64,000 nt of DNA from assembly GCA_029006135.1 (NCBI GenBank), contig JAQXGE010000033.1, positions 22,435 through 86,434 of the forward strand, read 5' to 3'. This stretch comes from Oscillospiraceae bacterium. Its GTDB lineage: Bacteria > Bacillota > Clostridia > Oscillospirales > Ruminococcaceae. The position numbers were made by a program, and so were the translations under genes. Positions 1-64,000 of this stretch are shown here, in pieces. Under the pieces are notes generated by a model. That model was given only the letters and a program-made list of their open reading frames with translations. It searched no databases and was not told where the DNA came from. Position 1 is the first letter of the stretch. Each line of letters begins with the position of its first letter.

Positions 1-119
1 AATTTTTCATGTTTGCCCCACACCTTTTTAATAATTATCGGTGGTATTATAAGCCGCCACGGCAAACAAGTCAATATTTGTTCGAAATGAAAGGATATTG
101 TCCTGCCAACTCGGCAATT

Positions 120-656
120 TTAGTTCGATTCCAGCCCGAGAAGATATTTTTTGACCGCCGGTCTGTCCCCGTACCGGATACCGTATCCGCCCAACGAGCC
201 ATCTGCACGGATGACGCGGTGACAGGGGACAACAATGATTACTGGGTTGACATGGTTGGCCATTCCCACTGCCCGGCAGGCTTTTGGCGCGCCGACAGCC
301 TGCGCAATCTCGCTATAACTGCGGGTTTCACCGTAGGGAATATCGCATAGTGCACGCCAGACCCGCAGCTGAAAAGGCGTTCCGTGCAGGGAAAGCGGCA
401 GGTCAAAGCGGCGGCGAGTGCCGGCAAAATATTCCTGCAGCTGCGCGGCGGTCTGTTCCAAAAGAGGACAGGGACGCTCCGGCTCACTGCGGTCCTCCAC
501 CGGTGCGATGCGGCACACTCCATTTTCATCCGCTTCCAACCGCAAAAGTCCGATGGGGGAGGGTTCATATAGAAGGCTGTTCATTTCCTCGGCGCTCCTT
601 TCATCCTGCATGGGCGGTGTTTTCTCCAGCATATCAGATTCCCGCCCGCTGCGCAA
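120..656 (-). CDS. ogt: methylated-DNA--[protein]-cysteine S-methyltransferase
   Basis: ORF with the PCHRVI active-site motif and a C-terminal GGYGIRYGDRPAVKKYLLGLE block typical of MGMT/Ogt. Confidence 0.9.
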   Translation of the reverse strand: MRSGRESDMLEKTPPMQDERSAEEMNSLLYEPSPIGLLRLEADENGVCRIAPVEDRSEPERPCPLLEQTAAQLQEYFAGTRRRFDLPLSLHGTPFQLRVWRALCDIPYGETRSYSEIAQAVGAPKACRAVGMANHVNPVIIVVPCHRVIRADGSLGGYGIRYGDRPAVKKYLLGLESN

Positions 657-709
657 GGACGGTATGCAGCTGCAGCGATTCGCATACGATTACGCAGGGG
701 GCGATAGCG

Positions 710-2776
710 ATGGGAAACGGCACAGCGGGGAAGCGGTCTTCTAAGAGGGCAGGGAACCGGTTTGTCACGCCCGCTATGGACCGGCATATTCGCCGCCGTA
801 TTCAATTTTTCGCGGCGGCAGTGGCAATCATCTGCTTCGGCGGGCTTCTTGTACGGCTTTTTGTGCTGCAAATCCTTGACCCGGAAAACTACGCCGACAG
901 GGCCGCCGGCCAGCAGCTCAGGGATACCACACTCCCTGCCGCACGGGGTGAAATCTATTCTGCGGACGGTGTGACACTTGCTGCAAGTGAGACTTGCTGG
1001 ACCATCCGTGCCTCGCCCCGTGAACTTCAGGATGAACTTGTGGAGCCGGCGGCAAAGGCCCTGAGCGGGATTCTTGAACTGGATGAGCAAACTGTGCTGA
1101 AAAAGCTCTCCCAGCGCAGCAGCAATGACTGCCTGCTGCGCCGCCGTGTGGACGCAGAGATGGCCGCGGCGGTGCGTACCTGGTGCGCAGAGCATGACGC
1201 AAAGGGAATCCAGATTTTGCAGGATACCCGCCGCGTCTACCCGGAAGGGAATTTTATGGGATGTATTCTTGGATTCACGGATGTGGACAATCAGGGGCTT
1301 TGGGGACTGGAGCTCGAATATGATGAACAGCTGACCGGTGAAAACGGTACCATTCTCACGGCCAAAAACGCATGGGGCTATGATATGCCTACCCATTACA
1401 GCACGCTGCAAGAAGCAGTGCCGGGCAGCAGCCTGACGCTCACAATCCGTGATGACATCCAGCATTATCTGGAAAGCGCGCTCACGGCTGCGGTGGAAGA
1501 ACATCATGTGTCCGCCCGTGCGGTGGGGATTGTTATGGATGTGAATACCGGCGCGATTCTTGCCATGTCCACCAAACCCGACTATGACCCAAATAATCCG
1601 CGGGTCCTTGTGGACGACGAAGAGCGCAGTCGTGTCAACTCGCTCACCGGGGAGGAACGCAGTGCCGCACTCCAGACTGCCCAGCAGGCACAGTGGCGAA
1701 ACAAAGCCATCAGCGACTTGTATGAGCCGGGCAGCGTGTTCAAGCTTATCACCTGTTCCGCCGCATTGGACACCGGTGCGGTCACCGCCAATACGACCTT
1801 TGTCTGCGCCGGAAAAATCAATGTGGCTGGCACAACGTTTCGCTGTGCAAACGGCCATATCCACGGCGCCGAGACGGTGGCTCAGGGACTGGCGGTTTCC
1901 TGCAATCCCTGCTTTATACAAATCGGTGCACGGCTTGGAAAAGAAAATTTCTGCCGCTACTTTGAAGCCTTCGGCCTGCGCAGCTCTACCGGTATTGACC
2001 TGCCGGGTGAGATGAAGCGCAGCGAATATTACACGGCCGACCGGATGGGCCCGGTGGAACTGGCCAGCTGTTCATTTGGCCAGAGCAGTAAAATCAGCTA
2101 TCTGCAGATGCTCACAGCTGTCTGCGCCGTAGTCAATGGAGGAAGGCTCATGCAGCCCTATGTGGTTGCAGCAATCACCGATGCCGATGGTCAGGTGAGC
2201 TATGAGGCCCAGCCCACCGTCAAGGCACAGGTAATCCGGGAGGAAACCTCCGCCGTTATGCGGGAACTGATGGAGGGCGTTGTGACCTTTGGCACCGGAA
2301 AAAATGCCGCCGTGGCCGGTTACCGCGTGGGCGGCAAATCCGGAACCAGCCAGAAACTGGACAGCGAAAACGAGCGCGCCCGCATTGCCAGTTTTGTGGC
2401 CGTGGCGCCGATTGAAGAGCCGCGTCTGGCTGTGCTGATCTGTCTGGATGAGCCGCACAGCTGGACAACGAGCGGCGGCGCACTCTCCGGTCCGGTATGT
2501 GCCGAAGTGCTGAGAAAAAGTTTGCCGCGCCTTGGCATAGAACCAAGCTATACCGAGAAGGAACAGGAAAAATATTTTACGGTCGTTCCCGATGTCACCG
2601 GATGGCGCACAGCCGCCGCCGGGCAGAAGCTGGCGGAATACAGCCTTGCAGCGGACGTTCTGGGGGAAGGGGAGCGGGTGCAGAGTCAATACCCGGCCGC
2701 CGGAACAAGTGCGCGGAAAAATTCATCCATCCAGCTGGACACAACCGGCTCGCTTGACCCCGCAGCGGATGAATGA
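710..2776 (+). CDS. penicillin-binding protein, transpeptidase with C-terminal PASTA domain (SpoVD/PBP2x-like)
   Basis: N-terminal TM, PBP dimer domain, SVFK (EPGSVFKLIT), SCN and KSGTS motifs, C-terminal PASTA-like VVPDVTGWR. Start set at ATG 710 rather than the long ORF start at 284. Confidence 0.9.
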   Translation: MGNGTAGKRSSKRAGNRFVTPAMDRHIRRRIQFFAAAVAIICFGGLLVRLFVLQILDPENYADRAAGQQLRDTTLPAARGEIYSADGVTLAASETCWTIRASPRELQDELVEPAAKALSGILELDEQTVLKKLSQRSSNDCLLRRRVDAEMAAAVRTWCAEHDAKGIQILQDTRRVYPEGNFMGCILGFTDVDNQGLWGLELEYDEQLTGENGTILTAKNAWGYDMPTHYSTLQEAVPGSSLTLTIRDDIQHYLESALTAAVEEHHVSARAVGIVMDVNTGAILAMSTKPDYDPNNPRVLVDDEERSRVNSLTGEERSAALQTAQQAQWRNKAISDLYEPGSVFKLITCSAALDTGAVTANTTFVCAGKINVAGTTFRCANGHIHGAETVAQGLAVSCNPCFIQIGARLGKENFCRYFEAFGLRSSTGIDLPGEMKRSEYYTADRMGPVELASCSFGQSSKISYLQMLTAVCAVVNGGRLMQPYVVAAITDADGQVSYEAQPTVKAQVIREETSAVMRELMEGVVTFGTGKNAAVAGYRVGGKSGTSQKLDSENERARIASFVAVAPIEEPRLAVLICLDEPHSWTTSGGALSGPVCAEVLRKSLPRLGIEPSYTEKEQEKYFTVVPDVTGWRTAAAGQKLAEYSLAADVLGEGERVQSQYPAAGTSARKNSSIQLDTTGSLDPAADE

Positions 2777-2803
2777 CCCACTGAGGAGCTTCATTTAGGC
2801 AAA

Positions 2804-2842
2804 AAAACAAAGGTCGGAGTCTGCCATTTGGCAAACTCCGAC
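2804..2842 (-). terminator. Rho-independent terminator for the Crp-like gene
   Basis: Stem AGTCGGAGT/ACTCCGACC followed on the minus strand by TTTGTTTTTTT. Confidence 0.7.
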
Positions 2843-2856
2843 TGATTTGCTTGCGG

Positions 2857-3516
2857 TCAATCCCCGCAGAGTTCTTTAAGCTTTTTCTTGTCGGTCAGTT
2901 CCACCGTGCCGCGGGTCAGGCGGACCATGCCCTCGTTCTGGAAATACCGCAGCATCCGGGTGACAACCTCCCGGGCCGTGCCGAGATGATTGCCGATGGT
3001 TTCATGCGTCATCTTGAGCGCGTCCGTTCCTTCCAATACGGATTCCTCCAAAAGGAATGAAGCCAGCCGCTTGTCAAAACTTTTCCACATGATTTGCTCC
3101 ACCAGCCACATGACATCGGTGAAGCGCGCCGCCATGAGCTCGTTTGTGAAGTTGGCGGCCGGTGCGGATTCTTCCATAATCTGCTTGTAAATCTGCGGCG
3201 GAATGATGATAAGGTCGGTATCCTTCTCTGCTTCGATAATGACCTCGAACTGGATGCTCCGCATTATGCAGGAGGCGGAGAATAGGCAGATGTCCCTCTC
3301 GAACAGGCGGTAAAGTGTGACTTCACGCCCTTCATCTGAGAGAATATAGGAACGCAGCTGACCGGATTGCACAAGCAAAAGCCCGGTGCAGTCCATGTTC
3401 CCGTTGTGAATGACGGTGCCTTTTTTTACCGTGCGCTCAAATGCGCTGCGCGTCAGCTTGTCCTGCTGCTCCGGCGTCAGTTTGTCCCAGATGGGAAAAT
3501 ATTCGGAAAGCTCCAT
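2857..3516 (-). CDS. Crp/Fnr family transcriptional regulator
   Basis: cNMP-binding fold and C-terminal HTH (MTHETIGNHLGTAREVVTRMLRYFQNEGMV); start at ATG 3516. Confidence 0.9.
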   Translation of the reverse strand: MELSEYFPIWDKLTPEQQDKLTRSAFERTVKKGTVIHNGNMDCTGLLLVQSGQLRSYILSDEGREVTLYRLFERDICLFSASCIMRSIQFEVIIEAEKDTDLIIIPPQIYKQIMEESAPAANFTNELMAARFTDVMWLVEQIMWKSFDKRLASFLLEESVLEGTDALKMTHETIGNHLGTAREVVTRMLRYFQNEGMVRLTRGTVELTDKKKLKELCGD

Positions 3517-3682
3517 GTAAGTGCCCTTCTTCCTTAATATAGTAAGTATAGTTTGAATTGCGATACTTGTCAAACCCTGAAAAAATCTTTTGTTTGGTGA
3601 TAAAGTCACAGAACCCAGTAATTTGGTATGATATTATATGGCTGTAATCAAAAACACACACAACACACGGAGGTTGTTTATT

Positions 3683-4057
3683 ATGACGAAGTTTTATATC
3701 TGCAATCACTGCGGCAATCTGGTTACCAAAATTCAGGACGCCGGCGTTCCCCTTTTCTGCTGCGGTCAGAAAATGACCGAACTGGTACCCAACACCGTTG
3801 AGGCCAGCGGCGAAAAGCACCTGCCCGTTGTCAATGTCGAGGGCAATGTCGTTCACGTCAATGTGGGTGCGGTGGATCATCCGATGATCACCGAACACTC
3901 CATCCTCTGGGTCTACCTTGAGACCGAAAAGGGCGGTCAGCTGAAGAAGCTCAACCCCGGCGAAGCGCCTCACGCGGATTTCGCGCTGGGTGACGAAAAG
4001 CCCGTTGCTGTCTACGCCTACTGCAATCTCCACGGCCTGTGGAAAACCAGCATCTGA
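3683..4057 (+). CDS. dfx: desulfoferrodoxin / superoxide reductase
   Basis: Desulforedoxin-type N-terminus (CNHCGN...FCCGQKM), HPMxxEHSI and CNLHGLW iron-site motifs. Confidence 0.92.
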   Translation: MTKFYICNHCGNLVTKIQDAGVPLFCCGQKMTELVPNTVEASGEKHLPVVNVEGNVVHVNVGAVDHPMITEHSILWVYLETEKGGQLKKLNPGEAPHADFALGDEKPVAVYAYCNLHGLWKTSI

Positions 4058-4084
4058 TAGCTGACAGATAATTTCTCCTCTTTG

Positions 4085-4135
4085 TCCGGACCGGGACGCT
4101 CTTTGACTGAAGCGTTCCGGTCCGGATTCTGTTTT
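4085..4135 (+). terminator. Rho-independent terminator
   Basis: TCCGGACCGGGACGCT / AGCGTTCCGGTCCGGA hairpin followed by a T-rich stretch. Confidence 0.7.
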
Positions 4136-4220
4136 ACGCGGAAATAATTCTCGGCTTGAATCGGGGCGTGGTTTGCGGTACAATATTTCCGGAAAAACAA
4201 AAGGGGAGGAGGAACCCTTC

Positions 4221-5837
4221 TTGCACTTGCGCAATACCAAACAAACCCGAACCTGGCTGATGGCAGCGCTTTGGGCTTTGTTCTGCCTGACAATCTTAGT
4301 CTGTGACTGGCGCTTCTGGGCTGTCAACCGCCTGGATGCCGATATGGCTTCCGAACAGGTTCTCGCTGAACTGCTTTCCCGCGAGGGGAGTGTACTCAGC
4401 AAAGACTGGTACTATTCCACGGAGCTGCGCGTTCTCAATACACAGCTTGTGATGGCACCGCTGTTTCGATTGTTTTCCGATTGGCACACCGTGCGGGTGG
4501 CGGGAAGCTGCCTGCTCATCGTTATCTACCTGATTGCCTGGTTTTTCTTCGCACGGCAGAGCCGGCTGCGGTATGCGGGGCTTTTTGGCGCGGGACTCCT
4601 GCTTTTGCCTTTCAGCGGCCTTTACCGGCAATATGTTTTGGAAGGTCTTTATTACATTCCGCACATTGCCATCAGTTTTGCCTGCCTGGGGTGTGTGCTG
4701 GCATTCCTGCGTGCCGAACGCAGGGGCCGGTGTGCGGCAGCATCTGTGTTCTGCGTACTTTCCTTTTTAGCTGCACTGGGCGGACCGCGGCAGCTTTTTA
4801 TTCTGCATATCCCGCTCACATTGGCTGTGCTTCTCCTTTGCTGGCTGGACGGCGGCCGCGAGGGCGGTACAATGAAGGAAATTATACACCGCGCACTTGC
4901 CTGTCCTGGCGGAAAGCTGCTGGGGGTGTGTCTGGCGGCAGATGCTGCCGCATTGGCAGGCTATGCGGTTAATGCAAAAGTCCTCTTTGAAACTTATCAC
5001 TTTCAGGACCAGGGCTATGTGAAATTTACCGGGCTGAATTTTGAGCGTCTGCAATGGTTCGTCAATGCGGTTTTTTCCTCGTTCGGCTGGCAGGAAGGCA
5101 AAGTCTTTTCCGCTGCGCTCCTTTACAATCTGGGTGCGGTGGCATTGCTTGTATTCTGTTGTGTCTTTTCTGTCAGACTCGTGAAAGATAAAGAGCACTA
5201 CCCGCTTGCGCATCGGCTCATAGGCGCTTTCTTCCTTATGGGCCTTGTCTGCTTTGCACTGCTTTACGGATTCACTAACAGCGGTCACTCGGACCGCTAT
5301 CTTTTGCCGCTGGCGGTGCTTTTTGTCCCACTGGTGGAGATCGCCCTCACGGACTGTGCGCCAAAGCACAAACAGGATGCCCGCATTGGTGTCTTCTGCC
5401 TGGCGGCGGTGCTGCTTCTCCGCACGGGTGCAGATTACCATGAAGCGGCCACCTCTGTTAATGACAATTATGCCACGGCACAGTTCCTCGTGGAAAACGG
5501 TTACGAGAACGGGTATGCCTCTTTCTGGGATGGCAATATTATGACCGAACTGACGAACGGCCGCATCCATGTCTGGACCCTTACGCCCAACAGTGTGCCC
5601 GAACTTCGCCCGTGGCTCCAGATCACTGAACATCTGCAATCACCGCCGCAGGGCAAGGTGTTCTTTGTCATATCCAAGTGGGAAGCCTATGGGGAACGCC
5701 AGCCCACCACGGAGGCATTGGCTGCCGCGATGCCGGAACAGGCACTCATTTTTGAGGATGACAGCCATAAAATTTACGGCTTTGAAAGCGATGAAGCAAT
5801 GCGGGAACTCTGCGGATTTGCTCCCTTTGGCGAATGA
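4221..5837 (+). CDS. polytopic membrane protein of unknown function (glycosyltransferase-like topology)
   Basis: Multiple hydrophobic segments; TTG start at 4221 preceded by AGGAGG at 4207-4212. Confidence 0.65.
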   Translation: MHLRNTKQTRTWLMAALWALFCLTILVCDWRFWAVNRLDADMASEQVLAELLSREGSVLSKDWYYSTELRVLNTQLVMAPLFRLFSDWHTVRVAGSCLLIVIYLIAWFFFARQSRLRYAGLFGAGLLLLPFSGLYRQYVLEGLYYIPHIAISFACLGCVLAFLRAERRGRCAAASVFCVLSFLAALGGPRQLFILHIPLTLAVLLLCWLDGGREGGTMKEIIHRALACPGGKLLGVCLAADAAALAGYAVNAKVLFETYHFQDQGYVKFTGLNFERLQWFVNAVFSSFGWQEGKVFSAALLYNLGAVALLVFCCVFSVRLVKDKEHYPLAHRLIGAFFLMGLVCFALLYGFTNSGHSDRYLLPLAVLFVPLVEIALTDCAPKHKQDARIGVFCLAAVLLLRTGADYHEAATSVNDNYATAQFLVENGYENGYASFWDGNIMTELTNGRIHVWTLTPNSVPELRPWLQITEHLQSPPQGKVFFVISKWEAYGERQPTTEALAAAMPEQALIFEDDSHKIYGFESDEAMRELCGFAPFGE

Positions 5838-5913
5838 AGCATACACCCGAACGGACTGACAAGGCAACAGAACCATTTCAATAAAAATTTTGTCTCCCTG
5901 CGCTCGACTGGTC

Positions 5914-5942
5914 TTGACAGCGGCGCAGGGAGTGCTTATAAT
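5914..5942 (+). promoter_or_regulatory. consensus sigma-A promoter (TTGACA-N17-TATAAT) of the MarR/ABC operon
   Basis: TTGACA 5914-5919, 17-bp spacer, TATAAT 5937-5942. Confidence 0.85.
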
Positions 5943-5949
5943 TAAATAG

Positions 5950-5994
5950 TTTGATAACGAACAGTTTGCAAACGAACAGTATGAACACGAACGG
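5950..5994 (+). repeat. three tandem 15-bp operator-like repeats (TTTGATAACGAACAG / TTTGCAAACGAACAG / TATGAACACGAACGG)
   Basis: Period-15 repeat immediately downstream of the -10; the middle unit forms a perfect GTTTGCAAAC palindrome. Confidence 0.8.
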
Positions 5995-6079
5995 ATTGAA
6001 AAAGACAACACAAAACATAGCGCCCCAACTGCAGACTGTGCCCGGCGGGTGGGGGAATAGGGAGGTGACAAAAACGAAA

Positions 6080-6604
6080 ATGGTTCAACAGCCCATTGCA
6101 GCCTCTTTGAAATCGGAAGACGCCCGGCACGCATCAGTGGCACTGGGCCGTTCACTCAACCGGATTTCCCGCGAGATCAACGGCGCACTTGATGCCCGTG
6201 TGGCTTCACAGGTCAGTCCTGAACTGACAGGCGTGCGCGGTATGGTGCTGGGCTATGTGATTAGCTCTACACGCAAAGGCAAAGAAATCTACCAGCGTGA
6301 CGTTGAGACGGAGTTTCACATCAACCGTTCCAGCGTGACGGCGCTCCTGCAGGGACTTGAACAGGCGGGGTTTATCAACCGTGTGTCGGTGGAGCAGGAT
6401 GCACGCCTCAAAAGTCTGGTGCCCACTGAAAAGGGCATACAGTGTCATGCCGATCTTCAGCGCTGCATTGACGCTTTTGAAAAGGACTTGCGGGCGGGTT
6501 TTTCCCCCGCGGAAATCGCCGGATTTATGCACGCACTCAATACGCTCTACACCAATGTGCAGAACATCCGCAGCTCCCTGAGCGGCATCGCGCAGGAAGA
6601 ATGA
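6080..6604 (+). CDS. MarR family transcriptional regulator
   Basis: Winged-helix with VETEFHINRSSVTALLQGLEQAGFINR recognition region; start could be GTG 6065 or ATG 6080. Confidence 0.85.
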   Translation: MVQQPIAASLKSEDARHASVALGRSLNRISREINGALDARVASQVSPELTGVRGMVLGYVISSTRKGKEIYQRDVETEFHINRSSVTALLQGLEQAGFINRVSVEQDARLKSLVPTEKGIQCHADLQRCIDAFEKDLRAGFSPAEIAGFMHALNTLYTNVQNIRSSLSGIAQEE

Positions 6605-6635
6605 AACACCCCCAAAAAAGAAACAGGAGAATCCA

Positions 6636-8393
6636 ATGCTGAAAACACTTTACAAACAAACGAAGGGGGCCCGGCTGGTCTCCATCCTGACACCGCTGTG
6701 TATGATCGGCGAAGTCATCATGGAAATGATCATTCCCCGGCTGATGGCCTCCATTATTGATGACGGCGTAACAGCCGGCAATCTTGCCCACATTTACCGC
6801 ACTGGCGGCTGGATGATTGTGGCAGCGCTGATTGGGCTGTTCTTTGGTATTGGCGGCGGCGTATTCGGCTCGCACGCATCCACCGGTTTTGCCCGCAACC
6901 TGCGCCGCGCCATGTACCGCAATATTCAGACGTTCAGTTTTGCCAACATCGACAAATACTCTACCTCTGGCCTTGTCACCCGTATGACAACGGACGTGAC
7001 CAACATCCAGAACGCCTACCAGATGATGCTCCGTATGCTCATCCGCGCTCCGTCAAGTATGATCATTGCCATGGTCATGGCGTTCTCAATCAATTCACAG
7101 CTGGCATCCATCTATCTGGCGGCGGTCGTCCTGTTGGGGGCGTGCCTGATCTTTATCATGACCCGCGCCAACCGGTATTTCTCCAATGCATTCAAGAAAT
7201 ACGATGACCTCAATGAGAGCGTGGAGGAAAACGTCTCCGCCATCCGCGTGGTAAAAGCCTATGTCCGTGAGGATTACGAGGGCAAAAAGTTCCGCAAGGC
7301 TTCCGCCAACGTGCAGAATCTGCTGCTCAAGGCTGAAAAAATTCTTTCCTTTAACAATCCTCTGATGATGCTCACCGTTTATACCTGCATCCTTCTCATC
7401 TCCTGGCTGGGCGCACGGATGATTGTGCTGTCCGGCGCAACGGCCCTCACCACCGGCGAGCTGATGAGCCTGCTGGCCTACTGCATGAACATTTTGATGA
7501 GCCTGATGATGCTCTCGATGGTCTTCGTGATGATTTCGATGTCTGTTGCCTCTGCTCGCCGCGTGGCGGAAGTCCTCGACGAAAAGAGTGACCTCACCAA
7601 CTGCGAGGACCCTGTGACCGAAGTCAAGAACGGTGCAGTCAACTTTAATCATGTGGGATTCCGTTACAAAAAGGACGGACAGGACGTTCTGAGCGACATC
7701 AACCTCAACATTCGTTCCGGCGAAACGGTGGGAATTATTGGCGGAACCGGCAGCGCTAAGACCAGCCTTGTCCAGCTTCTGCCGCGCCTTTACGATGCGA
7801 CCGCCGGCACGGTCGAGGTCGGCGGCGTGGATGTGCGCCGCTATGACCTTAATACGCTGCGCAACAGCGTTGCGATGGTTCTGCAGAAAAACGAACTGTT
7901 CAGCGGCACCATTGCGGAGAATCTTCGCTGGGGCAACAAAGACGCCACGGATGAGGAAATCGAGGAAGCCTGCCGTCAGGCCTGCGCAGATGAATTCATC
8001 GAGCGTTTCCCCGACAGATACAACACGCACATCGAGCAGGGCGGCACCAACGTTTCGGGCGGTCAGAAACAGCGCCTGTGTATTGCCCGCGCTTTGCTGA
8101 AAAAGCCCAAAATCCTGATTCTGGATGACTCGACCTCCGCGGTGGATACGGCGACCGATGCCAAAATTCGCCGCAGCTTTGCTGAGAAGATTCCCGGAAC
8201 CACCGTCTTTATCATCGCCCAGCGCATTTCCAGCGTTGAGAATGCCGACCATGTGCTGGTTCTGGATAACGGCAAGGTCAGCGGCTACGGTACGCCTGCG
8301 GAAATGCTCGCGACCAATGCCATTTATCAGGAAGTCTATGCCAGCCAGACGAAGGGCTCGGGCGATTTTGACCAGAAGGGAGGCGACCAATAA
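6636..8393 (+). CDS. ABC transporter ATP-binding/permease half-transporter (multidrug type)
   Basis: TM domain plus Walker A-like GGTGSAKTS, NVSGGQKQR signature, Walker B ILILDDSTSAVD. Confidence 0.92.
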   Translation: MLKTLYKQTKGARLVSILTPLCMIGEVIMEMIIPRLMASIIDDGVTAGNLAHIYRTGGWMIVAALIGLFFGIGGGVFGSHASTGFARNLRRAMYRNIQTFSFANIDKYSTSGLVTRMTTDVTNIQNAYQMMLRMLIRAPSSMIIAMVMAFSINSQLASIYLAAVVLLGACLIFIMTRANRYFSNAFKKYDDLNESVEENVSAIRVVKAYVREDYEGKKFRKASANVQNLLLKAEKILSFNNPLMMLTVYTCILLISWLGARMIVLSGATALTTGELMSLLAYCMNILMSLMMLSMVFVMISMSVASARRVAEVLDEKSDLTNCEDPVTEVKNGAVNFNHVGFRYKKDGQDVLSDINLNIRSGETVGIIGGTGSAKTSLVQLLPRLYDATAGTVEVGGVDVRRYDLNTLRNSVAMVLQKNELFSGTIAENLRWGNKDATDEEIEEACRQACADEFIERFPDRYNTHIEQGGTNVSGGQKQRLCIARALLKKPKILILDDSTSAVDTATDAKIRRSFAEKIPGTTVFIIAQRISSVENADHVLVLDNGKVSGYGTPAEMLATNAIYQEVYASQTKGSGDFDQKGGDQ

Positions 8394-10318
8394 TGGAAAA
8401 AGCAAAGGAAGTCAAAGGCCCCGGCAATCGAGGCCCGCGCGGTCCCCGGCCAAAAATCAAGAACCCGGGCAAGATTTTCAAGCGCATTATGGGCTATGTG
8501 CTCAAATATTACAAAATCCCCGTCATTGTGGTCGTCTTTTGTATCTTTATCAGTGTTTTCGCCAACGTACAGGGAACACTGTTCATGCAGAAGCTCATTG
8601 ATGATTACATCCTTCCACTGCTGAAGGAGCAGAGCAATGATTTCTCGGGTCTGGCTCATGCCATTGCCCGCACGGCTTGTTTCTACGCGGTCGGTATTGT
8701 TGCGTCTTTCTGCCAGAGCCGAATTATGGCCATTGTGTCCCAGGGCACACTGAAAAATCTGCGCGATGAGATGTTCACCCATATGCAGACGCTGCCTATC
8801 AAATATTTTGATACCCATGCCCATGGCGATATCATGTCCATCTACACCAATGACATTGATACCCTGCGCCAGATGATCAGTCAGAGTATGCCCCAGCTGC
8901 TCAACAGTGCCATTACCATCGTGAGCGTTCTTTGCTCCATGCTGGTCCTGAGTGTGCCGCTGACCGTCCTGACCCTTGCCATGGTAGGCGTTATGCTGCT
9001 TGTCACCAAGTATTTGACCGGAAATTCCAGCAAATACTTCATCTCTCAGCAGAGGGACATCGGCGCCCTCAACGGATTTATTGAAGAAATGATGAACGGC
9101 CAGAAGGTCATCAAGGTTTTCTGCCATGAGGACGAAGCCATTGAACAGTTTGACGAACTGAATAATCACCTGTTTGAAAGTGCCGACAAAGCCAACCGCT
9201 TTGCCAACCTCAATGGACCCTGCAACACCCAGCTCGGCAACCTTTCTTATGTGCTGTGTGCGATGGTGGGCGGTGCGTTGGCACTGTCCGGCTCCACCGG
9301 CCTGACGCTGGGCAAACTGGCCTCTTTCCTGACCTTCAACAAGAGCTTCAACCAGCCCATCAACCAGGTTTCTCAGCAGATCAATTCCATTATTATGGCG
9401 CTCGCCGGCGGTCAGCGTGTCTTTGACTTGCTGGATGAACCGTCCGAAGTCGATGAGGGAACGGTCACACTCGTCAACGCCAAGCGCTTGGCAGACGATT
9501 CTCTCACCGAGACGCAGGACCGTACGAACCTCTGGGCCTGGAAGAGCATCGGCGAGGACGGGAAACCTGTCTACACCGAACTGAAGGGCGATATCGTCTT
9601 TAAGGATGTCGATTTTGGCTATGACCCCAGCAAAATCGTGCTTCATGATATCAACCTTTATGGACGTCCGGGCCAGAAAATTGCCTTTGTTGGTTCCACC
9701 GGTGCCGGCAAGACAACGATCACAAACCTGATCAATCGTTTTTATGATATCCAGAAGGGAACCATTCACTACGATGGCATTGATGTGACGGATATCAAAA
9801 AGAATGCGCTGCGCTCCTCTTTGGGCATCGTTCTCCAGGATACCCACCTGTTCACCGGCACGGTTATGGAAAACATCCGCTACGGCCGTCTGGATGCAAC
9901 CGATGAAGAATGTATGGCAGCTGCCCAGCTTGCCAACGCTGACCGGTTTATCCGGCATCTTCCGGATGGGTATAACACCATGCTGACCGGCGATGGCACC
10001 AATCTGAGTCAGGGTCAGCGGCAGCTCCTTGCAATCGCCCGTGCCGCTGTGGCCGATCCGCCGGTACTGATTCTGGACGAGGCAACCTCTTCCATTGATA
10101 CCCGCACCGAGAGCCTGGTCCAGCAGGGAATGGATGGACTGATGTATGGACGCACAACGTTTGTTATTGCCCACCGGCTGTCAACCGTGCGCAACTCCGA
10201 CTGCATCATGGTTCTTGAGCAGGGACGCATTATTGAACGCGGTACCCATGAAGAACTGATTGCCCAGAAGGGCCGCTATTATTGCCTGTATACCGGGAAT
10301 TTCGCTGAAAATTCCTAA
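8393..10318 (+). CDS. ABC transporter ATP-binding/permease half-transporter, partner of the upstream gene
   Basis: Walker A GSTGAGKTT, LSQGQRQ signature, VLILDEATSSID; start overlaps the preceding stop (TAATG). Confidence 0.92.
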   Translation: MEKAKEVKGPGNRGPRGPRPKIKNPGKIFKRIMGYVLKYYKIPVIVVVFCIFISVFANVQGTLFMQKLIDDYILPLLKEQSNDFSGLAHAIARTACFYAVGIVASFCQSRIMAIVSQGTLKNLRDEMFTHMQTLPIKYFDTHAHGDIMSIYTNDIDTLRQMISQSMPQLLNSAITIVSVLCSMLVLSVPLTVLTLAMVGVMLLVTKYLTGNSSKYFISQQRDIGALNGFIEEMMNGQKVIKVFCHEDEAIEQFDELNNHLFESADKANRFANLNGPCNTQLGNLSYVLCAMVGGALALSGSTGLTLGKLASFLTFNKSFNQPINQVSQQINSIIMALAGGQRVFDLLDEPSEVDEGTVTLVNAKRLADDSLTETQDRTNLWAWKSIGEDGKPVYTELKGDIVFKDVDFGYDPSKIVLHDINLYGRPGQKIAFVGSTGAGKTTITNLINRFYDIQKGTIHYDGIDVTDIKKNALRSSLGIVLQDTHLFTGTVMENIRYGRLDATDEECMAAAQLANADRFIRHLPDGYNTMLTGDGTNLSQGQRQLLAIARAAVADPPVLILDEATSSIDTRTESLVQQGMDGLMYGRTTFVIAHRLSTVRNSDCIMVLEQGRIIERGTHEELIAQKGRYYCLYTGNFAENS

Positions 10319-10324
10319 AAACTG

Positions 10325-10349
10325 CCGGGATGAATTTCATTCATCCCGG
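10325..10349 (+). terminator. hairpin terminator after ABC operon
   Basis: CCGGGATGAA-TTTCA-TTCATCCCGG followed by TAATTTT. Confidence 0.65.
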
Positions 10350-10385
10350 TAATTTTGTGCAAAACGCCGTTCAATCGCGGAAAAC

Positions 10386-10414
10386 TTGACGGACAGGAAA
10401 AAAATGGCTATAAT
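10386..10414 (+). promoter_or_regulatory. sigma-A promoter of the ricin-domain gene
   Basis: TTGACG 10386-10391, 17-bp spacer, TATAAT 10409-10414. Confidence 0.8.
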
Positions 10415-10417
10415 ATG

Positions 10418-10530
10418 CTCTATACGAAAAACGCAAATGGCGTTTTACTCGTATTTTACATAGAGCAGCCGAGGGAAAACGCACATATTTTGCGCTGGCT
10501 GCATCCGAATTATATAACGAAAATTTCGTT
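10418..10530 (+). promoter_or_regulatory. structured 5'UTR with three consecutive hairpins
   Basis: CTCTATACGA..AAACGC/GCGTTTT..CGTAT..ATAGAG (10418-10465); GCAGCC/GGCTGC (10465-10502); AACGAAA/TTTCGTT (10516-10530). Confidence 0.65.
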
Positions 10531-10554
10531 CCAATCAGAGAGGAGTTATTTACT

Positions 10555-11526
10555 ATGGCAGTTAAGAAAGTGGAACAGACCGTTATTACCGAAGGTAAGT
10601 TTTATACTATCTCCGCCGCCAACGGCAAAGTAATCGAGGTTAAGGATTACAACACCGACAATGGCGCCCAGATTCAGATTTGGGACAATGTCAACGCTGA
10701 GTGGCAGCAGTGGAGCTTCGTCCGTGCGGGCGAGGGCGTCTACCGCATCAAGAACCGCTTCACCGGCAAGATGATGGACCTGTACTGCTCCGGTGTTACC
10801 GATGGTACCCGCGTGCATCAGTGGGAAGGCGCCAACGCTTCCAGCCAGCTCTGGATTGTTGAGTCCACCAATGACGGCCGCGTCAAGATTAAGTCCAACC
10901 TGGCCGGCAAGTGCCTGGACCTCGTGGGCATGAAGAACGAAAACGGCACTGCCCTGCAGATTTGGAACGATGTCAACGGTGAGAACCAGTACTGGACCAT
11001 CGAGGAAGTTACCCGCAAGCCCAAGACCAGCGCTAAGGCCAGCGCCGCCAAGGCAAAGGCTGAGGTGAAGGAAGCTGCCGAGAGCGCCGCTAAGACCGCT
11101 GAGGTTGCCGTTAGGGCCGCCGCTGAGGCTGCCACCGAGGTTGTCGAGACCGTCAAGGCTGCCGCCGATAAGCCGGTTGCTGAGGTTGCTGATGAGGTTG
11201 TCAAGACGGTCAAGAAGGCCGCTGCTGCTCCTGCCGCCAAGAAGACCGTCAAGGCTGCCGCTGAGACTGCCAAGGCCGTTTCCGAGGCCGCTGAAGCCGT
11301 TGCGGATGCCGCCGCTGAGGCTGTCAAGGATGCTGCTGAGTCTCCGGTCGTCCAGAACGCCAAGGAAGCCGCTGTCAAAGCTGCTGATACCGCTGTCAAG
11401 GCTGCCGATACTGCTGTGAAGGCCGTCACCGAGGCTGCTGCCCCCAAGACTGCCAAGACCACTCCGGCTCCTGCAAAGAAAAACTGCGGCCGCTCCAAGA
11501 AGGCTTCTAAGTCCAAGAGAAAGTAA
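10555..11526 (+). CDS. ricin-type beta-trefoil lectin domain protein with Ala/Lys-rich C-terminal tail
   Basis: Three QxW-type repeats (EWQQWSF, SSQLWIV, ENQYWTI), then a ~170-aa A/K/E/V-rich repetitive region ending in a basic tail (GRSKKASKSKRK); SD GAGAGGAG upstream. Confidence 0.88.
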   Translation: MAVKKVEQTVITEGKFYTISAANGKVIEVKDYNTDNGAQIQIWDNVNAEWQQWSFVRAGEGVYRIKNRFTGKMMDLYCSGVTDGTRVHQWEGANASSQLWIVESTNDGRVKIKSNLAGKCLDLVGMKNENGTALQIWNDVNGENQYWTIEEVTRKPKTSAKASAAKAKAEVKEAAESAAKTAEVAVRAAAEAATEVVETVKAAADKPVAEVADEVVKTVKKAAAAPAAKKTVKAAAETAKAVSEAAEAVADAAAEAVKDAAESPVVQNAKEAAVKAADTAVKAADTAVKAVTEAAAPKTAKTTPAPAKKNCGRSKKASKSKRK

Positions 11527-11546
11527 TTTTATCAACAGATAAACCA

Positions 11547-11577
11547 AAGCCCGCAGGCTCAGCCTGCGGGCTTTTTG
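11547..11577 (+). terminator. Rho-independent terminator
   Basis: AAAGCCCGCAGGCT-CA-GCCTGCGGGCTTTTT. Confidence 0.9.
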
Positions 11578-11616
11578 CGGTATTAGGTTTATCTTAAAAA
11601 CGCCGTAACAGCAAAA

Positions 11617-12168
11617 TCAAAGGAAACTCTCAATCAGTGTTTTGAGACCGATGAGGATCAGCACGATACCGCCCATCCGCTCGGCAAGAGCGCGGTACTT
11701 GTCACCAAAGACGGCACCGACCTTGACGCCGATGGCGGAAAGCACGCAGGTGGTAATGCCGATGATGCAGGCCGCAGGCACAATGTTGACCTGCATGGCC
11801 GCAAAACTCACGCCCACAGCCAGCGCGTCAATGGAAGTCGCCACAGCCAGCGGCAGCATGGCTTTTGCGGAAAAGTCATTGTCCACTTCCTCGTCTTCGC
11901 CAAAGCTCTCTCTGACCATGTTCGCGCCGATGAGCGCCAGCAGGATAAAGGCGACCCAGGGACCGACCCGGTTCAGCAGCGAAGAAAACTGCGAACCGAG
12001 GAAATACCCTAAAACCGGCATTCCTGCCTGAAAAACGCCGAACCAAATCCCGCAGGTGAGAGCATGACGCAGCGTGACCTTGCGGACCGACAGACCCTTG
12101 CAGATGGAAACCGCAAAGGCATCCATCGAAAGACTGACGCCAATCAAAAGCAAATCAACAAAATTCAT
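11617..12168 (-). CDS. mntP: manganese efflux pump MntP
   Basis: Six-TM DUF204/MntP family: SMDAFAVSICKGL and SIDALAVGVSF repeats. Confidence 0.9.
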   Translation of the reverse strand: MNFVDLLLIGVSLSMDAFAVSICKGLSVRKVTLRHALTCGIWFGVFQAGMPVLGYFLGSQFSSLLNRVGPWVAFILLALIGANMVRESFGEDEEVDNDFSAKAMLPLAVATSIDALAVGVSFAAMQVNIVPAACIIGITTCVLSAIGVKVGAVFGDKYRALAERMGGIVLILIGLKTLIESFL

Positions 12169-12219
12169 ACATGAAACCTCCGGCTTTTGCCTAATTTTTC
12201 CACATTTTTGGGAGCAAAG

Positions 12220-12263
12220 AAAAAAGACGACACCTATCTGCCGATTGACAGATAAGTCTCGTC
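12220..12263 (-). terminator. leader terminator of the mntP riboswitch
   Basis: Minus strand GACGAGACTTATCTG-TCAATCGG-CAGATAGGTGTCGTC-TTTTTT in the mntP 5'UTR. Confidence 0.8.
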
Positions 12264-12345
12264 ATTTCAAGCAATGCCAGGGCAAACACCCATTATGTTG
12301 GCAAAACTGCGCGGCAAAAAGGCTGCGCCGACTACTCCCTTATGT
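12226..12345 (-). ncRNA. probable yybP-ykoY manganese riboswitch
   Basis: Leader of mntP containing GGGAGTAG, an internal hairpin, ACGAGAC and an expression-platform terminator; assigned from motif and context, no covariance search. Confidence 0.72.
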
Positions 12346-12353
12346 TGCCTACT

Positions 12354-12382
12354 ATCCTACCACAAGCAAAAAATAATGTCAA
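12354..12382 (-). promoter_or_regulatory. sigma-A promoter of the mntP leader
   Basis: Minus strand TTGACA-N17-TAGGAT. Confidence 0.75.
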
Positions 12383-12576
12383 TACGTTAGATTTGGCTAA
12401 CTGCGTGCAGGAACGAATGCGGCGGGCGGGATGCGGTCAATCACGCAGTTTTGCGCCAAACCGCAAGCATCCGGGATGCTTTTTATCCTGCCGGACAATT
12501 TTCCTCTGTCGGAACCTTGCGCAATGCGGCACTTTCGGGTACAATAAGAAAAAACAGGTAGAAACAGAGGATGGTT

Positions 12577-13407
12577 ATGAAATATAAAGTTCTGGCGCTT
12601 GACCTGGACGGAACCCTTACCAATGAAGCTAAAGTCATCACGCCCCGTACCAAGGCGGCTTTGCTTGCCGCCGCTGACCGGGGCGTTCGTATCGTACTGG
12701 CAAGCGGCCGGCCGACCGTCGGCATTGAACCGCTGGCCCGGGAACTTGAACTGGATAAGCGCGGCGGCTGTATTCTGAGCTATAACGGCGGCAAAATTAT
12801 TGACTGCAAGACCGGTGATACCCTCGTGCAGTATGCGTTCCCGCCGGATTTGATTGAAACCGTCTGCACGTTTGCCCGCTACTGGAATGTTGTCCCGCTG
12901 ACCTATGACGGCAGCGGAATCGTGACGGAAAACGCCGCAAGCCCCTATGTGGCCGAGGAAGCCCGCATCAACCGCATTCCGGTGCGGGAAGTGCCGGATT
13001 TGCCCAAAGAAGTCACATGGCCCATCAACAAAATGCTCCTTGTGGGCGACCCTGTTGATATGCCCCATGTGGAGGAGCTCATGCAGCAGAAGTTTGCCGG
13101 CAAACTCTCCATTTACCGCTCGGCGCCTTTCTTTATCGAAACCATGCCGCTTGGCGTGGAAAAATCCGCCTCCCTTGCGCTGCTGCTGAAAACGATGGGC
13201 CTTGGCCCGGAAAATCTGATGGCCTGCGGTGATGGGTGGAATGACCTGCCGATGATTCAGTTTGCCGGTCTGGGTGTCGCTATGGGCAACGCCGTGCCGC
13301 CCGTCAAGGCGGCGGCCGGGTATGTGACGGCCGATAATGAGCATGACGGCGTGGCACAGGCGGTGGAAAAGTTTATCCTGGAAGAAAACACGGAGGCAGG
13401 GCAGTGA
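12577..13407 (+). CDS. Cof-type HAD superfamily hydrolase
   Basis: DLDGTLTN motif I, ASGRP motif, GDGWNDLPMI motif IV. Confidence 0.9.
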   Translation: MKYKVLALDLDGTLTNEAKVITPRTKAALLAAADRGVRIVLASGRPTVGIEPLARELELDKRGGCILSYNGGKIIDCKTGDTLVQYAFPPDLIETVCTFARYWNVVPLTYDGSGIVTENAASPYVAEEARINRIPVREVPDLPKEVTWPINKMLLVGDPVDMPHVEELMQQKFAGKLSIYRSAPFFIETMPLGVEKSASLALLLKTMGLGPENLMACGDGWNDLPMIQFAGLGVAMGNAVPPVKAAAGYVTADNEHDGVAQAVEKFILEENTEAGQ

Positions 13408-14369
13408 ATTTAATCGTTTTTGATTTGGAATGGAACATGGGCAATGCCCCCTACACTTTTAATTATCACGGCTCGGAACTGACCCTGCGGGGGGAAATTG
13501 TTCAGATTGGTGCGGTTCGCATCAATGAGAAGGCGGAAGTGCTGGACACTTTTGAGATGACCCTGCGCCCCCGCCTGTTCCGCCGTCTGCATTGGCGCAT
13601 TGCGCAGGTGACGGGGCTTTCTCAGGGGGACCTCGAAGCCGGAATCCCCATCGCGGAAGGCCTGCGCCGCTTCAAGGAATGGGCCGGCCCGGACGCGGAG
13701 TTTGCCGAGTGGGGCCTTGATGATGTCCCCGTACTCAAGCAGAATCTTTTCCTTTATAATCTTGATGAGTCCTGGCCGCAGCGGTGGTATGACCTGCAGC
13801 AGATTTTCCTCAAGACCTTCCCGCGCAGGGAAGGGGAGGGCATGACGCTTGAGAGCGTTGTAGAACGCCTTGGCATCCCCAAGGACGGCTCCTTCCACAA
13901 TGCGCTGGACGATGCGCTGTATACGGTCAAGGTCTGCCAGCGCCTGCCCTTGGCGGAAGGACTGGCCGAATACCCTGACGAGGAGACCCAGCTGAAAACA
14001 GCGCTCCTCAACGGCCTTGATTCCGAAGTGTACGATGTGCAGGTCTTTCCCCGCCACCTCGACCACGATGCCTACAAAACAGACCCGAAACTGTGCAAAG
14101 TTGCGTGCCCGTTCTGCGGTGAGGAACTGCAGCTCAATGATATCTGGCTCAAGCGCGGCAATACCGGCTATTATACCGAGGGCACCTGCCCCGCGCACGG
14201 GCCGTGGTTCGTGCGGTTCAAGCTCAGCCGCCGCGACGGACTGCACTGGAACTTCGCCCGCTGTGTTGAGACAGTGCGCCCGGAAAGCTATGCGCGCTAC
14301 AAAAAACTTGAAGCCTCCCAGCGGGAGCGAATCCGCCTGAAAGCCGAAAAGCAGGCGGCACTCAAGTGA
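13404..14369 (+). CDS. DnaQ-like 3'-5' exonuclease with C-terminal Cys-rich domain
   Basis: FDLEWN ExoI, ExoIII HNALDDALYT; C-terminal CPFC...CPAHG. Confidence 0.85.
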   Translation: MNLIVFDLEWNMGNAPYTFNYHGSELTLRGEIVQIGAVRINEKAEVLDTFEMTLRPRLFRRLHWRIAQVTGLSQGDLEAGIPIAEGLRRFKEWAGPDAEFAEWGLDDVPVLKQNLFLYNLDESWPQRWYDLQQIFLKTFPRREGEGMTLESVVERLGIPKDGSFHNALDDALYTVKVCQRLPLAEGLAEYPDEETQLKTALLNGLDSEVYDVQVFPRHLDHDAYKTDPKLCKVACPFCGEELQLNDIWLKRGNTGYYTEGTCPAHGPWFVRFKLSRRDGLHWNFARCVETVRPESYARYKKLEASQRERIRLKAEKQAALK

Positions 14370-14417
14370 GACAGGGAAAAGGCTGAATCTTTTTCCAAAA
14401 ATCAATGACCTAAATCA

Positions 14418-14457
14418 AAGGCGCCCTCTGCACGTTAAGCACAGAGGACGCCTTTTG
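14418..14457. terminator. bidirectional terminator between convergent genes
   Basis: AAAGGCGCCCTCTG / CAGAGGACGCCTTTT. Confidence 0.75.
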
Positions 14458-14477
14458 GTTTTATATATTTTGGAACG

Positions 14478-15056
14478 TTATTTCCGCTTCTTTTTCTTGC
14501 GGACACTGTACCCGAAGGTGCCCAGACGCCGCCCGAGGGCCAGATAGTCCCCGTGGGAGTAGACAATGAGCTTGGCGCGGTTCAAACAGAGCTTGCCGCT
14601 CTCATCCAGCAGGCTTTCGTCCACGTCCACGGCCACAACCTCCGCTAAGAACAAATCATGGCTGCCCAGCGGAATCTGCTGGGTCACCCGACATTCAAGA
14701 TTCAGCGGGCTTTCCTCCAAAAGGACGGTCCCCACCTTGGCGGCCGGGGCGGGCGTTAAGCCCAGTGCAGCAAATTTGTCCACATCCCGCCCGCTCTTGA
14801 CGCCGCACCAGTCAACGGCACGCACGAGCGATTCGGTGGGCAGGTTTACCACAAACTCGCCGCTTTCGGCAATCAGGTGATGGCTGTACCGCTCCGGCCG
14901 CACGCTGATGGACAGCATGGAGGGCTGTGTGCAGATGGTTCCGCACCAGCCGACCGTAATGAGGTTGGGGTGGTCCTTCGGCCCGCAGCTTACAAGAACA
15001 GGCGGCTCGGGGTTGAGCAGGGTGGAGCCTTTCCAAACTTGACGGCTCATGGTCAT
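14478..15056 (-). CDS. flavin reductase family protein
   Basis: FMN-binding split-barrel: VLVSCGPKDHPNLITVGWCGTICTQPSMLSISVRPERYSHHLI. Confidence 0.88.
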   Translation of the reverse strand: MTMSRQVWKGSTLLNPEPPVLVSCGPKDHPNLITVGWCGTICTQPSMLSISVRPERYSHHLIAESGEFVVNLPTESLVRAVDWCGVKSGRDVDKFAALGLTPAPAAKVGTVLLEESPLNLECRVTQQIPLGSHDLFLAEVVAVDVDESLLDESGKLCLNRAKLIVYSHGDYLALGRRLGTFGYSVRKKKKRK

Positions 15057-15751
15057 CTCTCCTTTTTCTGTGCCCGAAGGCTGTTTTTGTCAAGAATTTT
15101 GAAGCTGCCGCGCCAGCATTCAATCAGTCCCTCCCGCTGCATCCGTCCTAACTCCCGGCTCAGGGCGCTGCGGTCGCAGTTGAGGTATTGGGCAAGAGCT
15201 GAACGGGTCATTGAAGTTTCAAATGTGTCACTCTCTGCCCGCTTTGCCTCATCCAATAGCCAGATTGCAATACGCTCGCGCAGACTTTTGCAGATGAGCA
15301 ATTCCAGCCGCTGGTCGAGCGCAAAGTATTTGTCGCTGATGGTCAAAATCAGGTTGCGGAGCAGCTGCAGATGCGCCGGGTGAAGACACCGGCAGGGGGA
15401 CATGACCCGCTCATACGGCAGATACAGTGCGGTGCAGTCTGTTTCCGCCGTAATGGTGACAGGGCTTTTCTGGCTGGAACCGGATAGCACATCTGCAAAC
15501 ACACCGCCCGGTCCCATGCAGGCAACTGTTACGTCACTCCCGTCCGGGGATGGCTTGGCCGCAGTGATGCGCCCTTCGAGCAAAATTCCCGCTTCACGCG
15601 CGGAATCCCCCGCAAGAAGCAGAATTTCCCCTTTTGAAAACTGCCTCACGCGGGGGTCAAGGCAGGGGAGAAGCTGGTCCAAATCTTCATCGCTGAGTCC
15701 GCGCATTAAAGGCGTTGTGCGCAGCAGCGGATAAAACGGCGAAAGATCCAT
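15053..15751 (-). CDS. Crp/Fnr family transcriptional regulator
   Basis: cNMP-binding domain and C-terminal HTH (SMTRSALAQYLNCDRSALSRELGRMQREGLI). Confidence 0.88.
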   Translation of the reverse strand: MDLSPFYPLLRTTPLMRGLSDEDLDQLLPCLDPRVRQFSKGEILLLAGDSAREAGILLEGRITAAKPSPDGSDVTVACMGPGGVFADVLSGSSQKSPVTITAETDCTALYLPYERVMSPCRCLHPAHLQLLRNLILTISDKYFALDQRLELLICKSLRERIAIWLLDEAKRAESDTFETSMTRSALAQYLNCDRSALSRELGRMQREGLIECWRGSFKILDKNSLRAQKKER

Positions 15752-15872
15752 GGCGCATCCTCCCAAATGTTGCTGCGGCAACAGACAATTTGCTTATATT
15801 ATAGTATAGTAAACCGGCAAAAGCAAGAGCGCAGGGTTCTGCGCTTTGCCTGATAGAGGAGGAAAATAAAGA

Positions 15873-16913
15873 ATGAAAAAGTTTTTGTCGATTTGCATCG
15901 CAGCGATGCTGGCACTGTCGCTCGCTGGCTGCGGTGCTTCTTCAGTGTCCGAAACCCCGGCGGCATCCTCACAGCCCGCCGCACAGTCTGACGCACAGTC
16001 GGCTGAACAGCAAAAGACGAGTGAACCGCTTCGCATCGCGGGACTTAAAGGTCCCACCACGATGGGCCTTGTCAACCTCATGGCGGGGGAGAACGCCGGA
16101 AGCTACGAGTTTTCCATGTACGGTTCGGCTGATGAGATTGTGCCGCTGCTCGTCAAAGGCGAACTGGATGCCGCCGCAGTGCCTGCGAACCTCGCAGCAG
16201 CGCTTTACAGCAAAACGTCCGCCGCTGTTCAGGTGGCCTGCATCAACACGCTGGGCGTCCTTTATGTGGTGGAAAAGGGGGAAAACATCCATTCGGTGTC
16301 TGACCTCAAAGGCACCACGATTCTCTCAACCGGCAAGGGAACCACGCCGGAATACGTCCTGCGCTATGTTCTTGCACAGAACGGCATTGACCCTGATAAC
16401 GATGTGAGGATTGAATACCTGAGCGAAGCAACCGAGGTCGCCGCTCGCCTGACGGCTGACGAATCAGAAAACGGCACCGTGACGGCCATGCTCCCGCAGC
16501 CTTTTGTCACGAGCGTTGTCGCACAGAGCGAGGGCGCAGTTCGTGTGGCGCTGGATATGAATGAAGAATGGCAGAAAACCGCTGGCAGCCGCCTGGTCAC
16601 CGGTGTGCTGGTGGCGCGCCGCGATGCCATTGAAAACAATCCTGAACGCTTTGCGGATTTCCTGACTGCCTACAAGGCCAGTGTTGAAGCCGCCAACAAG
16701 GATACGGCAGGAACGGCCGCTCTGTGCGAGGAGTACGGCATTGTTGCAAAAGCCGCTCTTGCCGAAAAAGCCCTGCCCGCCTGCAACATTGTCTTTGAGA
16801 CGGGCGATGAGATGAAAACGGATTTGCAGAATTACTATCAGGTACTTTTTGACGCTGACCCCGCCAGTGTGGGCGGTCAGATTCCTGATGAAAACTTCTA
16901 CTATGCAAACTGA
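15873..16913 (+). CDS. ABC transporter substrate-binding lipoprotein (NitT/TauT family)
   Basis: Lipobox LAGC, SsuA/THI5-like fold sequence; followed by permease and ATPase. Confidence 0.85.
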   Translation: MKKFLSICIAAMLALSLAGCGASSVSETPAASSQPAAQSDAQSAEQQKTSEPLRIAGLKGPTTMGLVNLMAGENAGSYEFSMYGSADEIVPLLVKGELDAAAVPANLAAALYSKTSAAVQVACINTLGVLYVVEKGENIHSVSDLKGTTILSTGKGTTPEYVLRYVLAQNGIDPDNDVRIEYLSEATEVAARLTADESENGTVTAMLPQPFVTSVVAQSEGAVRVALDMNEEWQKTAGSRLVTGVLVARRDAIENNPERFADFLTAYKASVEAANKDTAGTAALCEEYGIVAKAALAEKALPACNIVFETGDEMKTDLQNYYQVLFDADPASVGGQIPDENFYYAN

Positions 16914-17676
16914 AAAGAAAACACCTTTTTGGCAAACGCTGCTGGCGGTGCTGTTCTGGGCGGCAGTCTGGCAGCTGCTTGCCGGGGTGCTGGGGCATAA
17001 CGGTCTGTTCCTTGCCTCACCCTTTGAAACGCTGCGGGCGCTTGCGGGACTTTTGCCCACGGCGGAGTTCTGGCAGCGGATTTTGTTCAGCGCACTGCGG
17101 ATTCTTGCGGGCTTTGTACTTGCCGTGGCGGCGGGGCTGTTCCTTGGCGCGGCAGGGGCCAGATGGAATTGGCTGAGGGTACTTATCTCGCCGGTCATGC
17201 AGCTGATTCGAGCCATGCCGGTGGCGAGCTTTGTTATTCTGGCACTGCTCTGGGTCAGCGGAAAAAATCTCTCAGTGGTGGTCAGCTTCACCCATGTCCT
17301 GCCGGTGATTTATGCCGGCGTGCTGGGCGGCATTGCCGACACGGACCGTCAGCTGCTGGAAATGGCAAAAGTCTACCGGATGCCGCTGATTAAACGTCTG
17401 CGGTATATCTGGCTGCCCGGCGTGTTCCCGTCTTTTTGTGAAAGCTGCATTGCCGCTATGGGTATGTGCTGGAAAAGCGGTGTCTCCGCGGAGGTTATCG
17501 GCCTGCCGGATCACAGCGTGGGGGATGCGCTCTACCGTGCAAAAATCACCCTTTCAACGCCGGAAGTTTTTGCCTGGACGCTCGTCATCGTGCTGCTTTC
17601 GGCCGCACTGTCCGCCCTTGCGTCCTGGGGACTGCACGCCGTTAAACGGCATCTTTGCGGGGAGGTGAGCGCGTGA
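16903..17676 (+). CDS. ABC transporter permease (NitT/TauT/SsuC type)
   Basis: Hydrophobic BPD_transp_1 type, contains LLEMAKVYRMPLIKRLRYIWLPG EAA-loop; start 16888 or 16903. Confidence 0.85.
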   Translation: MQTEKKTPFWQTLLAVLFWAAVWQLLAGVLGHNGLFLASPFETLRALAGLLPTAEFWQRILFSALRILAGFVLAVAAGLFLGAAGARWNWLRVLISPVMQLIRAMPVASFVILALLWVSGKNLSVVVSFTHVLPVIYAGVLGGIADTDRQLLEMAKVYRMPLIKRLRYIWLPGVFPSFCESCIAAMGMCWKSGVSAEVIGLPDHSVGDALYRAKITLSTPEVFAWTLVIVLLSAALSALASWGLHAVKRHLCGEVSA

Positions 17677-18257
17677 TTGCAATCAGCCATCTGAACAAGA
17701 CGTTCGCCGCAAAGCCGGTATTGCAGGATGTTGAATTGACAGTCACCGGTCCTATTGTGCTGATGGGAGCTTCAGGATGCGGAAAAACAACGCTGCTGCG
17801 GATCCTCATGGGACTTGAAACACCGGATTCCGGAGAGGTGACCGGCGTTGGCCCCATCGGCGCGGTCTTTCAGGAAAGTCGGCTCTGCCCCCAGCTCACC
17901 GCTCCGGCCAATATCTGTTTGACGGGCGGCGGCGTGACGGAAGAGCAGGCGCGTGAGGCGCTTATCGCGCTCGGCTTTGCGCAGGGGGAACTGGCACTGC
18001 CGGCTTCCAAACTTTCCGGCGGGCAGCAGCGCCGCACGGCACTGCTCCGGGCACTCCTTTGCCGCACGGCACGGACGCTCTTGCTGGATGAACCCTTCAC
18101 CGGCATGGATGCGGAACTGGTCGAGCGCGCCGCCGCTTTGACAAAACAGCTGGTGAATGGGCGGGACACGATTCTTGTCACCCATGACCGCCGTGCCGCG
18201 GATTTCCTTGGCTGGCCGGTTTATGAGCTGAATGATAACCAAATACGGTGCAGATAA
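17673..18257 (+). CDS. ABC transporter ATP-binding protein (NitT/TauT type)
   Basis: Walker A GASGCGKTT, LSGGQQRR, LLLDEPFTGMD; GTG start overlapping the permease stop. Confidence 0.85.
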   Translation: MIAISHLNKTFAAKPVLQDVELTVTGPIVLMGASGCGKTTLLRILMGLETPDSGEVTGVGPIGAVFQESRLCPQLTAPANICLTGGGVTEEQAREALIALGFAQGELALPASKLSGGQQRRTALLRALLCRTARTLLLDEPFTGMDAELVERAAALTKQLVNGRDTILVTHDRRAADFLGWPVYELNDNQIRCR

Positions 18258-18292
18258 AACGGAGGCGGAACTTTTGTGTTCCGCCCCGTTTT
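18256..18292. terminator. bidirectional terminator
   Basis: AAAACGGAGGCGGAAC-TTTTGT-GTTCCGCCCCGTTTT. Confidence 0.8.
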
Positions 18293-18297
18293 CACTT

Positions 18298-19923
18298 TCA
18301 GATTTCGCTGTCGCTGTGATGGATGAGCAAAAGGTCGCCGGGATGCAGGTCTGTGTCACCGTCCGGAATCAGCCATTGATCGTTCCTTTCAATCAGAACA
18401 ATGAGGGACTCTTCCTGCCGCGGCAAATCGCTGACGCGGGTGATGCTTTCGCCGCTTAAGTCCTGTGCGGTCAGCCGCCGTGTGGTCATGCTTACTTCCT
18501 CAAGATCGCTGTGCGCGGCGGGAGCACAGAGAATCAGCTGATCCCCAGCCATTAAAACGGTGGAGCCGTTCGGGGCAAACCGGCTGTCCTGACGCCGGAC
18601 GGAAGCAATGATTGTCTGCGGCGGCAGAGCAATTTCCCGCAAAGGCCTGCCGCACCAGCCGTGCCTCTCAGGAAGCTCGACCCGGATGAACTGCACGGGG
18701 GCTTCCTCGTTATAGTCAGTAAAGGTTTTCATGACGTCGGCACCCTCGGCGGTGTCAATCATCCGGAGCCTGCGGGCAACGGCGGGCAGAAGCGACCCCT
18801 GAATCCCGATGGAAAGAAGCACGACAACAAAAACAATGTGGAAAATATCCAGGTCGGTTACGGCGGGACTGATGACGGTCATGACGGCAAAAACGATGGA
18901 GGCCGCGCCGCGCAGGCCGGACCAGCTGACAAGCAACTTCTGCCCAAGGCTGCCGCCAAAAGGTTTCAGCAGCAAAAATACAGCGGCCGGCCGTGCCGCA
19001 AAGGTGAGGAACAGCGCAATACCCAGCGCGGGAACAATGACCTGCGGCATCTGGGAAGGCGTACTCAGCAGACCGAGCAGGAAGAACAGCACGACCTGCA
19101 TCATGCCGGTCAGCCCGTCAAAGAAAGATACAAGGGTGCGCTTGTTTTTGATTCCGCTGTTGCCCATCACGATGCCGGTAATGTAAACACTGAGGTACCC
19201 GTTGCCGCCAAGTGCTTCCGGTGCGGCGTAAGCAAACAGTGCCGCCGCAACAACAAACACGGTGTCAAATCCGGCCGCGCCAAAGCGCAGCCGGCTCATC
19301 AGCCGGGAGGCCGCAATGCCCGCCGCAAAGCCGATGGCAAGCCCCCAAAAGATCTGTGTTGCAAGCATTCGCAGAACCTCGCCGCCCGTGACCTGCCCCT
19401 GCATGGCAATGAGCAGCAGCGAGGTCAGCATATAAGCGCAGGGGTCATTGGAGCCGCTCTCTACTTCGAGCAGGGAGGAGGTGTTTTCTTTCAGTGCAAG
19501 GTTCCGCGCGCGAAGGATGGAAAACACCGATGCGGCATCAGTGGAGCCGAGAACAGCGCCAATCAGCAAACTTTCCAGCAGCGGGAAGCCCAGCACAAAA
19601 TGGCAGAAAACACCGGTGAGCAGTGCTGTCATCACAACGCCCAGGCTGGAAAGCAGAATGGATTGCGCTGCAACGGGCTTCGCCGCCTTCCAGCTTGTGC
19701 CAAATCCACCGTAAAACATGATGAAAATCAGTGCGAAGGAAGAAACTTGGGAAGCAAACTCATAATTGTCAAAGGGAATCTTGAGCAGCCCGTCCGAGCC
19801 GAACAGCATCCCGAGCAGAATGAACGCAAGCAGGGCAGGAACCCCTAAACGGGAGGAAAGTTTGTTGAAAGCAACACTGGAGAACAAAACGAGCGCGGCG
19901 AACAGCAAAAGGTATACAGGCAT
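18298..19923 (-). CDS. potassium/proton antiporter (CPA family, NhaP2/CvrA-like) with RCK C-terminal domain
   Basis: 12-TM antiporter sequence (GSTDAASVFSILRARN), C-terminal TrkA_C-like domain. Confidence 0.87.
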   Translation of the reverse strand: MPVYLLLFAALVLFSSVAFNKLSSRLGVPALLAFILLGMLFGSDGLLKIPFDNYEFASQVSSFALIFIMFYGGFGTSWKAAKPVAAQSILLSSLGVVMTALLTGVFCHFVLGFPLLESLLIGAVLGSTDAASVFSILRARNLALKENTSSLLEVESGSNDPCAYMLTSLLLIAMQGQVTGGEVLRMLATQIFWGLAIGFAAGIAASRLMSRLRFGAAGFDTVFVVAAALFAYAAPEALGGNGYLSVYITGIVMGNSGIKNKRTLVSFFDGLTGMMQVVLFFLLGLLSTPSQMPQVIVPALGIALFLTFAARPAAVFLLLKPFGGSLGQKLLVSWSGLRGAASIVFAVMTVISPAVTDLDIFHIVFVVVLLSIGIQGSLLPAVARRLRMIDTAEGADVMKTFTDYNEEAPVQFIRVELPERHGWCGRPLREIALPPQTIIASVRRQDSRFAPNGSTVLMAGDQLILCAPAAHSDLEEVSMTTRRLTAQDLSGESITRVSDLPRQEESLIVLIERNDQWLIPDGDTDLHPGDLLLIHHSDSEI

Positions 19924-20107
19924 GACGGCTCCTTTCCGGAAATTAGTCCAAAATCTTTATACTATCTTAATTCTACCATACATCAACGCAGGAATGCCAC
20001 AAATAATTTGTAAACACTTTCGCTTGGTTTGGCTTGCATATTTGTCAGGAATGATATAATATAAAATCGGTTGTTTTTGAGAATCATTTTTAAGGGAGAA
20101 CATCGAA

Positions 20108-21043
20108 ATGGCAAAAATTCACCGTGATCCAAGCCCGTATATTCACAATGCAGGCACGGAAGAACGCGAGGAAAAAATGTCCGCCGCGCCGGCAGAACGC
20201 GAGCAATACCAGGAAAATTCGGAGAATGAGCAGGAGATTCAGCAGGATACCCCGAAAAAATCCAGCCGCGGGCAGTGGCTTTATACGGCGGCAATCATTT
20301 TCTTTGCCGGCGTTTTCCTGTTGAGCGCCGCCATGCTGATTAAACGCTATGCGGAGGACCGCCGCGCAGAGAACGCATTTTCCGACCTTGCCGCGCTTGC
20401 GGAGAAGCCAGCTGCCGTTTCGGATAAAAACACGGAGATCCAGCAGACAGACGATGGATCCGACATTGGCAATGCCGAAAGATTCAGTGCATTGGTTCAA
20501 AAGAATCCGGATTTTATCGGGTGGATCTCCATTGAAGGAACCAACCTTGATTTTCCGGTCATGCATAAACCGGATGTGAAAGATTTTTATCTGCGCCATG
20601 ATTTTGACGGGGCGTACAGCAACTACGGTGTGCCGTACTTGGATGAGGACTGCACACTCAGTGAAACACAGCGCAGCGAAAATCTGATTATTTACGGACA
20701 TAATATGAAAACCGGCACGATTTTTGGCTGCCTGACCGACTACAAAAAAGCCGATACATACAGCAAACACCCCGTTATCCAATTTGATACGCTTTATGAC
20801 AGCGGAACCTATGAGGTCTTTGCCGCCTTTGCCATTGACGTGGTGGAGGATCAGTCGTTTGACTATTATAACAAAATCGATATGGATGAAGATCAATACA
20901 ATGACTTTGTTGCGGAGGTCAAGCGCCGCAGCGATGTGGACAGCGGCATCACGCCGGTGTACGGGGAGGACCTTTTGACTCTGTCAACCTGTGAGTATTC
21001 CACAGCAAACGGCCGATATGTGGTCTGCGCAAGGCGATGCTAA
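20108..21043 (+). CDS. class B sortase
   Basis: N-terminal TM, NLIIYGHNM histidine motif, TLSTCEY catalytic Cys, GRYVVCAR arginine. Confidence 0.88.
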   Translation: MAKIHRDPSPYIHNAGTEEREEKMSAAPAEREQYQENSENEQEIQQDTPKKSSRGQWLYTAAIIFFAGVFLLSAAMLIKRYAEDRRAENAFSDLAALAEKPAAVSDKNTEIQQTDDGSDIGNAERFSALVQKNPDFIGWISIEGTNLDFPVMHKPDVKDFYLRHDFDGAYSNYGVPYLDEDCTLSETQRSENLIIYGHNMKTGTIFGCLTDYKKADTYSKHPVIQFDTLYDSGTYEVFAAFAIDVVEDQSFDYYNKIDMDEDQYNDFVAEVKRRSDVDSGITPVYGEDLLTLSTCEYSTANGRYVVCARRC

Positions 21044-21177
21044 GGGGGAAAGATACAGAACTTCCCGTTGTGCTGCGATGAAAGAAAAAACAAAACGAGA
21101 AAAAGCAGGGGAAAACTTCATTTTCTTTTGAATATTGACCGGGAAACACCGTTTTTAGGGCTTCCCGCTTTTTATAC

Positions 21178-21309
21178 TTGCGTCTAAGGAGAAAATGTGG
21201 TATCCTATTCTTTGCGCACAGCTTCCTTGAGAAGTCTTATGGTGTAAGAAACCGGAAAGGGAGAATGGCGCAGGGCGGCCGCAGCCCTTGGCGGCCGCCC
21301 TCTTTTTTT
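21178..21309 (+). ncRNA. candidate promoter plus ~100-nt RNA unit with its own terminator
   Basis: TTGCGT 21178-21183, N17, TATCCT 21201-21206; strong terminator AGGGCGGCCGC/GCGGCCGCCCT-CTTTTTTT at 21272-21309; no ORF. Confidence 0.4.
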
Positions 21310-21491
21310 CAAAAAAGGGTAGACGAATGGATTGAAAAAGCATATACTTAATAGATATTCGGGTAAAATTTCAGAATATATCTGCGGTGCATTGCCGCCT
21401 GATTTTCCGCACGGGCAGATAGTGCCCGGCAACAAAAAATCCGGGCAGGGAACTGCAAACGGCAGTTCCGCCCACAGGGAGGGAAACCATT

Positions 21492-23333
21492 ATGTGTGGT
21501 ATCGTAGGTTTTACCGGAAGCGCCCAAGCGGCGCCCATCCTTTTGGACGGACTTTCCAAGCTGGAATATCGTGGTTATGACTCCGCCGGCATCGCCGTGC
21601 AAAATGCGGCAGGCAAGATTGAGGTTGTCAAGGCAAAAGGACGTCTGCGCGTTCTGAGTGAAATGACGGACGGCGGAAACGCGGTGAAGGGCAGCTGCGG
21701 CATCGGGCATACCCGTTGGGCCACACATGGCGAACCCAGCGTTGTCAATGCGCACCCGCATTACAGCAAAGACCAGAAGATTGCCATCGTCCATAACGGC
21801 ATCATTGAAAACTATCAGGAGCTCAAGGACCGCCTGTCCGCCAAAGGGTATACTTTTGTCTCCCAGACAGACACCGAGGTCGTGGCTCAGCTTCTTGACT
21901 ACTATTATACCGGCGTCTCGGCAGGGGACTGCCTTGATGCAATCACACGGATGATGCTCCATGTGCGCGGTTCCTATGCGCTCGGTATCCTTTTTGCGGA
22001 TCATCCCGGCGTGGTGTATGCCGTTCGTAAGGATAGCCCGCTCATCGTTGGCAAGGCGGAAAACGGCAGCCTGATTGCTTCCGATGTGCCGGCGCTGCTC
22101 AAATACACCCGCACGGTCTATTACATTGACAACATGGAGATTGCCCGCCTGACCGGTGACTCCATTGAGTTCTTCAACGTGGATAAGGAACCGCTCACCA
22201 AGGAAGCTTCCACCATTGAGTGGGACGCCGAGGCGGCTGAAAAGGGCGGCTATGAACACTTCATGATGAAGGAAATCCATGAGCAGCCCGCCGCTGTGCG
22301 GGATACTCTCAGCCCCCGCATCAAGGATGGTCAGATTGATTTAAGCGAACTTTCCCTCGATGAAGCGGCGATGCGCGCAGTCAAGCGAATTTATATCATC
22401 GGCTGCGGTTCCGCCTACCATGTAGGCGTGGCGGCGCGCTATGTCTTTGAAAACCTGGCCCGTCTGCCGGTGGAGGTGGATGTGGCCAGCGAGTTCCGCT
22501 ACCGCAACCCGGTACTGGAACCGGATTCCCTCGCCATTGTTATCAGCCAGAGCGGCGAGACAGCGGACAGCTTGGCTGCCCTGCGGGAATGCAAGGAGCG
22601 CGGTGTGCGCACCATTGGCATTGTGAATGTTGTCGGCTCTTCCATCGCACGGGAAGCCGATGCAACCCTCTACACATGGGCCGGACCGGAAATCGCCGTG
22701 GCCACCACCAAGGCGTACAGCACCCAGCTGGCCGCCTGCTATCTGCTGGCGGTTGAGTTTGCGCGCGTGCGCGGTCAGGTTACACCGGAACGCTATGCGG
22801 AACTTGTCACCGAACTTCAGGCACTGCCCGACAAAATTGCCAAAACGCTGGAAGACAAAGAACGGATTCAGTGGTTTGCTTCCAAATACGCCAATGCGAA
22901 GGATGCCTTCTTCATCGGACGCGGGCTGGATTATGCGGTCGCACTGGAAGGCAGCCTGAAATTTAAAGAAATCAGCTATATCCACTCGGAGGCTTTCGCC
23001 GCAGGCGAGATGAAGCACGGCCCTATCTCGCTGGTTGAAAAGAATATGCTGGTTGTAGGAGTCCTGACGCAGCCGGACCTGTATGAAAAGATGGTCTCTA
23101 ACTTGGTGGAAGCCAAGAGCCGCGGCGCGTTTATCATGGGATTGACGACCTACGGAAATTACAGCGTGGAAGATACCGCCAACTTTACCGTTTATGTTCC
23201 CAAGACCGATCCGCTGTTTGCAACGAGCCTTTCGGTCATTCCTCTCCAGCTCCTTGCCTATTATGTGAGCTGTGCAAAGGGTCTTGATGTGGATAAACCC
23301 CGCAACCTTGCAAAGAGCGTCACCGTGGAATAA
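21492..23333 (+). CDS. glmS: glutamine--fructose-6-phosphate aminotransferase (isomerizing)
   Basis: MCGIVGF N-terminal glutaminase, SIS domains, C-terminal PRNLAKSVTVE. Confidence 0.97.
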   Translation: MCGIVGFTGSAQAAPILLDGLSKLEYRGYDSAGIAVQNAAGKIEVVKAKGRLRVLSEMTDGGNAVKGSCGIGHTRWATHGEPSVVNAHPHYSKDQKIAIVHNGIIENYQELKDRLSAKGYTFVSQTDTEVVAQLLDYYYTGVSAGDCLDAITRMMLHVRGSYALGILFADHPGVVYAVRKDSPLIVGKAENGSLIASDVPALLKYTRTVYYIDNMEIARLTGDSIEFFNVDKEPLTKEASTIEWDAEAAEKGGYEHFMMKEIHEQPAAVRDTLSPRIKDGQIDLSELSLDEAAMRAVKRIYIIGCGSAYHVGVAARYVFENLARLPVEVDVASEFRYRNPVLEPDSLAIVISQSGETADSLAALRECKERGVRTIGIVNVVGSSIAREADATLYTWAGPEIAVATTKAYSTQLAACYLLAVEFARVRGQVTPERYAELVTELQALPDKIAKTLEDKERIQWFASKYANAKDAFFIGRGLDYAVALEGSLKFKEISYIHSEAFAAGEMKHGPISLVEKNMLVVGVLTQPDLYEKMVSNLVEAKSRGAFIMGLTTYGNYSVEDTANFTVYVPKTDPLFATSLSVIPLQLLAYYVSCAKGLDVDKPRNLAKSVTVE

Positions 23334-23528
23334 GCATCGTAGGATTTTGTTGAGTCTTTCCAAATAATCCCGGCGTATTTTGGTTGTTTTTAGCTCCGTT
23401 TGCCCAGCATTGGGGAGGGCAAACGGAGCAAATTTGTGTTATAATAAAAAATAGACCGGTTCATACCGTGCAAAGGCTTTGTGCGGCGTTCAAAGAACTG
23501 AGGAGCAATAAAGACAGGAAGAACTTGA

Positions 23529-25538
23529 ATGAAACAAGAAAACCGACAAATTATCAAAGGGCTGCCGCGGCGCATATTGCTGATGCTGCTGGACTGCGGC
23601 CTTATTGTGTTAGGCTACTATCTTGCCATTCTGCTGCGCTTTGACGGAACGGATTCAATCATGCCGGTGCAGCAGCTTCGTGCTGAGGTTATCCGAGCCA
23701 TGGCCCCCATGCTGCCCTATGTGCTGATCATTTATATGGTTGTATTCTGGTTCGGCGGACTGTACGAAATTATGTGGGAATATGCAGGTGTGCGGGATTT
23801 GGCCCGCCTGACCTGCCTGTCGGGGCTGGCGACCGGTTTTATCCTGCTGTTTGACCTGCTGTTCCGCAGCCGCCCGATCAGCGGTACCGTGCTGATTATC
23901 GGCGCGGTGATCAACACGGCGTTCATTGCCGGTGTGCGGTTCTTGTGGAGATTCCTGCGTACGCTCAAGAAAAACCAAAGACGGCACAAAAATGCGGACG
24001 CCCGCAACGCAGCACCGCTGCTCATTGTCGGCGCAGGCAATGCGGGCGCATGGGCGGTCAACCTCTGCAAAAGCAAAAACGCTACGTTTGGCAATCCCGT
24101 TGTAATCGTGGATGACGACCTAACCAAGAAAGGTCTGCGTGTTCAGGGCGTTCCCGTCCGCGGCACCATCTCAGATATTCCTGAACTGGTCCGCAAGTAT
24201 CATATTGTGGAGATTATCATTGCCATTACCTCCCTCAAGGGGGAACGTCTCCAGGAAGTTATCAACCTCTGCAACTCCACCCACTGCCGCGTTCGGATGC
24301 TCTCTGACCCGCAGGCGGTGGATGCCAACGGCAAGCCGATGGTCGCAGGCCTGCGTGAACTCAACACTTCGGACTTTCTCTCCCGCGATGAGATTCAGCT
24401 CAATAATGCCCAGATTTCGGAATATCTTCATGACAAGGTTGTTCTGGTTACGGGCGGCGGCGGTTCAATCGGCAGTGAACTGTGCCGTCAGATTATGCGC
24501 TATCGCCCTCGCCAGCTTCTGATTTTTGATATTTACGAGAACTGCGCCTATGAGTTGGAAGTGGAGCTGCGCAACAAGTATGGCCCCGATGCCCCCATTG
24601 TGACGCTGATTGGCTCCATCCGGGACATCGACCGTCTGAATGAGGTGTTTGAAACCTACCATCCTTCCGTTGTGTTCCACGCCGCTGCCCATAAGCACGT
24701 TCCTCTCATGGAGGTCAGCCCGGCCGAAGCAGTCAAAAACAACGTGTTCGGCACCAAAAACCTGCTGACCAGCGCCGCCAATCATGGTGTGGAACGTTTT
24801 GTCCAGCTTTCCACCGATAAGGCGGTGAATCCCACCAATGTTATGGGATGCACCAAGCGAATATGCGAGATGCTCATCCAGACCTTTGCCCAGAATACCG
24901 ACATGAAGTGCATGGCAGTTCGTTTCGGCAACGTTCTGGGAAGCCACGGCAGTGTAATTCCGCTGTTCGAGGAGCAGATCAAAAATGGCGGCCCTGTTAC
25001 GATTACCCACCCGGATATTGTCCGCTATTTCATGACCATTCCCGAGGCGGCTCAGCTGGTCCTTCAGGCCGGAGGATTGGCCCAGAGCGGCAGCATTTAT
25101 GTGCTGGATATGGGCGAGCCGGTCAAAATTATGGATCTGGCTACCCGCCTGATTCGTTTTTACGGTTATGAACCGGGCGTAAATATGGAGATCAAAATTA
25201 CCGGCCTGCGCCCCGGCGAAAAACTCTATGAGGAACTGATGCTGGACTCCGAGCAGGACAAGATGAGCAAAACGGCGCACGATAAAATCTTTATTGCACC
25301 GCCCATGGATATTGATCTGGCTTCGTTCTATGAAGAGCTGCAAAACCTGCACCACAGTGCTGAACACAACGATGAGGCAGTGGTGAAAAGCCTCCAGCGC
25401 ATTGTCGGAAGCTACCACCCCAATCGTGTGCTCCATGAGGACCACACCGTGAGTGCGGCCCGCGGCAACACCGAGATTTATGAGAAAGCGGAACTGGAAA
25501 AGGCTATGGCAGCTCAGGCGGCTCAAGGCGGACAGTAA
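23529..25538 (+). CDS. polysaccharide biosynthesis nucleotide-sugar epimerase/dehydratase (CapD/PglF-like)
   Basis: 4 N-terminal TM segments, VTGGGGSIGSEL Rossmann motif, typical length ~670 aa. Confidence 0.92.
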   Translation: MKQENRQIIKGLPRRILLMLLDCGLIVLGYYLAILLRFDGTDSIMPVQQLRAEVIRAMAPMLPYVLIIYMVVFWFGGLYEIMWEYAGVRDLARLTCLSGLATGFILLFDLLFRSRPISGTVLIIGAVINTAFIAGVRFLWRFLRTLKKNQRRHKNADARNAAPLLIVGAGNAGAWAVNLCKSKNATFGNPVVIVDDDLTKKGLRVQGVPVRGTISDIPELVRKYHIVEIIIAITSLKGERLQEVINLCNSTHCRVRMLSDPQAVDANGKPMVAGLRELNTSDFLSRDEIQLNNAQISEYLHDKVVLVTGGGGSIGSELCRQIMRYRPRQLLIFDIYENCAYELEVELRNKYGPDAPIVTLIGSIRDIDRLNEVFETYHPSVVFHAAAHKHVPLMEVSPAEAVKNNVFGTKNLLTSAANHGVERFVQLSTDKAVNPTNVMGCTKRICEMLIQTFAQNTDMKCMAVRFGNVLGSHGSVIPLFEEQIKNGGPVTITHPDIVRYFMTIPEAAQLVLQAGGLAQSGSIYVLDMGEPVKIMDLATRLIRFYGYEPGVNMEIKITGLRPGEKLYEELMLDSEQDKMSKTAHDKIFIAPPMDIDLASFYEELQNLHHSAEHNDEAVVKSLQRIVGSYHPNRVLHEDHTVSAARGNTEIYEKAELEKAMAAQAAQGGQ

Positions 25539-25562
25539 AGAGAAAGATGAGGCGATTTGGCT

Positions 25563-26204
25563 ATGTATAAATCTTGTTTTAAGCGGATACTCGACCTGAT
25601 TCTTTCACTGGCGGCCTGCGTGGTGCTGGCTATTCCCATGGCGGTTATCGCCATCTGGATTAAACTGGATTCCCCGGGCCCGGTCTTTTTCAAGCAGCGC
25701 AGAGTCGGTGCGCATAAAGAGCATTTCAACATCCTCAAGTTCCGCACTATGCGGGGGGATACACCCCACGATGTGCCCACCCATCTGCTGAAGGATGCGG
25801 ACAGCTATATTACAAAAAGCGGAGCCTTCTTGCGCCGCACGAGTCTTGATGAGCTGCCGCAGATTTATAACATTGTGGCGGGGCAGATGTCCATCATTGG
25901 CCCCCGGCCGGCATTGTATAACCAGTATGATCTTATTGCGGCCCGCGATAAAGTCCATGCCAATGATATCCGCCCCGGCCTGACCGGCCTTGCGCAGGTC
26001 AACGGACGGGATGAACTTCCCATTGATGTCAAGGCTCGCTATGACGGCGAGTACGCGGCCAATGTGACCTTCTTAAACGATGTCAAAATTTTCTTCCGCA
26101 GCATCGGGTATGTTTTTGCCCGCCGCGGTGTGGTGGAGGGCGGTACTGGAGCACTGGAAGAAAAAAAGTCGCAGCAGGGTGAATCTGGGGCTGAAAATCA
26201 CTGA
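25563..26204 (+). CDS. undecaprenyl-phosphate sugar phosphotransferase (bacterial sugar transferase)
   Basis: KRILDLILSL N-terminus, QRRVGAHKEHFNILKFRTM, GPRPA, RPGLTGLAQVNGR. Confidence 0.93.
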   Translation: MYKSCFKRILDLILSLAACVVLAIPMAVIAIWIKLDSPGPVFFKQRRVGAHKEHFNILKFRTMRGDTPHDVPTHLLKDADSYITKSGAFLRRTSLDELPQIYNIVAGQMSIIGPRPALYNQYDLIAARDKVHANDIRPGLTGLAQVNGRDELPIDVKARYDGEYAANVTFLNDVKIFFRSIGYVFARRGVVEGGTGALEEKKSQQGESGAENH

Positions 26205-26314
26205 ATTTGCCATCTTCCCGGCAAAATGACGGAAAAAATTTGGCCGGAAACGCACAAATCTTGCTCTGAAAACAAAAATAGCCAATAAAATCTTGGGAAA
26301 TTTGTTGAAATATG

Positions 26315-26343
26315 TTGCAAAAGTCAAGTTGATTGTGTAAAAT
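26315..26343 (+). promoter_or_regulatory. putative sigma-A promoter of the CdaR/PucR-type gene
   Basis: TTGCAA-N17-TAAAAT. Confidence 0.6.
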
Positions 26344-26395
26344 ATACATTAGAGCCCAGTTGATTTGGTTCAAAATCACAGCAATAATTTTTGAA

Positions 26396-26423
26396 GCAGA
26401 CTGTCAAAATATTGTCAGTCTGC
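26396..26423 (+). repeat. 28-bp inverted repeat in the 5'UTR
   Basis: GCAGACTGTCAA-AATA-TTGTCAGTCTGC, one mismatch between 12-bp arms. Confidence 0.8.
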
Positions 26424-26445
26424 ATAAGACAAGGGGAACAGGTTT

Positions 26446-27531
26446 ATGGCGAACAGAGTATTCCAGAACGTAGTCTACCAGATGAAGGATGCAATCGACC
26501 GCGTGGTTGGCGTGGTGGACGAAACGGGCTCTGTCATTGCGTGTTCGGAGCTTGGTCAGATTGGCGAGATGCGGGACGGCTTTGCCGTGGCTCGCCTGAC
26601 GGCAGGGGACGCCTTCACAAAGGACGGATATTCTTACCACCAGTTCTCCAATGCCAAGCATAATGACTATGCAGTCTTTGTGGAAGGGGATGACACCACC
26701 GCCGGCCAATTCGCTTCGGTGCTGTCCATCAGCCTGCAGAGCATCAAGCAGTATCACGATGAAAAGTTCGATAAAACCAACTTCATCAAGAACGTGGTGC
26801 TCGACAATATCCTTCCCGGCGACATTTACGCCAAGGCACGGGAACTGCACTTTGTTTCGGACGTGCAGCGCGTGGTTTTGCTCATCCGCGTCACATCCGG
26901 CAACGATATTTCTGCCTATGATGTTGTGAGCAGTCTTTTCCCGGACAAGCAGAAGGACTTTGTCTTTAATATCAGTGAGACGGATACGGTCCTTGTCAAA
27001 GAAATCAAGCCGGACAACAATACCCGCGATATGGAAAAACTCGCGGCTTCCATTGTTGACACGCTTCAGGGTGAGCATTACATTAAAGCTGTGGTGGGCA
27101 TCGGTACCCCCATCAGCAACATTAAAGATTTGGCATCTTCTTTCAAGGAAGCACAGATTGCCATGGAAGTCGGCAAGGTCTTTGATACCGAGAAGCAGGT
27201 CATCAGCTATGACCATCTGGGCATTGCCCGCCTGATTTATCAGCTTCCCACTACGCTGTGCGAGGCCTTCCTGCGGGAAGTTTTCAAACAGGACAGCATT
27301 GATTCTCTTGACTCTGAGACGCTGTTCACTATCCAGCGCTTCTTTGAAAATAACCTCAACGTTTCCGAGACAAGCCGCGGACTGTTCGTTCACCGCAACA
27401 CGCTTGTCTATCGTCTGGAAAAGATCAAAAAACTTACGGGTCTTGACCTTCGCAAGTTTGATGATGCCATTGTGTTCAAGGTGGCCCTGATGGTAAAGAA
27501 GTATCTTGCCTCCGACCCCGCTAAGTACTGA
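26446..27531 (+). CDS. PucR/CdaR family helix-turn-helix transcriptional regulator
   Basis: C-terminal HTH_30: FFENNLNVSETSRGLFVHRNTLVYRLEKIKKLTGLDLRKFDDAIVFKVAL. Confidence 0.88.
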   Translation: MANRVFQNVVYQMKDAIDRVVGVVDETGSVIACSELGQIGEMRDGFAVARLTAGDAFTKDGYSYHQFSNAKHNDYAVFVEGDDTTAGQFASVLSISLQSIKQYHDEKFDKTNFIKNVVLDNILPGDIYAKARELHFVSDVQRVVLLIRVTSGNDISAYDVVSSLFPDKQKDFVFNISETDTVLVKEIKPDNNTRDMEKLAASIVDTLQGEHYIKAVVGIGTPISNIKDLASSFKEAQIAMEVGKVFDTEKQVISYDHLGIARLIYQLPTTLCEAFLREVFKQDSIDSLDSETLFTIQRFFENNLNVSETSRGLFVHRNTLVYRLEKIKKLTGLDLRKFDDAIVFKVALMVKKYLASDPAKY

Positions 27532-27546
27532 TTTCAGTTATATCTG

Positions 27547-27580
27547 CGCCCGCAGCCCGGAAAATGGCTGCGGGCGTTTT
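27547..27580 (+). terminator. Rho-independent terminator
   Basis: GCCCGCAGCC-CGGAAAAT-GGCTGCGGGC-GTTTT. Confidence 0.8.
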
Positions 27581-27657
27581 GCACATCAAAATTTTACAAA
27601 GTTTCCATAATCCGCCGCAGTAAGCGAAAAATGACGTAAGAAAGCTGATTTTCCCCG

Positions 27658-27707
27658 CTGACGTCTGCTACGCAAACCTTGACGTCAGAACTTTTCCATG
27701 GTAAATT
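27658..27707 (+). promoter_or_regulatory. ftsE promoter overlapped by an inverted repeat
   Basis: CTGACGTC-N15-GACGTCAG; TTGACG 27679-27684, N17, TAAATT 27702-27707. Confidence 0.6.
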
Positions 27708-27782
27708 AGTATATGTATTGTTCTGCCCCGGGAGAAGTGTACCCGTTCGGCAGGGAAGTGTTTCGTGCAAGGAGCCAAATCC

Positions 27783-28538
27783 ATGATTGATTTTGAACAC
27801 GTCACCAAGATTTATGAGACCCAGAACGATGAAAATGTCGCGCTGGAAGATGTCAATATTCACATTGATGAGGGGGAATTTGTCTTTATCCTGGGCCATT
27901 CCGGCGCAGGCAAATCTACATTCCTCAAGCTGATCCAGATGGAAGAAAAGCCCACAGAGGGCCGTATCCTTCTCAACGGTCAGGACCTGACCCGCATCAA
28001 ACGCCGCAAGGTGCCCTACCTGCGCCGCCAGATGGGTGTGGTGTTTCAGGACTTCCGCCTGATTCCTACCATGACGGTTTACGAGAATGTGGCTTTTGCC
28101 ATGCGTGTGACCAACATCAACAATAAAACCATCAAGAACCGTGTCCCGTATGCTCTGAGCCTCGTGGGGCTTGAGGACAAGATGGACCGTCTGCCGGAGG
28201 AACTGTCCGGCGGCGAGCAGCAGCGTGTGGCGGTTGCCCGCGCTCTGGCGCACGGTCCAAAGATGATTATTGCGGATGAGCCGACCGGCAACATTGACCC
28301 CGAACTGAGCATGGATATCATGCAGCTCTTTGAGGCAATCAATAAGGTGCACATCACGGTGGTTGTGGTGACCCATGAGCACGAGCTGGTCAATCAGCTT
28401 GCGCCCAAAAACAACAACCGTGTTATCACGCTCGAGCACGGTCATGTGGCATCCGATACCGCCCACCCCGAGGTCGCTCAGGAATATGAAGAGTGGCTGG
28501 CCGGCCGGACGGAAGATCTCGCGTACACGGAAGAATAA
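27783..28538 (+). CDS. ftsE: cell division ATP-binding protein FtsE
   Basis: FEHVTKIYE, Walker [18 protein letters not shown], followed by FtsX. Confidence 0.95.
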
Positions 28539-28550
28539 GGGGAAGGGAAA

Positions 28551-29456
28551 ATGCGCTTTTCAAGTTTTACCTATCTGGTTGGCCAGGGCCTGCATAACCT
28601 GCGTGCCAACAAAATGATGACCTTTGCCTCTATGGGTGTCCTGACGGTCTGCATGGTTCTGGTGGGCGCGGCGTTTATGTTCGGCGCCAATGTCAGTGCT
28701 ATGGTGGACTATATCGGCGAACAGAACCAGACGGTCGCCTTTATGGATAAGGGCTTGAGCGAGGAGGATTTCTCCGCCGCAGATGCCGCAATCCGCAGCA
28801 TCCCTCATGTGGCTGCGGTGGAATATATCTCGGAGGATGAGATGCTCGCTCAGTACAGTGAGAAGCTCTCCGGCTACACCAATCTTCAGGAAATGTTCCA
28901 GAATGACAATCCGCTTCATGCGAACTATGTTGTCCGTGCGGATGATGCTGCCAATATTGGTTCTATTGCGGCGGCACTTGAACAGGTCCCCGGCGTTATC
29001 CGGGTCAACTCCGTCACGGATGTGTCAGATTTGTTTGTCTCACTGCGCCGCGCGGTCAACTATATCTGCTATGGTCTGGTGGCCGTGCTTGCCCTCGTGA
29101 GCGTGGTCGTCATCAGCAATACCATCAAAATCACGGTCTTTAACCGCCGCAAGGAAATCGGAATTATGAAACTGGTGGGCGCAACCAACAGCTTTATTCG
29201 ATTCCCGTTCTTCGTGGAGGGCGTTACCTCCGGCCTTGTCTCGGCAGCCGTGGCCTCCGGGGTTGTGTGCGGGGCGTATTATGCACTCTGCCGCTGGTAT
29301 GCGCAGAATCCCTCCAGCCTTTCCATGCTTCTTGGCGGCACGCTGGTGCCGCTTGAAAACCTGTGGTATTACATTGTCATCGGCTTTGCGCTGTTTGGCT
29401 TTGTTCTGTGCGGCATTGGCACTGCAACGAGCATCCGCAAGCATTTGAAGGTCTGA
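28551..29456 (+). CDS. ftsX: cell division permease FtsX
   Basis: 4-TM FtsX topology, NTIKITVFNRRKEIGIMKLVGATNSFIRFPFFVEG. Confidence 0.95.
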   Translation: MRFSSFTYLVGQGLHNLRANKMMTFASMGVLTVCMVLVGAAFMFGANVSAMVDYIGEQNQTVAFMDKGLSEEDFSAADAAIRSIPHVAAVEYISEDEMLAQYSEKLSGYTNLQEMFQNDNPLHANYVVRADDAANIGSIAAALEQVPGVIRVNSVTDVSDLFVSLRRAVNYICYGLVAVLALVSVVVISNTIKITVFNRRKEIGIMKLVGATNSFIRFPFFVEGVTSGLVSAAVASGVVCGAYYALCRWYAQNPSSLSMLLGGTLVPLENLWYYIVIGFALFGFVLCGIGTATSIRKHLKV

Positions 29457-29486
29457 ACCGGACATACAAATGGAAGGAAACAGGAA

Positions 29487-30719
29487 ATGACATACGCATC
29501 ACGATGCAATATCCGCCGTATTCTTTCACTTCTGATGGCACTGGCGGCAGCGGCGGCGCTGGTTTTCAGCAGCGCCACGCCCGTTTATGCTGACAGTAAA
29601 CAGCAGCAGCTTGAAGCCCAAAAAACACAGGCCCAGAAAGAACTGGATGCCATCCGCCAGCAGATCAAGGCCAATGAGAGCGATCTGGAGGCGGCCGAGG
29701 CTCAGAAAGACCTGTACGCAAAGGAACAGTCGGCCATTAAGGTCCAAATCAACGCCCTCAATAGCCAGATTGAGGATCTTGAGATCCAGATTGCGGACAA
29801 AGAGCAGGAGATTACCGATAAACAGGCGGAAATCGAACAAAAACAGCAGGAATACGATACCCGCTGGGAAGAATATAAAGAGCAGCTCTTTTCCATGCAG
29901 ACGCTGGACCAGGGCGGAGCGATTGCGCTGCTTTCCACAGCACAGAACCTCTATCAGCTGCTGACGTTTGACCAGGTGCTGCAGGATATCTCCGATGCCA
30001 ACACTCATGCCTGTGAAGACCTCGAAAATCAGGGCAACGCCCTCAAAGAGGAACGCGCGCAGCTTGAGCAGGCAAAAGCCGAACTTGAGGATCAGGAAGC
30101 CCAGCTTCAAAGTCAGCGCACCCAGCTTGACGGCAAGGTAGACGAACTGGCTAAAAATATTCAGGCGCAGGACTCCAGCATCTCTGCCGCGGAGGCGAAA
30201 GCTGAGGCTCTCTCGGCGGCCGAGACCGAGGCGCGCGCCAAGTTTAACAAAGCTGCGGATGAGTTGGACTCTTACCTCAAATCTATCATTGAGCAGACCA
30301 AGAACAACTATGCCAACGCGCCCATCAGCTGCTCACTGGACTTTATCTGCCCGCTGCCAAGCTATAAGTATATTTCCTGCTATTATGGCGATGGCGGACA
30401 TAAGGGCGCGGACTTTGCGGCGCCCGGCGGCACGCCCATCTATGCGGTGGCCAGCGGCGTTGTGACGGTTGCCGCCAGTCATTACAGCTACGGAAACTAT
30501 GTCATGGTCTATCATGGCACCGATGACAATGGCAACTCCTACGCGACCCTTTATGCCCATATGAACAGCTGGCCGCCGGTCAGCGTCGGGCAGTCTGTCA
30601 CCAAAGGGCAGGTTATCGGCTATGTGGGCTCGACCGGCAATTCGACGGGCAATCACCTGCATCTTGAACTGCGCGTCAATGGCGCGCGCACCAATCCGCT
30701 TTCCTATATCCCGCATTGA
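29487..30719 (+). CDS. murein hydrolase activator, coiled-coil plus M23 peptidase (EnvC/PcsB-like role)
   Basis: Signal peptide, long coiled coil, HKGADFAAPGGTPIYAVASG...GNHLHLEL LytM motifs. Confidence 0.92.
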   Translation: MTYASRCNIRRILSLLMALAAAAALVFSSATPVYADSKQQQLEAQKTQAQKELDAIRQQIKANESDLEAAEAQKDLYAKEQSAIKVQINALNSQIEDLEIQIADKEQEITDKQAEIEQKQQEYDTRWEEYKEQLFSMQTLDQGGAIALLSTAQNLYQLLTFDQVLQDISDANTHACEDLENQGNALKEERAQLEQAKAELEDQEAQLQSQRTQLDGKVDELAKNIQAQDSSISAAEAKAEALSAAETEARAKFNKAADELDSYLKSIIEQTKNNYANAPISCSLDFICPLPSYKYISCYYGDGGHKGADFAAPGGTPIYAVASGVVTVAASHYSYGNYVMVYHGTDDNGNSYATLYAHMNSWPPVSVGQSVTKGQVIGYVGSTGNSTGNHLHLELRVNGARTNPLSYIPH

Positions 30720-30737
30720 TTTTAAGGAGGCTTTACC

Positions 30738-30842
30738 TTGAATCCCAGAAAACATAAAACGATGGTCCGTGTTGTCTGTCTGATTATTGCTGCGCTGATG
30801 GTTGTCACGCTTGCAGCGTCCACCATCCTCGCATTTATCTGA
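30738..30842 (+). CDS. 34-aa single-pass membrane small protein MNPRKHKTMVRVVCLIIAALMVVTLAASTILAFI
   Basis: TTG start preceded by AAGGAGG (30724-30730) at good spacing; basic N-terminus then one hydrophobic helix; absent from supplied ORF list. Confidence 0.7.
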   Translation: MNPRKHKTMVRVVCLIIAALMVVTLAASTILAFI

Positions 30843-30889
30843 TTCGCAAACAACGGATTCCACATTTCCCGCAAGGAGCAGTCGTTTAT

Positions 30890-32104
30890 ATGAGCAAAAA
30901 AATCAGTCTGGGTGTGGCCGCCTCGGTCACGCTCATTGCTATGGCGGTAACTTTTTCCGTCACCATGACCGTTTCAATGAATATGTTTAATAATACGGTC
31001 ACCAGCGTTAAAAACAAGGAACGAATGTACAATAAGCTGTCCGAGGTGGATCGCTACGTCCGCGCTAATGAATACGCCGACATCAATGAGGATACCCTCA
31101 ACGATACCATTGCATCCGGTTATATGCTTGGCATCAATGACCGCTATGCACGATACTATTCCGCTAAAGCCTATACGGAACGCATGGGACTTGCAAATGG
31201 CAGTCTCATGGGAATTGGTGCGTCTGTTGTCAAGGATTCTTCCTCCGGCTACGGCCGCATTATTCGTGTCTACAACAATACGCCCGCAGCGGAAGTTGGC
31301 CTTCAGACCGGTGGATTCATCACAGCCATCGGGGAGACCAGTACCCGCAGCATGAGCGATACTTCCGCCATCACCTCCGCCCTTGTGGGGGAGGAGGGAA
31401 GCACGGTTACCATCAAATATCTGACGCCTGACCGTCAGGAAGAAACCCTCGAGCTGACCCACGCCAACTATACGACGCCGAGCATCAGCACGGTCACAAT
31501 GCTGAATGGGAACGTGGGCTATCTGAGGATTGATGCTTTTACAAGCACAACAGCGGTGGAATTCCGTAATGCGGCGAATAACCTGACTAATCAGGGCGCG
31601 GCTGCCATGATTTTTGACCTGCGTGACAACACCGGTGAAAATCTCAATGCTGCTCTTGTGGCGGCAGATTACTGTGTGCCTTCCGGATTGATGGCACAGA
31701 GCCAGGCAAAAGATGGGACCCTGACCGATCTGCGTGTCTCGGACGATGATGAACTGACAATCCCCATGGTGTGCCTTGTCAACGGAAATACGGCAGGCGG
31801 CGCAGAACTTTTTGCGAACGCACTTCGCAAGATGGGCGGTGCAACCATTGTGGGAACGACCACGGCCGGCAAAGGCGTTCTGCTTTCTGACCCGCAGAGC
31901 CTCTCGGACGGCAGCGCTGTCGTTATCACGGTTGGAATGCTGCTTGACAATGAAGGCCAGAGCTGGAACGGTACCGGCCTGACTCCGGATATTGATGCCT
32001 CGCTCACCACGGATGAACAGAGCAGCTACTATGACTTTACCCCTGACAATGACCCGCAGATTAGCAAGGCGCTTGCCGCGCTCTCGAACGTCATGACACA
32101 GTAA
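30890..32104 (+). CDS. S41 family C-terminal processing peptidase
   Basis: PDZ (GIGASVVKDSS..AAEVGLQTGG), NGNTAGGAELFANAL Ser motif, TTAGKG Lys motif. Confidence 0.93.
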   Translation: MSKKISLGVAASVTLIAMAVTFSVTMTVSMNMFNNTVTSVKNKERMYNKLSEVDRYVRANEYADINEDTLNDTIASGYMLGINDRYARYYSAKAYTERMGLANGSLMGIGASVVKDSSSGYGRIIRVYNNTPAAEVGLQTGGFITAIGETSTRSMSDTSAITSALVGEEGSTVTIKYLTPDRQEETLELTHANYTTPSISTVTMLNGNVGYLRIDAFTSTTAVEFRNAANNLTNQGAAAMIFDLRDNTGENLNAALVAADYCVPSGLMAQSQAKDGTLTDLRVSDDDELTIPMVCLVNGNTAGGAELFANALRKMGGATIVGTTTAGKGVLLSDPQSLSDGSAVVITVGMLLDNEGQSWNGTGLTPDIDASLTTDEQSSYYDFTPDNDPQISKALAALSNVMTQ

Positions 32105-32129
32105 AAACATTTGCAAAGGAGCCTCCCGT

Positions 32130-32999
32130 ATGCCCAACCTGACTGACCTTTCAACCATCCGCGACCTTTGTGCACGGTATGACTTTGCGCTTTCCAAGGG
32201 ATTTGGGCAGAACTTTATTGTCAACCCAGGTATCTGCCCCCGCATAGCGGAGGCTTCCGGCATTGGCCCCGGCTGGGGTGCATTGGAGGTTGGCCCGGGC
32301 ATCGGCGTTCTTACCGAACAGCTTTGCCAGCGGGCGGACAAGGTCGTTTCTATTGAGGTAGACAAGCGCCTTCCTGCATTGCTTGAGGAGACAATGGCGG
32401 GATATGACAATTTTAAGCTGATCCTCGGCGATGTGCTCAAGGTGGATTTGCGCACAATTCTGCGCGAGGAATTTGGCGATCGCCCCGTTGCGGTCTGTGC
32501 GAACCTGCCTTATTACATCACAAGCCCAATCTTGATGCGCCTGCTCGAAGAACGCCTCCCCATCCGCAGCATCACTGTTATGGTTCAAAAGGAAGCTGCT
32601 CAGCGTCTGTGCGCTGCCCCCGGCACAAGGGAAGCGGGCGCCATCAGCTATGCGGTGGCTTACTATGCCTCGGCCAGTCAGCTGTTTACGGTCCAGCCCG
32701 GCAGCTTTTATCCGGCTCCCAAGGTGACCAGTGCCGTCATCCGACTGGACATTCATGATACGTCTCCGGTTACCCCGGCTAACGGGGATGAGGCGGGGTT
32801 GTTCCGCCTTATCCGTGCCGCGTTTTCTCAGCGGCGCAAAACCGCCGCCAACGCGGTGGCCAATGGGCTTGGCTTGCCGAAGGCAAAGGTCCTTGCCGCA
32901 CTGGAAGCTGCGGGCCTTGATGTTCGTGTGCGGCCCGAACAGCTCACGCTCGAGGAGTATTGCGCCTTTCAGGCTGCGCTTGCCGCTGAGATGGATTGA
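32130..32999 (+). CDS. rsmA: 16S rRNA (adenine1518-N6/adenine1519-N6)-dimethyltransferase
   Basis: LSKGFGQNFIVNPGI, EVGPGIGVLTEQL, NLPYYITSPI. Confidence 0.96.
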   Translation: MPNLTDLSTIRDLCARYDFALSKGFGQNFIVNPGICPRIAEASGIGPGWGALEVGPGIGVLTEQLCQRADKVVSIEVDKRLPALLEETMAGYDNFKLILGDVLKVDLRTILREEFGDRPVAVCANLPYYITSPILMRLLEERLPIRSITVMVQKEAAQRLCAAPGTREAGAISYAVAYYASASQLFTVQPGSFYPAPKVTSAVIRLDIHDTSPVTPANGDEAGLFRLIRAAFSQRRKTAANAVANGLGLPKAKVLAALEAAGLDVRVRPEQLTLEEYCAFQAALAAEMD

Positions 33000-33024
33000 C
33001 AATTTGTTTATACTGTGCTACAAT
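32996..33024 (+). promoter_or_regulatory. tRNA promoter
   Basis: TTGACA-N17-TACAAT directly upstream of the tRNA. Confidence 0.85.
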
Positions 33025-33035
33025 AGATAAGTAGC

Positions 33036-33111
33036 GCTGGCGTAGCTCAATTGGCAGAGCAGCTGATTTGTAATCAGCAGGTTGCAGGTTCGATTCCTGT
33101 CGCCAGCTCCA
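33036..33111 (+). tRNA. tRNA-Thr (anticodon TGT), CCA encoded
   Basis: Acceptor GCTGGCG/CGCCAGC, anticodon stem GCTGA-TTTGTAA-TCAGC, T-arm GCAGGTTCGATTCCTGT, cloverleaf complete. Confidence 0.95.
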
Positions 33112-33162
33112 AAATACCGCGATGTGAAGTTGCTTTTGCAGCTCGCAGCGCGGTATTTTTTG
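33112..33162 (+). terminator. tRNA terminator
   Basis: AATACCGCG ... CGCGGTATTTTTT. Confidence 0.75.
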
Positions 33163-33250
33163 GTTTTGCAGCAGTTTTGACTGTTTTTGCATAGAAAAAG
33201 CGGGAATAGGATTTTGTCATCCTTGTTCCCGCTCGTTGTTTATAAAACTA

Positions 33251-34261
33251 TTACAGCAGCTGTACCTGCGCTTTTTGGCAGATTTCTTTGGTTTCTTCAT
33301 CCCACAGGCTGACCTGAACTTCGCCGATATGGGCCTTGCCCAAGAGCAGCATACACAGACGGCTCTGCCCAATGCCGCCGCCGATGGTCAGGGGCAGTTT
33401 CCCTTCAAGAAGCATTTTGTGGAACGGCAAGTCCGCACGCTCAGGGCATCCGGCCTCCTCAAGCTGGCGCAGCAGAGACTCCCGGTTAACCCGGATTCCC
33501 ATGCTGGACAGTTCCAGTGCACATCCCAGCGCTTTGTGCCAGAACAAAATGTCGCAGTTGAGTGCCCAATCATCATAGTCCGGCGCGCGTCCATCGTGAC
33601 GGATGCCGCTCTTGAGTGTTCCGCCAATCTGCATGATGCAGACCGTGCCGTGCTGGCGGGTGAAGGCGTTCTCACGCTCTTTGGGAGTAAGTTCAGGGTA
33701 AAGGTCCTCAAGTTCCTGCGTGGTGATGAAGGTCGGTTCACGGACCAGCCGAATACTTTTCAGCTCGGGGAATTTCCAGCGCAGTTCGTCTGCGGTTGAG
33801 CAGACAGCATCCACAATATTCCGCACAGTCTCCTCAAGAAACTCAAGCGTCCGATCTTTCTCGGTAATGACCTTTTCCCAGTCCCACTGGTCCACATAGA
33901 TACTATGCAGATTATCCAGTTCCTCATCGCGGCGGATGGCGTTCATGTCGGTCACAAGGCCCTGACCGGGACGGAACCCGTATTTGGCCAAAGCGTAGCG
34001 CTTCCATTTGGCCAGACTGTGTACTACCTCGGCCTGGCCATTCAAGCAGGGAACATCAAACGCAACGGGACGCTCCACGCCGTTGAGGTTATCATTCAGG
34101 CCGCTGTCCGTGTCCACAAAGAGAGGGGCTGTGACGCGCTTGAGATGCAGTGCGGCGCAGAGCTTTTCCTGAAATATGGTTTTGACAATGCCGATGGCCT
34201 TCTGGGTGTCATACAGCCCCAACAGGTCATGGTAGTTTTTCGGAATGGATGTTTTGGACAT
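33251..34261 (-). CDS. asnA: aspartate--ammonia ligase
   Basis: AsnA sequence: DSGLNDNLNGVERPV, VDQWDWEKVI, GGGIGQSRLCMLLL. Confidence 0.95.
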   Translation of the reverse strand: MSKTSIPKNYHDLLGLYDTQKAIGIVKTIFQEKLCAALHLKRVTAPLFVDTDSGLNDNLNGVERPVAFDVPCLNGQAEVVHSLAKWKRYALAKYGFRPGQGLVTDMNAIRRDEELDNLHSIYVDQWDWEKVITEKDRTLEFLEETVRNIVDAVCSTADELRWKFPELKSIRLVREPTFITTQELEDLYPELTPKERENAFTRQHGTVCIMQIGGTLKSGIRHDGRAPDYDDWALNCDILFWHKALGCALELSSMGIRVNRESLLRQLEEAGCPERADLPFHKMLLEGKLPLTIGGGIGQSRLCMLLLGKAHIGEVQVSLWDEETKEICQKAQVQLL

Positions 34262-34518
34262 ATTTTTCCCTCTTTTCCTGATTTCTTGACGTAACACTGA
34301 TTTCATTATATCGAATGGTGTGCCATCCGTCAAACAATTCTGCTTTCGTTTTTGCGCAAATTCTCCGCCTGCACGGGAAGAAAAAGAGGGAAAGCCGGGA
34401 ATTTGGTGGCTGACCGTTCGCCTTTGCCGCCCTGCACCCCGGATTCGATGATTATTTGCGCTGCTTCCGCCTATACTTGCAATGAAGAATTCCGGTTCAC
34501 AGCAGGAGGGAAGCGCGT

Positions 34519-36795
34519 ATGTTTTACTATCATAAAGGTCTGACCCGCCAGGCAAGGCGTACCGTTGGCACAGCCCTGACGATGGCCGGACGGCAGGGCT
34601 GCACGGCGGCAGATACCGGTCACCTCCTGATGGCAATGGTTCAGACAGGCCGCGGTGCGGCAGCAGAGTTCCTGCGCCGTAAAAACGTTACAATGTCCGC
34701 ACTCGCGGCGTGTGCTTCTCAGCGCTGCTGCGGACGGCCGGTGCGGCTGCACCGCAGTGATCTTGCGCCGGAAAGCCGGAAGGCGCTGGAATTTGCCGTG
34801 CTGGGTGCTCACGCAGCCCGCAGCGCGCGGGCGGACAATGAACATCTCCTTTGCGCAATGCTCGAAGATGCCGGATGCACCGCAAGCCTTTGGCTGGCAG
34901 AAATCGGCGTTGAGGTTCCGCGGGCTGCGCGGGAGTGCAGGCAGCTTTCAGGCCAGCTTGTTCTGCCTTCCGCACCTAAAATGAGCGTAAGCCGAAACAG
35001 CCGTCCGAGCGAAAAATATGGCCGAGATTTAACCCGTTTGGCGCAGGAGGGGCAGCTTGACCCGGTGCTTTGCCGTGAAAGCGAACTCGAGCGCATGATT
35101 GAGATTCTTTGCCGCCGCCAGAAAAACAATCCCTGCCTTTTAGGGGAACCGGGTGTGGGCAAAAGTGCGTTGGCTGAGGCACTCGCTCAGCGCATAGCGT
35201 CCGGCCAGATTACCCAGAGCCTTAAAGGCAAGAGGGTGCTGAGCCTTGATATGGCTTCGATGGTGGCGGGTACCAAATACCGCGGAGATTTTGAAGAACG
35301 GTTCAAGAACCTGCTTGAGGAAATCTATCGCGACCGCTCCACAATTCTTTTCATTGATGAGATTCATGTGATTGCCGGTGCCGGTGCAGCCGAAGGCGCC
35401 ATTGACGCTGCAAGTATTCTGAAGCCCATGCTGGCCCGCGGTGAAATTCAGCTTATCGGCGCCACAACCCCCGAGGAATACCGCAAGACCATTCAGAAGG
35501 ATTCCGCGCTGGATCGCAGATTTGGAAAAATCAATGTGGAGGAGCCTACCCCGACGCAGGCTGAAAAAATCCTGACAGGACTAATGCCCCGCTATGAGCG
35601 CTACCACAATGTAAAGATTCCGCAGGATGCAATCCATGCGGCGGTTGAACTGAGTGTACGGTACCTTCCGGGACGTTTCCTGCCCGACAAGGCCATTGAT
35701 TTGCTTGACGAAGCCGCCGCAGCACTGCGCATTGCAGATGGGGAGGAAAGCGGCAGTCAGCCGGTGCTGACGCCTGCGGATTTAGCCCATGTGGTAGGCC
35801 GGGCCAGCGGTGTGCCTGCTGAACGTGTGGGGGAGGCAGAGAGAGAACGGCTCGAACAGCTTGAAGCGCGGCTTTCGGCACAGGTCATCGGACAGCCACG
35901 AGCTGTCCACGCCGTGGCCGCCGCAATCCGCCGCAGCAGAACCGGCCTGCGGGAGACAGGACGCCCAATCGGCGCCATGCTGTTCCTTGGCCCGACCGGT
36001 GTGGGAAAGACCCAGCTGGCCCGCACACTCGCACAGAGCTGGTTCGGCAGTGAGAAGGCGCTTCTGCGTTTTGATATGTCGGAATATATGGAACAGCATA
36101 CGGTGGCGCGGCTCATTGGCTCGCCGCCGGGCTATGTTGGCTACGATGAAGGCGGTCAGCTGACCGAGGCTGTTCGCCGACGCCCTTACAGTGTTGTACT
36201 CTTTGACGAGATTGAGAAGGCACACAGCGATATCCAGAACATTCTTTTGCAGATTCTTGAGGATGGCCGGCTCACTGATGCACAGGGCCGGCAGGCGGAT
36301 TTCTCCAACACCATCATCCTGCTCACCTCCAATTTGGGTGCGCGGTGTTTAGCGGGGCAGGGGAGCCCTGTGGGATTTGGCGCGGCCGGGGAGGACAGTA
36401 CACGCCGGGGACAGAAGGCATTGGCTGAAGCGCGGGAATATTTCCGCCCGGAACTGATGGGCCGCCTTGATGAGGTCGTCCTTTTTGACCCGCTCGGACC
36501 CGAACAGCTGCGGGCAATCGCTGACCGGCTGCTCAGTGAACTGGAGGAGCGCGCGGCTCGGCAGGGATATGTCCTGCGTCATACCCCTGCTGTGGCGGCT
36601 GCACTGGCTGGGAAAGAGCCCCCCGCCTATGGCGCACGCGAACTGCGCCGAAAAGTCAGCCGCGCCGTGGAACAGGCATTGGCCGATCGTATTGCGGCAG
36701 GCACTGCCCAACCCGGCGTTCCGTTCATCGCGGATGTGGATCCCGCAACCGGCCAGATTATCCTGACATCCGATGATTTGGCTGCCTGTGTATAA
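34519..36795 (+). CDS. ATP-dependent Clp protease ATP-binding subunit (ClpC/ClpA-like)
   Basis: Clp N repeats, two AAA modules (GEPGVGKSA, GPTGVGKTQ), C-terminal D2-small domain. Confidence 0.92.
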   Translation: MFYYHKGLTRQARRTVGTALTMAGRQGCTAADTGHLLMAMVQTGRGAAAEFLRRKNVTMSALAACASQRCCGRPVRLHRSDLAPESRKALEFAVLGAHAARSARADNEHLLCAMLEDAGCTASLWLAEIGVEVPRAARECRQLSGQLVLPSAPKMSVSRNSRPSEKYGRDLTRLAQEGQLDPVLCRESELERMIEILCRRQKNNPCLLGEPGVGKSALAEALAQRIASGQITQSLKGKRVLSLDMASMVAGTKYRGDFEERFKNLLEEIYRDRSTILFIDEIHVIAGAGAAEGAIDAASILKPMLARGEIQLIGATTPEEYRKTIQKDSALDRRFGKINVEEPTPTQAEKILTGLMPRYERYHNVKIPQDAIHAAVELSVRYLPGRFLPDKAIDLLDEAAAALRIADGEESGSQPVLTPADLAHVVGRASGVPAERVGEAERERLEQLEARLSAQVIGQPRAVHAVAAAIRRSRTGLRETGRPIGAMLFLGPTGVGKTQLARTLAQSWFGSEKALLRFDMSEYMEQHTVARLIGSPPGYVGYDEGGQLTEAVRRRPYSVVLFDEIEKAHSDIQNILLQILEDGRLTDAQGRQADFSNTIILLTSNLGARCLAGQGSPVGFGAAGEDSTRRGQKALAEAREYFRPELMGRLDEVVLFDPLGPEQLRAIADRLLSELEERAARQGYVLRHTPAVAAALAGKEPPAYGARELRRKVSRAVEQALADRIAAGTAQPGVPFIADVDPATGQIILTSDDLAACV

Positions 36796-36834
36796 AAAGG
36801 AGCATCCCTGCTTGACGAAAAATGTGAAATTGTG

Positions 36835-36862
36835 TTGACAGTCCCACGAAACCATGTATAAT
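36835..36862 (+). promoter_or_regulatory. sigma-A promoter of the pot operon
   Basis: TTGACA-N16-TATAAT. Confidence 0.8.
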
Positions 36863-36868
36863 ATTCAT

Positions 36869-37050
36869 TGTGTGTTGCATCTATTAGACACATTGGCGTT
36901 GTATGTGCTGCTGTAACTCCTGCGGTCGGGCGCAGGGGTGTAACAAACCTTTTGCGGGGCGGCATAATTGGCGCTGACCCACCGGGCTTTTTGCCGATGA
37001 GCCGGTAACCAGCAGCCGAGGTGGGAACAAATTCCGCAAAGGGGGATGCA
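36869..37050 (+). ncRNA. candidate structured cis-regulatory leader of potABCD (unassigned)
   Basis: ~190-nt leader with CTCCTGCG/CGCAGGGG hairpin, CCCACC/GGTGGG, CCGGGC/GAGCCGG and a long-range CCTTTTGCGG/CCGCAAAGG helix overlapping the Shine-Dalgarno. Confidence 0.5.
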
Positions 37051-37057
37051 GTAAAAA

Positions 37058-38098
37058 ATGAATGAAATTGTATCACTGAAAGACATTGTCGTTGACTTCG
37101 ATGGGGAACGAATCCTGGATGGACTTTCTCTTGACATTCACGATAAGGAGTTTGTGACCTTCCTTGGCCCTTCCGGCTGCGGAAAAACCACAACCCTTCG
37201 CGTGATTGCGGGATTCCTCACACCGAAATCCGGCAGTGTCCTTTTTGATGGGAAGGACATCACCGCCCTGCCGCCTTATAAACGGCAGGTCAACACCGTG
37301 TTCCAGAAATACGCGCTCTTCCCGCACCTGAACGTGTATGAAAATGTCGCTTTTGGTCTGCGGCTGAAAAAGCTGCCGGAGGAGACCATCCGCCCCAAAG
37401 TTCAGGAAATGCTCGAAACCGTGGGCTTGAAGGGATTTGAACGCCGCAGCATCAACCAGCTTTCCGGCGGCCAGCAGCAGCGTGTAGCCATTGCCCGCAG
37501 CCTGGTCAACCAGCCCCGCGTTCTGCTCCTTGACGAGCCTCTCGGCGCGCTGGACCTTAAGCTCCGCAAGGAAATGCAGCTGGAACTCAAGCGTCTGCAA
37601 AGGGAAATGAACATCACCTTTGTCTACGTCACCCATGACCAGGAGGAAGCCCTCACGATGTCGGACACCGTTGTGGTCATGAACAAGGGCAATATTCAGC
37701 AAATCGGCAGCCCGCAGGATATCTACAATGAGCCCTGCAATGCGTTTGTTGCCCGCTTTATCGGTGATTCCAATATTGTTGACGGCATTATGGAAAAAGA
37801 CTTCCTTGTTTCCTTCGCTGGCCGTGAGTTCACCTGCGTGGACCGCGGATTCAAGCCGCGTGAGCCGGTGCAGGTTGTCATCCGCCCCGAGGACGTGGCT
37901 ATTGTTCCGCCTTCCGTGGGTATGCTTACCGGTCTTGTCCGGGAAGTCATCTTCAAGGGTGTCCATTTTGAGATGCACGTTGATGTGGAAGGCAAGGAAT
38001 GGCTGATTCATTCTACGCAGGCCAGCCAGCCCGGCGAACTCATCGGTATGAATATCGGCCCCGACGAAATTCACATCATGTCCCGCGAGGAGGTGTGA
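37058..38098 (+). CDS. potA: spermidine/putrescine ABC transporter ATP-binding protein
   Basis: Walker [19 protein letters not shown]-terminal TOBE domain, followed by potB, potC, potD. Confidence 0.94.
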
Positions 38099-38102
38099 GC
38101 CG

Positions 38103-38924
38103 ATGTTCCGTTCCAAAGCTTCCCGCTGGGCCGCCGCACCGTATCTGGTGTGGATGTGCGTCTTTATTGTTGTGCCGCTTGCCATCGTTGTCTGGTATGC
38201 GCTGACGGATGCTTCCGGCGCTTTCACGCTCACCAATCTGACCGGCATCGGCCGCTATGCCTCCGTGTTTGGCCGCAGCCTGCTGCTTGCAGCCATCGCA
38301 ACGGTCATCTGTCTGGTCCTTGCGTTCCCGGTTGGGTATTCCCTCAGCCGCCTGCGCGCCAACAAGCAGCACATTATGCTGATGCTTGTGATGCTGCCGA
38401 TGTGGATGAACTTCCTGCTCCGCACCTATTCCTGGATGACGCTGCTTGAGAAAAACGGCCTGATTAACAAGTTTTTCGGCTTGTTCGGCATCGGACCTTT
38501 TAACATGATTAACACCTCCGGCGCCGTTGTGCTGGGCATGGTGTATAACTACCTGCCCTACATGATTCTTCCGCTCTATACCGCCATGACCAAAATTGAC
38601 AATTCGGTGATTGAGGCGGCACAGGATTTGGGCGCCAATACCTTCCAGGTTCTTGTCCGTGTCCTCATTCCGATGGCCAAACCTGGCATCGGCACAGGAA
38701 TCACCATGGTGTTCGTTCCGGCTGTTTCTACCTTTATTATCAGCCGTATGCTGGGCGGCGGTTCCAACCTGCTCATCGGCGATCTGATTGAACTTCAGTT
38801 CCTTGGCAATTCCTACAACCTGAATCTCGGCTCCGCCATGAGCCTTGTGCTGATGGTTATTGTTCTGCTCTGCATGAGCTTTACCTCCAGCTTTGATGAA
38901 GAGGAAATGGAGGGAGTCATGTAA
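38103..38924 (+). CDS. potB: spermidine/putrescine ABC transporter permease
   Basis: PotB-like permease, order and EAA motif EAAQDLGANTFQVLVRVLIPMAKPG. Confidence 0.94.
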   Translation: MFRSKASRWAAAPYLVWMCVFIVVPLAIVVWYALTDASGAFTLTNLTGIGRYASVFGRSLLLAAIATVICLVLAFPVGYSLSRLRANKQHIMLMLVMLPMWMNFLLRTYSWMTLLEKNGLINKFFGLFGIGPFNMINTSGAVVLGMVYNYLPYMILPLYTAMTKIDNSVIEAAQDLGANTFQVLVRVLIPMAKPGIGTGITMVFVPAVSTFIISRMLGGGSNLLIGDLIELQFLGNSYNLNLGSAMSLVLMVIVLLCMSFTSSFDEEEMEGVM

Positions 38925-39775
38925 TGAAAAAGCATAGAAGACAAAACCGTCATCTTCTCCAGCGCACTTACCTTGTGCTGATTTTCGGGTTCATGTACCT
39001 GCCCATTGCGGTTCTCATTGCGTACAGCTTTAATGAAAATAAGAGCCGCGCGGTCTTTACCGGCTTTTCGCTCAAATGGTACGAGAGCCTTTTCCACAAT
39101 GAGATGATCCTCACGGCGCTCTGGAACTCCCTTGTTCTTGCGCTGGTCTCCTCCATTGTGGCGACCGTGATTGGCACGCTTGCCACAATCGGCATTAACT
39201 CGATGAGCCGCAAAGCGCAGCTTCTAATCAACAATATCAGCTATGTCCCGGTGGTCAACCCTGAAATCATCACCGGTGTCTCCCTGATGCTGCTCTTTGT
39301 CCTTGCGCAGAAAGCAGGCATTGGCGGGGAGGAAGGCGTCTTTGGATGGATTACGCTGATGATTGCACATATCACGTTCAACGTACCTTATGTAATCTTT
39401 AACGTCAGCCCCAAACTTCGCCAGCTGGATTCAAGCCTTTATAACGCCGCATTGGATTTGGGCTGCACACCGCGGCAGGCCTTCTTCAAGGTGATTCTGC
39501 CCCAGCTCAGCCCGGCTATCCTCTCGGCGTTTCTCATCTGCCTGACCTACTCCATTGATGACTTCATGATTTCCTACTTCAACTGCGGTACCATGCAGAC
39601 GCTGCCCATTGCCATCTATTCGATGACCCGCAAGAAGGTCAGCCCCGAAATCAATGCGCTGTCCACAATCATGTTCATTGTGATTCTGGCCATTATCCTG
39701 ATTTCTAATGCACTTGACTCCCGCAGCTACAAGCGCAATCAGGCCGCCATCCGCCGTGATACGGCCGGTGTGTGA
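38924..39775 (+). CDS. potC: spermidine/putrescine ABC transporter permease
   Basis: PotC-like permease, NAALDLGCTPRQAFFKVILPQLSPAI. Confidence 0.94.
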   Translation: MKKHRRQNRHLLQRTYLVLIFGFMYLPIAVLIAYSFNENKSRAVFTGFSLKWYESLFHNEMILTALWNSLVLALVSSIVATVIGTLATIGINSMSRKAQLLINNISYVPVVNPEIITGVSLMLLFVLAQKAGIGGEEGVFGWITLMIAHITFNVPYVIFNVSPKLRQLDSSLYNAALDLGCTPRQAFFKVILPQLSPAILSAFLICLTYSIDDFMISYFNCGTMQTLPIAIYSMTRKKVSPEINALSTIMFIVILAIILISNALDSRSYKRNQAAIRRDTAGV

Positions 39776-39790
39776 AGGGGGGGCAAAGAC

Positions 39791-41044
39791 ATGAAGAAAA
39801 TGAATGTTCGCACGTTTGCATCGCTCTGCCTTGGCGCCGTTTTGGCGGCAGGATGCGTGCTGCCCGCTGCGGCCCAGCCCGCGGACCCCATTGAGGTCAC
39901 CGAGGATATCACGGTTTCCGGTGACTATGACTGGACCCGCTTTGCCGATGACCACCTGACGATCAACGTTTACAACTGGGGTCTTTATATCTCGGACGGC
40001 TCCGATGAGAGTGTGGATGTTGTCTCGGCGTTTGAAAAATTGACCGGCATCAAGGTAAATTACACGACGTTTGACTCAAACGAAAGCCTGTACGCCAAGA
40101 TGAAATCCGGCGGCGCAAGTTACGATGTCATTTTCCCGTCCGATTATATGGTGGGCAAGATGATCAAAGAAGGGATGCTGGCCGAACTCGACTACGCCAA
40201 TATTCCCAACGCCGCCAACATCGGTGAGGAGTATCTGGGCTGGAGCTTTGACCCCGACAACGCTTACAGTGTTCCCTATACCTGGGGTACCACCGGCATT
40301 GTCTACAACACCACCATGGTGGAGGAACCGCCCACAAGCTGGGAGGATCTCTGGGATGTTGCCTACACCGGCAATGTGCTGATGTTCAATAACTCCCGTG
40401 ACGCCTACGCCATTGCGGCCAAAAAGCTGGGAATGTCGCTTAACCCTGCCAGCGTGGACGAAGTGGATTTGGTGATGAAGGAGCTTCAGTCACAGAAATC
40501 CGTGGTCCAAGCCTATGTCATGGACGAAATCTTTGACAAGATGGAGGGCGGCGAGGCCGCCATGGCTCCCTACTATGCCGGCGACGCGCTGACCATGATT
40601 GAGGACAACCCCGACCTTGCGTTTGTTCACCCCGAGGAGGGCGTCAACTTCTTTGTGGACAGTATGTGCATCCCGGCAACAAGCCGCAACAAGGAAGCCG
40701 CGGAAATGTTCATCAACTATCTGTGTGAGCCGTCGGTGGGCTACCAGAACTGCGATTTCATCGGCTACTCCACGCCGATTACCGAAGTGTGGGAAATGCT
40801 CGATGATGACCTCAAGTATAACCCCATCGCCTACCCGGACGAGTCCGTGATGGATAAGGCGGAAGTCTTTGTGACGCTGCCCGATGATGTCAACGCCGAG
40901 ATGGACGCCAAATGGAGTGAGATGAAGAGTTACGATGAATCTGGCAGCGGCTGGCTGGTTGTGGCCTTTATTGCCGGCGCTCTTATGATTTCAATCTTTA
41001 ACATCTGGCGCAAAATGCGTAAAAAGGTTCGGGACGATTATTAA
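39791..41044 (+). CDS. potD: spermidine/putrescine-binding protein with additional C-terminal TM segment
   Basis: LTINVYNWGLYISDG, YDVIFPSDYMVGKM, C-terminal WLVVAFIAGALMISIFNIWRKMRKK. Confidence 0.93.
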   Translation: MKKMNVRTFASLCLGAVLAAGCVLPAAAQPADPIEVTEDITVSGDYDWTRFADDHLTINVYNWGLYISDGSDESVDVVSAFEKLTGIKVNYTTFDSNESLYAKMKSGGASYDVIFPSDYMVGKMIKEGMLAELDYANIPNAANIGEEYLGWSFDPDNAYSVPYTWGTTGIVYNTTMVEEPPTSWEDLWDVAYTGNVLMFNNSRDAYAIAAKKLGMSLNPASVDEVDLVMKELQSQKSVVQAYVMDEIFDKMEGGEAAMAPYYAGDALTMIEDNPDLAFVHPEEGVNFFVDSMCIPATSRNKEAAEMFINYLCEPSVGYQNCDFIGYSTPITEVWEMLDDDLKYNPIAYPDESVMDKAEVFVTLPDDVNAEMDAKWSEMKSYDESGSGWLVVAFIAGALMISIFNIWRKMRKKVRDDY

Positions 41045-41186
41045 ATAACGTCCACAACACCGGATCGCCTCTTGGAGAGCGGTCCGGTGTTGTGTTATAA
41101 TATAAAATACCCTGCGCCGCTGGGCTTTGGAACCGCAAGGCAGGAGCGGGTGCAGCTTTCCAGACAGGATAAGGAGTATCAGATAT

Positions 41187-41918
41187 ATGCCTTTTACACA
41201 GGATTATAAGATTTATCGTTATGACGGGGATTTCCGCGGCATCCTCAAACCGGGTGCACTTCTTCGCTATAGCCAGCAGATTGCGGGGGAACACGCGGCG
41301 GCAATCGGCATCACCGATGAACTGTACGCCCGCACCCATACCGCCTATGTGCTTGCCAAACTGGCACTGCACTTTGACCGCGCGCCCCATGTGGATGAAA
41401 CGCTCACCGTGGCAACCGAGCCGGAAAAACTCAAGCGCGCCGTCAACCGCCGCGTGAACACATTCTATGACGAGCAGGGCCGGGAAGTGGCCTGTGTGGA
41501 CAGCCGCTGGGTGCTGATTGACACCGAGCGACGCATCATTCTGCGCCGCCACCCGGAGGAATTCCCCACTTCCTGCTGGGCGGAGAACGTGGAACGCGAA
41601 CTGCCCATGAAAATGACAAAGGTGCCCAAAGACCAGTGTGAACTTCTCGGGTGCCACCGTGCCGATTACAGCCGCTGTGATATGAACGGCCATCTCAATA
41701 ATACAATCTATGCGGACCTGATTTGCGATGCACTGCCCGGTGAGGTCTGGCAGACGATGACGGTTCAGGATATGGTGATAACCTACCACAAGGAAGTTCC
41801 GATGGGGGAGAGCCTGCGCCTGTGCCGCGCCCGCCTCGATGAAAACCGCTGGTTCTTCTCCGGCTGGAACGGGGAAACCTGCAATTTTGAGGCGGAAATC
41901 ACGCTAGCCCCGCTGTAA
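41187..41918 (+). CDS. acyl-ACP thioesterase family protein
   Basis: Hot-dog thioesterase sequence; YSRCDMNGHLNNTIYADLICDAL active-site region. Confidence 0.85.
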   Translation: MPFTQDYKIYRYDGDFRGILKPGALLRYSQQIAGEHAAAIGITDELYARTHTAYVLAKLALHFDRAPHVDETLTVATEPEKLKRAVNRRVNTFYDEQGREVACVDSRWVLIDTERRIILRRHPEEFPTSCWAENVERELPMKMTKVPKDQCELLGCHRADYSRCDMNGHLNNTIYADLICDALPGEVWQTMTVQDMVITYHKEVPMGESLRLCRARLDENRWFFSGWNGETCNFEAEITLAPL

Positions 41919-41973
41919 GAGGAAAAGGTTACAAAAGACTTCTAAATTATTACAACTTTTTTACAAAATACCA

Positions 41974-42002
41974 TTGACAAATGGTTTCAAAAAGGTTACA
42001 AT
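41974..42002 (+). promoter_or_regulatory. sigma-A promoter with no ORF directly downstream
   Basis: TTGACA 41974-41979, N17, TACAAT 41997-42002. Confidence 0.8.
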
Positions 42003-42008
42003 TTAGTT

Positions 42009-42098
42009 GCAAGCAAAAGATAAACAAAAATCTTTTTCATGTGTTCTTCTCCTCCTTTCTTAAAATCCCCGCCTATCCCTCAGGCGGGGATTTTTTTT
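42009..42098 (+). ncRNA. candidate ~90-nt sRNA with anti-Shine-Dalgarno CU tract
   Basis: Promoter at 41974-42002, unstructured TTCTTCTCCTCCTTTCTT, then Rho-independent terminator AATCCCCGCCT-ATCCCTC-AGGCGGGGATTTTTTTT. Confidence 0.6.
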
Positions 42099-42172
42099 GC
42101 TTGTGCACAGCAATTTCTCCCCATTCTTATTCAGGTATCAGAAATCCGTACAGGTAAAACGGAATAGAGTAT

Positions 42173-42203
42173 AAAAGAACGCCGGCAGGTCCGGCGTTCT
42201 TTT
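42173..42203. terminator. second strong terminator upstream of the pilus locus
   Basis: AAAAGAACGCCGG-CAGGT-CCGGCGTTCTTTTTTT. Confidence 0.85.
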
Positions 42204-42296
42204 TTTCTTACTGGCGGCGCTTGCCACCCTTCGACGAAATCTATCGGACGGGCAGTGTATGATAGTTCCCAGAAACCAAGAAAAGGGGAGTGTGCC

Positions 42297-45200
42297 ATGC
42301 GTTACCGAAACAAACGATTTCTGGCGTCCCTGGCCGCGGCGGGGCTGATGCTCTGCTGGGCCGGGAATACCGCCCTGACTGCACTGGCGGAGGATGCCCC
42401 CGGTGTGTTAGCGGCCGCATCTCAGACAGAAGAACAGTTTCAGGATTCCAATCAGGAGCAGTCAGCGGATGCGGACAGCACGCCTGAAGCCGAATCTGTG
42501 CAGGTGACAGCTGTTCCGGAAATTCCGGAGGAATCTTTGCCGTCAGAGCCTGTGGATGAAAGTGCAGAGTCTTCACCGCAGATAACGCCGGAACAGACAT
42601 CCGAAGAAGATTCTCAAACACCTGAGGAACAAAATTTGCCTGAAGCCACAGAAGCACCGCAGCCTGCCGCGGAGGAACCGCAGGCGGAGCCGAGCGAGGA
42701 ACAGGAAGAAAGCAGTCCTGACGCGATTCCTGCGCAGATTGCTGAGAACGAACCCGAGCCTGAACCGAACACAGACTCTGCCCCGGCGCAGGAAGCTGTC
42801 ACAGAATCCGAAAATGTGGAACAGCCTGCGGGTTCTGCGGCCGTGGCAAGAATTATCCGGCCGCAGGAAAGTTATGTCCATACATATCGTTTCCTGGATC
42901 CTGATGGGCAGGCGTATGACACGATTCCCGACCAGCTGCTTTCTCCCGGGGAGACCCTCACGGAACCGGGTGTTCCACTGCGCAAGGGAGCCGCTTTTGA
43001 GGGGTGGTATACTGCTCCGCAGGAAGGAGAGCAGTTTACCGGATTTGGCACGCCTGAGCCGGAACTGACACAGAATGAGGAAACCATCCTGTATGCGCGC
43101 TTCCGGACGCAATTTTATGTCTTTTATCACGCGGCAAGCGAGCAGGGAAGTGCCGTGGTGAGCACGCAAACCTACTCAAACGGCGCGGCCGTTGACCCGT
43201 CCAATGTGCCCTTTGCACAGCCCGGGCCGGATATGGCGCTGGTAGGATGGACCGATACCCCCGGCGGCACCACCGCACAAAGCGGCTGGACGATTGAAGG
43301 GGCGGACCTTGACCTTTACCCCGTGATAAAGGCGGCTGCCTGGATCACATACGATTCCTGTGGGGGCACTGCCGTGGAGCCCGCCTACGTTCTGTCGGGC
43401 GGAAAGACTGTGCGCCCGGCTGACCCGGTACGTCCCGGCTATGCTTTTACGGGATGGTATACAGACAGCGAAACCGAACAGGCGTTTACGTTCGGGGATA
43501 CCCTGTCGGCAAGTCTGACCCTTTATGCGGGCTGGGAAGCCCAAACGGTTGGGTACAGGGTTCTTTACTGGCAGCAAAATCCTGATGATGACGGCTATTC
43601 GCTGGCACAAACCGTGGACTCCTCGGCGCTTACCGGCACTGTCACTGAGGCCACAGCCGAGCAGGACCGCTATGATAATTTCCACCCGGTCAGTGCGCCG
43701 GTGGAGCAGCAGACCGTGGCGGGGGACGGTTCAACGGTCGTGAATGTCTTTTATGACCGGGATATCGAGACAATCCGCTTTTACCGTATCAGATGGAACG
43801 GGCTGAGCCGGGAATGGAAGGAAATTGAGGAATTGACGATTACGGCGCGCTACGGTCAGGACGTCAGCGCGCTTTGGCCCAGCCAGCGCACGGATCTGAG
43901 CAATGTTTACCCCTCCCTTTGGCGGGTGGAACCCTACGGGAATACCTACCAGTCCAACATCAGCGCCATGCCGGCGGGCGGTGCCAGCTTCTACCAGACC
44001 GATACGGACGGTGCCTATACCCTGCGCTGTGAATACTGGCTCGAAGGCCTTGACAGCGAATATGCCCTTGACCATGTGGATAACTTTAACTCCGACAATT
44101 CGGACTGGAAACTGACTAAGGAGGACCTCTACGACATTAAGGGCTTCGCCCACAATACGCAGATGGGGAATCAGGTTGACAGCAAAGCACAATACATTTT
44201 TGAAGCCCCGAACGCGCAGTGCCTGGGATGGAAAATCTATTACACCCGCAACACCTATCAAATTACATTCTTTGACGGCGGTGTACAGGACTGCGTGAAA
44301 GATTTTCTCTATCAGGCGGATATTTCCGGCGCCGGATATACCCCTGCGCCGCCAGAGGGAAAGGAAGATTACACCTTTGCAGGCTGGTATCTTAATGACG
44401 AACTGGCAGGCGAGGCATATGACTTCAATGACAAAACGATGCCGGCGGGCAATTTTGCACTCTATGCCAAGTGGGTGCCGCCGGTGTATACACTCCATTT
44501 TGATTTGGGCGGAGCCTCCCTCGATGAGCAGGATGACCCTGCGGCCTATGCGGATCAGATTGTGACCAAGGATGAAGCCGCTCAGCAGCCCGGCGACCCG
44601 AGCCGTGAAGGCTGGAATTTTTCGGGCTGGATCCGACAGGACAATGGCGAACCGTACAATTTCTCAACACGCCTCTCTTCTGATCTGACTGTCTGTGCCG
44701 TTTGGACCAGTCTGAACAGTCATACCCTTACCTATGACCGCGGAGACGGGAAAAATATCCTTGTGACGGATCCAAAGACCTATGCGGCGGGATCCGGCGT
44801 CCGGCTCAGTGACCCGCCGCAGGAGTGGGTCGAGTGGGCGCAGCAAGAAGATGCGGGCTTTTTGGGCTGGGCGCTTTTCGACGAGTCCGGAAACGAAACT
44901 GCACGCTGGCTTCCCGGCGAGGAAATGACAATGCCGGACAGGGATGTGACCCTCTGCGCAGTGTGGAGCAAAGGACGTTCCACAACGCTGACGTATGACT
45001 GGAATGACGGCAGCGGCAAGCGTGTCACCGTAAAAATCCCGCAGCCCAACGCACCTTACTGCATTGAGCAGGAGAACCCCACGCGTGACGGGTATTATTT
45101 CCTGGGGTGGGGAATCGAACAGGAGGCAGACGAAGCCGACCTCCTGCATTGCGGCGATACCATCCGCGTGGATACACTCGAGGAGCAGGAGAATGTGCTC

Positions 45201-45326
45201 TATGCGCAGTGGGTAAAACTGCCGGTCCCGCCTACCGGAGTTCACAGCAGCGCGGTGAAAGGCATTTTGCCGCTTCTGATTGGCGCAGCTTTTGCGCTTT
45301 TGAGGAGGAAAAAACGTGAAATTTGA
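42297..45326 (+). CDS. large cell-surface protein with InlB-type B-repeats and C-terminal sorting signal; predicted pilus tip/ancillary protein
   Basis: Signal peptide, E/P/Q-rich disordered region, repeated YxxxFxxGG...FxGWY...LYAxW modules, C-terminal PVPPTG + hydrophobic helix + RRKKRE. Confidence 0.85.
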   Translation: MRYRNKRFLASLAAAGLMLCWAGNTALTALAEDAPGVLAAASQTEEQFQDSNQEQSADADSTPEAESVQVTAVPEIPEESLPSEPVDESAESSPQITPEQTSEEDSQTPEEQNLPEATEAPQPAAEEPQAEPSEEQEESSPDAIPAQIAENEPEPEPNTDSAPAQEAVTESENVEQPAGSAAVARIIRPQESYVHTYRFLDPDGQAYDTIPDQLLSPGETLTEPGVPLRKGAAFEGWYTAPQEGEQFTGFGTPEPELTQNEETILYARFRTQFYVFYHAASEQGSAVVSTQTYSNGAAVDPSNVPFAQPGPDMALVGWTDTPGGTTAQSGWTIEGADLDLYPVIKAAAWITYDSCGGTAVEPAYVLSGGKTVRPADPVRPGYAFTGWYTDSETEQAFTFGDTLSASLTLYAGWEAQTVGYRVLYWQQNPDDDGYSLAQTVDSSALTGTVTEATAEQDRYDNFHPVSAPVEQQTVAGDGSTVVNVFYDRDIETIRFYRIRWNGLSREWKEIEELTITARYGQDVSALWPSQRTDLSNVYPSLWRVEPYGNTYQSNISAMPAGGASFYQTDTDGAYTLRCEYWLEGLDSEYALDHVDNFNSDNSDWKLTKEDLYDIKGFAHNTQMGNQVDSKAQYIFEAPNAQCLGWKIYYTRNTYQITFFDGGVQDCVKDFLYQADISGAGYTPAPPEGKEDYTFAGWYLNDELAGEAYDFNDKTMPAGNFALYAKWVPPVYTLHFDLGGASLDEQDDPAAYADQIVTKDEAAQQPGDPSREGWNFSGWIRQDNGEPYNFSTRLSSDLTVCAVWTSLNSHTLTYDRGDGKNILVTDPKTYAAGSGVRLSDPPQEWVEWAQQEDAGFLGWALFDESGNETARWLPGEEMTMPDRDVTLCAVWSKGRSTTLTYDWNDGSGKRVTVKIPQPNAPYCIEQENPTRDGYYFLGWGIEQEADEADLLHCGDTIRVDTLEEQENVLYAQWVKLPVPPTGVHSSAVKGILPLLIGAAFALLRRKKREI

Positions 45327-45849
45327 ATCCACGGCCCCGCGGGAACAGGAGCGCACGTTACGGCTGCAGCGTGAAATGGTGCGGCTGCTTGGCCGATTCG
45401 CCGTGCTGGCCGTGCTGCTCTGGCTGGTGTTTGGCGTTCTATTCGGACTTTGTGCCATGCCGGATGACCAGATGGCCCCGCGTCTCTATGCGGGCGACCT
45501 GATTCTTTATTACCGTCAGGCACACACTTTCCACGACAGGGATGTCATAGTGGCCCGCGTGGAAGGGCAGACGGTTGTGGGCCGCGTTGCTGCCCGCGGG
45601 GGAGATACGGTGGAAATTTCGGACGGTATGCTCCATGTCAATGGCAGCACTGTGATGGAAAATGAAATCTATTACACCACCGATGCCTATGAAGGCGGAG
45701 CAACCTACCCGCTCACACTGAAGGAGAACGAACTATTCCTGCTCTGTGACCATCGGGAAGGAGCAACGGACAGCCGCTGGTTTGGCCCCGTTGCCGCCGA
45801 TTCCGTCAAAGGCAAGGTTATTACTGTTTTGCGCCGTTCACGTCTGTGA
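45316..45849 (+). CDS. signal peptidase I-like protein, apparently catalytically inactive (SipA-like pilus chaperone)
   Basis: S26 fold boxes retained (MAPRLYAGD, GRVAARGGDTVEI, TDSRWFGPV) but the Ser and Lys positions are substituted. Confidence 0.82.
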   Translation: MKFESTAPREQERTLRLQREMVRLLGRFAVLAVLLWLVFGVLFGLCAMPDDQMAPRLYAGDLILYYRQAHTFHDRDVIVARVEGQTVVGRVAARGGDTVEISDGMLHVNGSTVMENEIYYTTDAYEGGATYPLTLKENELFLLCDHREGATDSRWFGPVAADSVKGKVITVLRRSRL

Positions 45850-45907
45850 CTTAGGAATTCCCGGGCACAGACTCGAACAAATATATTTTCTCAAGGAGGA
45901 ACAACCT

Positions 45908-46954
45908 ATGAATCGAACCTTATCCAAGGGCGCCCGTCTGGGTACAGCCATCTTCACCGCTGCACTCGCGGCCGGTATGCTCACTGCAGTCGCTGCAGAG
46001 GAAACCGGAGCGGACGGCACGGGCGGAATCGGAAGTCAGAGCAGTATGACAAAAAGTGTTCTCAAGGACGAAAATACCTATGCCCCCAATACGACCCTCA
46101 ATTTTACACTTACCCCGGGTACAGGCAAGCCCGCTTCGGGCGGTCAGCCGGCAATCTATGACGGCATTCCGGGCGGCGTCACACTGGACAGCGGCGACTT
46201 TGTTTTTGCGCCGCAGGACAGCGACATCGGCAAGGCCAAAGTCAGTTCCAGCAATGGCATCACGGTTCATCTGGAAAAGTTTTCCAAGCCCGGCATCTAC
46301 CGCTACTCTGTACAGGAGACGATCCCCGGTACGCCGTATGACGGTCTGAGCTACAACACGGAACCCAAAACGCTTGATGTGTATATTTCCGCTGACCGGG
46401 AAGGATGCCTGAACTATACCCTGATTTGGACCGATGCCGATGGATGCAAGGGAACCGGTGAGTTTGAAAATACATACGAAACCGGATGCTTCACGGTTGA
46501 AAAAACCGTCACCGGCAACCAGGGCGACCGCAATAAGACGTTCAGCTTCACGCTGAAAGTGGACGGAGCCGAGGGCGAGCAGTATAAGGTTCTGCTGCCC
46601 GGCGGCGGCACCGGGACCATGGTCAGCGGCGAGGAATTTACCGTTACGCTCAAAGACAGCCAGACTGTGAAGGTCTACGGCCTGTCCGCGAACGATGTCT
46701 ATACCGTCACCGAGGATGATTATTCATCGGATGGCTATTCCACGACCGTCTCGGTTAATGGCGGCGAGGCAGAAGAGACCAGAACCACGACGGGTAAAGT
46801 TCCTAAGGGCGGCGAGAGCTGCATTGACTTCACCAACTGCAAGGAAGTCACTCCGCCTACCGGTCTTTTGATGGATACCGCACCTTACGCCGCAATGATC
46901 GTTCTTGCCGGGCTGTTCGCCATCTTCCTGCGCCGTCGCCGCCGTGAAGAGTAA
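45908..46954 (+). CDS. major pilin (FctA/Spy0128-like isopeptide domains)
   Basis: Signal peptide; two pilin domains with FENTYE and DFTNCKE C-terminal motifs and VEKTVTGNQGDRNKTFSFTLKV; sorting signal TPPTG-TM-RRRRREE. Confidence 0.88.
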   Translation: MNRTLSKGARLGTAIFTAALAAGMLTAVAAEETGADGTGGIGSQSSMTKSVLKDENTYAPNTTLNFTLTPGTGKPASGGQPAIYDGIPGGVTLDSGDFVFAPQDSDIGKAKVSSSNGITVHLEKFSKPGIYRYSVQETIPGTPYDGLSYNTEPKTLDVYISADREGCLNYTLIWTDADGCKGTGEFENTYETGCFTVEKTVTGNQGDRNKTFSFTLKVDGAEGEQYKVLLPGGGTGTMVSGEEFTVTLKDSQTVKVYGLSANDVYTVTEDDYSSDGYSTTVSVNGGEAEETRTTTGKVPKGGESCIDFTNCKEVTPPTGLLMDTAPYAAMIVLAGLFAIFLRRRRREE

Positions 46955-46965
46955 GGAGCCGCGTT

Positions 46966-47730
46966 TTGCAAAAACGGAATTTTATTCTTGGCGGGGCAGT
47001 GCGGATTGGAAATGCTCTGCTGGATTTGACGGCCACCGTCATGATGCTGATTCTTCTTTTCTATGGTGCGTACTGCCTGTGGGATAATTACAACATCAAC
47101 CGCGCTGCCTTTGCCGCTGACGGCTTGATGCGGTATAAGCCGGCCGTTCAGGAGGACGGGAGCGCGCCGACGATGGAAGAACTCAGAACACTGAATGATG
47201 ATGTCTGTGCATGGATTACGGTGGACAACACGAATATTGATTACCCCGTGGTTCAGGGAACGGACAATATGCAGTATGTCAACACCAGCGTGCTGGGGGA
47301 ATTTTCCCTCTCGGGCGCAATCTTTTTGGACAGCCGCTGCGCAGCTGACGGAAGCGGAGATTATCTGCTGCTCTATGGACACCACATGGACAGCGGCGCG
47401 ATGTTCGGTGATATCGTCAAATTTCTTGAGCAGGAATATTTTGATGAGCATCCCAGCGGTACCCTGACGCTCTGCGATGGGACTGTGTACGGGATAACCT
47501 TTTTTGCCTGCTGTGCGGTGGATGCCGCAGACCCGGTGTTGTACAGGCCAGACAGCGGTGCCGGACTTGAACGGCTGATGGCACGGATTGCTCAAACAGC
47601 GGTGTGTCAGCGTGAAATAACCGGGACCCCGGAGCGGGTGATCGGCCTTTCCACCTGCCTTGAGGCGGAAACGAACGGCCGCGCGGTGCTTTTTGGGTGC
47701 TTGGAGCCTTTGACCGGCTCGGATACCTGA
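46966..47730 (+). CDS. class B sortase, pilus-dedicated
   Basis: DYLLLYGHHMDSGAMFGDI His motif, IGLSTCLE Cys motif, NGRAVLFG Arg; embedded between pilin genes. Confidence 0.88.
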   Translation: MQKRNFILGGAVRIGNALLDLTATVMMLILLFYGAYCLWDNYNINRAAFAADGLMRYKPAVQEDGSAPTMEELRTLNDDVCAWITVDNTNIDYPVVQGTDNMQYVNTSVLGEFSLSGAIFLDSRCAADGSGDYLLLYGHHMDSGAMFGDIVKFLEQEYFDEHPSGTLTLCDGTVYGITFFACCAVDAADPVLYRPDSGAGLERLMARIAQTAVCQREITGTPERVIGLSTCLEAETNGRAVLFGCLEPLTGSDT

Positions 47731-47775
47731 CCCACAAAACAGCCAAAGAAATCCACAAGAAAGGAGGAATTTGCT

Positions 47776-48423
47776 TTGCAGAAAATTTGCAGCCGGGCAG
47801 CAGCGCTGGCTGCCGCACTATTCCTGCTGCTTGTGCCGCTGGCGGTTCGGGCCGAGGATACGAAGGCAGCCGTACAGATTCCGGTGACGGTTAAATTGGA
47901 GGGGGATATGCCTTCCTCGGATTTGGCCTTCACGGTGACGCTTGCCGCCAAAACCGCCTCAGATCCCATGCCCGAGGCGTCCTCGCTGGAAATTAAAGTC
48001 CATAACGGTGAGGGAAGCGGCAGCTTTGCTCCCATCACTTATACGATTCCCGGGGACTACCACTACACGGTAGTTCAAAAGCCCTGCACCCAATCGGGAG
48101 TGAAATGTGATAACGCACTCTATGAGGTGACGGTGCGGGTGGTCAACGGGGACAGCGACCTTTGCGCCGAGGTGTTTGCCAGAAAATCCGGAACAGACTG
48201 CAAGACCGGGGTGGTCAGTTTCGTGAACTGCTACCGCGCGCCGGGTGCGACTGCTGCGCCCTCTCCCACGGCAGCGCCTACAAGTCCGCCGCCCCAGCCC
48301 GCTCATCGCGCTCCGCAGACAGGGGACAATTCTACCCCTCTGCTTTGGGGTGCTCTGGCAATCCTTTCTGCCGCAGTTATGGCAGTACTCATCATCCGCG
48401 CCCGCCGCAAGGCCGGAAAATAA
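47776..48423 (+). CDS. small pilin / pilus base subunit (FctB-like)
   Basis: Signal peptide, single pilin domain, Pro-rich linker, APQTGD sorting signal + TM + RARRKAGK. Confidence 0.85.
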   Translation: MQKICSRAAALAAALFLLLVPLAVRAEDTKAAVQIPVTVKLEGDMPSSDLAFTVTLAAKTASDPMPEASSLEIKVHNGEGSGSFAPITYTIPGDYHYTVVQKPCTQSGVKCDNALYEVTVRVVNGDSDLCAEVFARKSGTDCKTGVVSFVNCYRAPGATAAPSPTAAPTSPPPQPAHRAPQTGDNSTPLLWGALAILSAAVMAVLIIRARRKAGK

Positions 48424-48427
48424 CTAA

Positions 48428-48466
48428 TAACCCCTGCGGGATTCTCAATGCCCGCAGGGGTTATTG
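48428..48466. terminator. terminator closing the pilus operon
   Basis: AACCCCTGCGGG-ATTCTCAATG-CCCGCAGGGGTTATT. Confidence 0.85.
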
Positions 48467-48468
48467 CA

Positions 48469-49026
48469 TTAGGAATTATTTTGCTCTAAGCGCCGCAGCA
48501 CCATCCGGAGCTCCCCGGAATTGATGCAGGTGAGCAGTGAGCCAGACTCAACGCGTTCTAAGCAGTCGGCAAAGTCGAACCAGCGCACTTCACTGATTTC
48601 TTCTCTCTGGGGTACAAATCGGTCCTCGTCCCAATCAAGCCACATGACATAGATGTTGCTGACCTGATCATCGCGGAACGGTTTTCCGTGGAAGGTCCGG
48701 CTGAACTGGAACCGCCGCTGTCCGCAGTAAATCAAATCCTCTGCGCGGGCCGATACGCCCAGTTCCTCCTTGAGTTCCCGCAGAGCGGAGGGAATGTAGT
48801 CAGCCCCGGCGGGAATATGCCCGGCGCTCGAAATATCATAACAGCCGGGGAAGGAGTCCTTTTCCTCACTGCGCTTTTGCAAAAGCACCTGCAAAACGCC
48901 CTCTTTGCGCCGCACAATCCACACATGGGAGGTGCGGTGCCGCAGGCCGAGCCGGTGCGCCTCCTCCCGGGCAACAATTTGTCCGGTGGGACGGCCGTTT
49001 TCGTCCACAAGGTCAAGCATTTCCAT
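48469..49026 (-). CDS. NUDIX hydrolase (isopentenyl-diphosphate isomerase-like)
   Basis: GHIPAGADYIPSALRELKEELGV Nudix box; start at 49026. Confidence 0.9.
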   Translation of the reverse strand: MEMLDLVDENGRPTGQIVAREEAHRLGLRHRTSHVWIVRRKEGVLQVLLQKRSEEKDSFPGCYDISSAGHIPAGADYIPSALRELKEELGVSARAEDLIYCGQRRFQFSRTFHGKPFRDDQVSNIYVMWLDWDEDRFVPQREEISEVRWFDFADCLERVESGSLLTCINSGELRMVLRRLEQNNS

Positions 49027-49219
49027 CCGCTGTTCATCCTTCCTTTGCCGTATTTCACGGTGAGCAATGTTTTGTTCAGTATACCACGCCGTACGGAATT
49101 TGTCACCCGCGCACCGGCAATCTTTAAGGATTGGATAAAGGATTGGACAAAAAAATCCCGCACTCTGCATGATACACTGCAAAGCGCGGGAGAGAAACAA
49201 AATATGATGTCAGAAAAGA

Positions 49220-50791
49220 TTACGCAAGGTATTCTGCGGCCGCTGCATCAATGGCGGCCGGGTCGGCGGCACTCCAATCGGCATAGTTCATGCCGGATTC
49301 AGCCACGGTCTTGCCAAGGCTCACAAGGAATTCGGGAATCCGTTCTTCCAGAATAACGCCCAACTCGCGGCCCATCGTTTCCTGACCCTGACGGTCATTG
49401 CCATTTACATAGAGCGTGAAAGCAGAGTGCGGCTTTTTGTCAATAACCTTCGCCGCGCCGCGGAAGCCGAGAGCACCTGTCTGGTGCGTGCCGCAGGAGG
49501 ACGGGCAGCCAGAAATATGAATCTGCGGCAGTGCACCGCAGGGCAGTCCCGCTTCGCGGACGGCTTTGATGCAGGCAGCGAGCAGAGCCTGAGAATCCCG
49601 CACGCCAACCTGGCAGGTGGAAGCGCCGATGCAGCTGACTGAAGTCTCAAAAAGACTCTGAGCGGTGTCACCCTCGGTCAATTCCAGCATTTTTGCAGCC
49701 TCTGCGCCGGTCAGGTTGATGAGATACGCGGTCTCATCGGGGGCAAGGCGCATCTCAGTGCCCGGCATTTCCTGCACGGCATCGGCTACAGCGCAGAACA
49801 CGTCCGGATTAGGCATACCGCCCAGCGGGTGCCAAACCACCGTGTAAAGACCGGGCTGCTTCTGGGACAGTACGCGGGCAGAGTCGGGGCAGGGGGAATT
49901 GTCACCCGTCAGTTCGGGCGTGGTAGGAATCTCCCGAATCGTCAAATCTTCCCCGGAAGCAAAAACTTCGTCCAGCTTTTCAAGGTACGCCTTGCGATAT
50001 CCTTCCGGCCCGCCGCAGACATCCTGCATATAGCGGGTGCGCGCCTTGCCGCGGTTCTCATAGTTGCCGTATGCGCGGAAGGTCAGCCACATGGCTTTAA
50101 TATAATAAAGAATTTTTTCCGGTTCCACATTCTCCGCAACCCGGACGCCGAAACGCGGGTTGTTGCCAAGTCCGCCGGCACTGTAGACATCAAAACGGCC
50201 TTCGGGCGTGGACACAAAGCCCAGGTCACGGTAGGTGGCGTGAACAGCATTGGCAGGGGAGTTGGAAAATGCGACTTTCAGCTTGCGGGGCATCTTCTCA
50301 GCCTTAATAAAATGCATCAGATAATCCGCTGCCGCCTCGGCCCAGGGCAGAACGTCAAAATACTCGCCCTTCTCCACACCGGAAAGCGGGGCACACATGA
50401 CATTGCGCGGATAATCACCGCCGCCGCCCATCGTCACAATGCCAACGCTCAGCGCGTCCTCCATGATGGCATAGACCGTTTCAGGCTGCAAATCATGCAG
50501 CTGAATGGTCTCACAAGTCGTGAAGTGCAGACGTTTTACGCCGTGCTTGCGGATGGCATCTGCCGTGAACGCCAGTTTTTCCGGCGTGACGCGGCCTGCG
50601 GTCATGCGCAGGCGCAGCATACTGGCCTTGCCGCCTTTCTGTGCATAGCTGCCGTAAAGTCCGGAAAAACCCTTGTAAGCGGCTTTGTCCAACTCACCGG
50701 AATAAAAAGCATCAGTCTTTTCACGAAAAGCCGGCAAATCGGCCTGCCAGCTCATGGGGTCAATTCGTTCCATTGTATTCATCCTTCCCAA
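49220..50791 (-). CDS. nitrite/sulfite reductase hemoprotein
   Basis: ISGCPSSCGTHQTGALGF and SCIGASTCQVGV siroheme/Fe-S motifs, NirA/CysI fold. Confidence 0.92.
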   Translation of the reverse strand: MGRMNTMERIDPMSWQADLPAFREKTDAFYSGELDKAAYKGFSGLYGSYAQKGGKASMLRLRMTAGRVTPEKLAFTADAIRKHGVKRLHFTTCETIQLHDLQPETVYAIMEDALSVGIVTMGGGGDYPRNVMCAPLSGVEKGEYFDVLPWAEAAADYLMHFIKAEKMPRKLKVAFSNSPANAVHATYRDLGFVSTPEGRFDVYSAGGLGNNPRFGVRVAENVEPEKILYYIKAMWLTFRAYGNYENRGKARTRYMQDVCGGPEGYRKAYLEKLDEVFASGEDLTIREIPTTPELTGDNSPCPDSARVLSQKQPGLYTVVWHPLGGMPNPDVFCAVADAVQEMPGTEMRLAPDETAYLINLTGAEAAKMLELTEGDTAQSLFETSVSCIGASTCQVGVRDSQALLAACIKAVREAGLPCGALPQIHISGCPSSCGTHQTGALGFRGAAKVIDKKPHSAFTLYVNGNDRQGQETMGRELGVILEERIPEFLVSLGKTVAESGMNYADWSAADPAAIDAAAAEYLA

Positions 50792-50963
50792 ACGAGTTCC
50801 TTAACGGACTGTTCGAATTTATTCTATCATACCTTTCCCAAATTGAACAGCGCAAAAACAGAAACCGCAGGCGTATTCTGTTAATTTTTTTGTCCCGGCT
50901 TTACTTTGCGCCTAAACTATTGTAAAATACTATAGATAAGAATAATTCAGGTGGTGTATCACT

Positions 50964-51671
50964 ATGGCAGTCAAATATCAACGTGTATTGTTAAAGGTGA
51001 GCGGTGAGGCTCTGGCCGGCGCGAAGGGTACCGGTTTTGATGAACCCACCATCGCCTCCATCTGTGCCGGCATCAAGGCGGCTCATGACCTTGGCGTGCA
51101 GATCGGCATTGTGGTCGGCGGCGGCAACTTCTGGCGCGGCCGTTCCTCCGGAAACATGGACCGCATGGATGCCGACAAGATCGGTATGCTTGCTACCGTG
51201 ATGAATGCCATCGCCGTCAAGGACGCTCTGCGCCAGCAGGGGGTCCCCGCCGTGGTCATGACCAGTGCAGCCATGCCGCAGGTGGCCGATACCTTCCGCA
51301 GCGATAAGGCGATTGCCGAGCTGGAAGCCGGCAAGATTGTCGTGTTCGGCGGCGGCACCGGCAACCCGATCTTCTCTACCGATACCGCTTCGGCACTGCG
51401 CGCACTGGAAATCGGTGCTGACGCAATGCTCAAGGCAACGATGGTGGACGGCGTCTATGACAAGGACCCCCATAAGTATCCCGATGCCGTCAAATATGAT
51501 ACCCTTACCTTTACCCGCGTTCTCGATGAGCGTCTTGCCGTTATGGACTCTACCGCAGCCACGCTCTGCCGCGATAACGGCCTGCCGATTCTTGTGTTCG
51601 ACCTGGGCGACCCGGCCAACATTGCCCGCGCCGTGCAGGGAGAGAATGTAGGCACCCTCGTCAGCGAATAA
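50964..51671 (+). CDS. pyrH: UMP kinase
   Basis: YQRVLLKVSGEAL, GGGNFWRG, GGTGNPIFSTDTA. Confidence 0.97.
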   Translation: MAVKYQRVLLKVSGEALAGAKGTGFDEPTIASICAGIKAAHDLGVQIGIVVGGGNFWRGRSSGNMDRMDADKIGMLATVMNAIAVKDALRQQGVPAVVMTSAAMPQVADTFRSDKAIAELEAGKIVVFGGGTGNPIFSTDTASALRALEIGADAMLKATMVDGVYDKDPHKYPDAVKYDTLTFTRVLDERLAVMDSTAATLCRDNGLPILVFDLGDPANIARAVQGENVGTLVSE

Positions 51672-51740
51672 AGCCCGGCGGTGCCCTGCGCGCCGTTCCC
51701 GAGCATCTCTAAAATACATTTCGGAAAAGGAGAAACTCTT

Positions 51741-52295
51741 ATGAGCAGTACCACCAAAATTTACGAGGAAAAAATGAACAGCTGCGTGGCCCATCTGGAC
51801 CGCGAACTGGCCGCCATCCGTGCCGGCCGTGCTAACCCTGCCATTCTGGACCGCGTGTCGGTTGATTATTACGGCAGCCCCACGCCGGTCAACCAGGTGG
51901 CATCGGTCGCCGTGGCCGAGGCCCGCATCCTGACCATCACGCCCTGGGATTCCAAGCTGGTCAAGGATATTTCCAAGGCCATCCAGACCAGTGACATCGG
52001 CATCATCCCGGTCGATGACGGACATACCATCCGTCTGGTTTTCCCCGCACCCACTGAGGAGCGCCGCAAGCAGCTCACCAAGGAAGTGCAGAAGCAGGGC
52101 GAGGAGGCCAAGGTGGCCGTGCGCAATGTCCGCCGCGATGCGATGGACAAGTTCAAGGCCATGAAGAAGGCAAACGAGATTACCGAGGATGACCAGAAGA
52201 ATCTCGAGGAAGAAGTGCAGAAGCTGACCGATAAGTTCGTTAAGGAAATCGACGCTACCTGCGCCCGCAAGAACAAGGAAATCATGGAGGTCTGA
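51741..52295 (+). CDS. frr: ribosome recycling factor
   Basis: LAAIRAGRANPAILDRVSVDYYGSPTPVNQVASV, C-terminal coiled coil. Confidence 0.97.
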   Translation: MSSTTKIYEEKMNSCVAHLDRELAAIRAGRANPAILDRVSVDYYGSPTPVNQVASVAVAEARILTITPWDSKLVKDISKAIQTSDIGIIPVDDGHTIRLVFPAPTEERRKQLTKEVQKQGEEAKVAVRNVRRDAMDKFKAMKKANEITEDDQKNLEEEVQKLTDKFVKEIDATCARKNKEIMEV

Positions 52296-52445
52296 TCCAT
52301 ATAAGGTCAGTCCGCTCGTTTGTGTGCCGCGCAGCGCAAGGGCGCGGCACACGGCATTATTCCGGCAGGAATGCAAAATTTCCCGGCACACCGCATAAAA
52401 TCAGAAGGGAAATTGCGTGGCTGCCGCTGAAAGGAATCCGTTTGT

Positions 52446-53309
52446 ATGAAAACTCGTATCATTACCGCCGTGGTCGGTCTGGGCGTTCTCGCCGTGATCC
52501 TGGCCTTCTTTGACACCATTCTTTTTGACCTGGCTCTGGCTGCTGTCTGCCTGATTGGAATTCACGAGGTGTTTTCCGCTATGGGCTTTGGGAAAAAACA
52601 GTGGTATCTCTACGCTGCTGCGGTTCCCATCACGCTTTTGCTGATGCTCAGTTCCAGCGAAGCCGTGCGCGAACTGCTGCTCCCGGCGGGATTCCTGACC
52701 GTGCTTTTCTACAATGTCTGCCTGATTGCCAACAGCAAGACGCTGGATTTCGGCAAACTCAGCGGATTCCTGTATTTTGGCGGCGTCATTATTTTCTGCT
52801 TCTATTCGCTCATTCATCTTAAGCGCTGCCTGCCGATGGAAACATTCGGCTACGATGCCATCTTCTTTATCCTGCTCATCCTCTGCTTTGCATGGGGCGG
52901 TGATACCGCGGCCTACTTTGCGGGCCGTGCGTTCGGCAAGCACAAGCTGGCTCCGGTAGTCAGCCCTAACAAAACCGTGGAGGGCGCAGTCGGCGGTGTG
53001 CTGGGCAGCATCCTGCTCGGCGTGCTTGCCACACTGATTTACAGCATCCCCACCGGCCGCTTCACGACCCTTTCGGTGTCGGTAAGAGCCTCTCATTATT
53101 TGATTGTTGCGGCCATGGGTGCGGTGGCTTCGGTGCTGGGAATTCTCGGCGACCTTTTTGCCTCGGCGGTCAAACGTCAGGTTGGCATCAAGGATTACGG
53201 CACGATTTTCCCCGGTCACGGCGGCGTTCTTGACCGGTTTGACAGTGTGATGTTTATTGCACCCTTTGTCTCCATTGTGGTGCGCTATTTCTTCTATTTC
53301 GTTCAATAA
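52446..53309 (+). CDS. cdsA: phosphatidate cytidylyltransferase
   Basis: SPNKTVEGAVGG, SAVKRQVGIKDYGTIFPGHGGVLDRFDS. Confidence 0.96.
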   Translation: MKTRIITAVVGLGVLAVILAFFDTILFDLALAAVCLIGIHEVFSAMGFGKKQWYLYAAAVPITLLLMLSSSEAVRELLLPAGFLTVLFYNVCLIANSKTLDFGKLSGFLYFGGVIIFCFYSLIHLKRCLPMETFGYDAIFFILLILCFAWGGDTAAYFAGRAFGKHKLAPVVSPNKTVEGAVGGVLGSILLGVLATLIYSIPTGRFTTLSVSVRASHYLIVAAMGAVASVLGILGDLFASAVKRQVGIKDYGTIFPGHGGVLDRFDSVMFIAPFVSIVVRYFFYFVQ

Positions 53310-53330
53310 GAAGGGAATGTGAAACGACCC

Positions 53331-54482
53331 ATGGCAAAAAAAATCACGCTGCTGGGTTCTACCGGCTCCATCGGTACCCAGAGCCTTGATGTGGCCCGTA
53401 TGCATGGCTATGAGATTTTTGGCCTTGCCGCCAACTCCCGCGTGGAACGGCTTCTTGAACAGATTGCGGAGTTCCATCCCCGGTATGTAGCCGTGGTGAA
53501 CCCGGATGCCTGTGACCGTCTGGAAGCAGCACTTTCCGGTACCGCCGGCGCGCCAAAAATCCTGCGCGGTACGGAAGGACTGCGGGAACTTGCGGCTATG
53601 GATGGCCCGGATGTGGTGCTTAACGCGGTGGTCGGCATTGCGGGACTGCCCGCTTCGCTCGCTGCGATCGAGAGCGGCCATGACCTTGCACTTGCCAACA
53701 AGGAGAGCCTTGTCACCGGCGGGCATCTTGTGACGGATGCCGTCAAAAAGCACGGCGTAAAGCTGCTTCCCGTTGACAGTGAACATTCCGCCATTTTCCA
53801 GTGCCTTCAGGACCAGCATTCGGCCAAAAGACTTGAAAAAATCCTCCTCACCGCCTCCGGCGGCCCGTTCTTCGGCATGAGTACCGAAGAACTGCGCGGC
53901 AAAAAGAAGGAGGATGCGCTGCGCCATCCCAACTGGAACATGGGCGCAAAGATTACGATTGATTCCGCCACGCTGATGAACAAGGGCCTTGAACTGATTG
54001 AGGCCGTCTGGCTCTTCGGCTTGCCGGAGGATAAGATTCAGATTGTCGTTCAGAGGGAAAGCATCATTCATTCGGCCGTTCAGTTTGCGGATCATTCCAT
54101 CATTGCGCAGATGGGCGTGCCGGATATGCGTATCCCCATTCAGTATGCACTGACCTGGCCCGACCGGCTGGAAAGCCCGGTGCCGGAACTGGATTTCACC
54201 ACGCTGCACAAGCTGAGCTTTGACGTGGCGGACGAAGAAACGTTCCGCTGCCTGGCTGCCGCCAAGAAGGCCATCCGCAAGGGCGGACTTGCGCCCTGCG
54301 CCGCCAACGGTGCCAACGAGGAAGCCGTCCGGCTGTTCCTGGAAGACAAGATTGGCTTTTTGGATATCGGGCGTCTCGTTGAAGGCATGGTGGACAGTGA
54401 CAGCTTTGGCGGCGACTATACGCTTCAGGACGTCTATGACTGTGACCGCATGGCGCGGGACTATGTCAGGGCGCATATCTGA
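53331..54482 (+). CDS. dxr: 1-deoxy-D-xylulose-5-phosphate reductoisomerase
   Basis: LLGSTGSIGTQSLDV, LANKESLVTGG, HPNWNMGAKITIDSATLMNKGLE. Confidence 0.97.
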   Translation: MAKKITLLGSTGSIGTQSLDVARMHGYEIFGLAANSRVERLLEQIAEFHPRYVAVVNPDACDRLEAALSGTAGAPKILRGTEGLRELAAMDGPDVVLNAVVGIAGLPASLAAIESGHDLALANKESLVTGGHLVTDAVKKHGVKLLPVDSEHSAIFQCLQDQHSAKRLEKILLTASGGPFFGMSTEELRGKKKEDALRHPNWNMGAKITIDSATLMNKGLELIEAVWLFGLPEDKIQIVVQRESIIHSAVQFADHSIIAQMGVPDMRIPIQYALTWPDRLESPVPELDFTTLHKLSFDVADEETFRCLAAAKKAIRKGGLAPCAANGANEEAVRLFLEDKIGFLDIGRLVEGMVDSDSFGGDYTLQDVYDCDRMARDYVRAHI

Positions 54483-54515
54483 AGGGTATAAGACCTTATT
54501 CTTTTCGAGGTGCTT

Positions 54516-55631
54516 ATGACAGGTTTGCTCACCGCAGTTGTGGCAATATTGGTTTTTGGTACGGTGGTTCTGGTCCATGAGTTAGGCCATTTTCTTGCGG
54601 CACGGCGGTGCGGCATTCGGGTGGAGGAATTTTCTATCGGCTTTGGCCCGGCGCTGTGGAGCAAAGAAAAAAACGGGACCAAATACAGCATCCGCTTGCT
54701 CCCCATAGGCGGCTATAATATGCTGGAAGGGGAGGACGGTGAGGAGCAGGAAGAGGAAACCTCTGCTTCCGAATCCGGCACGCTTGCGAACACGGCAGGA
54801 AAGGATGCGCCGGAACCGTTCGCAGTCATGGACGGGCGCTCGTTCAGTGAGGCGGGACCTTGGCAGCGCCTTTTTGTCATGGCCTGCGGCGCGCTGATGA
54901 ATTTTCTGCTCGGCTTTGTGATTCTGCTCGTTCTCACGGCAAGCAGTGAAGCAATCACCAGCAAGGTGATTTATGATTTTGTAGGGGATAACCCCAAAAG
55001 CCAGGCGACCGGTCTGCAGCCCGGTGATGAGATTCTTTCCGTGAATGGGCATTACTGCTTTACGGCGGAGGATGTCATGTACGAACTGCAGCGCACGGAG
55101 GATTACACGGCATCCTTCCGTGTACGCCGTGACGGGCAGGTGACCACAATCCCTAATGTCCAGTTCGATACCCGCACCGACGAAGACGGCAATACCATGA
55201 TGGTGCTGGATTTCCGTGTCTACGGTATCGAGAAAACGCCGCGAACGGTGGTTCACGGTGCAGTGCGGTATTTCTGCTACTATGCACGGGTGATTCTGCG
55301 CGGCTTCGTTGATTTGTTCACCGGCCGGGTGGGTGTCAATGAGCTGTCTGGTCCCGTGGGCGTGGTCAGCGCCGTCAGTGAGGCCGTGCAGTATGGCTGG
55401 CGGGACGTGCTGAGCCTTGCGGCCGTCATCACTGTCAACCTCGGCATCTTCAATCTGCTCCCCATTCCGGGACTTGACGGCTTTAAGCTGATTTTCCTGG
55501 CGGTGGAGGGGATCACCCATCGGGAGGTCCCTGCCCGGATTCAGGCGGCAATCAACGCAGCCGGAATGTTCCTTCTTCTCGCACTGATGGTGATGGTCAC
55601 CATGCAGGACGTAGCGAAGTTTATACTGTGA
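54516..55631 (+). CDS. rseP: RIP metalloprotease RseP/RasP
   Basis: VLVHELGHFLAARRCGIRVEEFSIGFGP, PDZ domain, NLLPIPGLDGFKL. Confidence 0.95.
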   Translation: MTGLLTAVVAILVFGTVVLVHELGHFLAARRCGIRVEEFSIGFGPALWSKEKNGTKYSIRLLPIGGYNMLEGEDGEEQEEETSASESGTLANTAGKDAPEPFAVMDGRSFSEAGPWQRLFVMACGALMNFLLGFVILLVLTASSEAITSKVIYDFVGDNPKSQATGLQPGDEILSVNGHYCFTAEDVMYELQRTEDYTASFRVRRDGQVTTIPNVQFDTRTDEDGNTMMVLDFRVYGIEKTPRTVVHGAVRYFCYYARVILRGFVDLFTGRVGVNELSGPVGVVSAVSEAVQYGWRDVLSLAAVITVNLGIFNLLPIPGLDGFKLIFLAVEGITHREVPARIQAAINAAGMFLLLALMVMVTMQDVAKFIL

Positions 55632-55667
55632 TTTCTCTTTTGACTTTTATGGCAAGGAGGCATTTTC

Positions 55668-56717
55668 ATGCGCCAGCTCAAACGGACCGTTAAAATCGGC
55701 AATCTTACCATCGGCGGGAACAACCCCATTGCGGTGCAGACCATGCTCAACGTCCCGGTCAAGGATATTGCCGGGAACGTTGAGCAAGCCAAACGTGTGG
55801 CCGCGGCCGGGTGCCAGATCGTCCGCGTGACGGTTCCCACGCCCGATGACGCCGCCGTTGTGGCCGCCATCAAGGAGGCGGTGGACATCCCCGTTGTGGC
55901 CGATATCCACTTTGACTACCGTGCCGCTTTGGCCGCGATTGACGCAGGTGCGGATAAAATCCGCATCAACCCCGGCAATATCGGGGACGATGACCGTGTC
56001 AAGGCCGTGGCGGATGCCTGCAAGGCCAAAAATATCCCCATCCGCATCGGCGTCAACGGCGGCAGCCTTGAAAAGCACATCCTTGCCAAATACGGCGCTC
56101 CCGTGCCCGAGGCAATGGTGGAGAGCGCCATGTACCATGTGCGCCTGCTTGAAAAGCATGATTTTGACAACATTGTCATTTCCATCAAGTCTTCCAATGT
56201 GCCGCGTATGATGGCGGCTTACCGGATGCTTTCTGCCCAGACCGATTACCCGCTCCATGTTGGCGTGACCGAGGCGGGCGGCAACCGGATGGGCCTTATC
56301 AAGTCCGGTATGGGCATCGGCGGACTGCTCATGGAGGGCATCGGTGATACACTGCGCGTCTCTCTTACCGGAGACCCCGAGGATGAAGTCTACGCCGGGT
56401 ATGATATCCTGCGCGCGGTAGGCTATGCTGTGGCAGGTCCGGAAATCATCAGCTGCCCGACCTGCGGACGCACGCAGTACCCCATGATTGAGATTGCCAA
56501 CGAGGTCGAAGCCCGCCTGAAAGCGGAAGGCTTCAAAAAACCGCTGAAGATTGCCATCATGGGCTGTGTTGTCAACGGCCCGGGTGAAGCATCCGATGCG
56601 GATATCGGCATTGCGGGCGGCAAGGATGAAGCCCTTCTCTTTATCCATGGCCAGCGGGTCCGTATGCTCAAAGGCAACATCGTGGATCAGTTTATCGAGG
56701 AGATCCATAAGCTCTGA
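55668..56717 (+). CDS. ispG: 4-hydroxy-3-methylbut-2-en-1-yl diphosphate synthase (flavodoxin)
   Basis: GGNNPIAVQTM, ISCPTCGRTQ, MGCVVNGPGEA. Confidence 0.97.
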   Translation: MRQLKRTVKIGNLTIGGNNPIAVQTMLNVPVKDIAGNVEQAKRVAAAGCQIVRVTVPTPDDAAVVAAIKEAVDIPVVADIHFDYRAALAAIDAGADKIRINPGNIGDDDRVKAVADACKAKNIPIRIGVNGGSLEKHILAKYGAPVPEAMVESAMYHVRLLEKHDFDNIVISIKSSNVPRMMAAYRMLSAQTDYPLHVGVTEAGGNRMGLIKSGMGIGGLLMEGIGDTLRVSLTGDPEDEVYAGYDILRAVGYAVAGPEIISCPTCGRTQYPMIEIANEVEARLKAEGFKKPLKIAIMGCVVNGPGEASDADIGIAGGKDEALLFIHGQRVRMLKGNIVDQFIEEIHKL

Positions 56718-56813
56718 CAGCCTGACGCAGATCCCGGACCGCCGCTTCCCGCGGTGTCCGGGTCTGCTTATGTTTTCGGGAATACTTTTTACACAGCAAA
56801 ATGAGGGAATGAT

Positions 56814-59800
56814 TTGAAACCACTTGTCACTCAGGTTTGGCCGCAGTTTACTGCGGACGAGCAGTTTACGGCCTGTTTCAGCACGGTCTTTGTCGAGCGT
56901 GTCGAACTGCAGCGCACTACCCGCAAAGTAACAATCTGCCTGCGCAGCGCGGAACCGCTGGATTCCGATTTGTGCGGGCGTCTTTTGGCGTCCCTGCAAA
57001 ACGTGTTTGCCGGGTATGAACTGACCCTCAAAAACTACTTCAATTACAATGCAATTACGCCCGAGGCTGTCCGCGCCCTCATTGAGGAACTGAAAAGCCA
57101 GGGAATGCCGGTCAACGGTTTCCTTGACAAGGCCGAACCGGTCGCGTTTGAGCCGGATGGGCTGGTTGTGCGGGTCAATGCGGGCCTTCCGATTCTCGAA
57201 AGTGTCGAGTTCCCGCGGCATCTTGCGGAACTGATTCAGGAACGCACCGGCGCAATGCCTGTTGTTCGGATGGAACTGGTCGGCCGTCAGATGGATGCGG
57301 AGGACCTTGAACGCCGCGTGGCCGAAAAAGCGCCTGCCGCACAGTTCAAGGCTTCGGAGGAAGTCGCGCCGTTTACCATTGACGGCCTGAACCTTGCGCC
57401 CAAACCGGCCAAGGTCTTCTGCGGCAAGTCTTTCAAGCCCACGGATCTGCGGCCGCTCAATGACCTGGGCGATGGCGGCAAGGTCACCGTGTGGGGCGAT
57501 GTCTTTTTCAGCGAAGTCAAGGGCAATCGCCGCAAAATTTACTTTACCTCCATCACGGACTATAACGGCTCCATCAACCTCAAGGTCCTTGGGGATGACG
57601 GGGAAGATATGTCCAAGTGGGAAAATATCAAACCCGGCACGACCCTCATCGTTCGCGGCAACTATACCTATGACAAATATGAACATGACTATGTTCTGCT
57701 GCCCTACGATGTTTTGCAGGTGGAGCGTATGCCCCGCCAGGATACAGCCCCCGAGGGTGAGCGTCGCGTGGAACTTCATCTGCATACCAAGTCCAGCTCC
57801 ATGGACGGGTTCTGCGACTCCGGCAAGATTGTCCGTCTTGCACACCGCATGGGACATCGTGCCATTGCTATTACGGACCACGGTGTCTGCCAGGGCTACC
57901 CCGAAGCCATGCTTGCCACCGATGAAATTCACGGTCAGGACCCCAACTTCAAACTCATCTATGGGTGTGAAGCCTATTTTGTGGATGATATGATTCCTGC
58001 GGTCTACGGCACAGCGGCTATGCCGCTCAGCGGCAGTTTCGTTGTGTTTGACACCGAGACCACCGGCCTTGACGCCAACACCGAAGCCCTGACCGAGATC
58101 GGCGCCGTCTATGTCGAAAACGGAAAAATCAACGAGGAAAAGAAGTTCTGCACCTTCGTCAATCCCGGCAAGCCGATTCCGGCAAAGGTTGTGGAGCTGA
58201 CCGGCATTAACGATGCCATGGTGGCCGATGCCCCCACGCCCGAGGAAGCAATCCGCAGCTTTAAGGAATTCTGCGGGGACAATATCCTTGTGGCACATAA
58301 CGCCAACGGATTTGATATGCTCTTTATCCGCAAAGCAGGGGATAAGGCCGGGGTGGATTTCTCCAACACCTACCTTGACACCCTTCCCATGGCGCAGGCA
58401 CTGTTCCCGGGACTGCACAATTATAAACTGGATACTATCAATAAGCATCTGGAAATTCCTCCCTTCAATCACCATCGTGCCGTGGACGATGCGATGGCAT
58501 TGGCCCGCATCTTTGAGATTATGCTCTGCGACCTTGAAGAAAAGGGAATGCACGCCGTTGAGGAGATTAACACCGGCCTTGGCGGCAACAAGGAAGTTCT
58601 GAAAAAGAAATACTACCACCTCATCATCCTTGTTCAAAACCAGATTGGCCTGAAAAACCTTTACCGCATTGTCAGCGCGGCGCACACGCAGTATTTCTTC
58701 AAGAAGCCCCGCGTGCCGCGCAGTCTGCTCAACCAGTACCGCGAGGGTCTGCTCCTCTCACCGGCCTGCGAGGCAGGCGAACTGTACCGTGCCATCGTGG
58801 CCGGTAAGTCCCATGATGAACTGCTCCGCATTGCGGATTATTATGATTACCTCGAAGTCCAGCCGCTCGGCAACAATGAGTTCATGCTGCGCAACGGTCA
58901 GGTGGATTCCATTGAGGCAATCAAGAACTTCAACCGGACTGTGATTCAGCTCGGTGAGGAACTGCACAAACCGGTCGTTGCAACCGGTGACGTTCATTTC
59001 CAGGAGCCGGAGGATAAAATCTACCGTGCCGTGCTTCAGGCAGGCAACGGCTTCAAGGATGCGGACAATCAGGCACCGCTCTATTACCGCACAACGCCGG
59101 ATATGCTCGAACAGTTCAGCTATCTGCCGCAGGACAAAGCCTTTGAGATCTGCGTCACCAATCCCAATAAGATTGCCGCTACCATTGACAATAACATTCG
59201 TGCCATCCCGCGCGGAACCTACCCGCCTTCCATCGAAGGTGCTGAAGATCAGCTGCGCAGCGGTACATGGGAACATGCCCGCCGTGACTACGGTGACCCG
59301 CTGCCCGATGTGCTGCAAAAACGCCTCAAAAAAGAGCTGGATTCCATCTGCGGCCACGGCTACGCCGTTCTTTACGTCATTGCCGTCAAACTGGTGGCCT
59401 TCTCCAATGCGGGCGGCTACCAGGTGGGCAGCCGTGGCTCTGTCGGCTCAAGCGCCGTGGCGCACTTCTCCGGCATTTCCGAGGTCAACTCGATGCCGCC
59501 GCATTATCTTTGCCCCAACTGCAAACACAGTGAGTGGATTGATGACGGCGTGACGATGGACGGCTTTGACCTGCCCGATAAAACCTGCCCGGTCTGCGGT
59601 CAGCCCATGCTCATGGACGGCCATGACATCCCGTTCGAAACCTTCCTTGGATTCTACGGCGACAAGGAACCGGATATCGACCTGAACTTCTCGGGTATGT
59701 ACCAGTCCAATGTTCACCGCTATACCGAGGAACTGTTCGGCAAGGAGAACGTCTTTAAGGCGGGCACTGTTTCCGGTCTGCAGGATAAAACCGCTTACGG

Positions 59801-61121
59801 CTATGTGAAAAAATACCTTGAGGAACGCGGAAAAACCGTCAACCGTGCCGAGGAAAACCGCCTGTGCATGGGCTGTACCGGCGTCAAGCGCACAACCGGT
59901 CAGCACCCCGGCGGCATGGTCGTTGTGCCCTCCACCTTTGATATTTACGATTTCTGCCCAATTCAGCACCCGGCGGATGACGTCAAGGGCGGACTTCTCA
60001 CCACCCACTTTGAATTTAAGTATCTGCACGATACACTGCTCAAGCTGGACGAGCTGGGTCACGATGTTCCTACTTTCTATAAATATTTTGAGGAATATTC
60101 CGGCATCCCGATTGACAGCGTGCCGATGAACGACCCCAAGGTGTACAGCCTGCTCACCTCCACTGAGGCACTCGGCGTTACGCCCGAACAGATTGGGAGT
60201 CAGACGGGCACCTTCGGCATCCCGGAAATGGGTACAAACTTTGTGCGCGGAATGCTGCTTGACGCAAAGCCCAAAAATTTCTCCGAGCTGATTCAGATTT
60301 CCGGCCTTTCCCATGGCACCGACGTCTGGACAGGCAACGCCGATGAACTGATTCGCTCCGGCACCTGCACCATTGCGGAAGTGATTGGCTGCCGTGACAG
60401 CATCATGCTCTACCTGCTGCGCAAGGGCCTTGAGCCGAAGATGGCGTTTGACATCATGGAGGCCGTGCGTAAGGGCAAGGTGGCCAAAGGCGGATTCAAG
60501 CCCGGCTGGGAGGAAGCTATGCGGGAACACGATGTGCCGGACTGGTACATTGAATCCTGCCGCAAGATTAAGTATATGTTCCCCAAGGCCCACGCAGTTG
60601 CCTACCTGATGGCGGCAATCCGGCTAATGTGGTTTAAGGTCTACCATCCGCCCATCTTCTATGCGGTCTACTTTACGGTCCGCGGCGCGGATATCGACTA
60701 CGAAGCCGCCGTGGGCGGCGTCCGTGTGGCAAAGGAACATCTGCGCGACAACGAAAAAATCCCCAAGGATGAGCGCACCGCCAAGGACGATGATGCCCTC
60801 GTGAGTTTGCAGCTTGTCAATGAGATGCTTCAGCGCGGCTACCAGTTCCTGCCCATCGAACTCGGCAAGAGCTATGCCAGCAAATATGTGGTGGAGGATG
60901 ACAAAGTCCGCCTGCCCTTTACTTCTATCCGCGGCTTAGGCGAAGCCGCAGCCGTGGCACTTGAGGAAGCCACGATGCACGGGCAGAAGTATATCTCTGT
61001 GGAGGAACTTCAGCAGGCTTCCGGTGTGGCACAGTCGGTTTTGGATAAACTGCGCGATGTCGGAGCGCTCGGTAATCTGCCCGAGACCAGTCAGGTGGAC
61101 CTTTTCAGCCTGATGGGATGA
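56814..61121 (+). CDS. polC: DNA polymerase III PolC-type alpha subunit
   Basis: PHP domain split by DEDD exonuclease (FVVFDTETTGLD), HLHTKSSSMDG, C-terminal polymerase motifs; TTG start. Confidence 0.97.
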   Translation: MKPLVTQVWPQFTADEQFTACFSTVFVERVELQRTTRKVTICLRSAEPLDSDLCGRLLASLQNVFAGYELTLKNYFNYNAITPEAVRALIEELKSQGMPVNGFLDKAEPVAFEPDGLVVRVNAGLPILESVEFPRHLAELIQERTGAMPVVRMELVGRQMDAEDLERRVAEKAPAAQFKASEEVAPFTIDGLNLAPKPAKVFCGKSFKPTDLRPLNDLGDGGKVTVWGDVFFSEVKGNRRKIYFTSITDYNGSINLKVLGDDGEDMSKWENIKPGTTLIVRGNYTYDKYEHDYVLLPYDVLQVERMPRQDTAPEGERRVELHLHTKSSSMDGFCDSGKIVRLAHRMGHRAIAITDHGVCQGYPEAMLATDEIHGQDPNFKLIYGCEAYFVDDMIPAVYGTAAMPLSGSFVVFDTETTGLDANTEALTEIGAVYVENGKINEEKKFCTFVNPGKPIPAKVVELTGINDAMVADAPTPEEAIRSFKEFCGDNILVAHNANGFDMLFIRKAGDKAGVDFSNTYLDTLPMAQALFPGLHNYKLDTINKHLEIPPFNHHRAVDDAMALARIFEIMLCDLEEKGMHAVEEINTGLGGNKEVLKKKYYHLIILVQNQIGLKNLYRIVSAAHTQYFFKKPRVPRSLLNQYREGLLLSPACEAGELYRAIVAGKSHDELLRIADYYDYLEVQPLGNNEFMLRNGQVDSIEAIKNFNRTVIQLGEELHKPVVATGDVHFQEPEDKIYRAVLQAGNGFKDADNQAPLYYRTTPDMLEQFSYLPQDKAFEICVTNPNKIAATIDNNIRAIPRGTYPPSIEGAEDQLRSGTWEHARRDYGDPLPDVLQKRLKKELDSICGHGYAVLYVIAVKLVAFSNAGGYQVGSRGSVGSSAVAHFSGISEVNSMPPHYLCPNCKHSEWIDDGVTMDGFDLPDKTCPVCGQPMLMDGHDIPFETFLGFYGDKEPDIDLNFSGMYQSNVHRYTEELFGKENVFKAGTVSGLQDKTAYGYVKKYLEERGKTVNRAEENRLCMGCTGVKRTTGQHPGGMVVVPSTFDIYDFCPIQHPADDVKGGLLTTHFEFKYLHDTLLKLDELGHDVPTFYKYFEEYSGIPIDSVPMNDPKVYSLLTSTEALGVTPEQIGSQTGTFGIPEMGTNFVRGMLLDAKPKNFSELIQISGLSHGTDVWTGNADELIRSGTCTIAEVIGCRDSIMLYLLRKGLEPKMAFDIMEAVRKGKVAKGGFKPGWEEAMREHDVPDWYIESCRKIKYMFPKAHAVAYLMAAIRLMWFKVYHPPIFYAVYFTVRGADIDYEAAVGGVRVAKEHLRDNEKIPKDERTAKDDDALVSLQLVNEMLQRGYQFLPIELGKSYASKYVVEDDKVRLPFTSIRGLGEAAAVALEEATMHGQKYISVEELQQASGVAQSVLDKLRDVGALGNLPETSQVDLFSLMG

Positions 61122-61138
61122 TAAAAAGCTCACTTTTT

Positions 61139-61173
61139 CGGTCCCGCCCTGTATGCAGGGGCGGGGCCTTTCT
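61139..61173 (+). terminator. Rho-independent terminator after polC
   Basis: GGTCCCGCCC-TGTATGCA-GGGGCGGGGCC-TTTCTT. Confidence 0.75.
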
Positions 61174-61341
61174 TGGCGAGGGAGCGAAGGCGGCAAAATT
61201 TTTGTGCCTGCCTCTTGATAACAACCATAAGTTGTGCTATACTGGGCACAGTTTGACAATCCCCGCCGTTTTATGGTTTAATAATTTCTGTTTGCCCGAA
61301 CATGATAGGACAATGACCAAGCAAGATCCGGAGGAAACTTC

Positions 61342-63321
61342 ATGGCAAAACGCAAGGAAGAATACGGCAACGAAAGCATTAAAAGCTTAAAGGGTGCCGA
61401 CCGTGTCCGCAAACGCCCGGCCGTTATTTTCGGCTCGGACGGTGTGGAAGGCTGCGCCCATTCAATATTTGAAATCGTCTCCAACTCCATTGACGAAGCG
61501 CGGGACGGCCACGGCAACCGCATCAACGTCACACTCTTTCCTGACCACAGTGTGGAGGTCGAGGACTACGGCCGCGGTATCCCGGTGGACTACAACAAAG
61601 CGGAAGATCGCTGGAACTGGGACCTTGTGTTCTGCGAGCTGTACGCGGGCGGCAAGTACGGCGAAGGGGACGGCAACTATGACTTTTCCCTTGGTTTGAA
61701 CGGCCTTGGTCTGTGCGCCACCCAGTACGCCAGTGAATGGATGACGGCGGATATTTACCGCGATGGGATGCACTACCATCTGGATTTCAAAAAAGGCGAG
61801 AATGTCGGCGGACTGAAAAAAGAACCCTTCACCGGCCAACGCACTGGCTCGGTAATTCGCTGGAAACCTGATACCGAGGTTTTCACCGATATTAAGGTCA
61901 CGCCGGAAACCTTCAAGGATATGCTTCACCGTCAGGCTGTCGTCAATGACGGTGTGACGCTTGTGTTCAATGACCGCTCCGGCGACCGCCCCGAAAAGGT
62001 GGAATACTGTTACGAACACGGCATCGTGGACTACGCCAACGAACTGGTAGGGGAGAATACCCTCACCCCGGTTCACTTCTGCTCCGGTTCCGCTACCGGC
62101 CGCGACCGTGAGGATCAGCCGGAATACCAGGTCAAGATGAATGTGGCGTTCTGCTTCTCCAACACGGTGCAGTCGCTTGAATACTACCACAACTCTTCCT
62201 GGCTTGAACACGGCGGCAGTCCTGACCGCGCCGTTCGCCTTGCGTTTGTCAACCAGATTAACACCTGGCTCAAAAATAAAGGCCTGTACAAGAAAAACGA
62301 AAGTGCCATCACCTTCAATGACGTACAGGACTGTCTGGTGCTGGTATCTTCAAGCTTTTCCACCCGCACAAGCTATGAGAACCAGACCAAAAAGGCCATC
62401 ACGAACAAGTTCGTCGCACAGGCCATGACCGAGTTCCTCAAACATCAGCTGGAAGTCTATTTTGTGGAAAATCCGGACGAAGCCGAAAAAGCCTGCCGTC
62501 AGGTACTCATCAACAAGCAGAGCCGTGAACACGCCGAAAAAGCACGCGTCAGCATTAAAAAGACCATGACCCAGCAGATGGATCTGGCCAACCGCGTGCA
62601 GAAGTTTGTTGACTGCCGCACCAAGGACCCTGCTCGCCGCGAACTTTACATCGTGGAGGGCGACTCCGCTATGGGCGCCGTCAAGCAGAGCCGTGACTCG
62701 GAATTTCAGGCCATCATGCCTATCCGCGGCAAAATCCTCAACTGCCTGAAAGCGGACTATGCGCGTATTTTTAAGTCGGACATCATTACCGACCTGATTC
62801 GTGTCATGGGCTGCGGCGTTGAACTCGGCGGCTCGCACAATAAGGAACTGGCAACCTTCAACCTCGACAATCTGCGCTTCAATAAGATTGTCATCTGTAC
62901 CGACGCCGACGTGGACGGCTATCAGATTCGCACCCTTGTGCTCACCATGCTGTACCGCCTCACGCCAACGCTGATTAACAAGGGGTATGTCTATATTGCG
63001 GAATCCCCGCTGTATGAAATCAATACAAAAGACAAAACCTATTTCGCTTATACCGAGCCGGAAAAGGCCGATATCCTCAAACGAATTGATGGACAGAAAT
63101 ATACGATTCAGCGCTCAAAAGGCTTGGGTGAAAACGACCCCGAAATGATGTGGCTCACCACTATGAGTCCCGAGAGCCGGCGTCTGATTAAGGTCCTGCC
63201 CACCGATGCCAAACGCACGGCGGAGGTGTTTGACCTGCTCCTCGGCGATAACCTTCAGGGCCGCAAGGAACACATTGCGGAGCATGGCGCAGAATACCTT
63301 GATGATCTGGATGTGAGCTGA
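61342..63321 (+). CDS. type IIA DNA topoisomerase subunit B (ParE/GyrB-like)
   Basis: GHKL ATPase (EIVSNSIDEARDG), Toprim YIVEGDSAMGAVKQSRD, CTDADVDGYQIR. Confidence 0.93.
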   Translation: MAKRKEEYGNESIKSLKGADRVRKRPAVIFGSDGVEGCAHSIFEIVSNSIDEARDGHGNRINVTLFPDHSVEVEDYGRGIPVDYNKAEDRWNWDLVFCELYAGGKYGEGDGNYDFSLGLNGLGLCATQYASEWMTADIYRDGMHYHLDFKKGENVGGLKKEPFTGQRTGSVIRWKPDTEVFTDIKVTPETFKDMLHRQAVVNDGVTLVFNDRSGDRPEKVEYCYEHGIVDYANELVGENTLTPVHFCSGSATGRDREDQPEYQVKMNVAFCFSNTVQSLEYYHNSSWLEHGGSPDRAVRLAFVNQINTWLKNKGLYKKNESAITFNDVQDCLVLVSSSFSTRTSYENQTKKAITNKFVAQAMTEFLKHQLEVYFVENPDEAEKACRQVLINKQSREHAEKARVSIKKTMTQQMDLANRVQKFVDCRTKDPARRELYIVEGDSAMGAVKQSRDSEFQAIMPIRGKILNCLKADYARIFKSDIITDLIRVMGCGVELGGSHNKELATFNLDNLRFNKIVICTDADVDGYQIRTLVLTMLYRLTPTLINKGYVYIAESPLYEINTKDKTYFAYTEPEKADILKRIDGQKYTIQRSKGLGENDPEMMWLTTMSPESRRLIKVLPTDAKRTAEVFDLLLGDNLQGRKEHIAEHGAEYLDDLDVS

Positions 63322-63368
63322 ATTACGGAGCAAATCTTCTGTTCCTGATTTGAATAAAAGGTGTTTGT

Positions 63369-64000
63369 ATGGCAAAAAAATCAACCTCAAAAAAGAAAAA
63401 AACAGCCGAGCGCCCGCAGCTGGGGGATAATGTTGAAATCCTTTCCGCCGGTGCGGTGCTGGAAAGCCCAATTACTGAAACGCTGGAAACCAACTATATG
63501 CCCTACGCGATGAGCGTTATTGTTTCCCGCGCTCTGCCTGAGATTGACGGCTTCAAGCCGGCGCACCGCAAGCTTCTTTATACAATGTATGAGATGGGCC
63601 TGCTCAAAGGCGCGCGTACCAAAAGTGCCAACATTGTGGGCAGCACGATGCACCTCAACCCCCACGGTGATGCCGCCATCTATGATACGATGGTCCGTAT
63701 GGGCCGCTCCAATGAGAGCCTGCTGGTCCCGTTTGTGGATTCCAAGGGGAACTTCGGCAAGGCATACAGCCGGGATATGGCCTACGCGGCCGCCCGCTAC
63801 ACCGAAGCCAAACTGGAGCCGGTGTGCGAGGAACTGTTCCGGGATATTGACAAGGACACCGTGGACTTTGTGCCGAACTATGACGGCACCACCACCGAGC
63901 CGACAATGCTGCCCGTGACCTTCCCGACAATCCTTGCAAACAATACGCTGGGCATTGCGGTCGGTATGGCGTCCAACATCTGCTCGTTCAACCTTGCGGA
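63369..64000 (+). CDS. type IIA DNA topoisomerase subunit A (ParC/GyrA-like), truncated by window end
   Basis: Open from ATG 63369: TLETNYMPYAMSVIVSRALPEIDGFKPAHRKLLYTMYEMGL; not in supplied ORF list because no stop lies in the window. Confidence 0.92.
   Translation, partial: MAKKSTSKKKKTAERPQLGDNVEILSAGAVLESPITETLETNYMPYAMSVIVSRALPEIDGFKPAHRKLLYTMYEMGLLKGARTKSANIVGSTMHLNPHGDAAIYDTMVRMGRSNESLLVPFVDSKGNFGKAYSRDMAYAAARYTEAKLEPVCEELFRDIDKDTVDFVPNYDGTTTEPTMLPVTFPTILANNTLGIAVGMASNICSFNLA

What the first reader, a model, noticed from the sequence alone, without database searches (positions are those of the whole stretch)
45316..45849. Signal peptidase homologue with both catalytic residues replaced (pseudo-SPase)
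Aligned by eye to type I signal peptidases, the catalytic Ser box (SMxPTLxxGD) reads QMAPRLYAGD (Ser to Gln). The Lys box (xVKRVIGLPGDxVE) reads VVGRVAARGGDTVE (Lys to Gly). The structural DSRxFG box is kept (TDSRWFGPV). In the streptococcal pilus locus the SipA protein is likewise a non-catalytic SPase homologue needed for pilus assembly, so independent or ancient retention of a dead SPase here argues for a conserved chaperone-like role.
Basis: partly seen in the sequence, partly recalled or inferred. Interest (0 to 1): 0.82.

Follow-up and report, generated by a model that had tools for sequence, protein, structure and literature searches.

The report
SipA-type dead signal peptidase, pilus operon
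This Clostridia-type bacterium carries a dead version of the enzyme that trims secreted proteins, inside a hair-building (pilus) gene set laid out exactly as in Streptococcus pyogenes, so it is a new member of the known SipA family of non-enzymatic pilus-assembly helpers.

Summary
Gene 45316-45849 (+) encodes a 177-residue membrane-anchored type I signal peptidase homologue with Gln52 at the catalytic Ser position and Gly89 at the Lys position. No Ser lies between residues 5 and 102 and no Lys between 2 and 136, so no other alignment restores the dyad.

It belongs to the SipA family. The best PDB hits by sequence (8e-24) and by predicted fold (3e-9) are both S. pyogenes SipA 4N31. Its operon has the streptococcal FCT order: tip pilin, SipA, backbone pilin, class B sortase, basal pilin.

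Fifty such genes (this one included) from the same phylum form one clade with streptococcal SipA (98/92). None of the 51 keeps the Lys; the Ser position drifts. 48 of 50 adjoin a class B sortase; the other two lie at contig ends. dN/dS of 0.05-0.17 in relatives shows purifying selection. The loss is therefore old and shared, not independent.

New detail: positions lining the former peptide cleft are relaxed, while a few in the membrane-proximal sheet are newly constrained. This favours a scaffold role over cleft peptide binding, but it is inference. The kind is known; the members and this pattern are new.

The parts
45316..45849 (+). SipA-like non-catalytic signal peptidase homologue, 177 aa, one N-terminal membrane helix
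45469..45471 (+). codon CAG, Gln52 at the catalytic Ser position (Asp48 in S. pyogenes SipA)
45580..45582 (+). codon GGC, Gly89 at the catalytic Lys position (Gly85 in S. pyogenes SipA)
42297..45326 (+). tip-pilin/adhesin-like protein with four List_Bact repeats and a VPPTG sorting signal; listed ORF begins at GTG 42255, likely start is ATG 42297 behind AAAGGAGA
   Evidence: start is an inference from sequence
45225..45239 (+). VPPTG sorting motif of the tip protein
45908..46954 (+). backbone-pilin-like protein: strep_pil_rpt isopeptide domain, DUF7601, TPPTG sorting signal at 46850-46864; start ATG 45908 behind AAGGAGG
46966..47730 (+). class B sortase (TIGR03064 E=2.7e-44, 151.2 bits, cut-off 153.75)
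47776..48423 (+). basal-pilin-like protein: FctA/Spy0128-like isopeptide domain, APQTGD sorting signal at 48310-48324

Best explanation
The gene encodes a SipA-family pilus-assembly factor. The protein is anchored by one N-terminal helix and keeps the outward-facing signal peptidase fold, but it cannot cleave peptides. The operon's own class B sortase joins tip, backbone and basal pilins; housekeeping signal peptidases elsewhere in the genome remove their signal peptides. SipA is proposed to act beside the sortase at the membrane surface, holding newly exported pilins, or the sortase itself, in a position that allows polymerisation. Shown here: homology, loss of the dyad, shared single loss, operon linkage, purifying selection in relatives. 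Shown elsewhere for the S. pyogenes orthologue: necessity for polymerisation and lack of peptidase activity (PMC4049620). Inferred: that this orthologue does the same, and the scaffold step.
For: SipA 4N31 is the top PDB match by sequence (8e-24) and fold (3.1e-9, TM 0.76 by target, model pLDDT 84). The operon order tip-SipA-backbone-SrtB-base equals cpa-sipA-fctA-srtC-fctB (PMC4049620). With S. pyogenes SipA, 50 relatives (window included) form one clade, 98/92, on a tree built without the catalytic columns. Lys position in that clade: G33, R11, A4, S2, L1, K0. 48 of 50 adjoin a class B sortase and the other two lie at contig ends; in reverse, 21 of 22 strong pilus-type class B sortases in 298 genomes of the family have a SipA beside them. 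dN/dS is 0.05-0.17 among close pairs. Two intact signal peptidases are in the same genome. No newly invariant Ser, Cys, His or Lys appears in the clade, so no replacement catalyst is visible.
Against: No experiment on this protein or any of the non-streptococcal copies. SipA binding to pilins, sortase or signal peptides was sought and not found in vitro (PMC4049620). Sixteen of 51 keep the Ser. One of 22 class B pilus-type sortases (L128) has no recognisable SipA nearby.
Confidence: 0.88

Rival explanations
1. It works by binding a signal peptide or sorting-signal peptide in the old substrate cleft without cutting it (a peptide-holding chaperone, as favoured in part by Young et al.).
For: The fold with its cleft is kept in S. 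pyogenes SipA, where the cleft is conserved and holds a neighbour's N-terminal peptide in the crystal (PMC4049620). The fold is predicted to be kept here.
Against: Across the clade, cleft positions lose constraint against intact peptidases (mean entropy change +1.14 vs +0.16 for other columns, p=0.0005). The wall position 87 is hydrophobic in 100% of intact enzymes and 30% of the clade. A cleft-blocking mutant, V99R, and peptide-binding assays were negative in S. pyogenes (PMC4049620).
Confidence: 0.2
2. It is a peptidase with a different catalytic residue set.
For: Strong purifying selection; some copies keep Ser.
Against: No Ser, Cys, His or Lys became invariant in the clade beyond those already structural in intact enzymes. 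The Ser position takes eleven different residues and changes at least 12 times on the tree. S. pyogenes SipA shows no activity, and D61A/K98A still polymerises (PMC4049620).
Confidence: 0.04
3. It is a decaying pseudogene of a signal peptidase.
For: Both catalytic residues are gone.
Against: Intact frame with ribosome-binding site and translational overlap; dN/dS 0.05-0.17 in the clade; invariant residues R90, R147, D152, S153, R154, R173 in 51 of 51; operon kept across many families.
Confidence: 0.02
4. The loss here happened independently of streptococcal SipA and the resemblance is convergent.
For: Class C sortase loci show a separate loss of Lys (L061, L062, L063 carry Arg), so loss can recur.
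Against: With the catalytic columns removed, S. pyogenes SipA still falls inside the Clostridia clade (98/92), next to L049 (90/78), not among intact enzymes; the operon is shared too.
Confidence: 0.04

Closest known systems
SipA/LepA of Streptococcus pyogenes FCT-2/3/4 pilus loci (PDB 4N31, 4K8W)
   Same: Signal peptidase fold, single N-terminal anchor, Lys replaced by Gly, Ser replaced, Gly before D-x-R replaced, same operon order, class B pilus sortase.
   Different: Gln instead of Asp at the Ser position; about 36% identity; different host; tip protein built of List_Bact repeats; necessity for the pilus untested here.
Pilus-operon 'signal peptidase' of Clostridium perfringens VR-10B (PMC8088525)
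   Same: Operon with three pilins, a signal peptidase homologue and a class B sortase in a clostridial species, noted as syntenic with streptococcal loci.
   Different: Catalytic residues of that protein are not discussed in the passages read and were not compared here.
Type I signal peptidase (Peptidase_S26, TIGR02227)
   Same: Fold, boxes C and E (DSR), membrane anchor.
   Different: Ser-Lys dyad absent; cleft positions relaxed; tied to a pilus operon.
Class C sortase pilus loci with S26 proteins (L058, L061-L063)
   Same: S26 homologue beside pilins and a sortase.
   Different: Class C sortase, LPxTG motifs; L058 keeps Ser and Lys, L061-L063 have Arg at the Lys position.

Membership tests
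SipA (non-catalytic pilus signal peptidase homologue) | Homology to Peptidase_S26, closest to SipA | tested here: met
SipA (non-catalytic pilus signal peptidase homologue) | Catalytic Ser and Lys absent | tested here: met
SipA (non-catalytic pilus signal peptidase homologue) | Encoded in a pilus operon with a class B sortase, order tip-sipA-backbone-sortase-base | tested here: met
   order from PMC4049620
SipA (non-catalytic pilus signal peptidase homologue) | Common descent with S. pyogenes SipA, apart from intact peptidases | tested here: met
   98/92, catalytic columns excluded
SipA (non-catalytic pilus signal peptidase homologue) | Required for pilus polymerisation | not testable with these tools
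   needs deletion and pilin immunoblot
SipA (non-catalytic pilus signal peptidase homologue) | No peptidase activity | not testable with these tools
   absence of the dyad makes activity unlikely; assay needed
Active type I signal peptidase | Ser-Lys dyad | tested here: not met

The most novel reading that the evidence does not exclude
SipA does not use the old substrate cleft at all. Its working face is the membrane-proximal three-stranded sheet, through residues (G44, R67, R173) that are already present in its nearest intact, mostly pilus-linked relatives. So a pilus-adapted signal peptidase gained a structural role first and lost catalysis once afterwards, when it was tied to class B sortases. 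After Lys was lost the Ser position drifted freely.
Probability: 0.35. Interest if true: 0.55.

Novelty: new member of a known kind. Interest (0 to 1): 0.36.

Why it matters
SipA has been essential but unexplained since 2008-2014, studied mainly in streptococci. Fifty diverse relatives give the statistical power to see which surfaces matter. They show that the general base was lost once and never regained, that the Ser position drifted, and that class B pilus sortases almost never occur without a SipA in the family sampled. This turns the open question of where SipA binds into a short list of residues to test.

Tried and rejected
The genome-contig scan with one protein found only a 21-residue chance match in Microbispora, so named relatives were not obtained. 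Plasmid hits were ordinary intact peptidases. A 'Bacteriophage sp.' hit turned out to carry a pilus operon with a SipA like that of L054, probably a bacterial contig. A first residue table was wrong because minus-strand loci were read on the wrong strand; it was redone. Pseudogene, alternative catalyst and convergence were considered and rejected.

Full report
What is there. The ORF at 45316-45849 (+) has a GTG start behind AGGAGG and overlaps the preceding stop codon by 11 bases. It is a Peptidase_S26 homologue. Gln52 stands where the catalytic Ser should be and Gly89 where the Lys should be. The list of all Ser and Lys residues excludes any alternative dyad.

Identity. The best solved relative by sequence is S. 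pyogenes SipA (4N31, 8e-24), ahead of intact signal peptidases at 6e-7 or weaker. A structure predicted from 25 aligned relatives (pLDDT 84, pTM 0.75) also matches 4N31 best. The model has one long N-terminal helix (residues 7-42) followed by the beta domain.

Operon. Upstream is a 1,000-residue protein with List_Bact repeats and a VPPTG sorting signal; downstream are a backbone-like pilin (TPPTG), a class B sortase and a small FctA-domain pilin (APQTGD). [quoted passage not shown] pyogenes FCT-2/3/4 (PMC4049620). VPPTG is also a sorting motif of FCT-3 pilins (PMC7900414).

Relatives. Profile searches over family, order, class and phylum samples gave a clearly bimodal score distribution. I fetched the neighbourhoods. 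Fifty copies, the window included, lack the Lys and belong to the SipA group; 48 adjoin a class B sortase and two lie at contig ends. Sequences that lie beside class C sortases (NF033745) are either intact (L058) or carry Arg at the Lys position (L061-L063). In reverse, 22 strong pilus-type class B sortases were found in 298 genomes of the family, and 21 have a SipA beside them.

One loss. A maximum-likelihood tree made without the catalytic columns puts the 50 and S. pyogenes SipA in one clade (98/92), nested among clostridial signal peptidases. The nearest intact sequences are L058 and L060b, both in pilus loci, and then L064. Presence or absence of Lys needs three changes on the whole tree: one for the SipA clade and two in the class C group. 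Ser against non-Ser needs twelve. In the clade the Lys position is G33, R11, A4, S2, L1; the Ser position is S16, D15, G7 and eight other residues. Published mutants fit this: D61A and D61S in S. pyogenes SipA still polymerise pili (PMC4049620). The window's copy is one of a small subclade of its genus in which the others have Asp-Gly.

Selection. Close pairs give dN/dS of 0.05-0.17, so the clade is under purifying selection and is not decaying. The window copy itself is too far from its relatives for this test.

Where function may lie. I compared column entropy in 44 non-redundant clade members with 20 intact enzymes. The columns named as cleft residues for 4N31, plus three that line the E. 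coli pocket, lose constraint (mean +1.14 bits against +0.16 elsewhere, p=0.0005). Columns of the membrane-proximal sheet (strands 1, 2 and 10) gain it slightly (-0.31, p=0.012). Single strong gains are R67 and R173; G44 follows. The three nearest intact relatives already carry G44, R67 and R173, so these traits precede the loss of catalysis. Caveats: the column sets were chosen after a first look at the data, columns are not independent, the intact set is small, and the sheet signal is weak and carried mainly by two positions. It differs in emphasis from Young et al., who found the cleft conserved among streptococcal SipA.

Mechanism. Most likely a membrane-anchored, non-enzymatic partner of the class B sortase, holding pilins or sortase for polymerisation. 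Necessity and inactivity are shown only for S. pyogenes. The binding partner is unknown everywhere.

Novelty. The family, its inactivity, its link to class B sortases (PMC4049620, PMC7900414) and the presence of such operons in C. perfringens (PMC8088525) are published. New here are this member, the breadth of the clade and the constraint pattern.

Noticed in passing
L060:5902-6525 (-) and L060:9443-10024 (-): One locus carries both an intact signal peptidase (Ser-Lys) and a dead SipA upstream of the same class B pilus operon, which suggests that the two are not interchangeable.
   Followed up: partly
L044:5497-7233 (-), L045:6853-9213 (+), L039:5980-7338 (-), L105:7704-9071 (+): In a subclade close to the window's SipA, the class B sortase sits directly behind SipA and has a long C-terminal extension; in L045 it holds List_Bact repeats like those of adhesins.
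   Followed up: partly
L061, L062, L063: S26 homologues beside class C sortases have Arg at the Lys position, a second loss of the general base in pilus loci.
   Followed up: partly
L065 (MT836522.1): A record deposited as 'Bacteriophage sp.' from human stool holds a pilus operon with SipA and class B sortase like that of L054; probably a bacterial contig.
   Followed up: partly
L128 (G917:C2): The only strong pilus-type class B sortase hit in the family sample without a recognisable SipA nearby.
   Followed up: partly
window 39791-41044 (+): Extracellular solute-binding protein with a C-terminal hydrophobic segment and basic tail, which looks like a membrane anchor on a binding protein.
   Followed up: no
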